This document shows, piece after piece, positions 1-64,000 of a stretch of 64,000 bases of DNA. The DNA is taken from contig NZ_CP034759.1 of assembly GCF_004295665.1 (NCBI RefSeq), positions 1,736,001-1,800,000 of the forward strand, written 5' to 3'. The translations under genes and the position numbers were made by a program. The notes below the pieces were generated by a model that ran no database searches, was not told the DNA's origin, and saw only the letters and a program-made list of their open reading frames with translations. Every line of letters begins with the position of its first letter. The stretch's first letter is position 1. This stretch comes from Litorilituus sediminis (lineage in GTDB: Bacteria; Pseudomonadota; Gammaproteobacteria; Enterobacterales; Alteromonadaceae).

Positions 1-1106
1 GAAAGCACACTCAGTACTCTTATCCACAATTTGCCCATGCTATTAACAAACCAGTTATCGCCAGTATAAATTTGCACATCAGCTTGGCCACCAAGACGGC
101 GAAGGCCACGTGTTGAATCATCATCAAAGGTGATCATTACAGGAAAGCGCTGCGCATCTCTTAACCAGCCAGTTTTTGACTCAACTGAAGCAAGCCCTCC
201 GACCGCACTAGTAGAGGCGGTATCAACTGCAAAACCAATACTACTGACTTTACCTTGGTAAATAGCGCCGGGGTTAACATCTAAGGCGATTTCAACCACA
301 TTGCCGACAGCAAGGTTCGCTAAATTATTTTCTCGAAGATTCACTTGAATCCAAGCATTATTGCCTTCAACAAACGTCATGGCGGCAACACCAGCATTGG
401 CATAATAACCAGTATCTATTTGTAAGTTAGTAATACCACCATCAGCCGGGGCAACAATAACGGTGCGGCTTAAATCAAGTTGTGCTTTTTTAAGCTTGGC
501 AATGGCAGAACGAATACGCGGGTTTTCATTACCTTCTTTACCAAGCGCTTGTTTTGCCTTATCTAAATTAGCTTGGGCGCTCACTACTTGTGCTTTACTT
601 GCTTTAATGGCAGCACGGGCTTTATCACCGTCAGAATGTGAAAGCACATTCTTCTTTTCCATTTCAAACACACGGGCACTTTGTGCTTTTACATGTTCAA
701 CATTGGTTTCTGCAACTACTAACTGTGCTTGTGCAGTAACCACAGCTGCCATGCCAGCACCTATTTCTTGGCCTGCAAGCTCCAGTGCTGCTTCGGCATT
801 TTCAACCGCAAGCTTGTAATCACTTTGATCAATATGAAATAAAACATCGCCAGCTTTAACGATTTGATCTTGTTCTACGAATACTTCAGTAACACGACCT
901 GATACTTGCGGAACAATAGGAATTACATAGGTTTGTAACCTGGCTTGATCAGACCAAGGAGCGTGCCTATCAGCAATAACGTACCAAATAAAAAGAAAAG
1001 CAGTTAAAAACAGAATGTATTTGGTAATTTTGCGTACAGGATCATGACTAATCTCGGCGCTACCCTCTGCACTTTTACCCTCTGTGCTTTGTGATTGTTC
1101 TGACAT
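1..1106 (-). CDS. HlyD/EmrA-type membrane fusion protein (3' end cut by window edge)
   Basis: Reading the minus strand from the ATG at 1106 gives an open frame of about 368 codons that reaches base 1 without a stop, so only the C-terminus is missing. A short polar N-terminus (MSEQSQSTEG) is followed by one membrane segment (about residues 28-45, ILFLTAFLFIWYVIADR). Next comes the biotin/lipoyl-like half motif (VPQVSGRVTEVFVEQDQIVKAG), a long alanine-rich coiled-coil hairpin (about 85-185), then the second lipoyl half and beta-barrel (IVAPADGGITNLQIDTG). This is the periplasmic adaptor architecture of HlyD/EmrA/YibH proteins, which link an inner-membrane exporter to an outer-membrane channel. 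The partner exporter is not visible and may lie beyond the left edge. The substrate cannot be told. Confidence 0.88.
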   Translation of the reverse strand, partial: MSEQSQSTEGKSAEGSAEISHDPVRKITKYILFLTAFLFIWYVIADRHAPWSDQARLQTYVIPIVPQVSGRVTEVFVEQDQIVKAGDVLFHIDQSDYKLAVENAEAALELAGQEIGAGMAAVVTAQAQLVVAETNVEHVKAQSARVFEMEKKNVLSHSDGDKARAAIKASKAQVVSAQANLDKAKQALGKEGNENPRIRSAIAKLKKAQLDLSRTVIVAPADGGITNLQIDTGYYANAGVAAMTFVEGNNAWIQVNLRENNLANLAVGNVVEIALDVNPGAIYQGKVSSIGFAVDTASTSAVGGLASVESKTGWLRDAQRFPVMITFDDDSTRGLRRLGGQADVQIYTGDNWFVNSMGKLWIRVLSVL

Positions 1107-1192
1107 GTTTGTTTACTTTCCTTGGTGAAATTACTGATTTAACAAGCATTATCTATAAGGCCTATAAACGAGTCAACGTAAATTCAGTCAGC

Positions 1193-2728
1193 TCAGTAAT
1201 GCTTAATGGTCAGTCGATTACGCCCCTGCTCTTTAGAGCTATACAAGGCTTCATCTGCTAAAGCTATCACTCCCTCTTGCTGTAACTTACTCGCATCAAC
1301 CTTATTACCATCCACAAAACAAGCGCCAAGACTTAAGGTGACATATTGTGCGGTTGGCGAGTCTGGGTGCTCAATGGCCTGCTCATGCATACTTGCTAAC
1401 ATATCATTCATTTGTTGCTCAGCAAACGCTATTGAGACATCACTAAAAAGCATAATGAACTCTTCACCACCATAACGAGCACAAATATCAGCATTACGCT
1501 TAAAAAAGCCAGTAAGAATTTGCGCTACTTTCACTAAAGCTTCATCGCCAGCTAGATGACCTAAGCTATCGTTATAGCGCTTAAAGTGATCAACATCAGC
1601 CATGATCAAGCAAAAGCCAATGTTATGGCGTTTTAATAAATTGACTTGCCGAGTAAAGTGTTGATTAAAGGCTCTACGATTAGCAATTTGTGTCAGTGGA
1701 TCAAGGTATATTTGCTCGTTCAGCTTACTGGCTTGCTGTTTAACTGTTGTCGTTAAGTGATTAAAACTTTCAGCAAAGTGATTTAACTCAGCAATTTTAT
1801 TGTCTTCATTTAACTTTTCTAACTTTAGGTTTTCACTCATTGCTTTTATTTGTAGAGCTAAAGCGCGAATAGGGGTAACAAAGCGCTTAATTGCCCATAC
1901 TCGCCATGCAAGTAGTGATAACATCAAAATGCCAACATAAATAAAACCGCGTTCATCAAACCAAGGAGAAACAACACTGGTGGTATGGGTTACCGTTAAT
2001 ATAGCGATAGGTTTATCAAAATAATCATCAATCACTAATTGATTGACAGGGTTTTGCCGGCCAATAACCGGAATATCTGTCCAATGTTTAAGCTTATCGG
2101 GGTTAACACTTTTGCTTATCGCGTTAAGCGATAACTGCGCATAACCATCTTTAGCAAAATCATCTAAAAAGTTTTGCTCTAAAATACGAACCACCATAAT
2201 GTAGCCGTTATTTTCACCCTCTTTCAGCGTACTTATAATCTGGGCGCTACTAAAGAATGCTGGCCCATAAAGGGTTTGGATCATGCCTGAAGTTGGCATA
2301 AATTTCTGCCCATTGGAACGCGGCAAAAATAAACGCTTATGCTCAGGAAAGCGATCAAAATCATCAAGTTCAAATTGAAGCGGCTGCTGAGTTAAGTGAT
2401 TAAAGCCTTTTTTAACTACTGTGTTTAATGCTGCGTCGATAAAAAAAACGCCATCAATATCTAACGCTAAGAAAAGCTCATCTGGCACCGCTTGTTCAGG
2501 GAAATTTTGCTGTACCAATTTATAGTTAATATCTTCTAAATGCGTTAAATATCGCTGGGCATCATGGCGAATATCTTCTAAATCTCTTTTAATTAATAAG
2601 CTTAGCGTTTCCTCAACTAGCGGCTGTTCAATAAACACACGATAAGCGACCTTGGTCAAGACAAAAATAGCTATAACAATAATAAAGGCGCGCAGTTGTA
2701 ATTGACTTATTGACGGTGCTGTATTCAT
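1193..2728 (-). CDS. membrane-bound diguanylate cyclase with periplasmic sensor region
   Basis: I chose the ATG at 2728 (MNTAPSISQL), with GAG upstream; the frame stays open to 2818 but that extension looks non-coding. The product is 511 residues. It has one membrane segment near residues 11-31, a periplasmic Cache-like region (about 35-255), a second membrane segment (about 260-280), a HAMP-like linker, and a C-terminal GGDEF domain. The active-site signature GGEEF is intact (420-424). An RxxD inhibitory site (RNAD) sits five residues upstream, so the enzyme should make cyclic-di-GMP from two GTP and be limited by its product. The ligand sensed is unknown. It is a single-gene unit, followed at 1106 by the HlyD gene on the same strand. 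Confidence 0.9.
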   Translation of the reverse strand: MNTAPSISQLQLRAFIIVIAIFVLTKVAYRVFIEQPLVEETLSLLIKRDLEDIRHDAQRYLTHLEDINYKLVQQNFPEQAVPDELFLALDIDGVFFIDAALNTVVKKGFNHLTQQPLQFELDDFDRFPEHKRLFLPRSNGQKFMPTSGMIQTLYGPAFFSSAQIISTLKEGENNGYIMVVRILEQNFLDDFAKDGYAQLSLNAISKSVNPDKLKHWTDIPVIGRQNPVNQLVIDDYFDKPIAILTVTHTTSVVSPWFDERGFIYVGILMLSLLAWRVWAIKRFVTPIRALALQIKAMSENLKLEKLNEDNKIAELNHFAESFNHLTTTVKQQASKLNEQIYLDPLTQIANRRAFNQHFTRQVNLLKRHNIGFCLIMADVDHFKRYNDSLGHLAGDEALVKVAQILTGFFKRNADICARYGGEEFIMLFSDVSIAFAEQQMNDMLASMHEQAIEHPDSPTAQYVTLSLGACFVDGNKVDASKLQQEGVIALADEALYSSKEQGRNRLTIKHY

Positions 2729-2968
2729 AGGTAAATACTCACATTTGTCCCAGCGGCTGTTGATCCTTGTGGATATTAAGAGCAAGCAAAAAAATTTACT
2801 CACCAGAGATCTATTCAAGAATATTCTTTTATAAATTAACTAAATATCACGCTACTCAATCAAGAAATCAAGTGATAAAGTATAGTGTATTGACTTATAG
2901 TCAGCCAACTAACAAAGAACTTAGAGAAAACAGCACAGTAAAGTAGTGCTAAGTATATACACGGAGGC

Positions 2969-5137
2969 ATGATGCCAGTTGTAAAATTTTATAAAAAGTT
3001 GAGCCCTTTTCAACGCGTGATCATCGCCCTTTTACTTGGTATTGCCACCGGTATATTTGTCGGAGAGCCAGCAGGTGAGCTAGAAGTAATAGGTAATGTC
3101 TATATTCGCTTACTGCAAATGACAGTACTCCCTTATGTACTGGTTTCCATTATTGGTGGCTTAGGGCGACTAGATAGTGACATGGCGGCAAGCATAGGTG
3201 TTCGGGCTGTCAAAGTCATTTTAATTATGTGGCTGTCAGTGATGTGTACCTTATTACTATTGCCTTTGGCTTACCCTAACTGGCAAACAGGCGGCTTCTT
3301 TAGTACCAGTATGGTGGCCGAGCCCGCAGCTTTTAACTTTATTAAGCTTTATATACCGTCAAATATTTTTGCCTCATTATCAGAAACCATAGTGCCCGCG
3401 GTTGTACTTTTTTCATTGTTAATGGGTATAGCGCTGATCAATGTAAAAAATAAAGAAACCCTACTGACACTGACCACCAATGTTGGTGATAGCTTAATGA
3501 AGGTTGCCTCATATGTTGCCAAACTGGCACCTTTAGGTATTTTTGCTATTTCAGCATCTGCTGCTGGTACCCTTGAGGTAGAAGAGCTAGGCCGTTTACA
3601 AATATTTTTATGGGTTTATATCATCGCAGCAGCCTTATTAACCTTTGTTTTCTTACCTTTACTTATTCATTGGGCAACGCCACTTTCATACAAGGAAGTA
3701 CTATCTACCGCAGGTGAAGCGGTAATTACCGCAATAGCAACGGGTACCGTGTTAGTGGTATTACCTATGATCATTGATCGCTGTAAAGAACTGCTTGCCA
3801 AGCATAAAATGGAGTGCGAAGAAACTAACTCAACCGTTGATGTACTCGTGCCTACCGCCTACAGTTTCCCAAGCACAGGGACTTTACTTGGTTTAGGCTT
3901 TGTCTTGTTTTCTGCTTGGTATGTTGGCTCTCCTTTAGGATTAGACGACTACATCTCCTTTGTGGTTATGGGCGCGCTAACGGCTTTTGGTAGCATGGCT
4001 GTCGCTATCCCATTTTTATTAGACTTTTTTGATTTACCCGCAGACCAATTCCAATTGTATCTTTTAGGTAGTGTTGTTACCGCGCGCTTTGCTACAGGCC
4101 TTGCCGCCTTACATGGCTTTGTTGTGACCTTACTAGTAGCATCAGCGGTACTTAAAAAACTGCGCTGGCACAGATTAATGCAGGCTATTGCCGTGCATTT
4201 AGGTGTTACCTTTGGCGTTATGATAGCCGCTGGTTTACTACTGACTGCAATGATCCCCTATAAGTACGAGGGCGTACAAACCTTTGAATCATTAAAACCT
4301 ATGGCTGAGCAAGTTGCTCATGAAAGCTACACAGAACTCACGCCACTTAGCCAAGCTGAGCTGCAACAAGATAGATTAGATATTATTCTCGCACGCGGTA
4401 GTATTCGCGTCGGTTATTTTAATGCCAGCTTACCTTATGCGTTTAGTAATAAAGACAATCAAATTGTTGGCTTTGATGTTGAAATTATTAATGAATTCGC
4501 CCGAGACCTTGGTGTTAAAATGGCGCTTATCCGCATTAAAGACAAAAAACAAGAGGCTGAGCTTCTCGCAAATGGTAGCGTTGATATAACCATAGGCGGC
4601 AAAATAATTACGCCACTTAGGGCATTAAAAGTCGCTTTCTCTGACTCTTACACTTATCACACTGCGGGCTTACTTATCAGTGACTCTAAACGTGATGACT
4701 TTGCTGATGTTTATGATATTAAAGAGATGAAAAAGCTTAACTTAGGTATTGGTAACAGCAAATACTATAGTGAAGCGGTAAAAGAATATTTCCCTAATGC
4801 CACGCTAACCCCAGTAACGAGTGTCAGAAACTTCCTTAAAGGCAAATATGAAGGGGTTGATGCCTTAATCTTCTCCACAGAAGCAGGCTCAGCTTGGGCA
4901 ATGCTCTACCCTAACTATTCAGCCGTAATACCAAAAGGAATGAAATTAAGAGCGCCTGTTGGTTTTACCTTACCGAAAGGACAGCTAGAATATGTTGCCT
5001 TTATTAACACTTGGCTGAAACTAAAAGAAGAAAATGGCTTCCAGAAAAAAGTTTATGATTACTGGATTTTAGGGGAAAACCCTAAAGCGAAAAAGCCACG
5101 CTGGTCGGTAATGAAAGATGTCTTAGGCTGGATTTAA
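2969..5137 (+). CDS. SDF-type (dicarboxylate/amino acid:cation symporter family) carrier fused to a periplasmic solute-binding domain
   Basis: The 722-residue protein has two parts. Residues 1 to about 405 contain the hydrophobic segments and re-entrant hairpins of the DAACS/SDF family (GltP, DctA). An extra membrane segment (about 405-430, VTFGVMIAAGLLLTAMIPY) follows, then a bacterial solute-binding family 3 domain (about 470-700; FDVEIINEFARDLG and the ITPLRALKVAFSD ligand-arginine region). In ordinary SDF carriers both ends are cytoplasmic, so the extra segment would put the binding domain in the periplasm (inference). The cation-site motif NMDGT of the family reads PSTGT here, so Na+ coupling may differ. 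Start: ATG at 2969 after GGAGG; a second ATG follows at 2972. A hairpin terminator lies downstream. The convergent neighbours act on gamma-glutamyl and formyl-glutamate compounds, suggesting an acidic amino acid substrate. Confidence 0.85.
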   Translation: MMPVVKFYKKLSPFQRVIIALLLGIATGIFVGEPAGELEVIGNVYIRLLQMTVLPYVLVSIIGGLGRLDSDMAASIGVRAVKVILIMWLSVMCTLLLLPLAYPNWQTGGFFSTSMVAEPAAFNFIKLYIPSNIFASLSETIVPAVVLFSLLMGIALINVKNKETLLTLTTNVGDSLMKVASYVAKLAPLGIFAISASAAGTLEVEELGRLQIFLWVYIIAAALLTFVFLPLLIHWATPLSYKEVLSTAGEAVITAIATGTVLVVLPMIIDRCKELLAKHKMECEETNSTVDVLVPTAYSFPSTGTLLGLGFVLFSAWYVGSPLGLDDYISFVVMGALTAFGSMAVAIPFLLDFFDLPADQFQLYLLGSVVTARFATGLAALHGFVVTLLVASAVLKKLRWHRLMQAIAVHLGVTFGVMIAAGLLLTAMIPYKYEGVQTFESLKPMAEQVAHESYTELTPLSQAELQQDRLDIILARGSIRVGYFNASLPYAFSNKDNQIVGFDVEIINEFARDLGVKMALIRIKDKKQEAELLANGSVDITIGGKIITPLRALKVAFSDSYTYHTAGLLISDSKRDDFADVYDIKEMKKLNLGIGNSKYYSEAVKEYFPNATLTPVTSVRNFLKGKYEGVDALIFSTEAGSAWAMLYPNYSAVIPKGMKLRAPVGFTLPKGQLEYVAFINTWLKLKEENGFQKKVYDYWILGENPKAKKPRWSVMKDVLGWI

Positions 5138-5171
5138 CCCTAAGTAAAACAAAGCAAAGTAAAGAAAAGCA

Positions 5172-5201
5172 AAAGCCATCGTCTCGATGGCTTTTTTATT
5201 G
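5172..5201. terminator. bidirectional rho-independent terminator
   Basis: A perfect stem AAAAGCCATCG / CGATGGCTTTT with a TCT loop, followed by a T run on the plus strand and an A run before it, lies between two convergent genes (SDF carrier and ggt). It should stop transcription from both sides. Confidence 0.85.
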
Positions 5202-5224
5202 GTAGTGACCCGTCCCAAATAAGG

Positions 5225-7006
5225 TTATGGCAAAGCAACCGCTTTTGCGTTTGGTCTTCTAGGATCTGCTGCACCATAAAAAACGCCATCTTTAAACATA
5301 ATAGATTGCAAGCTACCTAAGCTTCGCGTTAACTCAATTTGATAACCTTTTTTAGATAAAATATCTAAAGTATCTGGCGATATCCCCTGCTCAACATACA
5401 AGATATCTGGCTGCCATTGATGATGAGTTCTCGGCGCGTTAGTTGCTTCACTCACATTCATATCATAATGCAAAATATTAACTAACTGCTGAAAAACACT
5501 GGTAATAATTTTACTACCACCTGGCGTCCCCGTTGCTAAAAAAGGTTTACCAGCTTTAAAGACAATAGTCGGAGTCATCGAACTTAGCGGCTGCTTTTTA
5601 CCTGCCACCGCATTAGCTTGCCCACCAACTAAACCATAACTATTAGCAACCCCTATCTTGGCAGTAAAGTCATCCATAGTATTATTTATTAACATACCCG
5701 TGCCAGGAATAGTAATACTGCTACCATAGTAATGATTGAGTGTGTAAGTATTACTAACAACATTGCCTTGACTATCCATGACCGAAAAGTGGGTAGTATC
5801 AGGGCTTTCATACGCTTGAGGTTCACCGTGGGCAATATCTTTTGAACGAGTTAGCGCATCAAGTGATATATCAGCTACTAGCTCTTTAGCATATTCCTTT
5901 GATAGCAAGCCTGATAATGGCATTTGTACAAAGTCAGGATCCCCTAAAAACTTACTTCTATCAGCGTATGCTCGTTTACTAATTTCAGTTTGTAAGTGCA
6001 ATAAGTTTGCACTACCTTGAGCAACGTCATCCATAGGTAATTGCTCAAGCATGTTCATCATTTGAATAAGGTGAACGCCACCTGAACTCGGTGGTGGCAT
6101 AGTGACAATCTCATAATCTTGATAGGTACCGCGCATCAAAGGCTCTTCTTCCACTTTGTAAGCAGCCAAGTCTTCCATAGTGATCAAACCATTACCCGAT
6201 TGCATATGAGCAACAATTTTCTTGGCGATATCACCTTGATAAAAACTTGCTTTACCATGCTGAGCTATATGCGACAAAGTTCTAGCCAAGTCAGACTGAA
6301 CTAAGATTTCTCCTACCTGAGGTAGTTGGCAATTTTTAGCCAAAAACACTCGGCAAGTCTCTGCATTTGCTTGTAAATTTGGCAATTCTTTTTTCATGAT
6401 CCTTATCATGTCATCATTAACCAGAATGCCTTGTTGCGCTAGCTTAATTGCAGGCACTAGCACTTGCGCCAAACTCATAGTGCCATAGTGTTTTAGCGCA
6501 TAATCAAAGCCTGCTACCGTACCTGGTACGCCAGAAGCAGCTAAGGTTTGCAATGACTTGTGATGATCAACTTTCCCTGTGTCATCAAGGAATAAATCCC
6601 GATGTGCCGCCTTGGGCGCCATTTCACGATAATTAATCGCCAAGGTTTTATTCTCTTTGGCTAAATGCACCAACATAAAACCGCCACCGGCTAAATTACC
6701 TGCTCGCGGCAAGGTTACTGCTAAAGCAAACCCGACAGCAACAGCAGCATCAACCGCATTGCCCCCTTGGCGTAAAATTTCCGCGCCAACATCACTCGCT
6801 AAGGCGCTTTGACTCACCACCATACCATTGCGTCCAATCACGGGATGATGGATATCGTAATAACTCATGGTGTCAGATAAAGCAGGCTTGCGCTTAAGCT
6901 CAGTCATAGGCTGCGACGCTTTATCTGTAGCGCAACCAACAAGCAATGTTGATAATGGTACGGCACAGGCTAACGCTAAAGCCAAGTTATTTAATTTAAA
7001 AGCCAT
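5225..7006 (-). CDS. ggt: gamma-glutamyltransferase (lipoprotein form)
   Basis: 593 residues, full length for the Ntn-hydrolase gamma-glutamyltranspeptidase family. It hydrolyses or transfers the gamma-glutamyl group of glutathione and related peptides. The lipobox LVGC (Cys25) suggests membrane anchoring in the periplasm instead of the free periplasmic form found in E. coli. The autocleavage site is recognisable: DTTHFSV with Thr404 as the new N-terminal nucleophile of the small subunit. PPPSSGG, GTGMLINNTMDDF and PLSSMTPT are further family signatures. It starts 6 bases after the stop of the N-formylglutamate amidohydrolase gene, so the two form an operon. Both reactions release glutamate. 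Confidence 0.95.
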   Translation of the reverse strand: MAFKLNNLALALACAVPLSTLLVGCATDKASQPMTELKRKPALSDTMSYYDIHHPVIGRNGMVVSQSALASDVGAEILRQGGNAVDAAVAVGFALAVTLPRAGNLAGGGFMLVHLAKENKTLAINYREMAPKAAHRDLFLDDTGKVDHHKSLQTLAASGVPGTVAGFDYALKHYGTMSLAQVLVPAIKLAQQGILVNDDMIRIMKKELPNLQANAETCRVFLAKNCQLPQVGEILVQSDLARTLSHIAQHGKASFYQGDIAKKIVAHMQSGNGLITMEDLAAYKVEEEPLMRGTYQDYEIVTMPPPSSGGVHLIQMMNMLEQLPMDDVAQGSANLLHLQTEISKRAYADRSKFLGDPDFVQMPLSGLLSKEYAKELVADISLDALTRSKDIAHGEPQAYESPDTTHFSVMDSQGNVVSNTYTLNHYYGSSITIPGTGMLINNTMDDFTAKIGVANSYGLVGGQANAVAGKKQPLSSMTPTIVFKAGKPFLATGTPGGSKIITSVFQQLVNILHYDMNVSEATNAPRTHHQWQPDILYVEQGISPDTLDILSKKGYQIELTRSLGSLQSIMFKDGVFYGAADPRRPNAKAVALP

Positions 7007-7012
7007 AATGAT

Positions 7013-7858
7013 TTAAGCCTGATGATATTGCTTTAAATACCACTGGGTATGCTTGGCAACACTATCATTGTACGCACGCTGTAGTGATGGTAAAACCTGT
7101 TCATTGGCTTGACCTGTTAATTCATCCATAAACACTTTTTTCGCTTCCGTGGCAAGCACTAAGACATCGTCATATTTACTGTGGCAAAAAGCGGCTAAAT
7201 AACCTTTACCATAGAAAATATCATTCTCAGCAGCAGTTACCTCAACACCATCAACTTGCATGGCTTTTAAATCAGCAAGCCAGGCATCAATCACAGGTCG
7301 CCACTTATCACTTTTAACTGAACTAGTACCTAAATTAAGCACAGGTAAGTCTTTTCTTTCATGGCGCTGATAATTATACGAGTGATTGTCATAGACAATG
7401 CATTGACCAAAATCTTCAATCAGGGCTTCAACCACTGCGGCAACAATACGATAGAATTGACTATGCTTAGCTTTACTCTTAGTAATGCTGTCACTATCAA
7501 GTGGCTTTTTCCAAATCTTTTTACCCCACGCCGTTTCATACACGCATTCATCAGTATTGCGATTAAGATCATACTCATAGCGAGAGTCATGAGCCGTTAA
7601 AGTAATTGCTTGCTCAGCAACAAAGCTGGCTGTGTATGGGTCTTCTTCATAATAGCGCTCAGCTTGAGACAACAAACAATTATCAGCTAATTCGCTACGT
7701 AAATTACCACCATCATGAATTGCTGCCGACATCGCCGGAAGGTATTTGTCTATCTTTAAGGTAAGCGCACCACCTTCAAGGCTGGCAGTAAACACTTCCC
7801 TATTACGAATTTTGCTAATTATCTCTTCTTCTGTCATAAAAACGCTGCTGGTTGTCAT
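7013..7858 (-). CDS. N-formylglutamate amidohydrolase family protein
   Basis: 281 residues of the N-formylglutamate amidohydrolase (FGase) family, zinc-type enzymes that split N-formyl-L-glutamate into formate and glutamate in histidine breakdown. Visible family features are the conserved HDSRYEYDLNR segment (about residues 94-104) and VYDNHSYN (about 155-162), which supply metal and substrate contacts. No hut genes are nearby; instead the gene is the first of a two-gene operon with ggt (6-base gap). The true substrate may therefore be a related N-acyl or glutathione-derived compound. There is no signal peptide, so it should be cytoplasmic. Confidence 0.82.
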   Translation of the reverse strand: MTTSSVFMTEEEIISKIRNREVFTASLEGGALTLKIDKYLPAMSAAIHDGGNLRSELADNCLLSQAERYYEEDPYTASFVAEQAITLTAHDSRYEYDLNRNTDECVYETAWGKKIWKKPLDSDSITKSKAKHSQFYRIVAAVVEALIEDFGQCIVYDNHSYNYQRHERKDLPVLNLGTSSVKSDKWRPVIDAWLADLKAMQVDGVEVTAAENDIFYGKGYLAAFCHSKYDDVLVLATEAKKVFMDELTGQANEQVLPSLQRAYNDSVAKHTQWYLKQYHQA

Positions 7859-8019
7859 AGCGATATCCCTGTGATCATAATTTTATTTACTTTAACCCTA
7901 TATCTACTTGTTAGCCATGCTAAATTTAGTTAAATTTGTAGATAATAATAACTATTTTGTAACATGTTTCGACTCTCCTACGACGAAAATGTTATAGCAA
8001 TAAAACAGAGACGTTACCT

Positions 8020-8694
8020 TTGAAGAAAATGGATGAGCGCGACAATTTTGTCTACCTAACCTTCGCGTTAATATTATTGCTGTTAAGCACCGCCGCCGCA
8101 CAACAGTTTTTCGACCAATCAATGCAACGATTAGTGCAATCAACTACTGTAATGACCTTGCTCGTTGCCGTTTGGGGCGTTAAGTCAAAAAACTTTATTT
8201 TGCGCAAAGCGTTTATTTTTCCTGTCGCTATTTTATTAGTGGCGCTATTTAGTAACTGGTTAGATGACGCCGGTTTTGATCAATTCTATTTACTTTTGCT
8301 CCTCAGCTTTTTTATTTCAACCGCAATAAAAACAGCTCGGCAGGTGTTATTTACTGGCGATATCGACGGTAATAAGATTCTAGGCGCCATATGTCTTTAT
8401 CTATTAATGGGGCTTATTTGGGCAGTGCTATATACGCTTTTACAGCTGGAGTTTTCCGGCTCGTTCCCTGCCATGAGTAGCCACAGTAACTGGTTTACCT
8501 TATTTCCTGAATTTATCTATTTTTCCTTTGTCACCATTACCACGTTAGGCTTTGGTGATATTTCGCCAACGTTACCGGTAGCCAGGTTTTTGGTTTACCT
8601 TGAGGCTATTGTTGGACAATTTTATTTGGCGATTTTAGTTGCAAGCTTAGTTGGCTCACGCATGTCGTCACTATCAAGCCACAAAACTAAATAG
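8020..8694 (+). CDS. two-pore-domain-type potassium channel family protein (ion channel)
   Basis: 224 residues, almost all hydrophobic, with five to six membrane segments. A C-terminal pore unit consists of a helix, a re-entrant pore loop with the selectivity-filter sequence TLGFGD (175-180), and a last helix (about 186-212). The filter identifies an Ion_trans_2/K+ channel fold, with Phe in place of the usual Tyr of TVGYGD. There is no C-terminal RCK (TrkA-N) or cyclic-nucleotide domain, so gating control is not apparent. The frame opens at a TTG (8020); an ATG at 8029 (MDERDNF) is an equally good start. Confidence 0.85.
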   Translation: MKKMDERDNFVYLTFALILLLLSTAAAQQFFDQSMQRLVQSTTVMTLLVAVWGVKSKNFILRKAFIFPVAILLVALFSNWLDDAGFDQFYLLLLLSFFISTAIKTARQVLFTGDIDGNKILGAICLYLLMGLIWAVLYTLLQLEFSGSFPAMSSHSNWFTLFPEFIYFSFVTITTLGFGDISPTLPVARFLVYLEAIVGQFYLAILVASLVGSRMSSLSSHKTK

Positions 8695-8786
8695 TAGCCG
8701 CCAATGATTAAGACAAAGTAACGGCATAAACACCACAAATTACAATAAGTAAAACGCAATAAATTAACACGGAGCTAACTCAAGTT

Positions 8787-9872
8787 ATGAGCGAATCAAC
8801 ACAGACAACCAGTAGTCAAATATTTAATCAGCGGGTTATTGATATCGCTATAAAATTAGGTGCTATTGCCATCATTTTAGCTTGGTGTTTTGAAATTTTA
8901 CGCCCCTTTATTTTAATCATTGTTTGGGCTGCCATACTGGCGGTGGCGTTAAAACCTTTACACAATAAATTAACTAAATTACTCCGTGGTAGCAGCAAAG
9001 CAGCTTCTACCTTAATTGCACTCATCGGCATCGCCATATTAGCTATTCCTGCCGCTCATCTTACCTCTTCAGCCATAGACTCTGCTCAGCATTTCTACTC
9101 AGGTATGGAACAAGGCACAATAAAAATTCCTGTACCTAATGAAAGTGTTAAAGAGTGGCCCATTATAGGTGAAAAAAGCTATTCTTTTTGGCAAGCGGCC
9201 TATCAAGACATTCAAAAAGTCGCCAGCCAATACGCAAGCCAAATCAAAAATCTTTCAGGCGCTTTACTTTCTGCAGCGGCAGGCTTAGGGGTAGGCATAT
9301 TACAATTTATTGTTTCGTTAATTATTGCTGTCGTGTTTATGGCGAAATCACAAGCCTGCCATACAGGCACACAACGCTTTATGACAAGGTTAATGGGCGC
9401 TAATGGCGTTCGCACCATTAGCACTACTGTAGCAACCATACGCAGTGTTGCCACGGGTGTTTTAGGTGTTGCGGTTATTCAATCATTATTATCGGGCGTT
9501 GGTTTATTGATTGCCGATATACCCGCTGCGGGTATTTGGGCCATTGCCGTACTGATACTGGCAATCGCACAACTACCGCCTATTATCATACTTGGCCCCA
9601 TCGCCGCTTATTATTTTTCTGTCGCAGATACCACACCTGCTGTTGTTTTCTTGGTGTTTAGTATTATTGTCAGCAGTAGCGATGCCTTCCTTAAACCGCT
9701 ATTTTTAGGACGTGGTATGGATATTCCTATGCTAGTGATTCTACTAGGCGCTATTGGCGGCATGCTGTTATCAGGAATTATTGGCCTATTTGTCGGTGCT
9801 GTTGTTTTAGCCTTAGGTTATCAATTAATGATGGATTGGTTAGCGCAAACTGACAACAGCCAATCAGAATAA
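8787..9872 (+). CDS. AI-2E family transporter (YdiK/TqsA-like)
   Basis: 361 residues of the AI-2E transporter family (once DUF20). Hydrophobic segments near residues 20-55 and 72-92 are followed by a soluble stretch with amphipathic helices (about 95-160), then a cluster of membrane segments up to about 345. The family includes autoinducer-2 exporters and Na+/H+ antiporters, so the substrate cannot be assigned. The gene follows the K+ channel by 92 bases on the same strand and may be cotranscribed with it. The start ATG at 8787 is preceded by GGAG. Confidence 0.88.
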   Translation: MSESTQTTSSQIFNQRVIDIAIKLGAIAIILAWCFEILRPFILIIVWAAILAVALKPLHNKLTKLLRGSSKAASTLIALIGIAILAIPAAHLTSSAIDSAQHFYSGMEQGTIKIPVPNESVKEWPIIGEKSYSFWQAAYQDIQKVASQYASQIKNLSGALLSAAAGLGVGILQFIVSLIIAVVFMAKSQACHTGTQRFMTRLMGANGVRTISTTVATIRSVATGVLGVAVIQSLLSGVGLLIADIPAAGIWAIAVLILAIAQLPPIIILGPIAAYYFSVADTTPAVVFLVFSIIVSSSDAFLKPLFLGRGMDIPMLVILLGAIGGMLLSGIIGLFVGAVVLALGYQLMMDWLAQTDNSQSE

Positions 9873-9935
9873 TTATCAGCCTAGCAGGATTTAACTGTGC
9901 TGCTAGCTAAGCTTTAATTACAAAGGAAAGTTTTC

Positions 9936-11177
9936 ATGCGCTTGATTTTTAAAACGTTAACAACAACAGTAGTTGCAGGATTAATGCTGACAACCTCTGG
10001 CTGTGCGCTTAAAACCATCAGCGAACAATCAGAAAAGCTTAATGAGATTGCCGAAATTACCGGACAAGTTCACTCTGTTGAAGCGACAGAAGCCAACATT
10101 ATTGTTGCAGCATTAACTAAAACTGAGACCCGCGCTGAAATTATCAGCCAAGTGCAAGCGGATAGCCAAGGTAACTATAAGCTCAACTTACTGCCAGGGA
10201 ATTACTTAATCGGTGCCTATATCGACAAAAATGATAATAACAGGCGAGAGCCTAATGAAAGTGCCAGTATGTACAAAGCTGGTACGAAAAACTTTACTGA
10301 AATCACCTTAAATAAAGCAGAGCATAAAGTATTACCTAACATCACTATCTTGCAAGATGAAAATGTCGGCAATAAGCGTAAAATTCATTACAGTGCCAAG
10401 CAAAGTAGCGACAATATCGGTAAGATTGTCAGCCTAAACGACAGTATTTTCGCCAAAGAAAATGTCACTATGGGCTTATGGCGTCCTATCGACTTTTTGC
10501 GAGAAGTTGGCGGCGGACTATTCTTTTTGCAAGCTTATGATGCGAAAAAAACCCCGGTATTATTTGTTCATGGTATATCAGGTAGTCCAGCTGAATTTAG
10601 CGACATTATTGCCAAGCTTGATCAAGATAAGTTCCAACCTTGGGTACTTTATTACCCAAGCGGTGTACCGTTAGAGATAGTAAGTAACTATTTACTCACT
10701 TCATTAAAACACTTACAAGAAGAATATCAATTTAATCAGATGCAACTGATTAGTCATAGCATGGGCGGCTTAGTGACAAGAACATTTTTAAGAGAGCATC
10801 AACAAAGCCAAACTAACTTTGATATCTCTTTATATGTCACCATTAATAGCCCATTATTAGGTATGGATAGCGCACTAAAAGGTGTTGAGAATTCCCCAAT
10901 AGTTATTGCTTCTTGGCGCGATTTAGCCACAGGCAGTGATTACATAAAAGCCGCACATCAATGGCAATTACCCAAATCTATCCCTTATCACTTATTTTTT
11001 TCTTACTTACCGGGAGAAGAAGGTGACGGCGTGGTACCACTAAAAAGCCAGTTATCTTTATCTTTGCAAGAAGAAGCGTTACGTATTTACGGCTCACAAG
11101 CACAACATGCGAATATCTTAAAAGATAAAACCTTTATAGAGCGCCTTAATAAGGTTATTTTAAATCCTAATAGTTAA
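9936..11177 (+). CDS. alpha/beta hydrolase lipoprotein (lipase-like)
   Basis: 413 residues. A lipoprotein signal peptide ends at TSGC (Cys23). Residues about 40-140 form a beta-rich region with a GNYKLNLLPGNYLIGAYID segment typical of carboxypeptidase-regulatory/SpaA-like folds. The C-terminal part is an alpha/beta hydrolase with an oxyanion HGISGS motif (212-217) and the nucleophile elbow SHSMGG (Ser275). It is probably a membrane-anchored periplasmic esterase or lipase; the substrate is unknown. An AAGGAAAG ribosome site precedes the ATG. The next gene follows after 26 bases, so they may be cotranscribed. Confidence 0.85.
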   Translation: MRLIFKTLTTTVVAGLMLTTSGCALKTISEQSEKLNEIAEITGQVHSVEATEANIIVAALTKTETRAEIISQVQADSQGNYKLNLLPGNYLIGAYIDKNDNNRREPNESASMYKAGTKNFTEITLNKAEHKVLPNITILQDENVGNKRKIHYSAKQSSDNIGKIVSLNDSIFAKENVTMGLWRPIDFLREVGGGLFFLQAYDAKKTPVLFVHGISGSPAEFSDIIAKLDQDKFQPWVLYYPSGVPLEIVSNYLLTSLKHLQEEYQFNQMQLISHSMGGLVTRTFLREHQQSQTNFDISLYVTINSPLLGMDSALKGVENSPIVIASWRDLATGSDYIKAAHQWQLPKSIPYHLFFSYLPGEEGDGVVPLKSQLSLSLQEEALRIYGSQAQHANILKDKTFIERLNKVILNPNS

Positions 11178-11203
11178 GCTACTGTATACAATGAACTTTA
11201 TTG

Positions 11204-11968
11204 ATGAAATTTTTACTGATTAGTTGCCTTATCTTTTTATCAAACTCATACGTAAGTGCCTGCGAATTTACTATGGGTTATAGAACAAGTGAGCGCTTAC
11301 CTTTCATCAACAAAGCACCCGATAATCAAGGCTTATATCATGGTCTTTTTCAGCTCGCGGCTAATAGCATAGGTTGTAAACTTAAAACGGTCAGAGCCCC
11401 TAAAAAGCGTATATTAAAAATGTTAGCTCAGGGTGATGTCGACTTTTATCCCGGCCTAGGAAAAACCAAAGCACGTGAACAATACCTATATTTCTTTGAA
11501 AATGGTCTAACGAGCCATACAGTGGCTATTTCTCATCAAAGCGAGCCTGATATTGAAACCTTAGCGCAAATGCGTGGAAAAGTGTTGCTTATTGCCATAG
11601 GTGGTAACGATTTTGATGCTAACAAACACGGCATTTATTTAAGAAAGGCACATGATTTATCAGTACCTACAGCATTAACAACCATTAGTGACAGAAAAGC
11701 AGACTTTTTTCTCTATAACAAAGACTCTCTACTCTATTATTTACATAAGCACCCCGACAAATCGTTGAAAATACATCCCTGTTGCTTTAAGCCAAAAGCA
11801 ATGCTACTAGGTTTTTCAAAAAAATCTAAACACCTCACCTTTACCAAGGCAAAAGGCGGATCGTTACAGCTGGCAAAAGACAGTAAAGCTTATCTATTTC
11901 AACAGGCATTACAAAAAATACAAACATCAGAAACGTTAAACGAGCTTAAAAATTATTACTTTCACTAA
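11204..11968 (+). CDS. periplasmic solute-binding protein, family 3-like
   Basis: 254 residues from the ATG at 11204 (a TTG directly before it extends the frame by one codon). A signal peptide (MKFLLISCLIFLSNSYVSA) is followed by a bacterial solute-binding family 3 fold (MGYRTSERLPFIN near the N-terminus, LAQGDVDFYPGLGKTKAREQ around residues 80-100). No ABC permease or ATPase genes are nearby. Such orphan proteins in Alteromonadales are often sensor or uptake accessory proteins of unknown ligand. The stop lies 3 bases from the stop of the convergent DUF2235 gene. Confidence 0.75.
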   Translation: MKFLLISCLIFLSNSYVSACEFTMGYRTSERLPFINKAPDNQGLYHGLFQLAANSIGCKLKTVRAPKKRILKMLAQGDVDFYPGLGKTKAREQYLYFFENGLTSHTVAISHQSEPDIETLAQMRGKVLLIAIGGNDFDANKHGIYLRKAHDLSVPTALTTISDRKADFFLYNKDSLLYYLHKHPDKSLKIHPCCFKPKAMLLGFSKKSKHLTFTKAKGGSLQLAKDSKAYLFQQALQKIQTSETLNELKNYYFH

Positions 11969-11971
11969 AAG

Positions 11972-13021
11972 CTAGTCAGTGTAAGAATCTAAGCCATAAA
12001 CACCAAATAGTTGTGCTTGCACAGCACCACTATTAAGCAACAGACTATAATTTACGTTTCTTAATGCATAAGGCCTATATTCAGCAAGCTGAGTAAAGCG
12101 CTTTGCCACAGTCCAATGAACTAACGGCGCAAAGCTTGAGGGCTGCTCGTTAACATTCACCCTCACCTTTCTTGGCGCTAAGGTTTTTGCCAGTTTGTTA
12201 GTGCGATGTTTTTGGTGTAACACGCCATCAACCATAGCTTTAATATAAACATCATCAGGGCCAATAGCGGACTCTTGTTCAGCAATCACCAGGCGGGAAT
12301 AATCGATAGTATCTTTTGTTAAAATAGCTAAATGCGGCTTTACTTGACTGAGCATAAAATTCAAGGTGATATCTGATAACCCATTGTGCCAATAACCGCC
12401 ACCAATATCTGAATGACTGCCAGCAAACCACACTTCTAAAACTCGACTATCACGATTAAACAAGGTCGGTTGAAAAGCAATTCGTTTTTCATCTAGCGCC
12501 ACTAGGTGTACAGCTTGCTCAATATGCCCAGCCAAAACATCATTTTCAAAAACAATATCGCTTACCGGCAAGGTATCAGCATCTAAATCCAATGTAGCGG
12601 CCGTTGCAGCCACGGTATCAAATACACCTAAAAATTTAACCGGATATTTAAGCTTAGCAGCAAAGATGCGAGCAATAGCGGCACCACGACTAAAGCCAAA
12701 GATATAAATTTCATCTCCGGCTTGATAGTTGCGCTGAAAGTCGCTATTTGCCTGCGACAAAATATCCTCTAAATCACCAAACGAAGGCGCAAACAGCGCA
12801 TTAAAAAGATTAGTAAGCCAATTACCATGAGTACCAACACCGCTATAATAAAAACTGTGCTGCTTTAATCCTTGATTATTCTTAGCATTTAACGGCTTAA
12901 AGCTGCCACCCAATAACACATGAAGTTTGGCTATATTGGTAATGCTGCTATCACTGCAAAAATCTTTAACATCTTCAGGCTCATTGTAGGTGCCATCAAA
13001 ACAAAAGATAAGTTTGTTCAT
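11972..13021 (-). CDS. DUF2235 alpha/beta hydrolase
   Basis: 349 residues of the DUF2235 family. An N-terminal CFDGTYNEP segment (residues 7-15) and the nucleophile elbow GFSRG (Ser111) with following AAIARIFA are family signatures. A later GSHSDIGGGY segment supplies the likely catalytic aspartate region. DUF2235 proteins include the phospholipase catalytic domain of type VI effectors of the Tle1 group. Here there is no VgrG, PAAR or immunity-like neighbour and no signal peptide, so an effector role is not supported. I can only call it a cytoplasmic hydrolase. Confidence 0.85.
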   Translation of the reverse strand: MNKLIFCFDGTYNEPEDVKDFCSDSSITNIAKLHVLLGGSFKPLNAKNNQGLKQHSFYYSGVGTHGNWLTNLFNALFAPSFGDLEDILSQANSDFQRNYQAGDEIYIFGFSRGAAIARIFAAKLKYPVKFLGVFDTVAATAATLDLDADTLPVSDIVFENDVLAGHIEQAVHLVALDEKRIAFQPTLFNRDSRVLEVWFAGSHSDIGGGYWHNGLSDITLNFMLSQVKPHLAILTKDTIDYSRLVIAEQESAIGPDDVYIKAMVDGVLHQKHRTNKLAKTLAPRKVRVNVNEQPSSFAPLVHWTVAKRFTQLAEYRPYALRNVNYSLLLNSGAVQAQLFGVYGLDSYTD

Positions 13022-13192
13022 TGTATCTTCCTGATAGTCGTTATCCCGATCAACTTTTCTCTGGCAGCATACACCTATTGCACAGCAAAAACCAAAATTC
13101 CCATGAATAATTTATCTACGCCCCTAGTCAGCTTATAGAGACGCTGGTAGAATCTAGCCACTATTTTTTTGAACACAGAAGAAGCATTTATC

Positions 13193-13918
13193 ATGGGCAG
13201 AGCTTATCAAAACCGAAAATTATCCATGGCAAAAACAGCCGGCCAAAAAACCAAAGTGTACTCAAAATATGGTAAAGCCATATATGTTTGTGCCAAAAAT
13301 GGCGGTACAGACCCAAATGGTAACCTTGCTTTGCGTGGTTTAATTGATAAAGCTAAAAAAGATCAAGTACCTACACACGTTATTGATAAAGCAATCGACA
13401 AAGCTAGCGGTGCGGGTGGCGAAGATTATAGCGAAGCACGTTACGAAGGCTTTGGCCCAGGTAACTGCATGGTAATTATTGACTGTTTAACTGACAACGG
13501 TAACCGTACTATTAAAGATGTTCGTCAATGTTTTACTAAAACAAACTCAAAAATTGGCTCATCTGGTACAGTTTCACACATGTTTAACCATGCTGCAGTA
13601 TTTGCCTTTAAAGGTGAAGACGATGAAGCCGTATTAGAAACCTTAATGATGGCTGACATTGACGTAACTGATGTTGAGCTTGAAGGCGGTATTATCACAG
13701 TAACAGCGCCACACACTGAGTTTTATAAAATCAAAACTGAATTTGCTAACTCAATGCCAGAGTATGATCTAGAAGTAGAAGAAATTACTTGGGTACCGCA
13801 AACTTACACTGAAATCACTGACGAAGCAGATATTGCCAACTTTGAGAAGTTTCTTGCCATGTTAGAAGATTGCGATGATGTCCAAGAGGTATATCACAAC
13901 GCTGAAGTGAAAAGCTAA
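13193..13918 (+). CDS. YebC/PmpR family protein (YeeN-like)
   Basis: I place the start at the ATG at 13193 ([20 protein letters not shown]), as in YeeN-type members of the family; the frame runs open from 13169. The product is 241 residues, the usual length. It contains the three-domain YebC fold with conserved [21 protein letters not shown] and YEGFGPG segments. YebC proteins were described as DNA-binding regulators, and more recent work links them to ribosomes translating proline-rich stretches. Which role applies to this paralogue is unknown. A strong terminator follows, so the gene is probably monocistronic. Confidence 0.92.
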
Positions 13919-13942
13919 GCTCTAAGGCTTTCATCTTTGATA

Positions 13943-13970
13943 AAAAAAGTCCGCTCTGCGGACTTTTTTG
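13943..13970. terminator. bidirectional rho-independent terminator
   Basis: Stem AAAAAAGTCCGC / GCGGACTTTTTT with a TCT loop and a T run, between the convergent yebC-like gene and the phosphatase gene. Confidence 0.9.
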
Positions 13971-13981
13971 TGTTGTAAACA

Positions 13982-15130
13982 CTATTTATAAAGCGGCAAT
14001 ACTTTCCCTGATAAACTACCGCGCCACATTTTTACGGGTTGCTTTGTAGCTTTACTGCCTGATACAAATAAAATCTCACCGTATTTTCCTTTTTTAATAC
14101 TGGAGTCAATGGCAATAACTCGGCCTTGATAGCGGGTTTCAATTTGCTTTTGCGAGGTATGACCAACAATTAAGTGGTCAACATCAAAATGCCTTAACAG
14201 CAAATCGATTTCATCTGAGCTAGCACCATCATCTTTAAAGTAACCACGATACCAAATAGGACCATTGCTTTTATGTAAATATTCTGCCCATCCCGTTCGA
14301 GGCTCATCAAGCTCAGCCTTTACTAAGCTATTTTTAAATACCCGATTAATATCGTGGATAGTTCTATCTTCTTCTGCAAGGCTAGGATGAAAGCCACCAT
14401 GGGCAAATAGCATATTATTCACTTTAACTAAAACAGGTTTACTTCTAAGCCAATTACCTAAAATGCTCTCTTTGGAGAATAACTGTTCAAACGGTTTAGC
14501 AAGCTTGTCTGCAGCTACTAAATATTTAGGATGCAAATAACGTAAATCACCATTAAGCACCATCACTTCATGATTACCTAAGGTTAGATGAACTTTACCA
14601 CCGGCCTTTTTTGCCTGCTTTTCTAGATCATATAAAAACCACAATATTTCAGTGACCTTGTCACCGCGATCAAAAATATCACCGGTAATAACAAAATGGC
14701 CATTGCTAAAGGCCCATTGCTTATTTTCATCGATAATATGGTTATTCATCAGCAGCTTCATCATCAAGTCGTATTGACCGTGAAAGTCACTTAATGCGGC
14801 AACATCAAAGTCCCCTTGAAAAGTTAATACTTTATCTTCAACACTCGATAAACCGTGTATCTTGGCGGCTAAGTTACAGCGAGAAATACTCAACGGAAAA
14901 ACATCCGCGTTAACATTCTCTTCAATCACTTTACCTTGGCAAAGCCAATAAGAAGATAATTGCTTACCTTGAGCAAAGACATAGGGACCATCTGTTACGG
15001 TTTCTAATAGCTCTGCTTTTGCTTTTTTCTTTTCTTTATCTTCATCAGTTAAAAAAGCAAAAGCTAAGTTACTAACCAAGATAGAGATTAGCGCGACTAC
15101 CTTGATAATCAGGGATTTTTTTAAAAGCAT
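13982..15130 (-). CDS. Shewanella-like metallophosphoesterase (calcineurin-type)
   Basis: 382 residues from the ATG at 15130 (MLLKKSLIIK); the frame is open to 15151, but this start gives a clean signal peptide ending at NLAFA. All metal-binding blocks of PPP-like phosphoesterases are present in order: DFHGQYD, GDIFDRGD, GNHEVM, HGG and GHTSQ. The GDxxDRGD version and a periplasmic signal fit the Shewanella-like protein phosphatase group. It is likely a periplasmic dinuclear-metal phosphatase; the physiological substrate (phosphoprotein or small phosphoester) is unknown. It is convergent with the YebC-like gene. Confidence 0.85.
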   Translation of the reverse strand: MLLKKSLIIKVVALISILVSNLAFAFLTDEDKEKKKAKAELLETVTDGPYVFAQGKQLSSYWLCQGKVIEENVNADVFPLSISRCNLAAKIHGLSSVEDKVLTFQGDFDVAALSDFHGQYDLMMKLLMNNHIIDENKQWAFSNGHFVITGDIFDRGDKVTEILWFLYDLEKQAKKAGGKVHLTLGNHEVMVLNGDLRYLHPKYLVAADKLAKPFEQLFSKESILGNWLRSKPVLVKVNNMLFAHGGFHPSLAEEDRTIHDINRVFKNSLVKAELDEPRTGWAEYLHKSNGPIWYRGYFKDDGASSDEIDLLLRHFDVDHLIVGHTSQKQIETRYQGRVIAIDSSIKKGKYGEILFVSGSKATKQPVKMWRGSLSGKVLPLYK

Positions 15131-15359
15131 AATTGTGCCTAACAATACCAATACAGCTTAATGTATAAATACAAGCTTGATAATAAAACCGTTATTTAGC
15201 TGAAATAACGTCGAAAATACTTCACATCCTTGTGAAGTTACCTAAAAAAGTTATCCAAGCCAATGGTAAAAGCTTGGTAACGCCTTAAGTGAGCACCTCA
15301 TCCATAAGGCGATTGCCCCCAGTCGAAGGGCTAAACATGAACTAGGGTGTTCCTTAAGG

Positions 15360-18300
15360 TTAGAACTTTAATTCAGCGCCTAAGTAAACAAAGCGACCTG
15401 TACCGGCATCATATTCACTACCATAATTGCCTCGACCGCCGTAATAGAATTGACCTTTATCATCAAAAATATTATTGACACCGCCAAACACTCGCACAGA
15501 GCTGTCATCACTCATATCAATATCATAAGAGATAGATAAATTATGCTTAAAGTAGGCATCATATTTTTGGAAAGCCAATGCTTCTGGATCTGCAACACAA
15601 GCGGCATCGCCTGCTGCACACAGTTCAGCATTATTTTCCATATCTTCCTGCCAACTAATTTGCCCTGAGTAACTACGTAACGCAGAACTCTTATAGCTGG
15701 TACTCCAACGCACACGTAAGTCATCTAAATACCAAGCAAGTGAAGCTGCCGCTTTATCGTCAAATACCCCAACATAGCCAACATAGTCTTCAACTACTGC
15801 CCCATCATTACCGGTAACTGTCTTTGAGTGCTCTAACATATGAGTCCAATCCATTTTGAACTTCAAGCTGCCTAGACTATTTAGATCATATGAATAGGCT
15901 AAGGCTATATCGACACCACGAGTACCTAACTCATCGATATTATAGCTTCGTTGCATAACCTCTTGAATTTGTCCGTCATTATCACGAGAAATAGCATCAC
16001 AAAACTCATTTGGCTGACCTAATGGGATGCTTGAGTCATAACATTGAGCAATGATCTGCTCATTACCATACTCAGAAATAGCATCAGTTATAGAGATATC
16101 ATAATAATCAACCGCAACACTTAAGCCATCAACAAAACGAGGTTCATAGGTGAAACCAAAGGTTACTGTAGTACCTGTTTCTTCATATAGCTCTGGGTTA
16201 CCAGCATTAGGTGAATAACCACTATTGTCATCTTCAAACTCACCATCAGTGGCAATAACGGCAGCAATACGAGGATCTAAACGACAGTTGTCATGCCCAG
16301 CTCCCGTTGAGGTTGCCGTTACGCCATCACAAATATCATCAAAGCTATCAAAGTCACCTGCCGCCGGCTCATATAATTCATTCACACTTGGTGCACGTTG
16401 GGCGATTGCATAGTTACCACGTAAATTTAAGCCTTCACCAACAGACCATAAGAAGCCAAGTTTATAGCTAGACACTAAGCCAACATTCTTGACATCATAA
16501 TCTGATAAACGCACTGAGCCCTCTAGTGATAGGTACTCAGCCCCAGGTAAGTCACGTAATAATGGCAATGACGCTTCAGCAAACACTTCTGCAACGCTAA
16601 CACTACCTTTAAAGGCAGGAATTAAATTCCAAGTAATACCACCATAAGTAAGGGCATCATCAGTGACCGCTTCTTGAGTATCTTTGCGATACTCAAAACC
16701 AAATACCGTTGCCACTGGGCCTGCTGGCATCTCAAATAAATCGCCAGTGATGTAACCCATAATATTACTTTGCTCATTATAGGTATTTAAGGTTGGATTA
16801 ACACGAATGTAATCCGCCATTTCAGGTGTAATTGAACCAACACCGAATAAATTTAGAGGAACACAGCCATCAGCACGCGCTTGCGCATCATTACATTGAA
16901 TAGAGCCATCAGCCGCATAGCCAGCATCTAGAGCATTTCTCGCCTTGAAGACATCAATTTCATTGTAACGATACTGTAATTGATGAAACTTACCGTAACC
17001 TGCTGAAATATCCCAATCCCAAGCACCATCAAACATTGTCCCTTGTAAACCGGCCCAGGCTCGTACGGTTTCACGCTCATTATCGGTTGAAATATTACCG
17101 ACTTCATAAAAACGTCTATCCCAGTAAATACGATCTTTATACTGACCTGCAGTTTCTCGAATGTTATCTGGTACATACGGGTTATCAATTGGAATGTAAC
17201 CTAATACCACCACACCTGGCTCACCAGTTTCTCTGTCGGTATAAGTGGCATTTTCACCTTCATAGGAGTCTTCTGGTGACTTATCATTTACCGTGTAATT
17301 ACCGCTCCACTGAACTTGTGAATAAAACATCACATCATCAGTAATATCAAAATCAACTTTTAATGCCGCTGACATACGCTCGCTAGGCACTCTTAATTGC
17401 ACCCATTGACGACTATTAACACCGTCTCTTTCTTCATTCCAATCAGTACGTTGACCATTTTCATCATACCAATAGGTGGTATCAAATTTACTGGACTCTA
17501 AAAAGACACCACCAGCAATACCATCACTGCGATTTCGCCAATCGCTCATAGGAGTTTGCTGTAATAATTGATAACCATCTTCCGTTAGAATTTCATTGCG
17601 CATGGTGTCAGAGTTATAGCGAAATGACGCCTCCTGCGCGGCACGCGCTCGGTCAGTATATTTAAGGCCATAATCTTTATCGTAGTTAGCACTAAAATAA
17701 AAATAGCCACGATCGTCTGCAAAAGAGTCACCATAACTGCCATCAAAGGTGAATTCTTTACCGCCGCCATCAGTGGTTTCACCACCGCGCACTTTAAACT
17801 CAAAACCTTCTTTATCACTTTGGGTAATAATGTTTACCACCCCTGAAACCGCATCAGCACCATAAGTGGCAGAGGCACCACCGGTAATAATTTCAACTTT
17901 CTCCACCATTCCTGAAGGAATAGTACTCATACTGACATAATTACCACTTTTAGAGTTTGACACCACACGACGACCATCAATTAATGTCAAAGTACGGTTA
18001 GCACCTAAGTTACGTAACTCAACGGTCGTGATACCGGTATTAGAAACGCTAGACTGGCTGGTAGCGTTACTCGTGCCATAAGAAAGCGCAGGCATATTAT
18101 CAACTAATATCTGGCCTATTTCACCGATACCAGTATCACCAATGGCTTCTTTATCCATAGTTACCAGCGGAGTTGCCACCGTAAAGCTATCACGACGAAG
18201 GCGCGAGCCTGTCACCGTAATCTTTTCATCTGCTTTCTTATTGACCACCTCTTCTTGCTGGCTATTTGCCACTGCAGGCTTGGCAATATCACTTTCTTGT

Positions 18301-18395
18301 GCACCATAACTTGGCATAACCGCTAACATGCCACTGGTAACGGCACTATATATCGCAGTTTGAATGGCGATGGTGATAGGCTTTTTATTCATCAT
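15360..18395 (-). CDS. TonB-dependent outer-membrane receptor
   Basis: 1011 residues. A signal peptide (about 1-32) is followed by a TonB-box-like ADEKITVTGSR (about 54-64), a plug domain (about 70-195; LRNLGANRTLTLIDGRRVV, GGASATYGADAVSGVVNI) and a long beta-barrel ending in the aromatic terminus VYLGAELKF. It imports a scarce ligand across the outer membrane using TonB energy. No Fe/Cu motif or binding-partner lipoprotein is adjacent, so the ligand cannot be given. It is divergent from a CadC-like regulator across a 447-base gap, which suggests local control. The barrel resembles receptors of marine Alteromonadales used for peptides or carbohydrates (inference). Confidence 0.93.
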   Translation of the reverse strand: MMNKKPITIAIQTAIYSAVTSGMLAVMPSYGAQESDIAKPAVANSQQEEVVNKKADEKITVTGSRLRRDSFTVATPLVTMDKEAIGDTGIGEIGQILVDNMPALSYGTSNATSQSSVSNTGITTVELRNLGANRTLTLIDGRRVVSNSKSGNYVSMSTIPSGMVEKVEIITGGASATYGADAVSGVVNIITQSDKEGFEFKVRGGETTDGGGKEFTFDGSYGDSFADDRGYFYFSANYDKDYGLKYTDRARAAQEASFRYNSDTMRNEILTEDGYQLLQQTPMSDWRNRSDGIAGGVFLESSKFDTTYWYDENGQRTDWNEERDGVNSRQWVQLRVPSERMSAALKVDFDITDDVMFYSQVQWSGNYTVNDKSPEDSYEGENATYTDRETGEPGVVVLGYIPIDNPYVPDNIRETAGQYKDRIYWDRRFYEVGNISTDNERETVRAWAGLQGTMFDGAWDWDISAGYGKFHQLQYRYNEIDVFKARNALDAGYAADGSIQCNDAQARADGCVPLNLFGVGSITPEMADYIRVNPTLNTYNEQSNIMGYITGDLFEMPAGPVATVFGFEYRKDTQEAVTDDALTYGGITWNLIPAFKGSVSVAEVFAEASLPLLRDLPGAEYLSLEGSVRLSDYDVKNVGLVSSYKLGFLWSVGEGLNLRGNYAIAQRAPSVNELYEPAAGDFDSFDDICDGVTATSTGAGHDNCRLDPRIAAVIATDGEFEDDNSGYSPNAGNPELYEETGTTVTFGFTYEPRFVDGLSVAVDYYDISITDAISEYGNEQIIAQCYDSSIPLGQPNEFCDAISRDNDGQIQEVMQRSYNIDELGTRGVDIALAYSYDLNSLGSLKFKMDWTHMLEHSKTVTGNDGAVVEDYVGYVGVFDDKAAASLAWYLDDLRVRWSTSYKSSALRSYSGQISWQEDMENNAELCAAGDAACVADPEALAFQKYDAYFKHNLSISYDIDMSDDSSVRVFGGVNNIFDDKGQFYYGGRGNYGSEYDAGTGRFVYLGAELKF

Positions 18396-18842
18396 GCATC
18401 TCTCTTCGTAGTGTTTCTTAACTAGGGCGAGCCCTAAAGTAAATTTATTATCGTTATATTTTTTAGTCTGCTTTTACGCATTGTTTTACTTATTGCATGT
18501 ATAACTTTAGACAGATCAAGCAAAGGTAAAAGCAGCTAAAAGTTACAAGTTTTTACTTGTCTCTCCACTTTTAAGAAACAAAGCCAGTCAATACAATCTA
18601 CGGCAGGTCATTTGTACCTCTATTTAACCTCTATTTAATGACTATTTAAAATTAACAAATACAAAACAATCGCTTACGAATATTTAGTGAAAAGAGCAGT
18701 TTTCAACGATGATGACAAAAAATCAGCAAACACCAGCAATATTCGCTAAAAAATTTACCGCCAGCGGTAAATTTTTGCTAGCATGGATTCATCCTAAATA
18801 CGGCAGCGCTGCCCTGACTTTGAGAATAAAATCAACTTAACA
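18396..18842. promoter_or_regulatory. divergent control region between TonB receptor and CadC-like regulator
   Basis: 447 bases without a gene. It is very AT-rich and must hold the promoters of both divergent genes. The only clear structure is a perfect 13-base inverted repeat at 18749-18776, listed separately. Confidence 0.6.
18749..18776. repeat. perfect inverted repeat upstream of the CadC-like regulator
   Basis: Arms AAAAATTTACCGC (18749-18761) and GCGGTAAATTTTT (18764-18776) are separated by CA. It lies 66 bases before the regulator start. It could be an operator for a dimeric regulator, possibly the divergent gene product itself, or an RNA hairpin in the leader. The T-rich right arm also resembles a terminator stem. 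Confidence 0.7.
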
Positions 18843-20999
18843 ATGATGCAGGACAATTCCTTTAAAATTGGTCAGTACCTAATCACACCAGCAGAATTTA
18901 CGATCCAGTTAGAAAATCGTGAAAAGCAATCTTTGCAGCCAAAGTTTATTGAAGTATTGTGCTATCTGGCCAAGCATCATCCTCGTGTCATTCCACGGGA
19001 AGAGTTAATTGAGCAAGTCTGGGGAGAAAACAGCTTTGTTGGCGATAAAAGCTTAACCAATGCTATTTGGCACTTGCGTAAGAACTTAGCGCAAGCAGGA
19101 GAGCCTAACGAAGTTATAGAAACGATTCGAAAGGCGGGCTATCGCTTATTAATCGAACCTCAGTGGCTAACAAGCCCCTCACTTGAAGCTAGCCACAATA
19201 ACGAGCCAAACGAAGCACTAAGTGCACGTCAAAACAACAAGCTCAACAAAATACACTATTGGCGAAGCATAGCCGCCATAGCTTTAGTAGCGATATGTTT
19301 TTTCATCTTAGATAGTCTATTTCACAACCCTCAGCCCACTCATTTAGTCAATGTACAAGCAACAAGCCAAGTGACTAAGCATCCAGGGAGTGAACTATTT
19401 CCTGCGCCATCACCTGATGGCCGCTTTATCGTTTATAGCCAAATATCAAGTAATAAGCCGGTTGATCTTTATATGAAAGATATCACTCAGCCAGCATTGC
19501 CGCCAAAACAATTAACCTTTGATAACGCCCTGCAAGGTCATAGTGTATGGAGCAATGACGGTCGTTATTTGTATTTCTCACGCAAAGATAAAGACAACAA
19601 TATCTGCCAGTATATGCAACTAGATGTACACAACCATCAGGAACAAGTTATTGCTAACTGCCCTATGCGCGGTGGCTATTATTATTTAGATATTTCCCCT
19701 GATGATAATACCCTAGCGGTTTACAATGACGATGACAGCGCAGATGATACTGGCATCTATTTTATCGATTTAAGCAAACAAAACTTCCCGATGACGCGCT
19801 TTTCTTGTGCAAATAATTGTGCAGCAAAAGATAGAGATATGGCGTTTTCACCTGATGGCAAATACATTGCTATATCAAGACGGGTAAATCGCTTTAATGA
19901 GAATATTCACCTAGTTAACTTAGCAACTAAAACAAGTGAGCAGTTAACCTTTGGCGAAGAAGATATTGCTGGCCTTGCTTGGCACCCTAATGGTAAGAAA
20001 ATAATCTATGCGGCACAGCGCGCATATATACATAACGGCTTTGTCTTCGATTTAGCCAGCAAAACCAGCCAAAGCCTAAATATTACCGGCTTTAGTTATC
20101 CAAGCTTTGCCAAACAGTCTAACCAGCTCTTTTATCAAGTCAGACACGATAATGACTACATTGCCAGTTTGGCTATTAATGCAGATATTGCCAGCACTCC
20201 TTTCCCTGTAATGCAGTCTAACTTTAGCCATGGCTCAGCAGACTATAGTGATAAAGCAGGGCGTATTGCTTATGTTTCCAATGAGTCAGGTCATTTTGAA
20301 TTATGGTCTGCCAATAGCAATGGTACAGAGAGAGTACAGCTCACGCAATTACGACAAAATGTTCGCTACCCCAAATGGTCTCATGATGGTAAAAAAATTG
20401 CTTTTTTAGCGCCGGTTGAAGGGCAAAAAGGTGATGCCATCTACGTGTATTCCACCTTAAATCAAAAAATCACCGTATTAAAAACGCCCTATATAAAACA
20501 CAATAGGCCAAGTTGGAGTTTCGATGACACTAAAGTGCTTTCTGCCATTTATACGGGACAATACACAGATATTCACAGTATTGATATTCACAGCAACCAG
20601 CTAGAGCGCCTTACTTTTGATGGCGGCCGCTATGGCATCATGGCATCAGCGAACAGCTTACTTTACACTAAGTTGAAAAAAGGGCTATGGCAAAAAGATA
20701 TCAGCGCTAACAGTGAAGCTCAGCGCATCATAGACAAACAGTATTTCTCGACTATTTATGCTTGGACAATTGACCAAGAGACAGTTTATTTTCACAAAGC
20801 AAAGAAAAACTATGATCAATTAAATGCTTTTAATTTAGCAAGTAACGCTATGCGCCCCATAGTACGCTTACCGCTAAATTCCTTCTCTCAGCATGAAATG
20901 CTTAGCTTTAACCCGCAAACACAAGAGCTATTTTTTACTGGCTCTAACTACCCGCAAGCCAATATAAAAATGCTACAGAACGCAGCAATCTTTAATTAG
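18843..20999 (+). CDS. CadC/ToxR-like transmembrane regulator with PD40 beta-propeller
   Basis: 718 residues in three parts. An N-terminal winged helix of the OmpR/CadC type (about 8-105; VIPREELIEQVWGENSFVGDKSL, ETIRKAGYRL) binds DNA in the cytoplasm. One membrane helix (141-160) follows, then a periplasmic TolB-like WD40/PD40 propeller (about 180-700) with repeated FSPDGKYIAI/SNDGRYLYFS-type blades. ToxR-like regulators sense periplasmic signals without phosphorylation. The divergent TonB receptor gene is the obvious target, so the propeller may sense the receptor's ligand (inference). The gene is full length, with an ATG ATG start at 18843. Confidence 0.88.
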   Translation: MMQDNSFKIGQYLITPAEFTIQLENREKQSLQPKFIEVLCYLAKHHPRVIPREELIEQVWGENSFVGDKSLTNAIWHLRKNLAQAGEPNEVIETIRKAGYRLLIEPQWLTSPSLEASHNNEPNEALSARQNNKLNKIHYWRSIAAIALVAICFFILDSLFHNPQPTHLVNVQATSQVTKHPGSELFPAPSPDGRFIVYSQISSNKPVDLYMKDITQPALPPKQLTFDNALQGHSVWSNDGRYLYFSRKDKDNNICQYMQLDVHNHQEQVIANCPMRGGYYYLDISPDDNTLAVYNDDDSADDTGIYFIDLSKQNFPMTRFSCANNCAAKDRDMAFSPDGKYIAISRRVNRFNENIHLVNLATKTSEQLTFGEEDIAGLAWHPNGKKIIYAAQRAYIHNGFVFDLASKTSQSLNITGFSYPSFAKQSNQLFYQVRHDNDYIASLAINADIASTPFPVMQSNFSHGSADYSDKAGRIAYVSNESGHFELWSANSNGTERVQLTQLRQNVRYPKWSHDGKKIAFLAPVEGQKGDAIYVYSTLNQKITVLKTPYIKHNRPSWSFDDTKVLSAIYTGQYTDIHSIDIHSNQLERLTFDGGRYGIMASANSLLYTKLKKGLWQKDISANSEAQRIIDKQYFSTIYAWTIDQETVYFHKAKKNYDQLNAFNLASNAMRPIVRLPLNSFSQHEMLSFNPQTQELFFTGSNYPQANIKMLQNAAIFN

Positions 21000-21126
21000 C
21001 ACTGCTCACAACTTTAATATTCATTTATAAGGTTATTTAACGAAACTTATAGGTAAAAATAATAAAGTTTCAAACACGTTAATTTATTGTTACAAATTTC
21101 AATCAAAAATATTAACAAGTTAAATA

Positions 21127-21146
21127 CTAGGGGTTGTTGATCTTTG
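21127..21146 (+). repeat. IS5-family left end (CTAG flank plus inverted repeat)
   Basis: CTAG followed by GGGTTGTTGATCTTT; it matches the right end with one T/C difference. Confidence 0.85.
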
Positions 21147-21161
21147 CTGTACATATCTTGT

Positions 21162-21923
21162 TCAGCAGTACATCGGTAGCCACATTAACATAAATGCCAG
21201 CGATACCATGCTGGCATAATTCCTTCCTAATTTATCATATCTCGTTGAAATAGCTCTAAAATGCTTGATTCTCGCAAATGCATTTTCAACCAAATGACGA
21301 TATTTGTATAAGCACCAATCCATGCTTGTTTTATCTATGTCTTGTCCGTAATTACGTTTGGCAATAACCGTTACCCCGCCCAGCTCTCGAACAAATTTGC
21401 GAAATGGCTCACTGTCATACCCTTTATCACAAACTACGGTATTTACATCATCTAACTGCGCTACCAAACTTTCTGCATGAACGATGTCGTGTCGTTGACC
21501 TTCTGATAGCTCAAAGCAAATTGGCAAACCACCACTATCCACTGCCAAGTGAATTTTAGTTGAATTTCCCCCTCGACTTTTTCCTATTTGTTCAGAATTG
21601 TCAGTAGCAGCCCCTGTACTGTGTTGGTGTGCTCGAACTATAGAACCATCAAGAAAGACCCAATCATAATCTGAAAGTTTGGCTAACTCATTGAATAGCA
21701 TATTCAATAAGCCTTTCTTCGACCACAAATTAAAGCGACGATAAATGCTACTCCAGCCGCCAAACTCTGTTGGTAAATCGCGCCACGGGATGCCTGTTCT
21801 CAGTCGATATAATATCCCCTCAAACGTCATTCTGTGTTTTGGTTTGTTGTATATGCGGCCAGTGCTCTTCATTACTTGAAGTAGCTTTAACCACCGCTTA
21901 TCAGTTAGCATTAGTCTAGGCAT
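21162..21923 (-). CDS. IS5-family transposase
   Basis: 253 residues in a single uninterrupted frame. An N-terminal DUF4096-like region (LTDKRWLKL to GIPWRDLPTEFGGWSSIYRRF) is followed by a DDE catalytic domain: DGS with Asp92, CDKGYDSE with Asp166, and RHLVENAFARIK with Glu213 (the R-x3-E-x6-K form). All catalytic residues are present, so it may be active. The gene lies inside the inverted repeats with its start 90 bases from the right end. Confidence 0.95.
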   Translation of the reverse strand: MPRLMLTDKRWLKLLQVMKSTGRIYNKPKHRMTFEGILYRLRTGIPWRDLPTEFGGWSSIYRRFNLWSKKGLLNMLFNELAKLSDYDWVFLDGSIVRAHQHSTGAATDNSEQIGKSRGGNSTKIHLAVDSGGLPICFELSEGQRHDIVHAESLVAQLDDVNTVVCDKGYDSEPFRKFVRELGGVTVIAKRNYGQDIDKTSMDWCLYKYRHLVENAFARIKHFRAISTRYDKLGRNYASMVSLAFMLMWLPMYC

Positions 21924-21997
21924 GGTATTGAGTTGTTAGTTTACTTTTGGCGAAGCAAATTATAACGCTTTACCATGCCGCTCAAAAAACACTCGCG

Positions 21998-22016
21998 AAA
22001 GATCAACAGCCCCTAG
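21998..22016 (-). repeat. IS5-family right end (inverted repeat plus CTAG flank)
   Basis: AAAGATCAACAGCCC followed by CTAG, the inverted copy of the left end. Confidence 0.85.
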
Positions 22017-22242
22017 AAATTCCGCATAATAACTCAATGTTTTTAAATAAGTATCGAATAAATTTATAAAGTTTACCAAGTACTTGATTGACATATAAGC
22101 AAAAGTAAACCTAGTATATTGGTGATTGAGAATACCTATCATTTAAATAATCAATAAAAATACTTATGCGTATTACCGTTAGAATTAAAAGTATGACTTT
22201 TATTAAATTGGTAACAATCAAAATAAATCTATGGAGTTAATA

Positions 22243-22503
22243 ATGAAAAAAATAATAATGTGTTTACTTGCTTTAACACTCACGGCTTGTGCCAGTAATG
22301 ATAACAATGAACTACTTGCTAGCAATGATGCAGATACGAATCGTAAAAATGCCGAGGGCTACCAGTGCAAAAAAGAAAAAATCACGGGCAGTAACTTCCC
22401 AAGAAAGGTATGCACTACTGCTGCTGAACGAAGAGCAAGAGAGATAAAAGATCAAGAAGAACTGAAACGAGGCACTCGTAATAACATACCTCAGGGATAT
22501 TAA
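22243..22503 (+). CDS. small lipoprotein of unknown function
   Basis: 86 residues from the ATG at 22243, chosen because GGAG sits 6-7 bases upstream (22233-22236); the frame also opens 12 bases earlier. A lipoprotein signal ends at LTAC. The mature part is short, charged and rich in Asn, Lys, Arg and Glu, with two cysteines (GYQCKKEKITGSNFPRKVC) that could form a disulfide. It ends NNIPQGY. I do not recognise the family. A hairpin follows the stop. Confidence 0.72.
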   Translation: MKKIIMCLLALTLTACASNDNNELLASNDADTNRKNAEGYQCKKEKITGSNFPRKVCTTAAERRAREIKDQEELKRGTRNNIPQGY

Positions 22504-22520
22504 CCTATACATCAAACTAA

Positions 22521-22560
22521 GTAATCAAGGAACTATACCCTTCTACCCTTCCTTGGTTAC
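22521..22560 (+). terminator. putative hairpin after the small lipoprotein gene
   Basis: A 12-base stem GTAATCAAGGAA / TTCCTTGGTTAC (one T-G pair) with a 16-base loop, 18 bases after the stop. There is no T run, so termination is uncertain. Confidence 0.45.
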
Positions 22561-22568
22561 TCCGTTAA

Positions 22569-22811
22569 ACAAACTATCTGCACAACAGGTTTCATTACTT
22601 AGAACAAACATCTCCCTTTACTCAAGAAAAAGCACTATCCTTTAATCCAAAAACAAAAAATATTAAAGGTGATAGTCACAATAGTTTTTTACGTAACCTA
22701 GGCGTTAAAAATAGTTTTTGTGTTCATTACCACCGCGATGAAACCTTATTTAAGTATTGTTACTATCACGACAAACGCAGCGAGCAAGAACATATCAATT
22801 ATCTAAAGTAA
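22569..22811 (+). pseudogene. start-less coding remnant upstream of the broken two-component system
   Basis: An 80-codon frame with no usable start codon but protein-like composition: HYLEQTSPFTQEKALSF, then LRNLGVKNSFCVHYHRDETL, then KYCYYHDKRSEQEHINYLK and a stop. It reads like the C-terminal part of a small protein with conserved Cys/His/Tyr positions; the upstream part is missing. I do not recognise the family. It precedes the response regulator remnant on the same strand by 133 bases, so it may have been the first gene of the same operon. Confidence 0.4.
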
Positions 22812-22944
22812 GCAATTCAAAAAATTACTAGCACTGTTGTTTCATTAACAGGGTTTTCATGGTTACTTTTTACTTATACCAACATATCAGTGTTGGCATT
22901 TATCAAAACACACTTTAGAATGCGCATTATTAGCATTTAGATTA

Positions 22945-23622
22945 ATGATAATAATACTCATTATTGAAGATGATCCAACCCTAAACGAGCAACTTGCACA
23001 ATTACTTCAACGGGAAAGCTACCAAATTCAACAAAGCTATGACGGTGACGACGGCTTACCTCAAGCTTGCTCTGGGTAATTTAACTTAATTCTACTCGAT
23101 GTTATGTTGCCCAAGCGAGATGGCTATGCCCTGTTAAGCATGTTACGAAAAACCAGCCAAACTCCAGTTATTATGTTAACCGCGAAAGGCGCGGAGGAAG
23201 AGCGCATTAAAGGCTTAAGCCAAGGAGCAGATGATTACGTCACTAAACCATTTAACACCACAGAGTTACTACTTCGTATTGAAGCGCTACTTAGACGCAG
23301 CGCTGGCTTAGCAAAACCAAGTCCGAAAGAGTTAAGCCTAGATGGGCTATTTCTCAATGCCAATGAACAAAGTGTCACCTTGTTTGAACAAGCCATAGAA
23401 TTTACCCCCATTCAATTTAACTTGTTATGGGAGCTACTTTTCTATCAAGGTGAGTTACTAAGCAAAGCACATTTATACCAAAAAGTGTTGAAGCGTAATT
23501 TAGGTGCGTATGATAGAAGTTTAGACATGCACCTTAGTCGAGTTAGACGAAAACTCAATGACGGCAATTGGTCAGGAGAACGTTTACAAACAATCCACGG
23601 TAAAGGTTACTGTCTATCATGA
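22945..23622 (+). pseudogene. OmpR-type response regulator with in-frame stop
   Basis: From the ATG at 22945 the frame reads as an OmpR/PhoB-type response regulator. The receiver has acidic residues IEDD (8-10), the phosphoacceptor Asp52 in LLDVMLP, and the switch Thr and Lys in VIMLTAKG and DDYVTKPF. A winged helix follows (about 130-225; AYDRSLDMHLSRVRRKL, IHGKGYCLS). Codon 45 (23077-23079) is TAA, between QACSG and FNLILLDVM. The rest of the frame is undamaged. A restart at 23104 would give a 172-residue fragment lacking Asp52. The stop overlaps the kinase start as ATGA, the usual operon overlap. Confidence 0.85.
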
Positions 23623-24917
23623 ATCGACAGTTAATGTGGAAGTTATGCCTACTGATTACTGCCGGCATAGTCGCTTTATTCTATGTCATTAACACGCTCA
23701 CCTCACGCACAGAGGGAGGCATGAGTTTTCTAAAAGACGAGCACAGACAAGAGCTTACCGCCTGAGGAAAACAAGCAGAGCAAATTTACCTAACGCTAGG
23801 AGTTAGCGCCTTAGAAACCTACCTTAAAACGCTGCAACAAAGAGAAGATACTTGGGTTTCTGTCATTAATTATCAACTAAACAAACTGGCTGGCGATGTC
23901 ATTAAAGCAGATTATTATCAAGGCTATAATTTCGGCCGCAGTGTTGATTGGAAAGTGCATTTATATTTTGCCCGTAACCCCGTAATGGAAGTACCGTTTC
24001 AAGAGGGCCAAGTTAGCTTCTTAATCCAATTGCCTGAGCGCATGCGACCCGGCTCGTATTGGCGTCATACGCGCGTAACAATGCAAATCATTTTACCGAT
24101 GATCTTACTGGCGCTGTTATCCTATTTACTCTATCGCCATATTATGGCGCCATTAAAGCAACTACAATTAGCGACTCAGGCTTTCAGCCATGGCAACTTA
24201 AAGGTAAGAGTACGAAAGCTATTAGGCAGTCGAAATGATGAACTAAGTGAGCTTGCTAATACCTTTGATCAAATGGCAGCACGCATTGGTGAGTTAATTG
24301 TTGGTCAAAGGCAGCTTATCGCCGATTTATCCCATGAACTAAGAACACCATTAACTCGCCTTGATATAGCCTTAGACAACTTATCAAGCCAAAATGAAAA
24401 CCAAGAAAATATCGAGCGAATAAAGCGAGAATCAAAGCAAATTCGTCGCTTAGTAGAAGATACCCTAACCTTGGCTTGGTTAACTAACGAAAAGCCCAAG
24501 CTACAGCAAGAGTCAATTGATTTAGTCGATTTACTTGATGTGGTTATTGATGATGCGCAATTTGAGTTTCCGCAAAAACGTATTCATTGCCAGCTACCAA
24601 ATAGCGCCCAATTAAATAACTCAAGCCATCGCGCCTTAGGTCAAGCACTAGAAAATATTATCCGCAATGCCTTACGCTACACCTCAAAAGATAAAGGTAT
24701 CAAAATTACCCTAAAAGAGAGCGTACAGCATTTTGAAATTGATATCGCAGATAATGGCCCTGGAGTACCTAAAGAGTATTTAAGCAAAATATTCGAGCCG
24801 TTTTTTCGCGTTGATAAATCTCGCCCCGCGGGCAGCGACAGTTTTGGCTTAGCGCTTGCTCAGCGACAAATCGCTGCGATTAACGGTGAGATATTTGCAC
24901 AAAATCGCATAAATGGT
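23619..24917 (+). pseudogene. sensor histidine kinase, 5' part (in-frame stop, then split by IS4-family element)
   Basis: A membrane kinase of the EnvZ/PfeS type. The first membrane segment (7-25) is followed by a periplasmic region, a second segment (about 155-175), HAMP (about 180-230), an H-box LSHELRTPLTRLD (His239), an N-box IIRNALRYT and DNGPGVP. Codon 49 (23763-23765) is TGA in ELTA-stop-GKQAEQIY, where Trp (TGG) would fit. The reading frame is then cut at 24917 by an IS4-family element, only 12 codons before its natural end. The last 13 codons resume at 26356. Confidence 0.87.
24908..24917. repeat. left target-site duplication of the IS4-family element
   Basis: CATAAATGGT, matching CACCAATGGT at 26349-26358 at 8 of 10 positions. 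The reading frame of the kinase continues when one copy is removed with the element. Confidence 0.7.
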
Positions 24918-26348
24918 TAACACATGTCAATTAAGCATGTTTTGATTTGACAGGGTAGCGGGTTTTAGAAATACGAACGGTCCGGGCTTTGGGCCGTTTT
25001 CGTTTCTCTGGCAATATAAATTGTTTTACGTTTTCCCGCATCGCCCTCAACTTTTTAGGAATACTACCTGGTGAGGCTATTGCACACCACATAAACTCAT
25101 CTTGGATAAATCGCATTGCCATCACAAAGCTTATGCGTAACGGAGAGACTTGTGCTTCTGTCGCTATTTGGCTTATCTCGGCTCTAATTAGGTTATACGC
25201 AATTAATAATCCCCATATTTCTTGCTTTACGCCCTGAACTGTTTGGCTTCTAAGCAATATTGCATTATCAAGTTGAAATTGCTTTAACTCCCCATAGCCA
25301 TTTTCTATCTCCCAACGCTCGAAGTACACTGCCAGAATATCTTCTGCTTTGTATTTATTAATGTCAGTTAAAGAGCTCAGGAGCCCTTTAATATGATTAC
25401 TTTGTTTGTTTTCTGGGTAAGTAACGAGGCGAGCTTGCCAAACTTCAGGTAAACTCGGGTCTTGTTTTCTGGCATGATTTGATACTGACATTTCAATGAG
25501 AAAATCATGTTCACTGTACTGTTCAATGACACGGTATTTGGTATTACTTTTTATGGGGGTTAACCAGTGCTGCTCTTGGTTATGCCGTTGCCAATTCATC
25601 ATAAGTTCTGCGCTTAGGTAGCACCTATCAAAAATAGTGAGTGAATTTGCTGATGCTGATGAAATTAACTGTTTCGCATAATTAACCTCGCCAACTCGGC
25701 TTGAGCCAAATGCGACATCTTTTATTAGGCGACTACGCAATGACATTAATGCACATAATCGTACTACTGGATATTCAAGGTGCTTATCTTGGCGGTGCTT
25801 GATATACCCAAACTCGCTTGCAGTTTCTGGCGTGTCTGCACAACGAAGCTGTGTGCCATCCACTGAAAAAAGTGATAGCCCACACCAAGTATCATCCCCA
25901 TCTTGTTGTTGTGACCAATGTGTCGCCGTCAATTTAAATAGTTCAGCTAATGGAGTGTCACTTAAGCGCTTTCGTGCTTGCGGGATTGCACTGGGAGCAA
26001 GTGTTTCACCCAGTTTATCTGACAGTATTAGGTCAAGTTTATCAACAACCTCGGTAATAGGGCGATTACGATAAAGGCCTATTCCCACGATGAGCCAGAC
26101 AACAAGCTCAGCTGGTAGTTTGCGCCTTCTCATACTGGCTTTATCCGTTTCAACGAGTACCTTCTCTATCCATTCCATTGGCAAATGTTTTTGGAAAACA
26201 GATAAATCTTCGGGAGCAGCAAAAGTGTCTGTATCGAGTAACCAATTTGAAAGCATAAAAAAATCCAGTGACTTGTGATCACTGGATTTTGACAGATTGT
26301 AAAGATCGTTCAACCGATCATAATAATTTTCTTAACTGATCGGTGTTA
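24918..26348. mobile_element. IS4-family insertion sequence
   Basis: About 1431 bases, close to the size of IS4 itself. Ends read inward: left TAACACATGTCAATTAAGCA, right TAACACCGATCAGTTAAGAA (15 of 20 identical). The right end closely resembles the IS4 consensus core CGATCAGTTAAG. Flanking 10-base sequences are near-identical (24908-24917 and 26349-26358). One intact transposase gene fills the element. It inserted into the 3' end of the histidine kinase gene. Confidence 0.88.
24931..26313 (-). CDS. IS4-family transposase
   Basis: 460 residues with an IS4 N-terminal domain (about 18-120) and a DDE domain: DGT with Asp152, FDRCYLS with Asp229, and the YREK signature YFERWEIENGYGELK with Glu337. 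All catalytic residues are present, and length is normal for the IS4 group. The C-terminus is strongly basic (KRKRPKARTVRISKTRYPVKSK). It is transcribed opposite to the gene it interrupts. Confidence 0.95.
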   Translation of the reverse strand: MNDLYNLSKSSDHKSLDFFMLSNWLLDTDTFAAPEDLSVFQKHLPMEWIEKVLVETDKASMRRRKLPAELVVWLIVGIGLYRNRPITEVVDKLDLILSDKLGETLAPSAIPQARKRLSDTPLAELFKLTATHWSQQQDGDDTWCGLSLFSVDGTQLRCADTPETASEFGYIKHRQDKHLEYPVVRLCALMSLRSRLIKDVAFGSSRVGEVNYAKQLISSASANSLTIFDRCYLSAELMMNWQRHNQEQHWLTPIKSNTKYRVIEQYSEHDFLIEMSVSNHARKQDPSLPEVWQARLVTYPENKQSNHIKGLLSSLTDINKYKAEDILAVYFERWEIENGYGELKQFQLDNAILLRSQTVQGVKQEIWGLLIAYNLIRAEISQIATEAQVSPLRISFVMAMRFIQDEFMWCAIASPGSIPKKLRAMRENVKQFILPEKRKRPKARTVRISKTRYPVKSKHA

Positions 26349-26394
26349 CACCAATGGTGGCTTGTTAGTGACTATTTTATTGACCAAAGCCTAG
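26349..26394 (+). pseudogene. histidine kinase, 3' terminal piece beyond the IS
   Basis: After the right target duplication the kinase frame resumes: GGT GGC TTG TTA GTG ACT ATT, encoding GGLLVTILLTKA and a TAG stop at 26392. Joined to the 5' part this gives AQNRINGGLLVTILLTKA, a normal end of a HATPase domain. This shows that the insertion split one gene. Confidence 0.85.
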
Positions 26395-26398
26395 AACA

Positions 26399-26428
26399 AA
26401 AAACGCTGACATAAGTCAGCGTTTTTGT
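26399..26428. terminator. bidirectional rho-independent terminator
   Basis: Stem AAAAACGCTGAC / GTCAGCGTTTTT with an ATAA loop, between the kinase stop and the parC stop. It would serve both convergent units. Confidence 0.9.
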
Positions 26429-26459
26429 ATTTAACCTAAACTCATATATATCAGGTTAT

Positions 26460-28754
26460 TTATTCGCTAGGTTGTGACTCTTCTATCACTTCTGGCTTTT
26501 TCGCTAACTCAACTTCTAAATGAGAAACACGTTGTAGGCCACGTGGTAACTTATTACCGCGCCTGCCACGTTCACCACGATAATGTTCGATATCAGCCGC
26601 TTTTAAAGTTAACTTACGCTTACCAGCATGTAAGGTAATAGATGCCCCTTCTGGCACTATCGCTAATAGTGTCACGAACTCTTCGCGCGCCTTAACTCTA
26701 GCCGAAGGAATATTGATAATTTTATTCCCTTTACCTTTACTTAATTCCGGTAAGTTTTTCACTGGGAACACTAACATTCGACCTTCTGTGGTGATTGCTA
26801 AACAACTATCGCTGTCAATATTATCAACGCGCTGTGGTGACATAACCTTAGCCGCTTCAGGTAAGCTAATCAGCGCTTTACCATTTTTGTTACGACTAAC
26901 CATATCGCTAAAGCTAGCAACAAAGCCGTAGCCAGCATCACTGACCAGTAAGTACTTAGCCTCATCATCAGCCATAACACAATGAACAAAGGTTCGCCCA
27001 GTTGCTAAGTTAAATCGACCGGTAAGTGGCTCACCTTGGCTTCTTGCCGTGGGTAGCGTATGAGCATCAGTGGTAAATGCACGACCATCTGAGCCAATAA
27101 AGGCAACAGGTCTATTACTTCGACCTTTCGCGGAACATAAATAGCTATCACCGGCTTTATAACTTAAGGCTTTAGCGTCAATATCATGGCCTTTGGCACA
27201 ACGCGCCCAACCTTTATCAGATACCACGACAGTAACTGGCTCACTTGGTACTAAATCTTTTTCCGTTAAGGCTTTTGCTTCACTACGCTCAACCAGTTTA
27301 GAGCGACGCTCATCACCATACTGCTCAGCTGCGGCAAGAATTTCCTTTTTCATTAAGGTATTCATGCGCGCTTTGGAGTTCAGCGTTTTTTCTAAGTATT
27401 CACGCTCTTTATTTAATTCATCTTGCTCGGCACGAATTTTAATTTCTTCAAGCTTAGCTAATTGGCGAAGTTTGATTTCTAAAATGGCATGAGCTTGCGC
27501 ATCTGATAAACCAAAACGCGACATTAACTCCGCTTTAGGTTCATCATAATTTCTTATAATTTCAATTACTTCATCAATGTTAAGATAAGCAACCAATAAA
27601 CCATCTAAAATATGTAATCGTGCTAAAACTTTATCTAAGCGATATTGTAAACGACGACGCACTGTTTCACGGCGAAACGCTAGCCACTCAGCTAAAATTG
27701 TTTTTAAATCCTTCACCGCTGGGCGGTTATCTAAACCTATCATATTCAGGTTTACGCGATAGTTTTTTTCTAAATCGGTACTGGCAAATAAATGTTGCAT
27801 TAATTGCTCAACATCAACACGATTTGACCTTGGCACAATAACTAAGCGCACTGGGTTTTCATGATCGGATTCATCACGAAGATCGACCACCATAGGTAGC
27901 TTTTTCGCCTGCATTTGTGCAGCAATTTGTTCAAGTATTTTACCGCCTGCAGCTTGATGCGGCAAGGCACTGATAACTATTTCACCTTGCTCAACCTCGT
28001 AAACAGCGCGCATTTTGATACTGCCGCGACCTGTTTGGTATATTTTTTCAATATCAGTTTTCGGGGTGATTATTTCAGCATCTGTTGGGTAATCTGGTCC
28101 TTTAACATGCTCAAGTAACTCAGGTAATTCCGCTTTCGGTTGCTCTATTAAATGAACACAAGCATTGGCAATTTCTCTGACATTATGCGGCGGGATATCA
28201 GTTGCCATACCAACAGCAATACCGGTAATACCATTAAGCATAATATGCGGTAACCTAGCTGGTAAGGTTTTTGGCTCTTTCATGGTGCCATCAAAGTTTG
28301 GCTGCCAATCTACCGTGCCCTGCCCTAACTCTGAGAGTAAAACCTCGCTAAAGCGTGATAAACGCGATTCGGTATAACGCATAGCTGCAAATGACTTAGG
28401 ATCATCTGGCGCCCCCCAGTTACCTTGCCCATCCACTAACGGGTAACGATATGAAAACGGTTGTGCCATTAATACCATAGCTTCGTAACAGGCAGAATCA
28501 CCATGGGGGTGGAATTTACCTAATACATCACCGACAGTACGAGCCGATTTTTTATATTTTGCCGCAGCGGATAAACCCAATTCAGACATGGCATAAACAA
28601 TGCGCCTTTGCACCGGCTTTAAACCATCACCAATGTGAGGTAATGCACGGTCCATAATAACGTACATGGAATAATTTAAATAAGCTTCTTCGGTAAAGCG
28701 CCTTAAAGGAACTTGCTCTACACCATCGGGGCTGTATTCGAGTACATCTGACAT
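26460..28754 (-). CDS. parC: DNA topoisomerase IV subunit A
   Basis: 764 residues. Topoisomerase IV unlinks daughter chromosomes with ParE. The breakage-reunion domain carries the catalytic tyrosine in [12 protein letters not shown] (Tyr127). The quinolone region [15 protein letters not shown] has Ser87 and Glu91, the residues equivalent to E. coli Ser80 and Glu84, so it has the susceptible-type sequence. C-terminal beta-pinwheel repeats run from about residue 500 ([30 protein letters not shown]). It is the last gene of the unit that starts with nudF or parE and follows the second diguanylate cyclase by about 194 bases. Confidence 0.98.
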
Positions 28755-28948
28755 GAATTGGTTTTCCTGATACGACTAACACGCAGGTAAAATGCGGTTA
28801 AATGAATTATTTTCTGAGCATTTTTTATCGGATATTCATTCTCAATAAAAACTGCCTATTATTTATCTGTTTACTGCCTTTTTAAGCTCGTTATAGCTTA
28901 GCTGATTCTCGCATGGGAAAAAATAGTTAAGGCTAAATAAACTGTGAA

Positions 28949-30274
28949 TTATTCAACGCCACTGTCTTGACTACGCCTTTCCTGCTCATGGGCAATTTTG
29001 TTATAACTGACAACACAGTTTCGCCCTTGCTCTTTTGCTTGATACATAGCTAAGTCAGCGCAATGTATTAACTCATCAAAGCTCATGTTGCTGTGTGTCA
29101 TACTTGCTAAACCGATACTCACCGTCACTTTTTGCTCGCTAGGTAAATAATCAAAACTCGCCTGTGATATTTTCTCATTAATCCGTTCAGCAATAGCTTT
29201 TGCTTTATTGTAATCAGCATAAGGTAAAAGGGCGGCAAACTCTTCACCACCAATACGAGCAAAAACATCGCGAGAGCGCATGGTTTCACCAACTAATTGC
29301 GCACATTTTACCAGTACTTGATCACCAATATGGTGGCCAAAATTATCATTGATTTTTTTAAAGTGATCTAAGTCGAGTAGTAACACGGTAAAGTCGCTTG
29401 GCTTATTAGCAAAGTCTGCTATTAATTTATGGCCTTGTTCAAACAGGGTGTTACGGTTATACACTTGCGTTAACGCATCTATTTTGGTTAGCTGCAATAA
29501 TTTATTGCGCACTTTTACCTGCCTAAAAAGCAGTAAAATGAAGACAAAGGTTGTCGCCAAAATCGCGATAAAATTATAACGACGTTGCTGTTTTTGTGCT
29601 TGCTGCTCAGCGATACGCCTGGCCTTACTTTCATTTTGCGAAATCAGTATTTCATTAAGCTCAACCTTTTTCTCTACCTCAATGTTTTGTTTGAGCGAGT
29701 CAATCATCTGTTGGCGTTTGCTTTTTCGATACTGCTGATATTTTTTTAAATACTCACGTCGTTGTAAAAATGCTTGCTGGTAATCGGCTTGTTCCGCATA
29801 AAGTTGCGCTAAATGATGATGCAGTTGCGAAAATATTGGCGCAGATAATTGTGCGTCAGGTATATGTTCGAATAATTGTTCTGCGCTTTGAAATAGCTCA
29901 GTTGCTTGCAAATATTGCTGATTACTTTTCGCAGTTAACGCCTTAGCAATGAGTAACAAACATTGCTCAGCATAATTGTACGAAGCAATAAGGTCTGATA
30001 ATCGGGTTATTGTTTGCTGAGTATCAACTTGGTCATGCTCACTGTCATTTAACAAGCTAATTAAAGATATTAATTGCGGGTCAATAGATAACTCAGCTAC
30101 GGGTGCTAGCGCCGAAAGCTGGGAGACGTTTTTTTTCTCTTGCGCTATATCACTTTGTTGAGCCAGCGTTAATGAACTAAACAATAATGAGCTAAGCAAT
30201 AATGAACTAAGCAATATTGGCACAAGTAAGACAAGGCGTAAGTAATCACGAACATAGGCTAAGTTCATCCGCAC
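28949..30274 (-). CDS. diguanylate cyclase with N-terminal signal/helical sensor region
   Basis: 441 residues. An N-terminal hydrophobic signal (about 10-38) contains an in-frame 15-base tandem repeat (LLSSL-like units). A helical, TPR-like periplasmic region (about 45-215) follows, rich in Gln and Leu, with a coiled coil (185-225). One membrane helix (about 226-247) precedes the GGDEF domain. The active site GGEEF is intact (342-346), with the inhibitory RxxD (RSRD) five residues upstream. Its start overlaps the end of the preceding cyclase gene by 10 bases, so translation is likely coupled. Confidence 0.9.
   Translation of the reverse strand: MRMNLAYVRDYLRLVLLVPILLSSLLLSSLLFSSLTLAQQSDIAQEKKNVSQLSALAPVAELSIDPQLISLISLLNDSEHDQVDTQQTITRLSDLIASYNYAEQCLLLIAKALTAKSNQQYLQATELFQSAEQLFEHIPDAQLSAPIFSQLHHHLAQLYAEQADYQQAFLQRREYLKKYQQYRKSKRQQMIDSLKQNIEVEKKVELNEILISQNESKARRIAEQQAQKQQRRYNFIAILATTFVFILLLFRQVKVRNKLLQLTKIDALTQVYNRNTLFEQGHKLIADFANKPSDFTVLLLDLDHFKKINDNFGHHIGDQVLVKCAQLVGETMRSRDVFARIGGEEFAALLPYADYNKAKAIAERINEKISQASFDYLPSEQKVTVSIGLASMTHSNMSFDELIHCADLAMYQAKEQGRNCVVSYNKIAHEQERRSQDSGVE
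30171..30215. repeat. three tandem 15-base repeats inside a signal-peptide coding region
   Basis: Three head-to-tail copies at 30171-30185, 30186-30200 and 30201-30215, of the form AATGARCTAARCAAT on the plus strand. The unit is five codons, so copy-number change would keep the frame and lengthen or shorten the hydrophobic core of the cyclase signal peptide. Confidence 0.85.
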
Positions 30275-32238
30275 ACCCTATCCCTGCCCTGAGCCTTTGC
30301 TTGATATAATCTCTCATCAGCAGTATTAATAAGGCTTAATAAATCCCCTTTCTCATGTGCTTGCTTACTGGCAACACCAATACTTACGGTAACTTTTTCA
30401 AGCGATGTCATCGGCCAAGTTATCTCAGCAATAGCCACTCGTAATCGCTCAGCAATGATCTTGGCCTGCGCCAGCGATGTTTTCGGCAAAAGGACAATAA
30501 ACTCTTCGCCACCATAACGGCCAAAAATATCAGTTTTACGCATCATAATTTGCCCTAGCTTTGATATTTCAACCAAGACACTATCCCCCTGACGATGGCC
30601 GAGGTTGTCGTTAATTTGCTTAAAATGATCAATATCAATCATTAATACGCTATAAGCGAATTCTTTTTGGCAAGCCAAAGCAAGTGATTTATTTCCCTGA
30701 TGTATTAAGCTACGCCTATTTACTACGCCAGTTAATGGATCGACACTTGAAGCAATTTTTAATTTTTTCTTGCCTTGTAGTAACTTAACCAGTAACCAAG
30801 CAAATGCTAACGCTGCTAATGCACTTAACAATAAATAGATATTTTCTTCTTCATTAGCTATTTTCGCTTGAGTTAATGCCGCTTCATGCAATAAGTTTTG
30901 ATCTTGCAATGCCTTATTACGCGCATCTGCCTGTTCACTTTCTAAATGCAAGCGTACTTGTTCAACTGAGCGAGTATCTTCTTTATCATCCATGGCAGCA
31001 ATATCAAGTAGTACTTGGGTTTTTAACTGATAGGCTTGTTCAAACTGTTGTTGTTCAAACAAGGTATTCGCTCTTAAATTATGTAAGCTAATGATACTGT
31101 GCTTTTGTAGTGAACTTAACTGACTTTGTTCGGCCAACATAGCCTCTGCTTTATCAATACTCACTAAGGTTTTGTCATACTGTTTTAACTCAAACAAAAT
31201 AAATGCTTGGTTGATATAAAACTGCACTAACACACTGTGTTGCTCAGTAAAGTCAATAAACTGCTTGGCTTGCATCAGGTATTGATAAGCAGCTTCTGGA
31301 TTACTCTCTTCCTGCTCTAAATGCGCCCAAGCCATACCTGAATAAACACCATACAAGATCTCACTATCCGATGAAGTGTTTTTTGACTCAGCTATGATGG
31401 TTTTAAATACAGCAATGGCCTGAGCATAGCGCTCATTGCTATTATGATTGATGGCAATGTTATGTAAGCTATTCAGCGCTGCATGAAGCTTACCTGCCTT
31501 TTTAAAGTGTGCATACGCTTGCTGATAATAAGCCATAGACTGCTTATCTTGTTGCAAGTAGGAATATAAGATGCCTAGCTCTGAATTGACCGAGCCTTTA
31601 AGCTCTTCATCACTGGTTTGCTCGGCAATATTAAAGGCATCATTTAACACCACCAAAGAGCGCTCATAATCATCACTCAAGTAATAAATAGCGCCAAGAT
31701 TAATTAAGCCATAGGCAATAAACACTTTATTATGTAGTGATTCGGCAACTTCTAAGCCTTTTTTATAATCTTCTCTGGCATCAGGAATATGACCTAAGCT
31801 CTCAAAGGCAAAACCTCGAATATATAAAAGCTCAGTAATTTTTATGCTAGGGCTGGCAAGTTGTTTCGCTATATTTAGCCCTTGATTTGCCGTTGTCTTA
31901 CCTTGAGTATACTGGCCTTGTTCAACGTAAATTTCTGCAAGCAATTTATAATATAACAGCTGCTGCTTGATACTAAGTTCACTAACCAGTGGCTGATAAA
32001 CTATAAGTCGCTTAAGTGCCAGCGTTAAATTTGTATCAATGAGTTGCTCAACACGTGACGCATCAGTATTAAAATGCTCTATATTGACTTGCTTAGCAAA
32101 AGCAAAAGGAAGGTTTAAGACGATAACTATTAACCCAGTCAAAAGCTGAGTTAATAGTCTGCTGGGGGTAAAGTTGCTAAAAATCACACTAAACCACAGC
32201 CATATCACCCTTAGTTTGCAGCCACTCCTTTCTGTCAT
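30265..32238 (-). CDS. TPR-containing diguanylate cyclase
   Basis: Up to 657 residues. A signal-like hydrophobic segment ends at LNLPFAFA. TPR repeats follow (about 70-440; LINLGAIYYLSDDYERSLVVL, NSELGILYSYLQQDKQSMAYY), then a coiled coil, one membrane helix (about 465-487), and a GGDEF domain with intact GGEEF (576-580) and inhibitory RKTD upstream. The TPRs should lie in the periplasm and sense a protein or peptide (inference). The ATG at 32238 overlaps parE by 50 bases; a GTG at 32187, one base after the parE stop, gives a better signal peptide and is an equally likely start. Confidence 0.88.
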   Translation of the reverse strand: MTERSGCKLRVIWLWFSVIFSNFTPSRLLTQLLTGLIVIVLNLPFAFAKQVNIEHFNTDASRVEQLIDTNLTLALKRLIVYQPLVSELSIKQQLLYYKLLAEIYVEQGQYTQGKTTANQGLNIAKQLASPSIKITELLYIRGFAFESLGHIPDAREDYKKGLEVAESLHNKVFIAYGLINLGAIYYLSDDYERSLVVLNDAFNIAEQTSDEELKGSVNSELGILYSYLQQDKQSMAYYQQAYAHFKKAGKLHAALNSLHNIAINHNSNERYAQAIAVFKTIIAESKNTSSDSEILYGVYSGMAWAHLEQEESNPEAAYQYLMQAKQFIDFTEQHSVLVQFYINQAFILFELKQYDKTLVSIDKAEAMLAEQSQLSSLQKHSIISLHNLRANTLFEQQQFEQAYQLKTQVLLDIAAMDDKEDTRSVEQVRLHLESEQADARNKALQDQNLLHEAALTQAKIANEEENIYLLLSALAALAFAWLLVKLLQGKKKLKIASSVDPLTGVVNRRSLIHQGNKSLALACQKEFAYSVLMIDIDHFKQINDNLGHRQGDSVLVEISKLGQIMMRKTDIFGRYGGEEFIVLLPKTSLAQAKIIAERLRVAIAEITWPMTSLEKVTVSIGVASKQAHEKGDLLSLINTADERLYQAKAQGRDRVCG

Positions 32239-34075
32239 TACTGCGCTTTTTAGAAAGTAACATATCCATTAATTCCATAGTATCACTATGCTCATCAACG
32301 GTGAGTTGCACCAAACGGCGGGTATTTGGATCCATTGTTGTTTCGCGTAATTGAACTGGGTTCATTTCACCCAAGCCTTTAAAGCGCTGAACATTCACTT
32401 TGCCGCGCTTTTTCTCTGCTTCTATTCTGTCTAAAATACCATCTTTTTCCGCTTCATCGAGCGCATAGAAAACTTCTTTGCCTAAATCAATGCGGTATAA
32501 CGGTGGCATAGCAACATAAACATGGCCTGCTTGTACAAGCGGCAGAAAATGCTGAGTAAATAGCGCACAGAGCAAGGTGGCAATATGTAAACCATCGGAG
32601 TCAGCATCAGCAAGAATACAGATTTTGCCGTAACGTAATTCTGATAAATCATCACTGTCAGGATCTATCCCTAAGGCAACAGAGATATCATGCACTTCTT
32701 GTGAGGCAAGAATTTGCCCTGAATCAACTTCCCATGTGTTAAGTATTTTACCACGCAGCGGCATAATGGCTTGATATTCTCTATCGCGCGCTTGCTTAGC
32801 ACTACCGCCAGCAGAGTCACCTTCCACTAAGAATAATTCGGTTAAATTAATATCTTGGCTGCCACAATCCGTTAGCTTGCCTGGTAATGCTGGGCCTTGG
32901 GTAACCTTTTTACGTACGACTTTTTTGCTGGCACGCATACGCTTTTGCGCATTGCTAATACAAAATTCTGCCAACGCTTCAGCTATTTCTGTATGTTCAT
33001 TTAACCATAAACTAAAGGCATCTTTTACTACGCCTGTTACAAATGCAGCACATTGCCTTGACGATAAACGCTCTTTCGTTTGCCCGGCAAATTGAGGGTC
33101 TTGCATTTTTATCGATAAAATATAGCTACATTTATCCCAGATATCATCTGGCGTTAATTTAACGCCGCGCGGGATAATATTTCTAAACTCACAAAACTCG
33201 CGCATTGACTCTAACAAGCCTTGACGCAAACCATTAACGTGCGTACCACCAGCTATGGTTGGAATTAAGTTAACATAGCTTTCACCTAGACCTTCACCGC
33301 CTTCTGGCAACCAGGTTACCGCCCAATCAACGGCTTCATGTTGCGATGAAAAGCTACCAACAAAAGGATCTTCAGGTAAGTTAACATAATCTTTAACCGA
33401 CTCTTTTAAATAATCAGTTAAACCATCTTCATAACACCACTGATACTTTTTATCTTCGGTTTTATCATGAAACTTTATCGTTAAACCGGGGCACAATACC
33501 GCTTTGGCTTTTAATAAATGCGTTAGCCTTAATACGGAAAACTTCGGTGAATCAAAATAGCTGGCATCCGGCCAAAATTTTACTTTAGTACCGGTATTTC
33601 GTTTACCGACAGTGCCGGTTTCTCTTAGCGCTTCAACTTTTTCGCCGTTTTCAAAAGCCATTTCAAATACTTTACTGTCACGCTTAACCGTCACATCAAC
33701 ACGCGTTGATAAAGCATTGACTACTGAAATACCTACCCCGTGTAAACCACCTGAAAATTGATAGTTTTTATTTGAAAACTTACCACCTGCGTGTAATTTG
33801 CTGAAAATTAGCTCAACACCTGAGACCCCTTCTTCAGGGTGAATGTCTGTTGGCATACCACGACCATCATCAATAACTTCCAATGATTGATCTTTATCTA
33901 AAATCACTAAAATGTTTTGCGCATGCCCAGCTAGTGCTTCATCAACTGAGTTATCAATAACCTCTTGACCTAAGTGGTTTGGCCTTGTGGTGTCGGTATA
34001 CATGCCCGGACGTCTTCTTACTGGCTCTAGGCCACTTAAGACTTCAATGGATTCTGAGTTATATTGATCAGTCAT
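32189..34075 (-). CDS. parE: DNA topoisomerase IV subunit B
   Basis: 628 residues. The GHKL ATPase domain has VIDDGRGMPTDIHP and GGLHGVGISVVNALS. The transducer is followed by the Toprim domain EGDSAGGSAKQ ... PLRGKILN and the DADSDGLHI metal site. The C-terminal QRFKGLGEMNPVQL motif is present. It pairs with ParC, encoded 3.4 kb downstream on the same strand after two diguanylate cyclase genes. The length and order after yqiA match the enterobacterial arrangement. Confidence 0.98.
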   Translation of the reverse strand: MTDQYNSESIEVLSGLEPVRRRPGMYTDTTRPNHLGQEVIDNSVDEALAGHAQNILVILDKDQSLEVIDDGRGMPTDIHPEEGVSGVELIFSKLHAGGKFSNKNYQFSGGLHGVGISVVNALSTRVDVTVKRDSKVFEMAFENGEKVEALRETGTVGKRNTGTKVKFWPDASYFDSPKFSVLRLTHLLKAKAVLCPGLTIKFHDKTEDKKYQWCYEDGLTDYLKESVKDYVNLPEDPFVGSFSSQHEAVDWAVTWLPEGGEGLGESYVNLIPTIAGGTHVNGLRQGLLESMREFCEFRNIIPRGVKLTPDDIWDKCSYILSIKMQDPQFAGQTKERLSSRQCAAFVTGVVKDAFSLWLNEHTEIAEALAEFCISNAQKRMRASKKVVRKKVTQGPALPGKLTDCGSQDINLTELFLVEGDSAGGSAKQARDREYQAIMPLRGKILNTWEVDSGQILASQEVHDISVALGIDPDSDDLSELRYGKICILADADSDGLHIATLLCALFTQHFLPLVQAGHVYVAMPPLYRIDLGKEVFYALDEAEKDGILDRIEAEKKRGKVNVQRFKGLGEMNPVQLRETTMDPNTRRLVQLTVDEHSDTMELMDMLLSKKRSNDRKEWLQTKGDMAVV

Positions 34076-34154
34076 AGAAATTTATAGTTATTAGCAGTGG
34101 TTAAAGATGTTTTGCATAAAAGCGGTAATGATTATATTACTTTCAAGCTTATGC

Positions 34155-34745
34155 CTATGTTAATTGAAAAAAGTCGACAATGGCAGCTAAGTTTTTCTCA
34201 TAGCCGACAAAACTATGATCACCACCTTGTTGCACAATTAACCGACAATGCTGATATTTGTCAACGGCTTGTTGATAATCTAACACTTCATCACCTGTTT
34301 GTACCATAACAAGGTAATTATTTTTTTGTTTACAATCAACACTAGGCGCTGCCTGCTCCAATGCTTTTAGTTGGCTCATGTGCTCTGCCCTGACAAAAAA
34401 TACTTCCTCAGTATAGGGATTTTTCTGCTCACCGATATAATCAGCCAGTAACTCGTAAGGTTTCACCGCAGGATTGACTAACACGGCTTTTAATTGAAAT
34501 TTCTCACTTAAATAATTTGAAAAATAACCGCCTAATGATGAGCCTATTAAATGCCAAGTACAGTCTTGTTCGCTATAAATAATATCTTCGAGTTGTGTTA
34601 TTGCATCAATGGGCGTTGTTGCTAACTGTGGACAATAAAAGCCAACGTTTGGTAAATGCTTAGCTAAATAAGCCTTGGTTTGCTCGGCCTTAACCGATAA
34701 CGGTGAAGAGTTAAAACCGTGAACATATAAAACATTATGACGCAT
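34155..34745 (-). CDS. yqiA: YqiA-like esterase
   Basis: 196 residues, a compact alpha/beta hydrolase. Visible motifs are the oxyanion segment VHGFNSSP (8-15), nucleophile elbow GSSLGGY (near residue 70) and a C-terminal GGDHSF with the catalytic histidine. E. coli YqiA hydrolyses acyl-CoA and short esters in vitro; the in vivo role is unknown. It lies directly upstream of parE, as in E. coli, and 26 bases after cpdA. Confidence 0.93.
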   Translation of the reverse strand: MRHNVLYVHGFNSSPLSVKAEQTKAYLAKHLPNVGFYCPQLATTPIDAITQLEDIIYSEQDCTWHLIGSSLGGYFSNYLSEKFQLKAVLVNPAVKPYELLADYIGEQKNPYTEEVFFVRAEHMSQLKALEQAAPSVDCKQKNNYLVMVQTGDEVLDYQQAVDKYQHCRLIVQQGGDHSFVGYEKNLAAIVDFFQLT

Positions 34746-34771
34746 GTCGCACCTTAAACATAAAAAGCTAA

Positions 34772-35536
34772 CTAAAGTGAAATAGCTTCACTTTGCAGTG
34801 TGCCATCGGCAAATAAATTAAATAGCCTATAACTAGGCCCCACAGGTAAAGCACTAACGCCATCCACACTTGGGTCAAATTGAATAGAGGTTGCTGGACA
34901 AGTAAACACAGGAACACTTTGTTCCCGCTGCTGACTGTACGCGGCATACTCACCGGCACTATGCACATGCCCACAAGCAATACCCTTAATAGTGCTGGCA
35001 TTTGCTATAACTTGCCAAAATTCCTCTTTATTTTCTAAACCATGACGATCAATAAAATAACCCACATCTATCGGATGATGATGCATAAATAACAGCTGAT
35101 GCTTTTCTATTGCATCTAGCTTATTTAATTGCTCAAGCTGAACATTACCTGCTGGCGTATTACTTTTGCTATCAATTAATTGCACCCGCCAAAATTCATT
35201 TTCAATAAATTTTGCAGAGCTAAAAGGATAATTAACAAGATATTTATCTAGCAAAGCATATTCATCATGATTACCAGCTAAATATAATACTGGTACGTTA
35301 ATATCTGCTCGATAAACAGCATTAGCAAAATTCTCATACGAACAAACAGTATGATCTTGGCTTAAGTCGCCAGTAAAAACCACATAGTCGATATGTTCAC
35401 GAGTGGCGATATCAGCAAGAACTGTCAATAAGTTTTGATAAACATTCACACCACAATGCAAGCCGTTTTTATCGGCAAACAAATGACTATCACTCATTTG
35501 AGCAATACGTAATGGGCTTGAGTGAGAAGACTGCAT
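34772..35536 (-). CDS. cpdA: 3',5'-cyclic-AMP phosphodiesterase
   Basis: 254 residues, class III phosphodiesterase fold with the dinuclear metal motifs SDSHLF, GDLSQD, GNHDE, HHHP and GHVHSA in order. CpdA degrades cAMP and so lowers CRP activity. Position between yqiB and yqiA supports the assignment over other calcineurin-like enzymes. No signal peptide. Confidence 0.93.
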   Translation of the reverse strand: MQSSHSSPLRIAQMSDSHLFADKNGLHCGVNVYQNLLTVLADIATREHIDYVVFTGDLSQDHTVCSYENFANAVYRADINVPVLYLAGNHDEYALLDKYLVNYPFSSAKFIENEFWRVQLIDSKSNTPAGNVQLEQLNKLDAIEKHQLLFMHHHPIDVGYFIDRHGLENKEEFWQVIANASTIKGIACGHVHSAGEYAAYSQQREQSVPVFTCPATSIQFDPSVDGVSALPVGPSYRLFNLFADGTLQSEAISL

Positions 35537-35572
35537 AATTAAGATATTTTTAAATAATTGTTTATCTAGAAA

Positions 35573-36061
35573 CTAGGACTGAAATTGCACCGCAACATCA
35601 ACTTGCCCCATTTCAAGGCAAAGGTGCAACCATTCATTAAGAAACTGATTGATTTGATTCTTTTCATCTTGCTGGTGCATATGTGTATTAGGGTAGTCAT
35701 ACCTAGGCTTAATTTGTCTAATGCCTTGACTACTTATGACTTCTGCCATACGGGCATCATGATACAGACGCACCACCATGCTTGGCTGAATTAACTTACT
35801 GAGTTTGACACAAGCACTGTTTTCTGAATTTTGAGCAAAAGTGAGTAAACTTGTATAACGCGTTACTTCAGTGATGGTGATAGCATATGATAAATGCTCT
35901 GAGATAAAAAAATGACGTTGCTCGTACAACTTAGTCTTATCAGCCAATAACTTAAGCAACAACATATAGTTATTAGAGCACAATTGCATCAAGCTCACTA
36001 GGTTAGGCTGATAACGACTCTGCTGATTGTTTTTTTCATTTTTCTTTAAAAAAAAGCTCAT
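35573..36061 (-). CDS. yqiB: DUF1249 family protein YqiB
   Basis: 162 residues of the DUF1249 family, known from E. coli YqiB. NLVSLMQLCSNNYMLLLKLL and the MAEVISSQGIRQIKPRYDYPN segment are the conserved blocks. No biochemical function is established. Its constant position between nudF and cpdA points to an operon role. Confidence 0.9.
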   Translation of the reverse strand: MSFFLKKNEKNNQQSRYQPNLVSLMQLCSNNYMLLLKLLADKTKLYEQRHFFISEHLSYAITITEVTRYTSLLTFAQNSENSACVKLSKLIQPSMVVRLYHDARMAEVISSQGIRQIKPRYDYPNTHMHQQDEKNQINQFLNEWLHLCLEMGQVDVAVQFQS

Positions 36062-36156
36062 CTACCTCCCCCGTATACTTATATGGCTTATATGCTTCAA
36101 CGCTAAAATAGCATTGTACCTGATTTGATCTAACTATGGCAGTGCCAGCAACTTTA

Positions 36157-36795
36157 CTATGCTAAGCCCTTATAATTTAGTGCTAACCATTGCAAGGCAA
36201 TTATGGTTGCGGCATTGGTAATTTTTCCTTCAGATAATAATGTTAGCGCCTGCTCTCGAGTGACAAGATGTAACAAAATATCTTCATGTTCATCATCTAA
36301 GCCACAAACTCGCCCTGCCTTAATCTCATCAGCATTAATTTTCGCCCAATACAAGTGAATTGACTCGCTCATGCCGCCAGGGCTAGATAAATATTCCATA
36401 ATAGGTTGAATATCTTGTTCATTGAGCTGTAAATCAGCTTCCTCTTTCGCTTCCCTTATGGCTACATCTACTGGCTTTTCTTGCTCATTAAACATGCCGG
36501 CAATAAACTCTAGCAACCATGGGCTATCGGCTCTACGTAGTGCCCCAGGCCTAAACTGCTCAATCAGTAATAGCTTATCTTGTACGGGATCATAAGGCAT
36601 AACCACAACCGCATCACCGCGTTCAAATATTTCTCGATGAATAAGCTCACTTTGACCGCCATTAAATAACTTATGCGACAGTTGATACTCATTCATTTTA
36701 AAAAAGCCATGATACTTGCAAGTCACTTGGCTAACGATAACGTCATCTTGATGAAAGCGTCTAATTGCCTCTGTGCTTTTTTTCATATTATTCAC
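36157..36795 (-). CDS. nudF: ADP-ribose pyrophosphatase (Nudix)
   Basis: 212 residues. NudF hydrolyses ADP-ribose to AMP and ribose 5-phosphate. The Nudix box runs from Gly100 to about Leu122 (G-x5-E-x7-REAKEEADL), with Glu115, Glu118 and Glu119 available for metal. The conserved glycine of the consensus (EExGU) is Asp121 here. An ATG at 36786 (MKKSTEAIRRF) is an alternative start. The gene is divergent from tolC, as in E. coli, and heads the yqiB-cpdA-yqiA-parE series. Confidence 0.93.
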   Translation of the reverse strand: MNNMKKSTEAIRRFHQDDVIVSQVTCKYHGFFKMNEYQLSHKLFNGGQSELIHREIFERGDAVVVMPYDPVQDKLLLIEQFRPGALRRADSPWLLEFIAGMFNEQEKPVDVAIREAKEEADLQLNEQDIQPIMEYLSSPGGMSESIHLYWAKINADEIKAGRVCGLDDEHEDILLHLVTREQALTLLSEGKITNAATIIALQWLALNYKGLA

Positions 36796-36971
36796 GCGAA
36801 ATTCCCTAAAGTTGCCATTAATGTATGAATAAAGTTGGTTAACTATAATAATTTGTTACACTAGTAAACAGTTATTTTATTTGGTTAAAGTAAAAAATTC
36901 TGTAACATTACAGGGTATAAAAACAACATATAAAACTATGGGTGCATGTGCACACAAGGAATACCTTACTC

Positions 36972-38312
36972 ATGAAAAAATCACTAAGTACATTAATTAT
37001 AGCGATAGCAAGTGCTGTTTCTAGCACAAACGCTCACGCTGATGACTTATTGTCAGTTTACCAACAAGCATTACTCAATGATCCTGTTGTGTTAAAAGCA
37101 CAAGCGCAATTTAAAGTAGTGCAGGAAGATATCGAGCAAGCTCGTGCAGTATTGCTTCCACAAATCAGTGCCTCAGGCAGTTATGCCGACGGTGAAAGAG
37201 AAGATTACAGTCGCCTTACGCAAGAGGTCAGCACAACCGAGTTTTCCTCACTTGGTTATGGCGCGAAATTAAATATGCAGTTATACCATCATGACAGCTG
37301 GTTACGCCTAAACAATGCAGAAAAAGCAGCACACCAAAGTGATTTAACTTATCAAGTTGCCAAGCAAGACTTGATCACTCGTGTCACTAAAGCATATTTT
37401 GACTTATTAAGCGCTAAAGACGATTTAGTGTTTGCCAAAGCAGAAAAAGAAGCCATTGCTCGTCAATTAGAGCAAACTAAACAGCGCTTTTCAGTTGGCT
37501 TAACAGCGATCACCGATGTACATGAAGCACAAGCGCAATATGATAGCGCGGTAACCGAAGAAATTCGTGCAGAAAATGCTATCTATCAAGCAGAAGAAGA
37601 GCTTCGTGTGATCACTAATGCTTACCCGAAAAATGTTAGTATTTTAAATACCGAGCGCTTTAGTACTAACCCGCCAGTACCAAATAGCGCGAACGAATGG
37701 CAAGCTAAAGCAGAAGCTAAAAACCTTGATTTGATTGCCGCAAAAGTAGGTATTGATATTGCACAAGATAATATTGATATTGCACGTGCAGGCCATTACC
37801 CAACGCTTGATTTTGGTGCGGAATACAACAATAAAGATACTGACACTAATTCGCCATTACCTGATGGTCCAGATCTAAATGATTACTCAATTGGCGTAAG
37901 CTTAAACGTACCAATTTATTCTGGTGGTGCAATTCAAAGCTCTGTTCGTCAAGCGCAAAGCCGCTTTGTTGCAGCAAGCCAAGATTTATCATTAACACAC
38001 CGTAGCGTTGTACGTGAAACGCGTAACGCCTACAACACGGTTATTGCTGCCATTTCTGCCATCAAAGCTTTTGAACAATCTGTACTTTCAGCGCAAAAAG
38101 CACTAGAAGCAACAGAAGCAGGCTTTGAAGTAGGTACACGTACTATTGTTGATGTACTAGACAGTACACGTAACCTTTACAATGCTAAGCGCAACTTATC
38201 TTCAACACGTTACGGCTATATTCAAAACGTTTTATTATTAAAACGTGCTGCAGGTACCATAACGGATAAAGATATTAATGCTATTAACTCAGGTTTAATG
38301 CCTGCTCAGTAA
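36972..38312 (+). CDS. tolC: TolC-type outer-membrane efflux channel
   Basis: 446 residues from the ATG at 36972 (MKKSLSTLI), with AAGGA upstream; the frame also opens at 36942 but that start would spoil the signal peptide (ending AHA-DD). The repeat of two outer-membrane efflux domains is clear (DLLSVYQQALLNDPVVLKAQ at the N-terminus and the equivalent DLIAAKVGIDIAQDNIDIARAG near residue 250). The trimeric channel works with type I secretion and RND/MFS pumps such as the HlyD-type adaptor at the window start. Divergent from nudF; terminator downstream. Confidence 0.96.
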   Translation: MKKSLSTLIIAIASAVSSTNAHADDLLSVYQQALLNDPVVLKAQAQFKVVQEDIEQARAVLLPQISASGSYADGEREDYSRLTQEVSTTEFSSLGYGAKLNMQLYHHDSWLRLNNAEKAAHQSDLTYQVAKQDLITRVTKAYFDLLSAKDDLVFAKAEKEAIARQLEQTKQRFSVGLTAITDVHEAQAQYDSAVTEEIRAENAIYQAEEELRVITNAYPKNVSILNTERFSTNPPVPNSANEWQAKAEAKNLDLIAAKVGIDIAQDNIDIARAGHYPTLDFGAEYNNKDTDTNSPLPDGPDLNDYSIGVSLNVPIYSGGAIQSSVRQAQSRFVAASQDLSLTHRSVVRETRNAYNTVIAAISAIKAFEQSVLSAQKALEATEAGFEVGTRTIVDVLDSTRNLYNAKRNLSSTRYGYIQNVLLLKRAAGTITDKDINAINSGLMPAQ

Positions 38313-38333
38313 GTCAACTACACAATCGCATTA

Positions 38334-38358
38334 AAAAAGGCAGCGTCGCTGCCTTTTT
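38334..38358. terminator. bidirectional rho-independent terminator after tolC
   Basis: Stem AAAAAGGCAGCG / CGCTGCCTTTTT with a tiny loop and T runs on both strands, between tolC and the convergent glycosyltransferase. Confidence 0.9.
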
Positions 38359-38378
38359 AGTTTCTCAAGGTGAAATAT

Positions 38379-39467
38379 TTACATTAAGCCTCTAAAGAAA
38401 TCACATAGCTCTTTTGCTTCTCGGGCAACTGAATAATGCTCTAATACTCTTGCTCGACCAGCACTTCCCATCTCAGCAAGCTTTTCAGGCTCTGCTAGCA
38501 TAAGGTCTAACTTCTCAGAAACCGCAGCTTGATCTTTTATCGGCACCACATAGCCATCTTCACCTTGTCTAACAACTTCAGGCCAAGCCCCTGCTTCTGA
38601 AGCTAATACTGCAGCGCCGCTACTCATCGCCTCTAAAATAGTTAAACCAAAGCCTTCATTATCACTTAGGGCTACCACTAAAGATAAGGCACTAAATATT
38701 CCCGGAATATCTTTAAAATCTTGTTCGCCGGCAAATACGATACGCTCACTTAAACCAGCCTCGGCAATGTTAGTCTTTAGTTCATTAACAAAATCTTCAT
38801 TACTTGAAGAAATAGAGCCGACAACAACTGCAGTATAATCTGGGTATTTATCTAACACCTCAATACAGCCTTGCACAAAAAGGTGCACACCTTTTTGCTT
38901 TCTAACGCGCCCTAAAATAGCAATACCACGTTTACCTTTATCAACAGACTCGGGTAGTAAATTTAGCGCTTGCCACGCCTGTGCCTTATCTTTAGCTGGG
39001 GTATAAACATCAGTTTTAACACCGTGATATATAATCGCATCAGGCTTTCTATGTAAATAACTCGCTGATGCCTTACACATAGCTAAAACCGCATCCATTC
39101 TATCGGTAAGCCAAAGGGTAAAGCCCGAACGATAGCGCTGAGCTGCTGAACTAAAGACTACTTTGATTTTTGCCCTAAACACATACTTTAAAAGTAACGC
39201 TTGGATCATCTCATCAACACGGCGTGCATGAAATATTCGAAACTTACCATTTGATAACGGCTTACGACACATTCGAGCAACTTGCCAAAAACTAATCGCT
39301 AAACTTTCATCCGGCAAATGGTGTTTGCCCATTACGCGTAGATTGATAAGCTCCCGCTGATGTGACAATACTTGTAACATAGTTGAAGTTACACCAGAAA
39401 AGTTAGAGTTTGAGTTACCTATAATTAACTCAATTTCATCACTATTTATCGCCTTGTTTGATTCCAT
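38379..39467 (-). CDS. glycosyltransferase family 4 (probable LPS core)
   Basis: 362 residues, GT-B fold. The N-terminal NSNFSGVTSTML and FHARRVDEM segments resemble LpcC-type LPS core mannosyltransferases. The C-terminal half has AILGRVRKQKGVHLFV and the donor-binding block SDNEGFGLTILEAMSSGAAVLAS (EX7E). Neighbouring lpxL on the other strand supports a role in lipopolysaccharide. The sugar donor cannot be read from sequence. Confidence 0.87.
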   Translation of the reverse strand: MESNKAINSDEIELIIGNSNSNFSGVTSTMLQVLSHQRELINLRVMGKHHLPDESLAISFWQVARMCRKPLSNGKFRIFHARRVDEMIQALLLKYVFRAKIKVVFSSAAQRYRSGFTLWLTDRMDAVLAMCKASASYLHRKPDAIIYHGVKTDVYTPAKDKAQAWQALNLLPESVDKGKRGIAILGRVRKQKGVHLFVQGCIEVLDKYPDYTAVVVGSISSSNEDFVNELKTNIAEAGLSERIVFAGEQDFKDIPGIFSALSLVVALSDNEGFGLTILEAMSSGAAVLASEAGAWPEVVRQGEDGYVVPIKDQAAVSEKLDLMLAEPEKLAEMGSAGRARVLEHYSVAREAKELCDFFRGLM

Positions 39468-39629
39468 AACGGGTATGCTTATTCATTCATGTAGTTAATG
39501 TAAATGGTTTCGCTATTCTACTTGAAAAAACAGTGACAAGATAACTTCTTTTGTACGGCTTTGTTTTGCGCTTACATGCGATTTGGGTATAATCAGCGCC
39601 AGCCAACAAACGCCAAGAGCAGACAAACC

Positions 39630-40568
39630 GTGAGCAGAAACAAAGTATTACAGCCTGACTTTAAATTATCCTTTTTATTACCTCAATATTGGCTTACCTG
39701 GTTAGGTGTTTTTATTCTCTACAGCATCTCTTGGCTACCATATAAATTACAGTTAGCAATGGGACGAGGTATAGGCAGATTACTATTTCGCATCGGCTCA
39801 AAGCGAAAACATGTTGCTTTAACCAATCTCAGACTTTGTTTTCCAGAAAAAACAGAGCAAGAATTGCAAACCATTTTAAAGGCCAATTTTGAAAACACCG
39901 GCATAGCCCTATTAGAAACGGGCATGGGTTGGTGGTGGCCTGATTGGCGAGTAAAACGTAAAATGACCATCAAAGGCTTAGAGCATTTAGAAAAAGCTAA
40001 AGCTGAGGGCAAAGGCGTACTTTTACTGGCAATGCATTATTTAAGTGTCGAAATGAATGCCCGTGGTGTCGGTTACGGTCACCCTATGGTGGTGTTTTAT
40101 CGCCCTCATAACAACCCGCTAATGGAGTATTTTCAATTTAGAGGTCGAGGTCGTTCAAACAAATATATGCTCGGCAAGCGAGATGTTAAAGGCCTTATAA
40201 AAGCCTTGCATGATGGCGAAGTTTGTATTTACTTACCTGATCAAGATTATGGTAGAAACCGTAGTCTCTTTGTACCGTTTTTTGCTGTCAAAGAGGCAGC
40301 AACAACCACTGGCACATTAATTTTTGCTCGGCAAAAAAATGTCGATACTATGATGATAGTGCCGATAAGAAATGATGATGGCAGCGGCTACACCTTAGAA
40401 ATACTGCCTCCTTTAGAAAACTTCCCAACTGATGATGATGTTGCAGATGTTACCCGCGTAAACCAAGAGTTAGAAGCGGCAATACGTCGTAAACCTGAGC
40501 AATATATGTGGCTTCATCGTAGGTTTAAAACCAGACCCAATCAGGATGATCCTTCCCTTTATAAATAG
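39630..40568 (+). CDS. lpxL: lipid A acyltransferase, LpxL/HtrB type
   Basis: I place the start at the GTG at 39630 (MSRNKVLQPDFKLSF), because the LpxL family begins just before LLPQYWLTWLG; the frame is open from 39561. About 312 residues. One N-terminal membrane helix (about 18-38) and the catalytic HX4E motif (HYLSVE) are present, with GMGWWWPDWR matching the LpxL/LpxP block. It adds a secondary acyl chain to Kdo2-lipid IVA at the inner membrane. LpxM cannot be fully excluded. Confidence 0.88.
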   Translation: MSRNKVLQPDFKLSFLLPQYWLTWLGVFILYSISWLPYKLQLAMGRGIGRLLFRIGSKRKHVALTNLRLCFPEKTEQELQTILKANFENTGIALLETGMGWWWPDWRVKRKMTIKGLEHLEKAKAEGKGVLLLAMHYLSVEMNARGVGYGHPMVVFYRPHNNPLMEYFQFRGRGRSNKYMLGKRDVKGLIKALHDGEVCIYLPDQDYGRNRSLFVPFFAVKEAATTTGTLIFARQKNVDTMMIVPIRNDDGSGYTLEILPPLENFPTDDDVADVTRVNQELEAAIRRKPEQYMWLHRRFKTRPNQDDPSLYK

Positions 40569-40671
40569 TATCGGCTTAAACAAAACCAGGAATTAAGCAA
40601 TATTATTGTATAAATACTATTCTTTGCGTAAAGTATAAAGAGAGGATATTTTCGAAGGTATTGATTACATT

Positions 40672-41364
40672 ATGAACTTTTGGGTACGTAATATTATATT
40701 AGCTTTAATATTATCAGCGCTTGCTTGGGCATTTTTAGCTAATCAAGACTTCTTATTGTCACTTGATGGCTCTTTAGGTCAAGTTGATGAAAAAGAAGTT
40801 ATCATAGATACCGTACCTGAAGATAAATATAAAGCAGTAACCACCAACAAATCGAACGTTGCCACACCAAAAACAACCAATAAAGCGGCCATAGGCTTGT
40901 CTAAGTTTTATGCTAATTTACACGGCGATATGGATGGTAAAGGCCCTAAAATCCGCAACAATATTATTTACCTTCCCGAGCCAAAAGGCGACTTAGCTAA
41001 ATTACTTCAAGCACGAGAAATGGTTGTTCGCCCCTACAGAGAAAATTGGCGTGGTAGTATTGAATCACGCCCTTTTAGAAAAGGGCAAACCTTGAATCAA
41101 AAACTGACTGAATATGCCAACAAAGATGGTCTTGAAATGATTTGGTGGTTAAATAGAGACTATATTGTTAAAGACCCATTTCGCATTGAAAAAGATATCC
41201 TAACAACGGCTTTCCAAGTAGCAAAAGCAGTTGAAGGCCACTTTGAACAAGGGTTATCAATTTACTTTTGCTATCGCCAAAGAGCGATAGTCGTTATTGA
41301 AACCCTACCCAATGAATATTTAGAACAAGAATGTTTATTACAAGGCGCAGGTAAAAGTTATTAA
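40672..41364 (+). CDS. membrane-anchored TcpQ-domain protein
   Basis: 230 residues. One N-terminal membrane helix (7-25), a Thr/Lys/Asn-rich linker (40-75) and a C-terminal TcpQ-like domain (about 120-222; RGSIESRPFRKGQTLNQKLTEYA, WWLNRDYIVKDPFRI, YFCYRQRAIVVIE). TcpQ domains are found in toxin-coregulated and other type IV pilus accessory proteins and secretin partners. No pilus gene is nearby, so it is an orphan here. Its stop is 19 bases from the convergent glnE stop. Confidence 0.65.
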   Translation: MNFWVRNIILALILSALAWAFLANQDFLLSLDGSLGQVDEKEVIIDTVPEDKYKAVTTNKSNVATPKTTNKAAIGLSKFYANLHGDMDGKGPKIRNNIIYLPEPKGDLAKLLQAREMVVRPYRENWRGSIESRPFRKGQTLNQKLTEYANKDGLEMIWWLNRDYIVKDPFRIEKDILTTAFQVAKAVEGHFEQGLSIYFCYRQRAIVVIETLPNEYLEQECLLQGAGKSY

Positions 41365-41383
41365 TAGCGCTCTTAAATCAAGC

Positions 41384-44278
41384 TTAAGTAACGAGATATT
41401 TTTGCCATAAAGCCGTTATCTTTTGCTGCTCATCCAATTCACTTACCTCTAACAATTGCGAAAGGTTTTGCATACTTGCTTGATGTCCATAAGCTCTAAG
41501 CTTCTGGTAATTCTGACTTAATAAATCTTGTTCCTGTTTACTAATAAAGCCTTGCTGAGCCAACACTTTAAAAATGCCTAGGTTATCGCATGGCAAAGTT
41601 AGCTTGATATCATTAGCGCTATAGGCCAACACTAAAAACTGCGCCAAAAACTCGATATCGACTAAGCCACCTACACCTTGCTTAATATCGAACATTTGCT
41701 CTGTTGATTTATCTAAGTGGTTACGCATTTTTTCGCGCATTTCTACCACATCATTTATCAATTTAGCTTTATCTCGTGTGCTTGCTAGCACTTGCTGTCT
41801 TATCTTAGCGAATTTCTCTAGCAGTACACTATTACCATAGACCATACGAGCTCTCACTAAAGCCTGATGTTCCCATGTCCAAGCATCTTCTTGCTGATAC
41901 TGAGCAAAAGTATTCAGGTGTACTACCAATACCCCTGAATTGCCTGAAGGCCTTAAGCGCATATCTAATTCATATAAAATACCGCTACTCATGCGGGTAT
42001 TAAAAATATGCATAATCCGCTGCGCTAACTTCATATAAAACTGACTTGCAGGAATGGATTTTGCGCCATCTAGGCGACCTGTAGTCATTTCTTCTCGTTC
42101 ACTGTGATGAACAAACACCAAATCTAAATCTGAACTATAACCTAGCTCTGTACCGCCTGTTTTACCATAAGCAATAACAGCAAAGCCTTTATTCTCACTA
42201 TCAACGCAAGATTCAGGCACACCAAATCGCGTAGATACTTGCTGCCACGCAAGGTTAATGACTTCCTCAATAATAGCTTCTGCCAGTGCAGTTAAATGTT
42301 GACTGACTTTAGCAACATCAAGCACTTGAGCAATATCAGCCGCAGCAATACGTAATTGCTGTGATTGTTTAAACTGCCTTAACGCTTCCATTTGCGCTTC
42401 TAAGTCTTCTTCTGGAATACGCAACATACGCTCTCTTAACTCTAGCGCGTATGCTGATAATTGTGGCGGATTGTGCAACAACTTAGGATCAATTAACTCA
42501 TCTAATAAAATCGGGTACTTAGCGATATAATCAGTGACCCAACTACTTGCTTTGCATAAGTGAATTAACTGCTTAAAGGCACCCTCATTTTCAAACAGTA
42601 ACTCCAAGTAAGCCGTGCGAGTGATGATCTTACTAAACACCGTTAACACACGTTCTAGTACAACATCAGCTTGCGCTAGTGTTTGAATATGACAAAGCAA
42701 TAATGGGATCAGTTTATCTAATACCAAACGACCGCGATTACCTAAACTGCGCTTAACTAATTCATCTCTAAAAGTGCTTAAGTGTCGCCATATTGCTTCA
42801 CTGTCGGCAAAGCCATCATCTTGTGCTAGCCAAGCAATTGATTCTTCATCACTCCAACGGCTATGCCATAATGTCACCCAATGTTCATCCGCAGCTTGAT
42901 GATTAGGGCTTTCAACACCAATCAATTGTTCAAACTCTAAGTGAACACCATCCATATGTAGTTGTAACTGAGCTAAAAAATCAGGCCATGTTGCTATATT
43001 TAAGACACTAAGCAAACGCTGCTGGTCAATTTCTGTATCAGGTAATGTTTGTGTTTGCTGATCGGCTAGTGCTTGAATGATGTTTTCAACTCGTCTTAAA
43101 AAACAATAAGCTGACTCTAATACCTGTTTACTTTTCTCTGATAACTCGCCTGCGTCAACCAATAGCGGTAATACTGTTAATAAGTGACGTTGTTGTAGGT
43201 ACTTGTCTCGACCACCACGAATAAGCTGAAACACTTGCACAATAAATTCAATTTCTCGAATACCACCAGCACCTAGCTTAATATTATTGACCAGTTGCTT
43301 ACGCCTAACCTCCTGAGAAATCATCATTTTCATTCGGCGAAGGCTATCAATAACACTAAAGTCAATGTAGCGACGATAAACAAAGGGTCTTAGCATACTC
43401 GATAATTGCTGATGATAAGGGCTGTCACCAATTAAACGCGCCTTTAACATGGCATAGCGCTCCCAATCACGCCCCTGCTCTTGATAATAATCTTCCATGG
43501 CATTGAAAGTTAAAACTAACGGACCACTTTCACCAAATGGCCTTAAACGCATATCAACACGATAAACAAAGCCATCTGCCGTTACTTGATGCAAAGACGT
43601 AATTAACTTTTGCGCTAAACGAGTAAAAAACTGCTGGTTATCTAATACGCGGCGACAACCGCTAGTTTCACCGCTTTCAGGGTAAGTAAAAATTAAATCA
43701 ATATCGGAAGAAAAATTTAGCTCTTTACCGCCAAGTTTGCCCATACCATAAACCAACAACACTTGTTGCTCACCTTGGCGATTTTGAGGTACGCCCCATT
43801 TCTGCTGACAAAACTCAGTAAGCCAAGCCAAGCTTGCGACAATCAACTCATCAGCTAATGATGACAAACAGGCGAGAGAGACTTCTAAATCAACATTCAA
43901 AACTAAATCAGCAATGGCAATATTAACCATATGCTGTAAACGAAAACGCCTTAAAATACGGTGCAGTTGAGCTTCGTCTTGACAGTCAGATAATAGCTCT
44001 GCGAGTAAGCGTTTATAATCTGGCTGCTTAAAATCAGCGGCTTTTGTCAGGTTTTCACCAACGAATAAAGCAATAACTAAATCAGGTGCTTGCAGTGCAC
44101 TTTTAAGAATAAAATCGCTTAATGTAATTGCTCTTTTAAAAACAACCAGTTGTGCTTTAGTGAGAAGATTACAAGCATCAGGGTGCTGCTCATTAAACTT
44201 TTGCCAATTTTGCTGCTGTTTAGCCAGCAATGACTCAGATAAGGTGGGTAAGGATAAATGCTCTACGCTCATATTCAT
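41384..44278 (-). CDS. glnE: bifunctional glutamine synthetase adenylyltransferase/removase
   Basis: 964 residues. Two nucleotidyltransferase halves are visible: the N-terminal adenylyl-removing domain (GGKELNFSSDIDLIFTYP, about 180-200) and the C-terminal adenylyl-transferring domain (GGTELGYSSDLDLVFVHH, about 705-722), both with the G-G-x-E-L-x-x-S-S-D-x-D-L signature. Each is followed by a PII-uridylyl-transferase-type helical block. It switches glutamine synthetase off and on with nitrogen supply under PII control. In E. coli glnE is next to ygiF; here about 7.6 kb of other genes separate them. Confidence 0.97.
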   Translation of the reverse strand: MNMSVEHLSLPTLSESLLAKQQQNWQKFNEQHPDACNLLTKAQLVVFKRAITLSDFILKSALQAPDLVIALFVGENLTKAADFKQPDYKRLLAELLSDCQDEAQLHRILRRFRLQHMVNIAIADLVLNVDLEVSLACLSSLADELIVASLAWLTEFCQQKWGVPQNRQGEQQVLLVYGMGKLGGKELNFSSDIDLIFTYPESGETSGCRRVLDNQQFFTRLAQKLITSLHQVTADGFVYRVDMRLRPFGESGPLVLTFNAMEDYYQEQGRDWERYAMLKARLIGDSPYHQQLSSMLRPFVYRRYIDFSVIDSLRRMKMMISQEVRRKQLVNNIKLGAGGIREIEFIVQVFQLIRGGRDKYLQQRHLLTVLPLLVDAGELSEKSKQVLESAYCFLRRVENIIQALADQQTQTLPDTEIDQQRLLSVLNIATWPDFLAQLQLHMDGVHLEFEQLIGVESPNHQAADEHWVTLWHSRWSDEESIAWLAQDDGFADSEAIWRHLSTFRDELVKRSLGNRGRLVLDKLIPLLLCHIQTLAQADVVLERVLTVFSKIITRTAYLELLFENEGAFKQLIHLCKASSWVTDYIAKYPILLDELIDPKLLHNPPQLSAYALELRERMLRIPEEDLEAQMEALRQFKQSQQLRIAAADIAQVLDVAKVSQHLTALAEAIIEEVINLAWQQVSTRFGVPESCVDSENKGFAVIAYGKTGGTELGYSSDLDLVFVHHSEREEMTTGRLDGAKSIPASQFYMKLAQRIMHIFNTRMSSGILYELDMRLRPSGNSGVLVVHLNTFAQYQQEDAWTWEHQALVRARMVYGNSVLLEKFAKIRQQVLASTRDKAKLINDVVEMREKMRNHLDKSTEQMFDIKQGVGGLVDIEFLAQFLVLAYSANDIKLTLPCDNLGIFKVLAQQGFISKQEQDLLSQNYQKLRAYGHQASMQNLSQLLEVSELDEQQKITALWQKYLVT

Positions 44279-44293
44279 TCCGCCAGCTACCTA

Positions 44294-44322
44294 TAGACAT
44301 AATATGTCATAAGTGCTATTAA
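44294..44322 (+). promoter_or_regulatory. sigma-70-type promoter of the lipoprotein/DUF350 genes
   Basis: TAGACA (-35, 44294-44299), a 17-base spacer ending TGC, then TATTAA (-10, 44317-44322): an extended -10 promoter. The 13-base segment AGTGCTATTAATT carrying the -10 is duplicated in tandem (44312-44324 and 44325-44337), giving a second possible -10. Confidence 0.5.
44296..44308. promoter_or_regulatory. palindromic operator, copy 1
   Basis: GACATA-A-TATGTC, a perfect palindrome around one central base, upstream of the lipoprotein gene. It overlaps the -35 hexamer of the promoter described at 44294-44322. Two further copies lie upstream of the DUF2170 gene. Confidence 0.65.
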
Positions 44323-44337
44323 TTAGTGCTATTAATT
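44312..44337 (+). repeat. tandem 13-base duplication over the -10 region
   Basis: AGTGCTATTAATT occurs twice without a gap. It duplicates the extended -10 sequence of the promoter. Confidence 0.8.
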
Positions 44338-44433
44338 AAAAAACCCATATAATGCCAAGTAAAATAAACAGTTGATTCTTATTCAATTGGTATCATTTGC
44401 TAACTTAGCATTTTTGAGGAGACAATGGCATAA

Positions 44434-45444
44434 ATGCAAGCGCTTAATAGAGTTTTTTTTAACAAATGGTGCGCTAGAGATTTGTTTAAGCACTTTTTTG
44501 CCCTGCTGACAGTATTTTTACTTACAGCGTGTGGCGATCCAGTTCAAGAGCAAATCACTCAGCAACTACCCATAACAGAGCAACGGATTGAACAGTTAGG
44601 TAATGCATTAACTAACGGACAAGTTCGCAATGCTAACCTGATTAATCAATATGCGGAAAAAGTGTTGGCAATGAAACCAACCCTATCACCACTGATAGCA
44701 GAATTTCAAAAGGACGCATCAACTCAAGGTCCTATGTATCAAGCATTACTTGATCGCCTCAATACCGCCAAAAATCAACCGCAAATGTTTGCCTCATCAC
44801 AGGCTTTGTATAATGAACTGCTTAATATCTATCAAGCCGCCGATCCTGTGCTATTTTCTGACGCATTAAGTGATCCTCTCAATGTGCTTGCCGATATGTC
44901 TGACGGTCAATTGCCACGTATTAACTCTCTTTCAAAAGAGCAAAGTTTGGCGGCTAATAATGCGCAAGACTTTGGCGTTGGTGAGCAGCTTATTGGCAAC
45001 CCGAATTACGGGCAATGGCAAACGGGCAGCAACGGCATGTCATTCTGGGCTTGGTATGGCATGTACTCCATGATGGGCGACTTATTTGGTCGACGCACCT
45101 ACTACAATGACTGGGGACGCTACCGAAATTACAGCTACTACAATGATTATGGCCGTACTCGTTATAGCTCACCAAGCCAGCTGAAAAAACAAACCAATCT
45201 TGATACTCGCATGAAAAAATCTTTTGCCAGTCGAGGACAAAAATTCACTAGTCCTTACAGCAAGAATCGCGCGGGTTCATCAAGCTTATCAAGCCAAAGC
45301 AAAACCGCACAAAATAGTGCCAATCGCTTTCGAAGTAACAATGTGAAAAAAAGTAGCTACGCTAGCAAATCAAGATCAAGTAAAAGCTCAAGCTTTCGCA
45401 ACAGTAATACCAACACATCACGTAGCTTTAGACGTGGTAAATAA
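44434..45444 (+). CDS. lipoprotein with Tyr/Ser/Arg-rich low-complexity tail
   Basis: 336 residues. A lipoprotein signal ends at LTAC (about Cys33), with a long N-region. Residues about 38-180 are helical. A WAWYGMYSMMGDLFG segment (about 208-222) comes next, then a Tyr/Arg/Asn-rich stretch (YYNDWGRYRNYSYYNDYG), then a Ser/Lys/Arg-rich tail ending SFRRGK. I do not recognise a named family. The SFW...Y.MMG segment and disordered tail recall DUF1190 proteins such as E. coli YjfM, and the next gene is a YjfL homologue as in E. coli, so it may fill the same role (inference). It is 26 bases upstream of the DUF350 gene. Confidence 0.75.
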   Translation: MQALNRVFFNKWCARDLFKHFFALLTVFLLTACGDPVQEQITQQLPITEQRIEQLGNALTNGQVRNANLINQYAEKVLAMKPTLSPLIAEFQKDASTQGPMYQALLDRLNTAKNQPQMFASSQALYNELLNIYQAADPVLFSDALSDPLNVLADMSDGQLPRINSLSKEQSLAANNAQDFGVGEQLIGNPNYGQWQTGSNGMSFWAWYGMYSMMGDLFGRRTYYNDWGRYRNYSYYNDYGRTRYSSPSQLKKQTNLDTRMKKSFASRGQKFTSPYSKNRAGSSSLSSQSKTAQNSANRFRSNNVKKSSYASKSRSSKSSSFRNSNTNTSRSFRRGK

Positions 45445-45470
45445 GAAAAACAGGAATAGCAGGACAATTT

Positions 45471-46373
45471 ATGAATACATTTATCGAACTCGTTGGTGTT
45501 AATCAGGAACTACTTGTTTTTCTCGCCATCGACATCACAATAGCCATTATTTTACTTGGTGCAATGCGCTTTTTATCGGGCTTATCAGCACAAGTTAATA
45601 GCACGGAAGAATTAGCCAAACAAGACAACTTTGCCTTCGGTATTAGTGTCGCTGGCAGTATATTAGCACTAGGTATTGTATTAACTGGGGCAATCACAGG
45701 TGAAGCTGCCAGCAGCTACATGATGGAAGTGGTCGGTATGCTCGCTTACGGCGGCTATGGTTTATTACTGATAAAAGTGGGCCGAGTTATCCACGATAAA
45801 GTCGCACTGCAACGCTTAAATAAAACCGCATTAATTAAAGAGAAAAATCTTACCATTGGCATTATTGATGCTGCTGGTGCTATTGCCACAGCGATTGTTA
45901 TTAGAGCCGTATTGCTTTGGGTAGACGGCTTAGATTTAAGTACCTTTATCGCGATTACCAGTGGCTTCTTTGTCGCACAAGCAGTATTAGTGATTGTCAC
46001 TCGTATCAGAGAAAATCAATACGCTAAGAATAACCAAGAAGACTGCTTACAAGAAGCTTTGAGTAAAGGGCAATTAGCTTTGGCTATTCGCTATAGTGGT
46101 CAAGTGATTAGTACCGCTTTAGCTGTTACCGCGGCAAGTCATTTCTTAATTTATAGCCCAGATACCTTAGTAATGAACTTAATTGGCTGGTTAGTGTTTG
46201 GCGTTATTATGACGTTATTGGTTGCACTATTAACTGCACTTGCTAAACGTATTGTTTTATGGGGTATCAACTTAGTAGAAGAAGTGGATCAACAACACAA
46301 TATCGGTGTTGCCAGTATAGAAATGGCAACAAGCATAGGTATAGCATTAATTTTAACGGCATTGATGGCCTAA
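45471..46373 (+). CDS. yjfL: DUF350 membrane protein (YjfL-like)
   Basis: 300 residues with about eight membrane segments in two similar halves, each a DUF350 repeat (GISVAGSILALGIVLTGAI and IEMATSIGIALILTAL regions). DUF350 proteins have no proven activity; they recur next to PspA, DUF2170, DUF2491 and polyamine or glutathionylspermidine enzymes. It sits between the lipoprotein and the spermidine-synthase-like gene, followed by a terminator that may attenuate transcription into the latter. Confidence 0.88.
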   Translation: MNTFIELVGVNQELLVFLAIDITIAIILLGAMRFLSGLSAQVNSTEELAKQDNFAFGISVAGSILALGIVLTGAITGEAASSYMMEVVGMLAYGGYGLLLIKVGRVIHDKVALQRLNKTALIKEKNLTIGIIDAAGAIATAIVIRAVLLWVDGLDLSTFIAITSGFFVAQAVLVIVTRIRENQYAKNNQEDCLQEALSKGQLALAIRYSGQVISTALAVTAASHFLIYSPDTLVMNLIGWLVFGVIMTLLVALLTALAKRIVLWGINLVEEVDQQHNIGVASIEMATSIGIALILTALMA

Positions 46374-46381
46374 ACATCAAC

Positions 46382-46409
46382 AAGCCCAGCAATACGCTGG
46401 GCTTATTTT
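46382..46409 (+). terminator. rho-independent terminator after the DUF350 gene
   Basis: Stem AAGCCCAGC / GCTGGGCTT with an AATAC loop and the T-rich tail ATTTTTA. Confidence 0.8.
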
Positions 46410-46445
46410 TATCGCTATTCACTCCCTAGTTTTATTTTCAATCTC

Positions 46446-48137
46446 ATGACAAGCAAAAAAAGCCACCTACTCGATGACACCTTATTAATTCTTACCATGG
46501 CCGTATTAGCAGGTTGTGGGTTAATTTATGAATACTTATTATCCCATTATGCCGGCCGAGTCATAGGCGTTATGGAAAGCGCCATCTACACTATGATTGG
46601 CCTGATGATCGTCTCAATGGGTTTAGGTGCATTTGCCGCAAGAAAGGTAAAATGTGCATTTAATGGTTTTGTCTGGCTTGAGCTAATTATCGCCTTGCTT
46701 GGTAGTAGCGCAATTTTACTTATTGGTGGCTTGATTGCTATTACGCAAATATTTCCCCACATCATCGCTGATTTATTCTCTATGCCGCCAGATATGCGTC
46801 CACAAGGTGGTATTTTTAAGCAATTAAGCTGGTTAGCACATAAAAGTCCTTACTTTTTCGGCATACTGCTGGGTTTTTTTATTGGTATGGAAATTCCGCT
46901 TATTGCCCGCATTCGAGAGCACATTCATCAAAAGCACTTAGCCAATAACTTAGGCACTATTTACGGCGCAGACTATGTGGGTGCTGGTATTGGCGCAGCA
47001 ATTTGGGTTATGTTTTTACTAAGCATAGATATATCTAAAGCCGCGGCCTTAACGGCAAGTTTGAACTTAGTCGCAGGCGCCTTCTTTATTTGGCGTTACT
47101 GGCATAAACTTAAATGGAAAAAAACCTTTGTTAGTTTGCACCTAGTACTCGCTGTAGTCATTGTTGTTATGTTCAATTACGGTAACCAATGGCTCAATCA
47201 AATGAATAGCGTGCTCTATTTAGACAAAGTTGTACATTCAGCTAAAACCCGTTATCAGCAATTAACCTTTACTGAGCGCCATATGGGCTTAGAGCATGAA
47301 AACATTATCAATTTCTACCTAAACGGTCGCTTGCAATTTTCCTCATTAGACGAGCATATTTATCATGACTATTTAGTTGCACCAGCATTAGCAGCATCAG
47401 CCAGACAAGAGCATATTCTTATTATCGGCGGCGGTGATGGCTTAGCGTTACGTGATGTGCTTATGTACTCGCCAAAATCAGTGACCTTAATTGACCTAGA
47501 CAGTGAATTAATCAATATATTTAAGCAACCAGAGCAACATGTTAATCCGCGCTTAGCCAAACAACTTAACCAACTAAATCAAAATAGTTTGCAAGATAAA
47601 CGCGTCACCATTAAAACCGCGGATGCTTTTATTGCTATTGATGAATTACTGGCAAAAAATCAAGTGTTTGATGCCATTATTGTTGATCTACCCGATCCAA
47701 GTCACCCCGATCTAAACAAGCTGTATTCTGTGAACTTTTATGCCCGTTTAAAACAGTTACTTGCTGGCGATGGCCTAATAGCGATCCAATCAACTAGCCC
47801 TTATCATGCGAAAGAGTCTTTTATTTCAATTGGCAACACAGTCGCTGCGGCAGAATTTTCTCATGTTCAACAATACCATGACAATGTGCCAAGTTTTGGT
47901 GAATGGGGTTGGACTATTGCAGCTAAAACAGGGTTAAGCCCATTACAACGTTTAAATAATCTTCAGGCATTGCCCATTGCACATACTTGGTTAAACTTAG
48001 CCATACTTAAAGCCGCTTTTGTTTTTCCAAATAACTTTTATGAAAATAAAAATGAAATAGAGGTCAACACCTTAGGCAGTCATACAATTTATCAGCTGCA
48101 CCAAAAGGCTTGGCAAGATCAACAAGGCTTGAATTAG
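46446..48137 (+). CDS. membrane-anchored spermidine-synthase-like aminopropyltransferase
   Basis: 563 residues. The N-terminal half (about 12-242) has seven or so membrane segments. The C-terminal half is a spermidine-synthase fold: NGRLQFSSLDEHIYHDYL (about 293-310), the nucleotide-binding IIGGGDGLALRD (326-337), an acidic ribose contact TLIDLDSEL (347-355), and the catalytic-type VDLPDPSHPDLNKLYS (413-428). Such enzymes would transfer aminopropyl from decarboxylated S-adenosylmethionine, but no AdoMet decarboxylase gene is nearby, so donor and acceptor are open. A membrane-bound polyamine enzyme beside DUF350 and PspA genes points to envelope protection (inference). Confidence 0.87.
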   Translation: MTSKKSHLLDDTLLILTMAVLAGCGLIYEYLLSHYAGRVIGVMESAIYTMIGLMIVSMGLGAFAARKVKCAFNGFVWLELIIALLGSSAILLIGGLIAITQIFPHIIADLFSMPPDMRPQGGIFKQLSWLAHKSPYFFGILLGFFIGMEIPLIARIREHIHQKHLANNLGTIYGADYVGAGIGAAIWVMFLLSIDISKAAALTASLNLVAGAFFIWRYWHKLKWKKTFVSLHLVLAVVIVVMFNYGNQWLNQMNSVLYLDKVVHSAKTRYQQLTFTERHMGLEHENIINFYLNGRLQFSSLDEHIYHDYLVAPALAASARQEHILIIGGGDGLALRDVLMYSPKSVTLIDLDSELINIFKQPEQHVNPRLAKQLNQLNQNSLQDKRVTIKTADAFIAIDELLAKNQVFDAIIVDLPDPSHPDLNKLYSVNFYARLKQLLAGDGLIAIQSTSPYHAKESFISIGNTVAAAEFSHVQQYHDNVPSFGEWGWTIAAKTGLSPLQRLNNLQALPIAHTWLNLAILKAAFVFPNNFYENKNEIEVNTLGSHTIYQLHQKAWQDQQGLN

Positions 48138-48201
48138 GCAAGTACAGCCTAAATATGTTAATTAGCGTTACAACTAAATAAAATTAATCACAAATAGGCT
48201 C

Positions 48202-48229
48202 TTGACATAATATGTCAAAGTGCTAAATT
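48202..48229 (+). promoter_or_regulatory. promoter of the DUF2170-pspA unit with overlapping operator (copy 2)
   Basis: TTGACATA-A-TATGTCAA (48202-48218) is a perfect 17-base palindrome whose left end is a consensus -35 (TTGACA, 48202-48207). A 16-base spacer ending TGC leads to TAAATT (-10, 48224-48229), an extended -10. The layout matches the promoter at 44294, including the AAGTGC run. Confidence 0.6.
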
Positions 48230-48239
48230 TAACCAAGAC

Positions 48240-48252
48240 GACATATTATGTC
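48240..48252. promoter_or_regulatory. palindromic operator, copy 3
   Basis: GACATA-T-TATGTC, the same palindrome with the opposite central base, centred 36 bases downstream of copy 2, just after the -10. Two sites flanking the start region would suit cooperative repression. Confidence 0.6.
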
Positions 48253-48316
48253 ATCGATTTTAAGCAAGCAGTGAAGTTACTGTATCGCTTTGTTTATTAA
48301 TAAGGATAGGAAATAC

Positions 48317-48730
48317 ATGAATATTCATACTATAGCCGATCATTTAAATAGTCTGGCAGATAATTCAGACACAGGGATGAGTTTCGACTGCCAACCAATA
48401 TCTGGTGAGGTGGACGTACTACAAATTAGTATTTTAGGGCGTGAAGAAATTCCCGTATTCGTTTCAGTAACTGAAGATCAAATTCTTTGTATTAGCTACT
48501 TATGGGGCGAAGAAGAGGTAAAACCTGAGTGTATAGCGGCAATGCATCAAAGCATGCTAGAAATGAACATTCCAATGCCATTATCATCATTCTCAAAAAT
48601 TGGTGATAAATACGTAATTTTTGGTGCCTTGTCCAATAACTCTAGTTTTGCAGATATTGAACATGAGTTAGCGGTACTAAGTAACAACGCACTTGAAGTA
48701 ATTGATGATATGAGTGACTACCTTCGCTAA
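48317..48730 (+). CDS. yjfI: DUF2170 protein (YjfI-like)
   Basis: I chose the ATG at 48317 (MNIHTIADHLNSL) preceded by AGGA; the frame also opens from a TTG at 48290. 137 residues, acidic, no signal or membrane segment. The LSSFSKIGDKYVIFGALS segment and acidic C-terminus match DUF2170, the family of E. coli YjfI. No activity is known. It is 46 bases before the PspA gene, the same pairing as yjfI-yjfJ. Confidence 0.87.
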   Translation: MNIHTIADHLNSLADNSDTGMSFDCQPISGEVDVLQISILGREEIPVFVSVTEDQILCISYLWGEEEVKPECIAAMHQSMLEMNIPMPLSSFSKIGDKYVIFGALSNNSSFADIEHELAVLSNNALEVIDDMSDYLR

Positions 48731-48776
48731 AAGCACGATAGCGTTTAAACCACATGTCACCTATTAGGAGTAAATT

Positions 48777-49466
48777 ATGAGTATATTTAAAAAGATTATG
48801 ACTGCAATTCGCGGTGGTGCTTCAGAAGCTGGTGAAGCTATTATTGATGCCAATGCGACCCGTATTTTTGAACAAGAAATCCGTGATGCTGAAAATCACT
48901 TAACTAAAGCTAAGCGTGACTTAACTGGCGTAATGGCTGAACAAATGGCAGCAAAACGCGAAGTAGATCGCTTAACAAGAGAAATTACTGAGCATGAAGG
49001 CTATGCGGCACAAGCGCTTGAAAAAGGCGATGAAAGCTTAGCATTAGCGGTAGCAGAAAAGATTGCCAACCTTGAAGGCGAGCTTGCAACTCAACAGCAA
49101 GCGCTAGATAGCTTCACAGGTAATGCTGAACGCTTAAAAGAGCTAGTGAAAAAGAGTGAACGTCAAGTTGCTGAGCATAAGCGTCAACTTTCAATGGTTA
49201 AAACCACTGAAAGCGTGCAAAAAGCAACATCAGCAATTACTGACAACTTCTCTTCAAGCAACTCTAAGCTATTAAGTGCGAAAGACTCATTAGAGCGCAT
49301 TAAAGCTAAGCAGCAAAAGTTTGATGATCAAATGAAAGCTGCCGAAGTACTTGAATCTGAAGACAGTGATGCGTCACTTGCGGCTCAACTTAAAGCTGCA
49401 GGCATTGGCTCACAAGACAATAGCGCTAACTCAGTGTTAGAGCGTATTAAAGCCAAGCAAAAATAG
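48777..49466 (+). CDS. yjfJ: PspA/IM30 family protein (YjfJ-like)
   Basis: 229 residues, nearly all coiled coil, with the PspA/IM30 pattern: an amphipathic start (MSIFKKIMTAIRGG), EQEIRDAENHLTKAKRDLTGVMAEQMAAKREV, and long helices to about residue 215. PspA and IM30 polymerise on membranes and stabilise them under stress. This is the YjfJ branch, tied to DUF2170/DUF2491, not the pspABC operon; there is no pspB or pspC. A GGAG ribosome site precedes the ATG, and a strong terminator follows. Confidence 0.92.
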   Translation: MSIFKKIMTAIRGGASEAGEAIIDANATRIFEQEIRDAENHLTKAKRDLTGVMAEQMAAKREVDRLTREITEHEGYAAQALEKGDESLALAVAEKIANLEGELATQQQALDSFTGNAERLKELVKKSERQVAEHKRQLSMVKTTESVQKATSAITDNFSSSNSKLLSAKDSLERIKAKQQKFDDQMKAAEVLESEDSDASLAAQLKAAGIGSQDNSANSVLERIKAKQK

Positions 49467-49484
49467 TACATTATGCTTAAAACA

Positions 49485-49511
49485 GCGAGTTACCTAGGTA
49501 ACTCGCTTTTT
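49485..49511 (+). terminator. rho-independent terminator after the PspA gene
   Basis: Palindrome GCGAGTTACC-TA-GGTAACTCGC followed by TTTTT. Confidence 0.88.
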
Positions 49512-49594
49512 GCGTTTTTAACTGCTAACAATAATGCCAAGAATTACGCTAAAGTTAAGCCAAAATAAATGCCCGTAAGTGAAAGGTCGCCCCT

Positions 49595-50236
49595 ATGAGT
49601 TTATTCAATAAAATCTTCAATAAAACCAAACAAGAACAGCGTAAACTTACTCAAGTTAATCAGCTACTTATTGGTGATATTATCGTGTTAACTGACAGCT
49701 TTGCCTTACCTGAAGCACTACGAGGGCAAGAATTTCAAGTATCAGCCATCAATACCTATGAGTATGAACATCACAATCAACTTGAGTGGGTTCTAAAAGG
49801 CAACAATAATCTTGAGCTATTCTTATCATTAGAAGCGGATGACACAACGGAGCTCAAGTTTTCAATTAAAATTGAGCGTGAAGATGTGGAATCTTTATTT
49901 GATCTTGATGATTTTTCAGAAATTTTTGATGAACCAGGGCAAGCATTTTTAAATAAACAGCAAGACAGTGACTTAACCATGGGTTGGTCAGACGAAGAAT
50001 ATCAGCAAAATACCTTTGCTAAAGTCGGTTATTTTCATCGTAAAGATCACCGCAGCGAAAACCTTAGTGCCTACCAAGGAAAAGACAGCGGTGAACAATT
50101 TGAGCTGTATGCATTATTTAACGCTGATCAAAGCAAAGGTATTGATATTGAGGTTTGGCAAGACGGCGATACTGACGTCTGCCTTACCTTATTTAGACCA
50201 CTAACCGATGTGGTTGATATGTATCCAGCAACCTAG
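49595..50236 (+). CDS. yjfK: DUF2491 protein (YjfK-like)
   Basis: 213 residues of the DUF2491 family (E. coli YjfK). Cytoplasmic, acidic and beta-rich, with LLIGDIIVLTDSFALPEALRG near the N-terminus and DIEVWQDGDTDVCLTLFRPL near the C-terminus. Function unknown. It lies past the PspA terminator and either has its own promoter or depends on read-through. Confidence 0.88.
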   Translation: MSLFNKIFNKTKQEQRKLTQVNQLLIGDIIVLTDSFALPEALRGQEFQVSAINTYEYEHHNQLEWVLKGNNNLELFLSLEADDTTELKFSIKIEREDVESLFDLDDFSEIFDEPGQAFLNKQQDSDLTMGWSDEEYQQNTFAKVGYFHRKDHRSENLSAYQGKDSGEQFELYALFNADQSKGIDIEVWQDGDTDVCLTLFRPLTDVVDMYPAT

Positions 50237-50257
50237 GGCATGTTGAAGAGTAGTCTT

Positions 50258-50575
50258 ATGAGCAGAAAAATCCCGGAAAAATGGCAATCATCAGTCAAAG
50301 CAATGAAAGCGGTACAAGTGGCTTTTGACATGGATGAAAAAATTCAACTCTCTATCAGAAAAGAAGCGCTTGAGGCAGGCCTAAGCCCATCAGATCAAAT
50401 CAGAGATATTCTTGGCCTCCCTGTCAATAAGCGTCCAAAAAGACCGCGTTTAACGGTCAGTTTAGCGCCAAGTGACTATGAAGTATTAGCTGAAAAATAT
50501 GGTTTAGCCGTTGATCAACAGCTAGAAATTAAAAAAAGATTAATGGACGATTTAATCAAGCACGTCAACAAGTAA
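50258..50575 (+). CDS. small basic protein, possible ribbon-helix-helix DNA binder
   Basis: I chose the ATG at 50258 (MSRKIPEKWQSSV) because GAAGAG lies 8 bases upstream; the frame opens at 50240. 105 residues. Two segments each look like a short beta strand followed by two helices: VQVAFDMDEKIQLSIRKEAL with PSDQIRDILGL, and RLTVSLAPSDYEVLAEKYGL with a final helix. This is the layout of ribbon-helix-helix proteins. It is the last gene of the yjf-like cluster, 21 bases after DUF2491. A regulator binding the GACATA palindromes is a reasonable but untested idea. Confidence 0.6.
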   Translation: MSRKIPEKWQSSVKAMKAVQVAFDMDEKIQLSIRKEALEAGLSPSDQIRDILGLPVNKRPKRPRLTVSLAPSDYEVLAEKYGLAVDQQLEIKKRLMDDLIKHVNK

Positions 50576-50691
50576 AGGTTAAATATTAAATTTTGTGTAA
50601 ATTGTAAGTAAAAAGTAATAATTTTTGTGCTTTTTCGTTGTTCTATGCCATAATTGTGCCGACTATTAATAACAACACTAGGGATATCATT

Positions 50692-50952
50692 ATGTTAATC
50701 AAAAAAATTGCTGTAATCGCTGTCGCTGCTGCATTAACGGGTTGTGCTAACAACAGTGCTTTAGAAGAAAACATTGCTAGCCTAACCAATAAAGTGGATA
50801 GCTTATCTAACGAAGTTGCTCAATTAAAATCACAAAGCCAAGCAATCAGTAAAGATGCTAAAGCGGCAAAATCTGCTGCTGAAGATGCACTAGCTAGTGC
50901 GCAAAAAGCCAATGATCGCATTGATAATGTGGTAGCATCTTACAAGAAGTAA
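50692..50952 (+). CDS. lpp: murein lipoprotein Lpp
   Basis: 86 residues from the ATG at 50692 (AGGGA upstream); the longer frame from 50638 is not likely to be translated. A lipoprotein signal ends LTGC (Cys18). The mature part is a heptad coiled coil (LTNKVDSLSNEVAQLKSQ) and an alanine zipper (AAKSAAEDALASAQ). It ends in VASYKK: a C-terminal lysine, as in E. coli Lpp (YRK), where that residue is joined to peptidoglycan by L,D-transpeptidases. A strong terminator follows. It faces an L,D-transpeptidase gene. Confidence 0.9.
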   Translation: MLIKKIAVIAVAAALTGCANNSALEENIASLTNKVDSLSNEVAQLKSQSQAISKDAKAAKSAAEDALASAQKANDRIDNVVASYKK

Positions 50953-50972
50953 TCCGCTTGTTAAGCTCTAAT

Positions 50973-51000
50973 AAAAAGCACTCATGAAGTGCTTTTTTTA
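50973..51000. terminator. bidirectional rho-independent terminator after lpp
   Basis: Stem AAAAAGCACT / AGTGCTTTTT with a CATGA loop and a T run. Confidence 0.88.
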
Positions 51001-51022
51001 TGCCTATAAAAAATCCATTAAG

Positions 51023-51925
51023 CTATTCTTCGCTTAACTCGATTACTAAGCCCTGTGGCTGCTCTATAACAGGTAAAAGTTGTTGCCAATAATGACGATT
51101 ACTGCCAACAAAGCGCTGCACGGCATCAGCCAGTTTAATGGTGGGAATATCAGGCTCCTTTTCCGTTAACGGTTCATGGATTTCAATAAGCTGTTTTTTC
51201 CCTCGTTCATAAGACATTTTGATTGGCTGATCGACAATACGTACTTTAGTTTTTAACGGAATATTTTCATACATCCATTTAATGTCTTCATCGTACATAC
51301 GAATACAACCTGAGCTGGCACGCATACCAATACCAAAACGCTTATTAGTTCCGTGAATAAGGTACTCACTCGTGCCTAAGCGCAAAGCATATTTACCAAA
51401 GGGATTTTCAGGGCCAGGCGGAACTTCTTTTGCTAATTCAACACCATTTTCTTCAAAGTAGCGCTCACGCATCGCTTTAGTTGGACGCCACACCGGATCT
51501 TCTCGCTTTTCACTAATATAACTGGTTGCTACAGGCGTAGCTAAACCTTGTCTGCCAATACCTACAGGGAATACGTGCACCTTATCTTCATTAGGATCAA
51601 AGTAATATAATCTCAACTCTGGCAGGTTGACTACGATCCCTTCTCTACGAACAAAAGGTAAAAGCATGGCGGTAGGAATGACCACCTGACTCCCCTCTTC
51701 AGGTAGAAAAGGGTCAATAGCTGGATTTGCCGCCATTAAAGCAAGAAAACCAACATTATACTGCTCAGCGATTTGTTGAAAATAATCACCCTTTTTAACT
51801 TGGTGGTACTGAAGCTCACCTATTAACCTGTCTTTTCCTTTTGGCAACGCATATTCTGCGCTGACACTATTAAAAGCAGTGAAGATAAAAGTAATAAAGA
51901 AAATATAGAGATAAGGTCTATTCAT
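51023..51925 (-). CDS. L,D-transpeptidase with LysM domain (ErfK/YbiS type)
   Basis: 300 residues. A signal peptide (1-23) is followed by a LysM peptidoglycan-binding motif (about 40-85; VKKGDYFQQIAEQYNVG) and a YkuD catalytic domain (about 95-235) with His191 in IHGTN and the nucleophile Cys207 in SSGCIRM. Enzymes of this type either attach Lpp to the wall or form 3-3 crosslinks. LysM plus YkuD and the convergent lpp gene suggest Lpp attachment (inference). Confidence 0.93.
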   Translation of the reverse strand: MNRPYLYIFFITFIFTAFNSVSAEYALPKGKDRLIGELQYHQVKKGDYFQQIAEQYNVGFLALMAANPAIDPFLPEEGSQVVIPTAMLLPFVRREGIVVNLPELRLYYFDPNEDKVHVFPVGIGRQGLATPVATSYISEKREDPVWRPTKAMRERYFEENGVELAKEVPPGPENPFGKYALRLGTSEYLIHGTNKRFGIGMRASSGCIRMYDEDIKWMYENIPLKTKVRIVDQPIKMSYERGKKQLIEIHEPLTEKEPDIPTIKLADAVQRFVGSNRHYWQQLLPVIEQPQGLVIELSEE

Positions 51926-51944
51926 AAAGAAAATTCAATTCAAA

Positions 51945-53573
51945 TTATACATGATGCCAATATGGCTGGATTGATAATGCATTATCAACTGATTGCTGTA
52001 ACGCTTGCAGTAAATTATCTACCTTATTAGACAGCCACAATTCAAGCTTGTTTTGCTGCACAGGTAAAATCGCCAGTTGCTGTTGTAATAAATCTAAGGT
52101 TTGCAGTTCACTAATACCCTGTTTCACATCTAACCATGGCCGACGATACAGCAATTGCTGCTCACTCAACTGAGCATCCCCTACTTGATAATTATATAAA
52201 GAAGCAAACCAGCTGCCCGTTAACAGGCTTCTAATAAGCAACGGATAAAGACCTAAGTAGCGCTCACTCTGTTGCTCATTTACCGCTAAACTTCGCACCT
52301 CATCGGTGAGTTGTTGCAAACTTTGCGTTAATTTTATCTGAGTAAAGTCAAGCAATGGTTGGGCATTTAAATTGATTCTGCTAATAAGTGCTTGCTCACC
52401 AACAAGCAATTCAAGTAATGACAATTGCAATAAGTTAAAGCCTTCATCATGAAATAGCGCTAACATTTTTTTCTCATCGGGGTAACGCTGTTTTTCTAGT
52501 TTTAACTTGTCTATTAAGGCTTGGCAGTGCGATAACTTCTTGCGATAGCTACCCGTTTTTGTCATTAACTCTTTTAAGTGCTGGGCATTATCTACCCAGT
52601 GAATCACTCGCAAATAGTAACTCAGCTCATCTCTAATTTTTTCACAATCCGCGGGTAATACTTGCTCAAACAACCAAAAACCTTGCCTTAATAAAGCAAA
52701 ATTCTCACTGATTTTACTCAATGTTGTTAAAGAAGGTTTATCAACATAACGAGCTACATTTGCTTGCAATTGCTTTAAGCCAAAATTGATACCGCAAACA
52801 AAGGCTTGGCCAATGTCATCTACATTCACCATAGGGATAATATCTAAGGCCAAGTACTGAGGTGCTAAAGTACCTAAATCTTCAACGTTTGCCTGTTTTT
52901 TTACTTTTGTTGCCCCGGCAAACTCTGCCGCCAAAGCATAACCCCGTTTTGCTTTACTATCTTGTCCTGGACGCATAGCAATGTTTGACATCATCAATCG
53001 AGCCAGCTCAAATAACGCTGAGGTTTCTCCGCTAAGTAACTCAAACTCTATTTCGAATATTTGCTTGGTCTTTTCATAATTAAGACAACTGATGTCACCA
53101 CAATCAAAAGCCAACTCGACTTTGCCAGCTGCTAGTTCAATAACATAGTTATATCGAGTAAAGTTGGTGGTAAAAATACTAGATAAGTTTTTTGCTATCG
53201 TTGCCACATCAGTGCCTTGAGGCCAGATATGCTCAGGAAACAAAGCTAAATCAACATTAGCGTTAGACAAATCAACATTATATTCAGGTCGTTGATGCAA
53301 ACCTGCAACCACCTTGCCTGATGTTTTTATGGTTTGCTCATAACAAAAATCTTGGCCGCCAAGCTTCTTCCCTCTAACACGCAAGCCAAAGTCTAATTGG
53401 CGTAATGTCAGCGCATCAGTGTCGTAATAGCTATTTGTTAATTGCTTTTCACTAAACTCAAAAGCAAGATTATTCGCCGTTAATACTGTATTAATAGACT
53501 GATTAATCGCACTAATGTTAGTGTCATTTGGCTCAGTAAATAATAAATATTTAAGTTCAATTTCCGTAGTCAT
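51945..53573 (-). CDS. ygiF: CYTH-CHAD protein, inorganic triphosphatase YgiF
   Basis: 542 residues. The N-terminal CYTH domain (1 to about 210) begins MTTEIELKYLL with the ExExK signature and continues with alternating charged strands. The C-terminal CHAD domain (about 235-530) is helical and histidine-containing, a polyphosphate-binding module. E. coli YgiF is an inorganic triphosphatase and neighbours glnE; here that link is broken by the yjf-like block. Divergent from ygiM, as a syntenic remnant. Confidence 0.92.
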   Translation of the reverse strand: MTTEIELKYLLFTEPNDTNISAINQSINTVLTANNLAFEFSEKQLTNSYYDTDALTLRQLDFGLRVRGKKLGGQDFCYEQTIKTSGKVVAGLHQRPEYNVDLSNANVDLALFPEHIWPQGTDVATIAKNLSSIFTTNFTRYNYVIELAAGKVELAFDCGDISCLNYEKTKQIFEIEFELLSGETSALFELARLMMSNIAMRPGQDSKAKRGYALAAEFAGATKVKKQANVEDLGTLAPQYLALDIIPMVNVDDIGQAFVCGINFGLKQLQANVARYVDKPSLTTLSKISENFALLRQGFWLFEQVLPADCEKIRDELSYYLRVIHWVDNAQHLKELMTKTGSYRKKLSHCQALIDKLKLEKQRYPDEKKMLALFHDEGFNLLQLSLLELLVGEQALISRINLNAQPLLDFTQIKLTQSLQQLTDEVRSLAVNEQQSERYLGLYPLLIRSLLTGSWFASLYNYQVGDAQLSEQQLLYRRPWLDVKQGISELQTLDLLQQQLAILPVQQNKLELWLSNKVDNLLQALQQSVDNALSIQPYWHHV

Positions 53574-53718
53574 TTGCTGTTTTTATATATCAAAAGTAAC
53601 TGCTACAGCATACCTTGAGAAAAGCAAGATACCAAGAAGATCATTTCACTTGCCAACTATGCTGCAAACACATAATATCTTGTCTTTAATGATTTATTTT
53701 ACATCAATTGGTTGTTTC

Positions 53719-54321
53719 ATGAAAAACTTTACTCAAGTGCTCGCTATACTCCTTTCCTTTGCTATTTCACCAATAAGCTATGCACAAGAAACCGAGCAAG
53801 GTATGCAGTCAGGTTTTATTATCGACGAATTAACCATATTTATGCATGCTGGTCCCGGCACGAATTACCGTATTCTAGGCACCATTACCGCAGGCACTCA
53901 GATACAAATTACAGGTCAAGCTGATAAGGGCTATAACCAAATTATTGATGATAAAGGCCGCACCACCTGGATAGAAAGTAAATATATCACCGACAAACCA
54001 GGACTTCGCTTTGTTGTCGCCGAGTTAAATGGTAAAATTGCCAGCAGCAGTGAATATACTAGCCAGCTTGATGGTGAAGTAAATGATCTCAAAGCAAAAA
54101 TAAGTACACTTGAACAAGCTAACACTAGCTTAACAAATGAAGCAGCCCAATTAACAAAAACCTTAGCCAATACACAAAGTAAATTAAAAGACCAAGATAT
54201 GAATATTAAAAAGCAATGGTTTTTTAATGGTGCTGCCGTTTTGGGTATAGGCTTGTTACTTGGCTTAATTTTACCTAAGTTTTTCGCCCGTCGCCGCAGC
54301 TCAATGGATAGCTGGCAGTAA
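53719..54321 (+). CDS. ygiM: SH3-domain membrane protein YgiM (TIGR04211 family)
   Basis: I chose the ATG at 53719 (MKNFTQVLAILLSFAISPISYAQ), a clear signal peptide; the frame is open from 53515 but the extension overlaps ygiF. 200 residues: a bacterial SH3 domain (about 30-95; MHAGPGTNYRILGTI), a coiled coil (about 115-160) and a C-terminal membrane helix (175-193) with a basic RRR tail. The role is unknown; it is periplasmic and anchored at its C-terminus. The next gene begins 29 bases later. Confidence 0.9.
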   Translation: MKNFTQVLAILLSFAISPISYAQETEQGMQSGFIIDELTIFMHAGPGTNYRILGTITAGTQIQITGQADKGYNQIIDDKGRTTWIESKYITDKPGLRFVVAELNGKIASSSEYTSQLDGEVNDLKAKISTLEQANTSLTNEAAQLTKTLANTQSKLKDQDMNIKKQWFFNGAAVLGIGLLLGLILPKFFARRRSSMDSWQ

Positions 54322-54350
54322 GGGAAAAACATCCTTACAAAGACAAGTGA

Positions 54351-55448
54351 ATGAATATATTAGTTATCCCCAATCGTGGCCGCTCTTATAATGCCGTTAG
54401 ACCTGAGGCTGAGTGTTATATCTCTCTAGCTAAAAAAGGCCACCAAGTTACCATTATTACCTGTACTACGAATGCCTATTACGACAATTACAAAAACACA
54501 GACAATATCAATCTCATCGAACTAAAATCATTAAAGAAATATAGCTGGCAAGTTATTAAGCAAATTCATCAACACATTAAACAGCATAATATTGAGATTG
54601 TTTATGCGACTGAGTCTAATGGTATTCCTAATGCTGCCTTTGCCTGTATAGGCACAAAAGCAAAAATGATTGCTTATCGTGGTACCACTGGCGGCATGTA
54701 TAAAACTGACCCTAGTAACTATTTATGTACCCTACACCCGAGAATTAATGGCTATATCGGTGTTTCTAATGCGGTAACCAAAAATGTTAAAGATAAGGTT
54801 CGCGCAGGCATTAAAGCATTTTCACGTACCATCTATAAGGGTCATGATTTAAGCTGGTATCAAGACAAACCTATTGAGTTGACTAGTTTAGATAACAAAC
54901 TAAGCCAGAGTAAATTTAATATCCTTTGTATCGGTAGCCCTAGACCCTACAAAGGTATGCACTATATGTTAGACGCCATGAAAGCACTAACAGATATCGA
55001 AGATGTTAACCTAATACTTGTTGGTGATAATTTTGATTGCGAGCCTTTTAGCAGTCAAATTCAAGCGACAGGTATGAGTGAACATATTATTCAAACCGGA
55101 TTTCGCAGCGACGTCCCACAAATCGCCGCTAGTTGTGATGTCTTAGTATTACCTTCAGAGCGTGAAGGTTTACCTAGGGTGGTATTAGAATCTCTTGCCA
55201 GTGGCACCCCTGTTATTACCTCAGCGAATGAAGGCGCGATGGAAATTATCGAGCAAGACGTCAACGGCTATATTGTTCCTATTGGCGATAGCCTTGCCAT
55301 AGCAGAGCAGATCCGTTATTTATATAACCAGCCAGAAGAAAGAAAACGCCTAGCAGATGGTGCAATTAACACCATAAAAACTAAAATGTCACATCAAGAA
55401 ACAGTTAAAAATATGGCTGAGTTCTTTGAAACTGTACTAAACAAATAA
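54351..55448 (+). CDS. glycosyltransferase family 4
   Basis: 365 residues, GT-B fold of family GT4. ILCIGSPRPYKGMHYMLDAM marks the start of the donor domain, and PSEREGLPRVVLESLASGTPVITS is the EX7E-type nucleotide-sugar site. No membrane segment. It shares a short gap with the next gene (25 bases), and the pair followed by a Wzi-type gene suggests surface polysaccharide or LPS core assembly. Confidence 0.88.
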   Translation: MNILVIPNRGRSYNAVRPEAECYISLAKKGHQVTIITCTTNAYYDNYKNTDNINLIELKSLKKYSWQVIKQIHQHIKQHNIEIVYATESNGIPNAAFACIGTKAKMIAYRGTTGGMYKTDPSNYLCTLHPRINGYIGVSNAVTKNVKDKVRAGIKAFSRTIYKGHDLSWYQDKPIELTSLDNKLSQSKFNILCIGSPRPYKGMHYMLDAMKALTDIEDVNLILVGDNFDCEPFSSQIQATGMSEHIIQTGFRSDVPQIAASCDVLVLPSEREGLPRVVLESLASGTPVITSANEGAMEIIEQDVNGYIVPIGDSLAIAEQIRYLYNQPEERKRLADGAINTIKTKMSHQETVKNMAEFFETVLNK

Positions 55449-55473
55449 CTTACTTTAGTTTGATACTCAAGCC

Positions 55474-56529
55474 ATGAAAAATTACCTACTATACTTATCA
55501 GAAAACTACTCCTTTAAAATTCTTCGCCCACTTCAGGCTGAAATTCGCAAACGTGGCGATCAAGCAAAATGGTTTGTGGAAGGTAGCAATGTCAATCTAG
55601 ATTACTTTAAGGAAGATGAAGCATTATTAACTAGCGTAGAAGAAGTTAATGCTTATAATCCTGTTGCGGTTTTTTTCCCTGGTAACTTAGCGCCTGGTTT
55701 TATTCCTGGGCTAAAAATATCACTATTTCACGGTTTTATCGGTGGTAAGCAAAGACAAAAAGACGGTGAAAACTATTTTTACATCATTCGTGATTGCTTT
55801 GATATGTATTGTACTCACGGTCCTAGCTCAACCACACATTTTAAAACCTTAGCGCAAAAGCATAAATATTTTGATGTTGTAGAGACAGGGTTTTGTACTA
55901 TGGATCCCTACTACAACCCTAACCTAAGGGATGGCTTTATCGAGTTAGAGAAAAAAGATGATAAACCTATTGTTCTTTTTAGCTCAACCTTTTCACCTCG
56001 AGTAACGCAAGCACCTAGGCTACTAAAAACTATTGAAGCGCTATCAAAAAATAGCCCTTGGCGTTGGTGGGTTACTTTTCATCCCAAAATGGCGCAAGAA
56101 ACCGTTGATGCCTATAAAGCCATTCAACATGACAACTTGACCTTTATCGAAACTGACAACCTTATTCCGTATATGGAGCAGGCTGATATTATGTTGGCAG
56201 ATTTCTCCTCTATGATTACTGACTTTATTTTACTCAATAAGCCTGTAGTTACCTTTAGAAATCCTGATGGTTTAGAGCACTTAATCAATGTTGATGATGA
56301 AGACAAAATTGAAGGCGCCATTACACAAGCATTAACCAAACCCAGCGATTTAATGGCTAAAATTGCAAAGTTCAGTAAAGAGACTCACCCTTATACTGAT
56401 GGCAAGTCAAGTGAGCGCGTTATTAATGCCGTCGAGCATAAACTACAAAATCCTAGCAAAGTGAAAAAGCCTTTCAATATTATTCGTAACTTAAAGCTGA
56501 GAAAAAAAATGTCCTACTGGAAGTTTTAA
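55474..56529 (+). CDS. CDP-glycerol glycerophosphotransferase family protein
   Basis: 351 residues resembling the Glyphos_transf family (teichoic acid TagB/TagF catalytic domain): ISLFHGFIGGKQ (the conserved His), LFSSTFSPR, TFHPKM and the donor-site-type DIMLADFSSMITDFILLNKPVVTF (about 235-258). In Gram-negative bacteria such enzymes add glycerol- or ribitol-phosphate units to surface glycans. No CDP-glycerol synthesis gene is nearby. The basic C-terminus (LKLRKKMSYWKF) fits membrane association. Confidence 0.8.
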   Translation: MKNYLLYLSENYSFKILRPLQAEIRKRGDQAKWFVEGSNVNLDYFKEDEALLTSVEEVNAYNPVAVFFPGNLAPGFIPGLKISLFHGFIGGKQRQKDGENYFYIIRDCFDMYCTHGPSSTTHFKTLAQKHKYFDVVETGFCTMDPYYNPNLRDGFIELEKKDDKPIVLFSSTFSPRVTQAPRLLKTIEALSKNSPWRWWVTFHPKMAQETVDAYKAIQHDNLTFIETDNLIPYMEQADIMLADFSSMITDFILLNKPVVTFRNPDGLEHLINVDDEDKIEGAITQALTKPSDLMAKIAKFSKETHPYTDGKSSERVINAVEHKLQNPSKVKKPFNIIRNLKLRKKMSYWKF

Positions 56530-56666
56530 AAGCTATACATGATAACCTAGGTTGAATGCTTTACATTTTTTAAACATTTTCAGATAAAAATGCCCAACAT
56601 TACTTAGAAAAAACCGTATAATATTGGGCTTTGTCGCGGTATTATCAGTAAGCTAATTTGATTTTC

Positions 56667-58181
56667 ATGAATAAAATTTTCCCTCGAGCAGCACTTTGCT
56701 CCACTCTACTTGGCTTGTTTTATACAAGCTCTATCAGTGCAGAGCCATGGATTGATACTTCAGATATTTACCTTAAAGCAAATATTCAGCTACTCGCTGA
56801 TACTGGCATTATTCTAACGCCTGTGACCACTTATCCCTTGATGTGGCACGATGTTCATCGCGATATTAAAAACTTAAATACTTCATTGCTAAGTGAAGAG
56901 CAAAAAAATGCTTATTATTATGTAAAGCATCAATTTAAATTGGCACAACAAAATCAAGTTCGCATCAAAGCACAAACTGCAGTAGAAGACAGTCGCTTTA
57001 CCAGCTTTGGTGACACCTATAGAGATGCCAATAGCCTACAAGTACAAACAACTACCATGATTGGCAATATTGCCAGTAATGTCTCGCTGAGCTATCACCC
57101 AAGTGCTGACGATAAAGATGACAAAAAACGCTGGGATAACAGCTATCTGGCAGCATTTTTAGGCAACTGGGTTATTGCCGCAGGCAAGCAAGACAGATGG
57201 TTTGGTCCAACTTGGGATACCAGTTTAAGCTTAACCAACAATGCCAGACCGATCACAGCAGTATCATTAACGCGCAAGTCCGCAGAAGCATTTACCATTC
57301 CATTCACCGAATTCGATATCCCGTGGACGGTGACTACCTTTATGGGAAAAATGGATGATGAGCGCATAGTAAAAAACACCCTGTTATGGGGCTTTCGCTT
57401 AAATTTTAAACCAATGAAAAACCTTGAGTTTGGTATCACACGCCTTGCTCAATGGGGCGGCGAAGATAGACCTCAAGATTTAAAAACCTTCTGGAATGTA
57501 CTGATAGGTAAAGATAACTGTGGTGCAGGTGGCTTAGATTGTAGTGATAATCAAGAACCAGGTAACCAACAAGCCGGTTGGGATATGCGCTACTCCTTCA
57601 ATTTATTTGATACCCCTATGGCACTCTACGGTCAATACTTTGCCGAAGATGGCGCCAATGAAGGCGGCTTGAAAATGGTTACTAAAGCCCAAGTTCAAGG
57701 TGGCATAGATATGCATGTGAATTTATTTAATAGCCCAACAAGGCTATTTTTAGAGGTCACAGATAGTTATGGCGACTGTAACACAGGGCCTGGTGTAGGT
57801 AACTGTTATTACGAGCATCACATCTATAAAACCGGTATGCGCTTTCAAGGTCGTACCCTAGGCAGTTTGTACGATAATGATGCCAAAACTATTGTCTTAG
57901 GTGGCATCTCCCAATTAAGCACAAACACGCGCTTAACCAGCAAATTTCGCTATCTCGATTTAAATTACGACAATAGCGATAAAGCGCCTGATAACCCTAT
58001 CATAGGTAACCCGCTAACCAGTATTGCTGAGCAAATGGTCATGGCATCAGCCAGTATTCAGCATAGCTATAAAAATTGGCGCTTTACTTTAGGTACAGAT
58101 ATTAGCCATTCCAGCTATGAAAATGACATTGACAGTGAAACTGACTTTAATGCTTCTTTAACGGTTGAATATAACCTCTAG
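56667..58181 (+). CDS. Wzi-family outer-membrane capsule assembly protein
   Basis: 504 residues from the ATG at 56667 (MNKIFPRAAL); a TTG nine bases earlier also opens the frame. A signal peptide ends at ISAEP. The rest is a beta-barrel with GNWVIAAGKQDRWFGPTWDTSL, the segment typical of the Wzi family, and ends in the aromatic VEYNL. Wzi proteins help hold capsule or related polysaccharide on the cell surface. Preceded by two glycan transferase genes. Confidence 0.88.
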   Translation: MNKIFPRAALCSTLLGLFYTSSISAEPWIDTSDIYLKANIQLLADTGIILTPVTTYPLMWHDVHRDIKNLNTSLLSEEQKNAYYYVKHQFKLAQQNQVRIKAQTAVEDSRFTSFGDTYRDANSLQVQTTTMIGNIASNVSLSYHPSADDKDDKKRWDNSYLAAFLGNWVIAAGKQDRWFGPTWDTSLSLTNNARPITAVSLTRKSAEAFTIPFTEFDIPWTVTTFMGKMDDERIVKNTLLWGFRLNFKPMKNLEFGITRLAQWGGEDRPQDLKTFWNVLIGKDNCGAGGLDCSDNQEPGNQQAGWDMRYSFNLFDTPMALYGQYFAEDGANEGGLKMVTKAQVQGGIDMHVNLFNSPTRLFLEVTDSYGDCNTGPGVGNCYYEHHIYKTGMRFQGRTLGSLYDNDAKTIVLGGISQLSTNTRLTSKFRYLDLNYDNSDKAPDNPIIGNPLTSIAEQMVMASASIQHSYKNWRFTLGTDISHSSYENDIDSETDFNASLTVEYNL

Positions 58182-58306
58182 CAATAGAATATAGCCTAAT
58201 ACCATAGCGTAAATTGATTAATTTATTGACAGCATCAAATTAAATGCGCTATTAATATGCACAAGATAGTTTTAGTTAACCACGTTAGTAAAGTAACATC
58301 ATAAAA

Positions 58307-58372
58307 ATGAACATTAGCATTAAGCATATTATTAAACTTAACCTCCTCCTCGCACTCAGGTCGCGCGGCTAG
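58307..58372 (+). CDS. leuL: leucine operon leader peptide
   Basis: A 21-codon frame, MNISIKHIIKLNLLLALRSRG and a stop. Five of the seven codons at 58337-58357 are leucine (CTT AAC CTC CTC CTC GCA CTC), all CTN and not the common TTA, so ribosome stalling would report on leucyl-tRNA. It precedes leuA by 150 bases and a terminator hairpin. Too short for ordinary gene finding. Confidence 0.85.
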   Translation: MNISIKHIIKLNLLLALRSRG

Positions 58373-58456
58373 GTTATTCATGCTTATTTACTTTACCCAC
58401 TAAAATATCAAGCAGAATAAAATAAAAACCCGCGCTACTTAACGCGGGTTTTTTTA
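58363..58456 (+). promoter_or_regulatory. leu attenuator (antiterminator and terminator)
   Basis: The terminator stem AAAAACCCGCG / CGCGGGTTTTT (58424-58434, 58443-58453) with a T tail ends at about 58456. GCGCGG at 58363-58368, in the last leader codons, is complementary to CCGCGC at 58430-58435, the 5' arm of the terminator. A ribosome stalled on leucine codons would leave that pairing free and let transcription continue. Confidence 0.75.
58424..58456 (+). terminator. leu attenuator terminator hairpin
   Basis: An 11-base stem with an 8-base loop (CTACTTAA) and a T run, 67 bases before leuA. Confidence 0.85.
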
Positions 58457-58522
58457 TGTCCGCACGTAACTAGCAAGGCCATTAACAGCAAAATCACCTT
58501 AAAAATTTTAAAGGACAGCACT

Positions 58523-60094
58523 ATGAGCACAAATCAGGCAAGTAACGATCAAGTCATTATCTTTGACACCACCTTACGCGACGGCGAACAAGCACTAAAC
58601 GCCAGCCTATCTGTACATGAAAAACTACAAATTGCTCAAGCGATAGAACGCTTAGGTGTTGACGTTATGGAGGTCGGTTTCCCTGTCTCTTCACCAGGTG
58701 ATTTTGAGTCAGTACAGCAAATTGCTCGTACCATTAAAAATGCTCGTGTTTGTGGCTTAGCTCGAGCAATGGAAGCTGATATTGACGCCTGTGCCAATGC
58801 ATTAAAGGTTGCCGAGCAATTTCGTATTCACACCTTTATTTCAACCTCTGACGTGCATGTGCAACAAAAATTGCGCAAAGATTTCAGCGATGTCGAAGCT
58901 ATGGCGATTCATGCAGTAAAATATGCACGCAAGTTCACTGATGATGTTGAATTTTCTTGTGAAGATGCTGGCCGTACCCCTATTGATAACTTATGTCGTA
59001 TGGTTGAAGGGGCCATTAAAGCAGGCGCTACTACAGTCAATATTCCTGATACCGTTGGTTACACCTTACCTTTTGAATTTCAAGGTATAATCACTAACTT
59101 ATTCAACCGCGTACCCAATATAGATCAAGCAGTAATATCAGTTCACTGTCATAACGATTTAGGTTTAGCGGTTGCGAACTCAATGGCTGCCGTACAAGCA
59201 GGCGCCAGACAAATTGAATGTACCGTTAATGGCATTGGTGAGCGTGCAGGTAACTGTTCTTTAGAAGAAGTTGCCATGATCATGAAAACTCGTGAATCAT
59301 TACTAGGCGTACAAACTAATATTAATCACCAAGAAATTGCCCGCACTTCTAAATTAGTCAGTACTATTTGTAATATGCCAGTGCAATTAAACAAGGCAAT
59401 TGTTGGTGGTAATGCCTTTAGTCACTCCTCTGGTATCCACCAAGATGGCATGTTAAAAGCGAGCAACACTTATGAGATTATGACACCTGAAAGTGTTGGT
59501 ATTGCCAAAACCAAATTAAACTTAACTTCTCGCAGCGGTCGTCACGTTATCAAGCACCGCATGGAAAATTTAGGCTACCAAGAATCAGATTACGATATTG
59601 AACAACTATACGCGGATTTCTTAGCCTTAGCAGACAAAAAAGGTCAAGTATTTGATGACGATTTAGAAGCCTTGTTATTCAACATTCAGCAGCAAGACCA
59701 ACAAGATTTTTACAAGGTGGAAAAACTAAATGTACAGTGTGGTGACGGTGACTTTGCCACAGCAAGTATTAAGTTAGCATCTGGCGAAAACACCTCCATA
59801 GAGTCTGCTACAGGTAACGGCCCCGTTGATGCGCTTTATCAAGCCATTAAACAAGCGGTTGATGTCGAGTTTGAGGTAACAGATTACAAAATTTCCAACA
59901 AAGGCTCAGGTGAAGATGGCTTAGGTCAAGCCGATTTAGTGATCACATGGCAAGGTAGAAACTTCCATGGTTATGGTTTGGCAACCGATGTTATTGAAGC
60001 ATCAGCACAAGCATTAATTCATGCCTTAAACAGTATTCATAGAGCGATCACAATCGCCGACATTAAGTCTGCTAGACAAGAAAAGCAAGGCTAA
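58523..60094 (+). CDS. leuA: 2-isopropylmalate synthase
   Basis: 523 residues. It condenses acetyl-CoA with 2-oxoisovalerate, the first step of leucine synthesis. [17 protein letters not shown] at the N-terminus and the metal-binding [15 protein letters not shown] (HxH) are seen, followed by [15 protein letters not shown]. The C-terminal LeuA dimer domain (about 390-505) gives leucine feedback control. An AAAGGA ribosome site precedes the ATG. Confidence 0.98.
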
Positions 60095-60133
60095 TGCAAT
60101 CCGCAAGTAATTAACATCAAAGATTAATAATGA

Positions 60134-61258
<1,125 letters not shown>

Positions 61259-61260
61259 TT

Positions 61261-62676
61261 ATGGCACAAGCATTAACTATGTATGAAAAGTTATGGCGAA
61301 ATCACTTAGTTGAAGAAAAAGCAGGTGAAACCCCATTACTTTATGTTGATAGACATTTAATCCATGAAGTAACCTCGCCGCAAGCTTTTGCTAACTTACG
61401 CTTTCATAATCGCCCAGTAAGACACCCTGAGCGTACTTTTGCTACCATGGATCACAATATATCCACACGCTCAATTGAAATTAATGCTGCTGGTGAAGGC
61501 GCAGCCAATCAATTACGTGCCTTAGAAAAAAACTGTAAAGAGTTTGGTATTCAATTATTCGGTATGGGTCACAAAAACCAAGGTATTGTCCATGTAATGG
61601 GGCCTGAGCTTGGTTTAACCTTACCTGGTACTATCATAGTATGTGGTGATTCACATACCGCAACCCATGGCGCATTTGGCGCATTAGCTTTTGGTATTGG
61701 TACCTCTGAAGTTGAGCACGTTTTTGCCACGCAAACACTTCGTCAAAACAAAGCCAAAACCATGAAAATTGAGGTGAAAGGTCAAGTTGGCGCTGGTATT
61801 AGTGCCAAAGACATAGTGCTAGCTATTATCGGTAAAACCGGTAGTGCTGGTGCAACAGGTTACGTTGTTGAATATTGCGGTGAAGCTATTGAAGCGTTAA
61901 CAATGGAAGAGCGCATGACAGTATGTAATATGAGTATAGAGTTCGGCGCAAAGGCAGGATTAATAGCCCCAGATCAAACGACCTTTGATTATGTTGAAGG
62001 TAAAGAATATGCACCCAAAGGCGAAGTTTTTCAGCAAGCCGTTGAAGACTGGAAACAATTAAAGTCTGATCCAGACGCCCAATTTGATGCAGTAGTGACG
62101 CTAGAAGCCAAGGATATCAAAGCACAAGTAACTTGGGGCACCACACCAGGACAAGTGATTAGTGTTGATGGCGTTGTACCATCACCTGATGACTTTGCTG
62201 ACCCTATTGAAAAAGAGTCATGTATTAATGCATTAAAATATATGGATTTAACCGCTGGTACAAAAATGACTGATATTCAAGTCAATAAAGTATTTATTGG
62301 CTCTTGTACTAACTCACGTATTGAAGACTTACGTGCAGCAGCAGGCATAGTTGAGCGTTTTGTCGCTCAAGGAAAGAAGGTTGTTGATACTGTTGATGCC
62401 ATCATAGTACCAGGCTCTTACCGCGTAAAAGAGCAAGCAGAAAAAGAAGGTTTAGATAAAGTCTTTACCGATGCAGGCTTTGAATGGCGCTTACCGGGCT
62501 GCTCAATGTGCCTTGGTATGAATGATGATGTGTTATCAGAAGGTGATCGCTGCGCTTCAACCAGTAACCGCAACTTTGAAGGTCGCCAAGGTCGTGGCAG
62601 TCGCACCCACTTAGTTAGCCCAGAAATGGCTGCTGCTGCCGCCTTAACAGGTCATTTTGTTGATTTAAACGCGTAA
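61261..62676 (+). CDS. leuC: 3-isopropylmalate dehydratase large subunit
   Basis: 471 residues, aconitase fold. The [4Fe-4S] ligands are in [17 protein letters not shown] and [38 protein letters not shown] is the other signature. It forms the isomerase with LeuD, encoded 20 bases downstream. Confidence 0.98.
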
Positions 62677-62696
62677 GCAATATTTAGGAAAGAACA

Positions 62697-63308
62697 ATGG
62701 AAAAATTTACTACTCATAACGGTTTAGTGGTGCCATTAGATATCGCTAACGTCGATACCGATCAAATCATCCCTAAGCAATTTTTACAAAAAACCGAGCG
62801 TGTCGGCTTTGGCGTGCATCTATTTCATGACAGCCGCTATTTAGATCACGCTGGCACACAGCCAAATCCAGAGTTTATTTTAAATAAACCTGAGTATGCC
62901 GACGCGAGCATTTTATTAGCGAGAGAAAACTTTGGCTGTGGCTCTAGCCGAGAGCATGCTCCTTGGGCACTGCAAGAATACGGTTTTAAAGTGATTATTG
63001 CGCCAAGCTTTGCCGATATTTTCTACGGTAACTGTATCAACATAGGTATTTTGCCAATAAAATTAACAGAACAAGAAGTAGAGTTACTTTTCCAACACGC
63101 CGGAAATGCTGACTTAACACTTGCAATAGACTTACCAAACAATACCGTGAGCTGTACAACATCTGACGGTACAGCGCTTAACTTCTCTTTTTCTCTCAAT
63201 AAGTTTCAACAGTATAGTTTAGAAGAGGGTGTTGACAGCGTTGGCTGGACATTAAATAAATTAGATGTCATTGAAGCATTCGAAGCAAAAATGCCTGTAT
63301 GGCAGTAA
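62697..63308 (+). CDS. leuD: 3-isopropylmalate dehydratase small subunit
   Basis: 203 residues, the swivel domain of the isomerase. [11 protein letters not shown] and [15 protein letters not shown] are the family signatures. Last gene of the leu operon; AGGAAAG precedes the ATG. Confidence 0.98.
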
Positions 63309-63324
63309 TCACTAGAAAATACTA

Positions 63325-63360
63325 GTTAGTATCCATTTTAATCTTTAAATGGATGCTAAC
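63325..63360 (+). terminator. hairpin downstream of leuD, possible terminator
   Basis: Arms GTTAGTATCCATTT and AAATGGATGCTAAC (one T-G pair) with an 8-base loop, 16 bases after the leuD stop. No T run follows, so it may be a rho-dependent end or an RNA-stabilising stem. Confidence 0.5.
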
Positions 63361-63577
63361 TTACTCATTAGCATCAAAAATTACATTAATAAAAGTAATA
63401 CTCTTAAGTGAACATCTGTCAGCATTCTTTACACTTTATATATACTTTTTAATCCTTTCTATAAAAGCTATTCACTAGCCCTTATAGAACGGCATATTAA
63501 AATATTGGCCTATAAATTGCTTAGCTGGCACTAATCTTTAATATTTTTACAAACTCGTTACCCAAGGACTTAATAAC

Positions 63578-64000
63578 ATGTTAAAAAAACTATGCCAAGC
63601 TGCTGCATTTGTTGGCGCTTTTGCTGCATTTACAGCTAATGCTAACTTGATTGAAGTTGATGTAGAATTACAATTATTAACTGATGTATCTGGTAGCGTT
63701 AACGACACTGAATACAATCTTCAACGTAACGGCTATATTGCAGCATTTCGCAATACAGATATCATTAACACTATTTTAGCCGGTACTCATGGCAGCATTG
63801 CTGTACAGTATATTGAGTGGTCTAGTTCTGATAGACAAAGAACCCAAATTGACTGGTTTTTAATTGATAGTGTTCAATCAGCTAATGCTTTTGCTGATTT
63901 AATTGCAGGTATTGTTCGTCCATTTACGGGAGCGACAGCTATTGGCTCAGCCATCAACTACGGTGCGAGCCTTTTTGATACCAATAACTTTACTGCCGCT
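63578..64000 (+). CDS. secreted von Willebrand A-type protein, DUF1194-like (3' end cut by window)
   Basis: 141 codons to the window edge. The ATG at 63578 is preceded by CAAGGAC. A signal peptide (to about residue 23, TANA) is followed by a von Willebrand factor A-type start: LQLLTDVSGSVNDTEYN with the metal-site DxSxS (DVSGS), then GSIAVQYIEWSS and GATAIGSAINYGASLF. This matches DUF1194 proteins, some of which carry a PEP-CTERM tail; the C-terminus is not visible. It is probably secreted. Confidence 0.8.
   Translation, partial: MLKKLCQAAAFVGAFAAFTANANLIEVDVELQLLTDVSGSVNDTEYNLQRNGYIAAFRNTDIINTILAGTHGSIAVQYIEWSSSDRQRTQIDWFLIDSVQSANAFADLIAGIVRPFTGATAIGSAINYGASLFDTNNFTAA

What the first reader, a model, noticed from the sequence alone, without database searches (positions are those of the whole stretch)
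44294..48252. Shared palindromic operator in the two main promoters of a PspA/DUF350/aminopropyltransferase cluster
GACATA-N-TATGTC occurs at 44296-44308, 48204-48216 (extended to 17 bases) and 48240-48252. I noticed no other copy in the window. Copies 1 and 2 lie over the -35 of promoters that also share an AAGTGC-type extended -10. Copy 3 sits just past the -10, 36 bases from copy 2. The spacing and placement suggest one dedicated repressor controlling both halves of the cluster.
Basis: partly seen in the sequence, partly recalled or inferred. Interest (0 to 1): 0.75.

Follow-up and report, generated by a model that had tools for sequence, protein, structure and literature searches.

The report
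Operator of a membrane-stress RHH regulon
The repeated palindrome looks like a real, conserved DNA switch, most likely bound by a small regulator encoded in the same gene cluster, and the same switch sits in front of other membrane-protection genes elsewhere in the genome.

Summary
Confirmed. GACATA-N-TATGTC occurs exactly three times in the window (0.003 expected) and seven times in the genome (0.18 expected). The window copies sit in the two promoters of the PspA/DUF350/aminopropyltransferase cluster. Of 80 named relatives, 79 keep the double site before DUF2170 and 74 the single site before the first gene.

The best candidate reader is the cluster's own last gene (50258-50575), a 105-aa protein predicted as a tandem ribbon-helix-helix (RHH). 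Across 295 genomes of the order, two or more exact sites occur in 64 of 91 with this gene and in 2 of 204 without it. Of 22 RHH genomes with no exact site, 21 belong to one genus, where all 24 genomes searched carry a variant, GACAT-TWA-ATGTC, before DUF2170.

The site covers core promoter elements, which favours an autorepressor; binding and repression were not measured. The operon and its RHH gene were already described (Ravi et al. 2024). I found no report of operator, regulator-operator link or regulon.

The parts
44296..44308 (.). Operator copy 1, over the -35 (TAGACA 44294-44299) of the promoter of operon 1; extended -10 TGC-TATTAA at 44314-44322
   Evidence: exact; reading; 74 of 80 named loci have one exact site here; consensus TAGACATA-N-TATGTC ... 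TG-N-TATTAAT of 74 promoters
48202..48218 (.). Operator copy 2, 17-base perfect palindrome that contains the -35 TTGACA; -10 TAAATT at 48224-48229
   Evidence: consensus of 74 promoters
48240..48252 (.). Operator copy 3, downstream of the -10
   Evidence: pair kept in 79 of 80 named loci, spacing 35-39
50258..50575 (+). Candidate regulator: 105-aa predicted tandem RHH protein, last gene of operon 2
   Evidence: Models; VIA-align rows; co-occurrence with the site; RHH gene at this place of the operon type noted by Ravi et al. 2024 (passage)
44434..45444 (+). Lipoprotein-like gene, first of operon 1
   Evidence: no Pfam match at E<=1; by position the 'novel lipoprotein' of Ravi et al.
45471..46373 (+). 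DUF350 membrane protein
   Evidence: Pfam PF03994, E 4.8e-32
46382..46404 (+). Terminator-like hairpin between DUF350 and the aminopropyltransferase gene
   Evidence: consensus match only
46446..48137 (+). Polyamine aminopropyltransferase with an N-terminal membrane part
   Evidence: NF002956, E 1.5e-183, over cut-off; PF01564
48320..48730 (+). DUF2170 (YjfI/BacA family), first gene of operon 2
   Evidence: PF09938, E 5.8e-38; PDB 8q8o, E 4.6e-8
48777..49466 (+). PspA/IM30 family protein
   Evidence: PF04012, E 1.6e-38
49484..49507 (+). Terminator-like hairpin after the PspA gene
   Evidence: consensus match only
49595..50236 (+). DUF4178 protein
   Evidence: PF13785, 25.8 bits, cut-off 25

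Best explanation
The palindrome is the operator of the tandem-RHH protein encoded by the last gene of the same cluster (50258-50575). Two chains, each a fused pair of RHH units, would bind one GACATA half-site each. Bound over the -35 (copies 1 and 2) and just past the -10 (copy 3), the protein would block RNA polymerase, so it represses both operons of the cluster, its own gene included. Through single sites it also acts at other membrane-integrity promoters (flotillin/YqiJ, a second pspA operon, SPFH proteins, HtpX, NhaA, Mrp, carbonic anhydrase). Shown here: the sites, their statistics, conservation, placement, and presence together with the RHH gene. Inferred: binding, repression, the binding mode, and release under envelope, sodium or alkaline stress, perhaps through the co-encoded DUF2170 or PspA protein.
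For: Excess over chance. Double site before DUF2170 in 79 of 80 named loci and single site before the lipoprotein-like gene in 74 of 80. In 295 genomes, two or more exact sites in 64 of 91 with RHH and 2 of 204 without; among genomes with DUF2170, at least one site in 69 of 91 with RHH and 4 of 35 without. Distant RHH genes (38-51% identity) in G146, G278, G287 and G306 keep the double site before DUF2170. Genus g11 has a changed operator at the same place in all 24 genomes searched. Predicted fold: tandem RHH. The RHH gene lies downstream of the double site, which implies autoregulation. Site over the -35 in the cluster and over the likely -10 in htpX. In G040 a YqiJ-like (by 39% identity to the window genome's one; no Pfam match) and a Band_7 gene directly follow the RHH gene region.
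Confidence: 0.78

Rival explanations
1. The palindrome is read by another regulator, encoded elsewhere, that happens to be inherited with the cluster; the RHH protein has another target or is a partner.
For: No binding data. G023 and G107 have exact sites without an RHH hit. Other regulators were not searched for with the same profile.
Against: The RHH gene lies in the operon that carries the double site. Of 44 genomes with three or more sites, 43 have the RHH gene, the exception being the fragmented G135. RHH-bearing members of mostly RHH-less groups (for example G146 and G306 in f7) have the site while the others in those genera that were sampled do not.
Confidence: 0.15
2. The RHH protein reads the palindrome but activates, or does both, depending on the promoter.
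For: pspA-operon sites lie 178-219 bp upstream of the first ORF. Many site windows lack a -10 at the distance that would make the site a -35.
Against: In the cluster the site overlaps a consensus -35 with an extended -10, or lies downstream of the -10, places that suit a repressor.
Confidence: 0.15
3. No operator: the sequence is only a conserved -35 region or a chance repeat.
For: TTGACA is the sigma-70 -35 consensus, so one arm could be promoter sequence.
Against: Both arms are conserved in 74 promoters; copy 3 and the htpX sites are not -35 elements. Numbers far exceed expectation, and 202 of 204 genomes without RHH have fewer than two sites.
Confidence: 0.01

Closest known systems
CesT/Tir-PspA operon with spermine synthase, second group of Ravi et al. 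2024 (PMC11237479; passages seen)
   Same: Same gene content: DUF2170, PspA, aminopropyltransferase with membrane part, DUF350, lipoprotein, DUF4178, and in some cases a final RHH transcription-factor gene.
   Different: In the passages that I saw there is no operator, no autoregulation and no target outside the operon.
Tandem or single-chain RHH DNA-binding proteins (F plasmid TraY, AvtR, engineered single-chain Arc)
   Different: 16-17% identity for TraY, 12% for Arc, 17% for AvtR; other biological roles; Z moderate.
psp systems under PspF, LiaRS or ClgR (as summarised by Ravi et al.)
   Same: A PspA-family gene under a dedicated, mostly neighbouring regulator.
   Different: Regulator predicted as RHH rather than AAA+ enhancer-binding protein, response regulator or Cro-like HTH; sigma-70-like promoter elements.
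bac operon of Pseudomonas aeruginosa (PMC10948618; abstract and passages)
   Same: DUF2170 gene followed by a PspA-family gene; loss of DUF2170 protein BacA raised the other Bac proteins, read there as negative control.
   Different: No spermidine synthase gene in or near it, and a sigma-54 site proposed by its authors; I saw no mention of an RHH regulator (the term 'ribbon' does not occur).

Membership tests
CesT/Tir-PspA-spermine synthase operon (Ravi et al. 2024) | DUF2170 and PspA dyad | tested here: met
   PF09938 and PF04012
CesT/Tir-PspA-spermine synthase operon (Ravi et al. 2024) | Spermine/spermidine synthase with N-terminal membrane part, DUF350, DUF4178 | tested here: met
   NF002956 over cut-off, PF01564, PF03994, PF13785 just over cut-off; membrane part judged by reading the translation
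CesT/Tir-PspA-spermine synthase operon (Ravi et al. 2024) | Lipoprotein with Ctha_1186 domain | tested here: inconclusive
   Lipoprotein-like start, no Pfam match at E<=1; the domain was not available as such
RHH transcription factors | beta-alpha-alpha fold | tested here: met
RHH transcription factors | Match to a known RHH sequence family | tested here: not met
   No Pfam family at E<=1, no NCBIfam family; PDB by sequence best E 0.54, not RHH
RHH transcription factors | Binding of the palindrome by the beta ribbon | not testable with these tools
   Needs purified protein
psp system under PspF and sigma-54 | PspF gene and -24/-12 promoter | not tested
   No search made; promoter elements seen are sigma-70-like

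The most novel reading that the evidence does not exclude
A tandem-RHH autorepressor is the master switch of a previously unrecognised envelope-integrity regulon in marine gammaproteobacteria. It joins PspA paralogues, flotillin and other SPFH scaffolds, HtpX, sodium/proton antiporters and polyamine chemistry under one operator, and its release is sensed through the co-encoded DUF2170 chaperone-like protein or PspA.
Probability: 0.45. Interest if true: 0.78.

Novelty: new variant of a known kind. Interest (0 to 1): 0.62.

Why it matters
PspA-family operons outside the classical psp operon are widespread and their control is largely unknown. This gives a specific candidate regulator, a 13-bp operator, its promoter anatomy and a list of targets, with orthologous clusters in named strains, so signal and mechanism become directly testable. 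If true it ties flotillins, other SPFH proteins, HtpX, antiporters and polyamine modification into one predicted membrane response.

Tried and rejected
Chance repeat: rejected. Palindrome private to the cluster: rejected, four exact copies lie elsewhere. DUF2170 rather than RHH as the companion of the palindrome: rejected, 31 of 35 genomes with DUF2170 and no RHH have no exact site; many of these may carry other operon types, which I did not check. Several of the 10 one-mismatch sites of the own genome look unrelated (L013, L014, L015, L018, L019) and were not counted as targets; of the other five I used L011, L012, L016 and L020 as leads only.

The RHH protein gave no Pfam, NCBIfam or meaningful PDB sequence match, and Foldseek gave no E-value under 0.7 for either model; the fold rests on the models and VIA-align, where unlisted families are not excluded. 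The 660-aa flotillin-like protein of the own genome gave no Pfam hit; it is named by about 30% identity to a G023 protein that matches Flot and Band_7.

Literature: listings (no paper) showed no paper on this operator or on an RHH-governed psp/flotillin regulon; the library is open-licence PMC only. One search covered the half-sites as text; I looked at passages of one of its papers, unrelated. Of two papers I read passages on the operon (PMC11237479; PMC10948618), of one on Shewanella stress (PMC3168786).

Regulon counts are not a census: of the places listed I read those fetched and the automatic loci; places in at least G327, G337, G340 and G342 were left.

Full report
OBSERVATION. A first-order model of the window's composition expects 0.0027 copies in 64 kb and 0.18 in the genome. 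The genome (4,275,717 bases, one contig) holds seven: the three here and one each at 968249, 2004726, 2774172 and 2828375. With up to one mismatch there are 17, against 5 for the pattern read backwards. By up to three mismatches to the 17-mer the excess fades (31 against 18), so weak sites cannot be told from chance.

ANATOMY. Next to glnE on the other strand (PF03710), operon 1 holds a lipoprotein-like gene, DUF350 and, behind a terminator-like hairpin, the aminopropyltransferase. Operon 2 holds DUF2170, PspA, a second hairpin, DUF4178 and the 105-aa protein. Copy 2 contains the -35 of the operon 2 promoter (TTGACA, 16 nt, TAAATT after TG); copy 3 lies ten bases past that -10. Copy 1 overlaps the TAGACA -35 of operon 1. 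The scan found no excess of promoter-like sites as a class; these two stand out by conservation.

CONSERVATION. The RHH alignment brought 80 named loci, the best of 342, mostly Colwellia, Thalassotalea and kin. Two exact sites lie within 300 bp before DUF2170 in 78 of 80. In L211 the pair starts 321 and 357 bp upstream, behind what looks like an insertion. L283 (Oceanimonas) has only a one-mismatch site. Start-to-start spacings in the 78 are 36 (50), 35 (23), 37 (4) and 39 (1). One exact site lies before the lipoprotein-like gene in 74 of 80; five have none and one locus lacks that gene. The consensus of 74 operon 2 promoters (23 at spacing 35, 51 at 36) keeps both arms of both sites and TG-N-TAAATT, one A being weaker at spacing 35; that of 74 operon 1 promoters keeps TAGACATA-N-TATGTC and TG-N-TATTAAT.

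CO-OCCURRENCE. In 295 genomes of the order I counted exact sites and searched the RHH alignment (91 of 295) and DUF2170 (126 of 295). At least one site: 69 of 91 with RHH, 17 of 204 without. Two or more: 64 of 91 against 2 of 204. Three or more: 43 of 91 against 1 of 204. Within DUF2170-bearing genomes, at least one site: 69 of 91 with RHH, 4 of 35 without. The 22 RHH genomes with no exact site are 21 of genus g11 and G273. In g11, 24 of 24 genomes hold GACATTTAATGTC in one or other orientation. Of 28 such loci read, 25 contain DUF2170 (24 distinct promoters, one per genome); the variant lies 30-36 bp before its start in all 24, and a partner site 36-40 bp further upstream is seen in 23, the exception being L437. 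RHH genes of 38-51% identity in G146, G278, G287 and G306 go with an exact double site before DUF2170. G267 also has two exact sites 34 bp apart just before DUF2170. The genomes are related, so Fisher P values are not to be taken at face value. Against: G135 (4 sites, 600 contigs), G107 (2 sites) and G023 (3 exact sites outside the cluster, no RHH hit).

REGULON. I read the genes next to sites in the fetched stretches, took families, and rechecked the members. Counts are genomes with an exact site before the gene among the stretches read, not a census. NfeD with an SPFH protein: 22 of 25 genomes of g6, and G035. HtpX: 21 of 25 of g6, and G038. YqiJ with a flotillin-like protein: 9 of the own genus, and G102. 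A second pspA operon: 10 of the own genus; the window's genome has a one-mismatch site there (L016). NhaA: 7 of the own genus, G039 and G047. Another SPFH protein: 9 of the own genus. A bPH_5 protein: 6 of g6. Beta-carbonic anhydrase: 2 exact, 2 with one mismatch. Mrp-type antiporter: 1 exact, 3 with one mismatch. YbjQ: 2. A YidC-like (60KD_IMP) protein with a double site: 2. The own genus was sampled with 31 genomes. In the window's genome the four exact sites outside the cluster front a YqiJ/flotillin pair, YbjQ with an M48 peptidase downstream, an M17 aminopeptidase and an unnamed 127-aa membrane protein. Of 213 site rows, duplicates and cluster sites included, 7 have no gene start within 350 bp and 2 of these lie inside an ORF. 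Some single targets, notably in G035, have no obvious membrane role. Genus g6 is unnamed here; I suspect Shewanella, but no call shows it.

MECHANISM. The site covers the -35 in the cluster and in several flotillin and SPFH promoters; in htpX it lies where the -10 of an upstream TTGAA element is expected (my reading). A site that keeps its sequence while moving between promoter elements fits a repressor that blocks polymerase better than an activator. Against a simple picture: pspA-operon sites lie 178-219 bp before the first ORF, and only 59 of 187 distinct site windows have a -10-like hexamer at the fitting distance, 31 being expected. The signal is unknown. A lead is that loss of the DUF2170 protein BacA raised the other Bac proteins in P. 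aeruginosa biofilm cells (abstract and passages), so DUF2170 may work with the repressor; that is inference.

NOVELTY. The operon and an RHH gene in it are in print. The operator, the regulator-site link, autoregulation and the regulon did not appear in the listings of searches. RHH autorepressors are a known kind of regulator (my knowledge); a psp-type membrane regulon under one would be a new variant.

Noticed in passing
L009:3986-4028 (own genome 2774157-2774199), flotillin promoter: Here the palindrome is the centre of a 43-base perfect inverted repeat whose arms carry TATAGT on both sides, so it could be a mirror-image divergent promoter with one operator.
   Followed up: partly
window 48202-48254: Copies 2 and 3 face each other across TAAATTTA; the scan also lists a minus-strand promoter-like site that uses copy 3 as -35 (48254-48226), a possible antisense promoter.
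   Followed up: no
window 44278-44308: Copy 1 begins 18 bases before the annotated-style start of glnE on the minus strand, so the regulator might also affect glnE; in 74 of 80 named loci the site lies between glnE and the lipoprotein-like gene region (one search tested only the distance to the latter).
   Followed up: no
G023 (L142, L093, L363): Genome of the own genus with three exact sites outside the cluster (YqiJ-flotillin, NhaA, second pspA operon) but no RHH hit: a recent loss or an assembly gap.
   Followed up: no
L139 (G040:C324): DUF2170, PspA and RHH are followed on the same strand by an unnamed 188-aa ORF, a YqiJ-like and a Band_7 gene, as if the flotillin branch of the regulon were joined to the operon.
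   Followed up: partly
L138 and L418-L445 (genus g11): Operator variant GACAT-TWA-ATGTC goes with an RHH protein that has VQIAF where most others have VQVAF in the first predicted strand; whether this changes specificity is open.
   Followed up: partly
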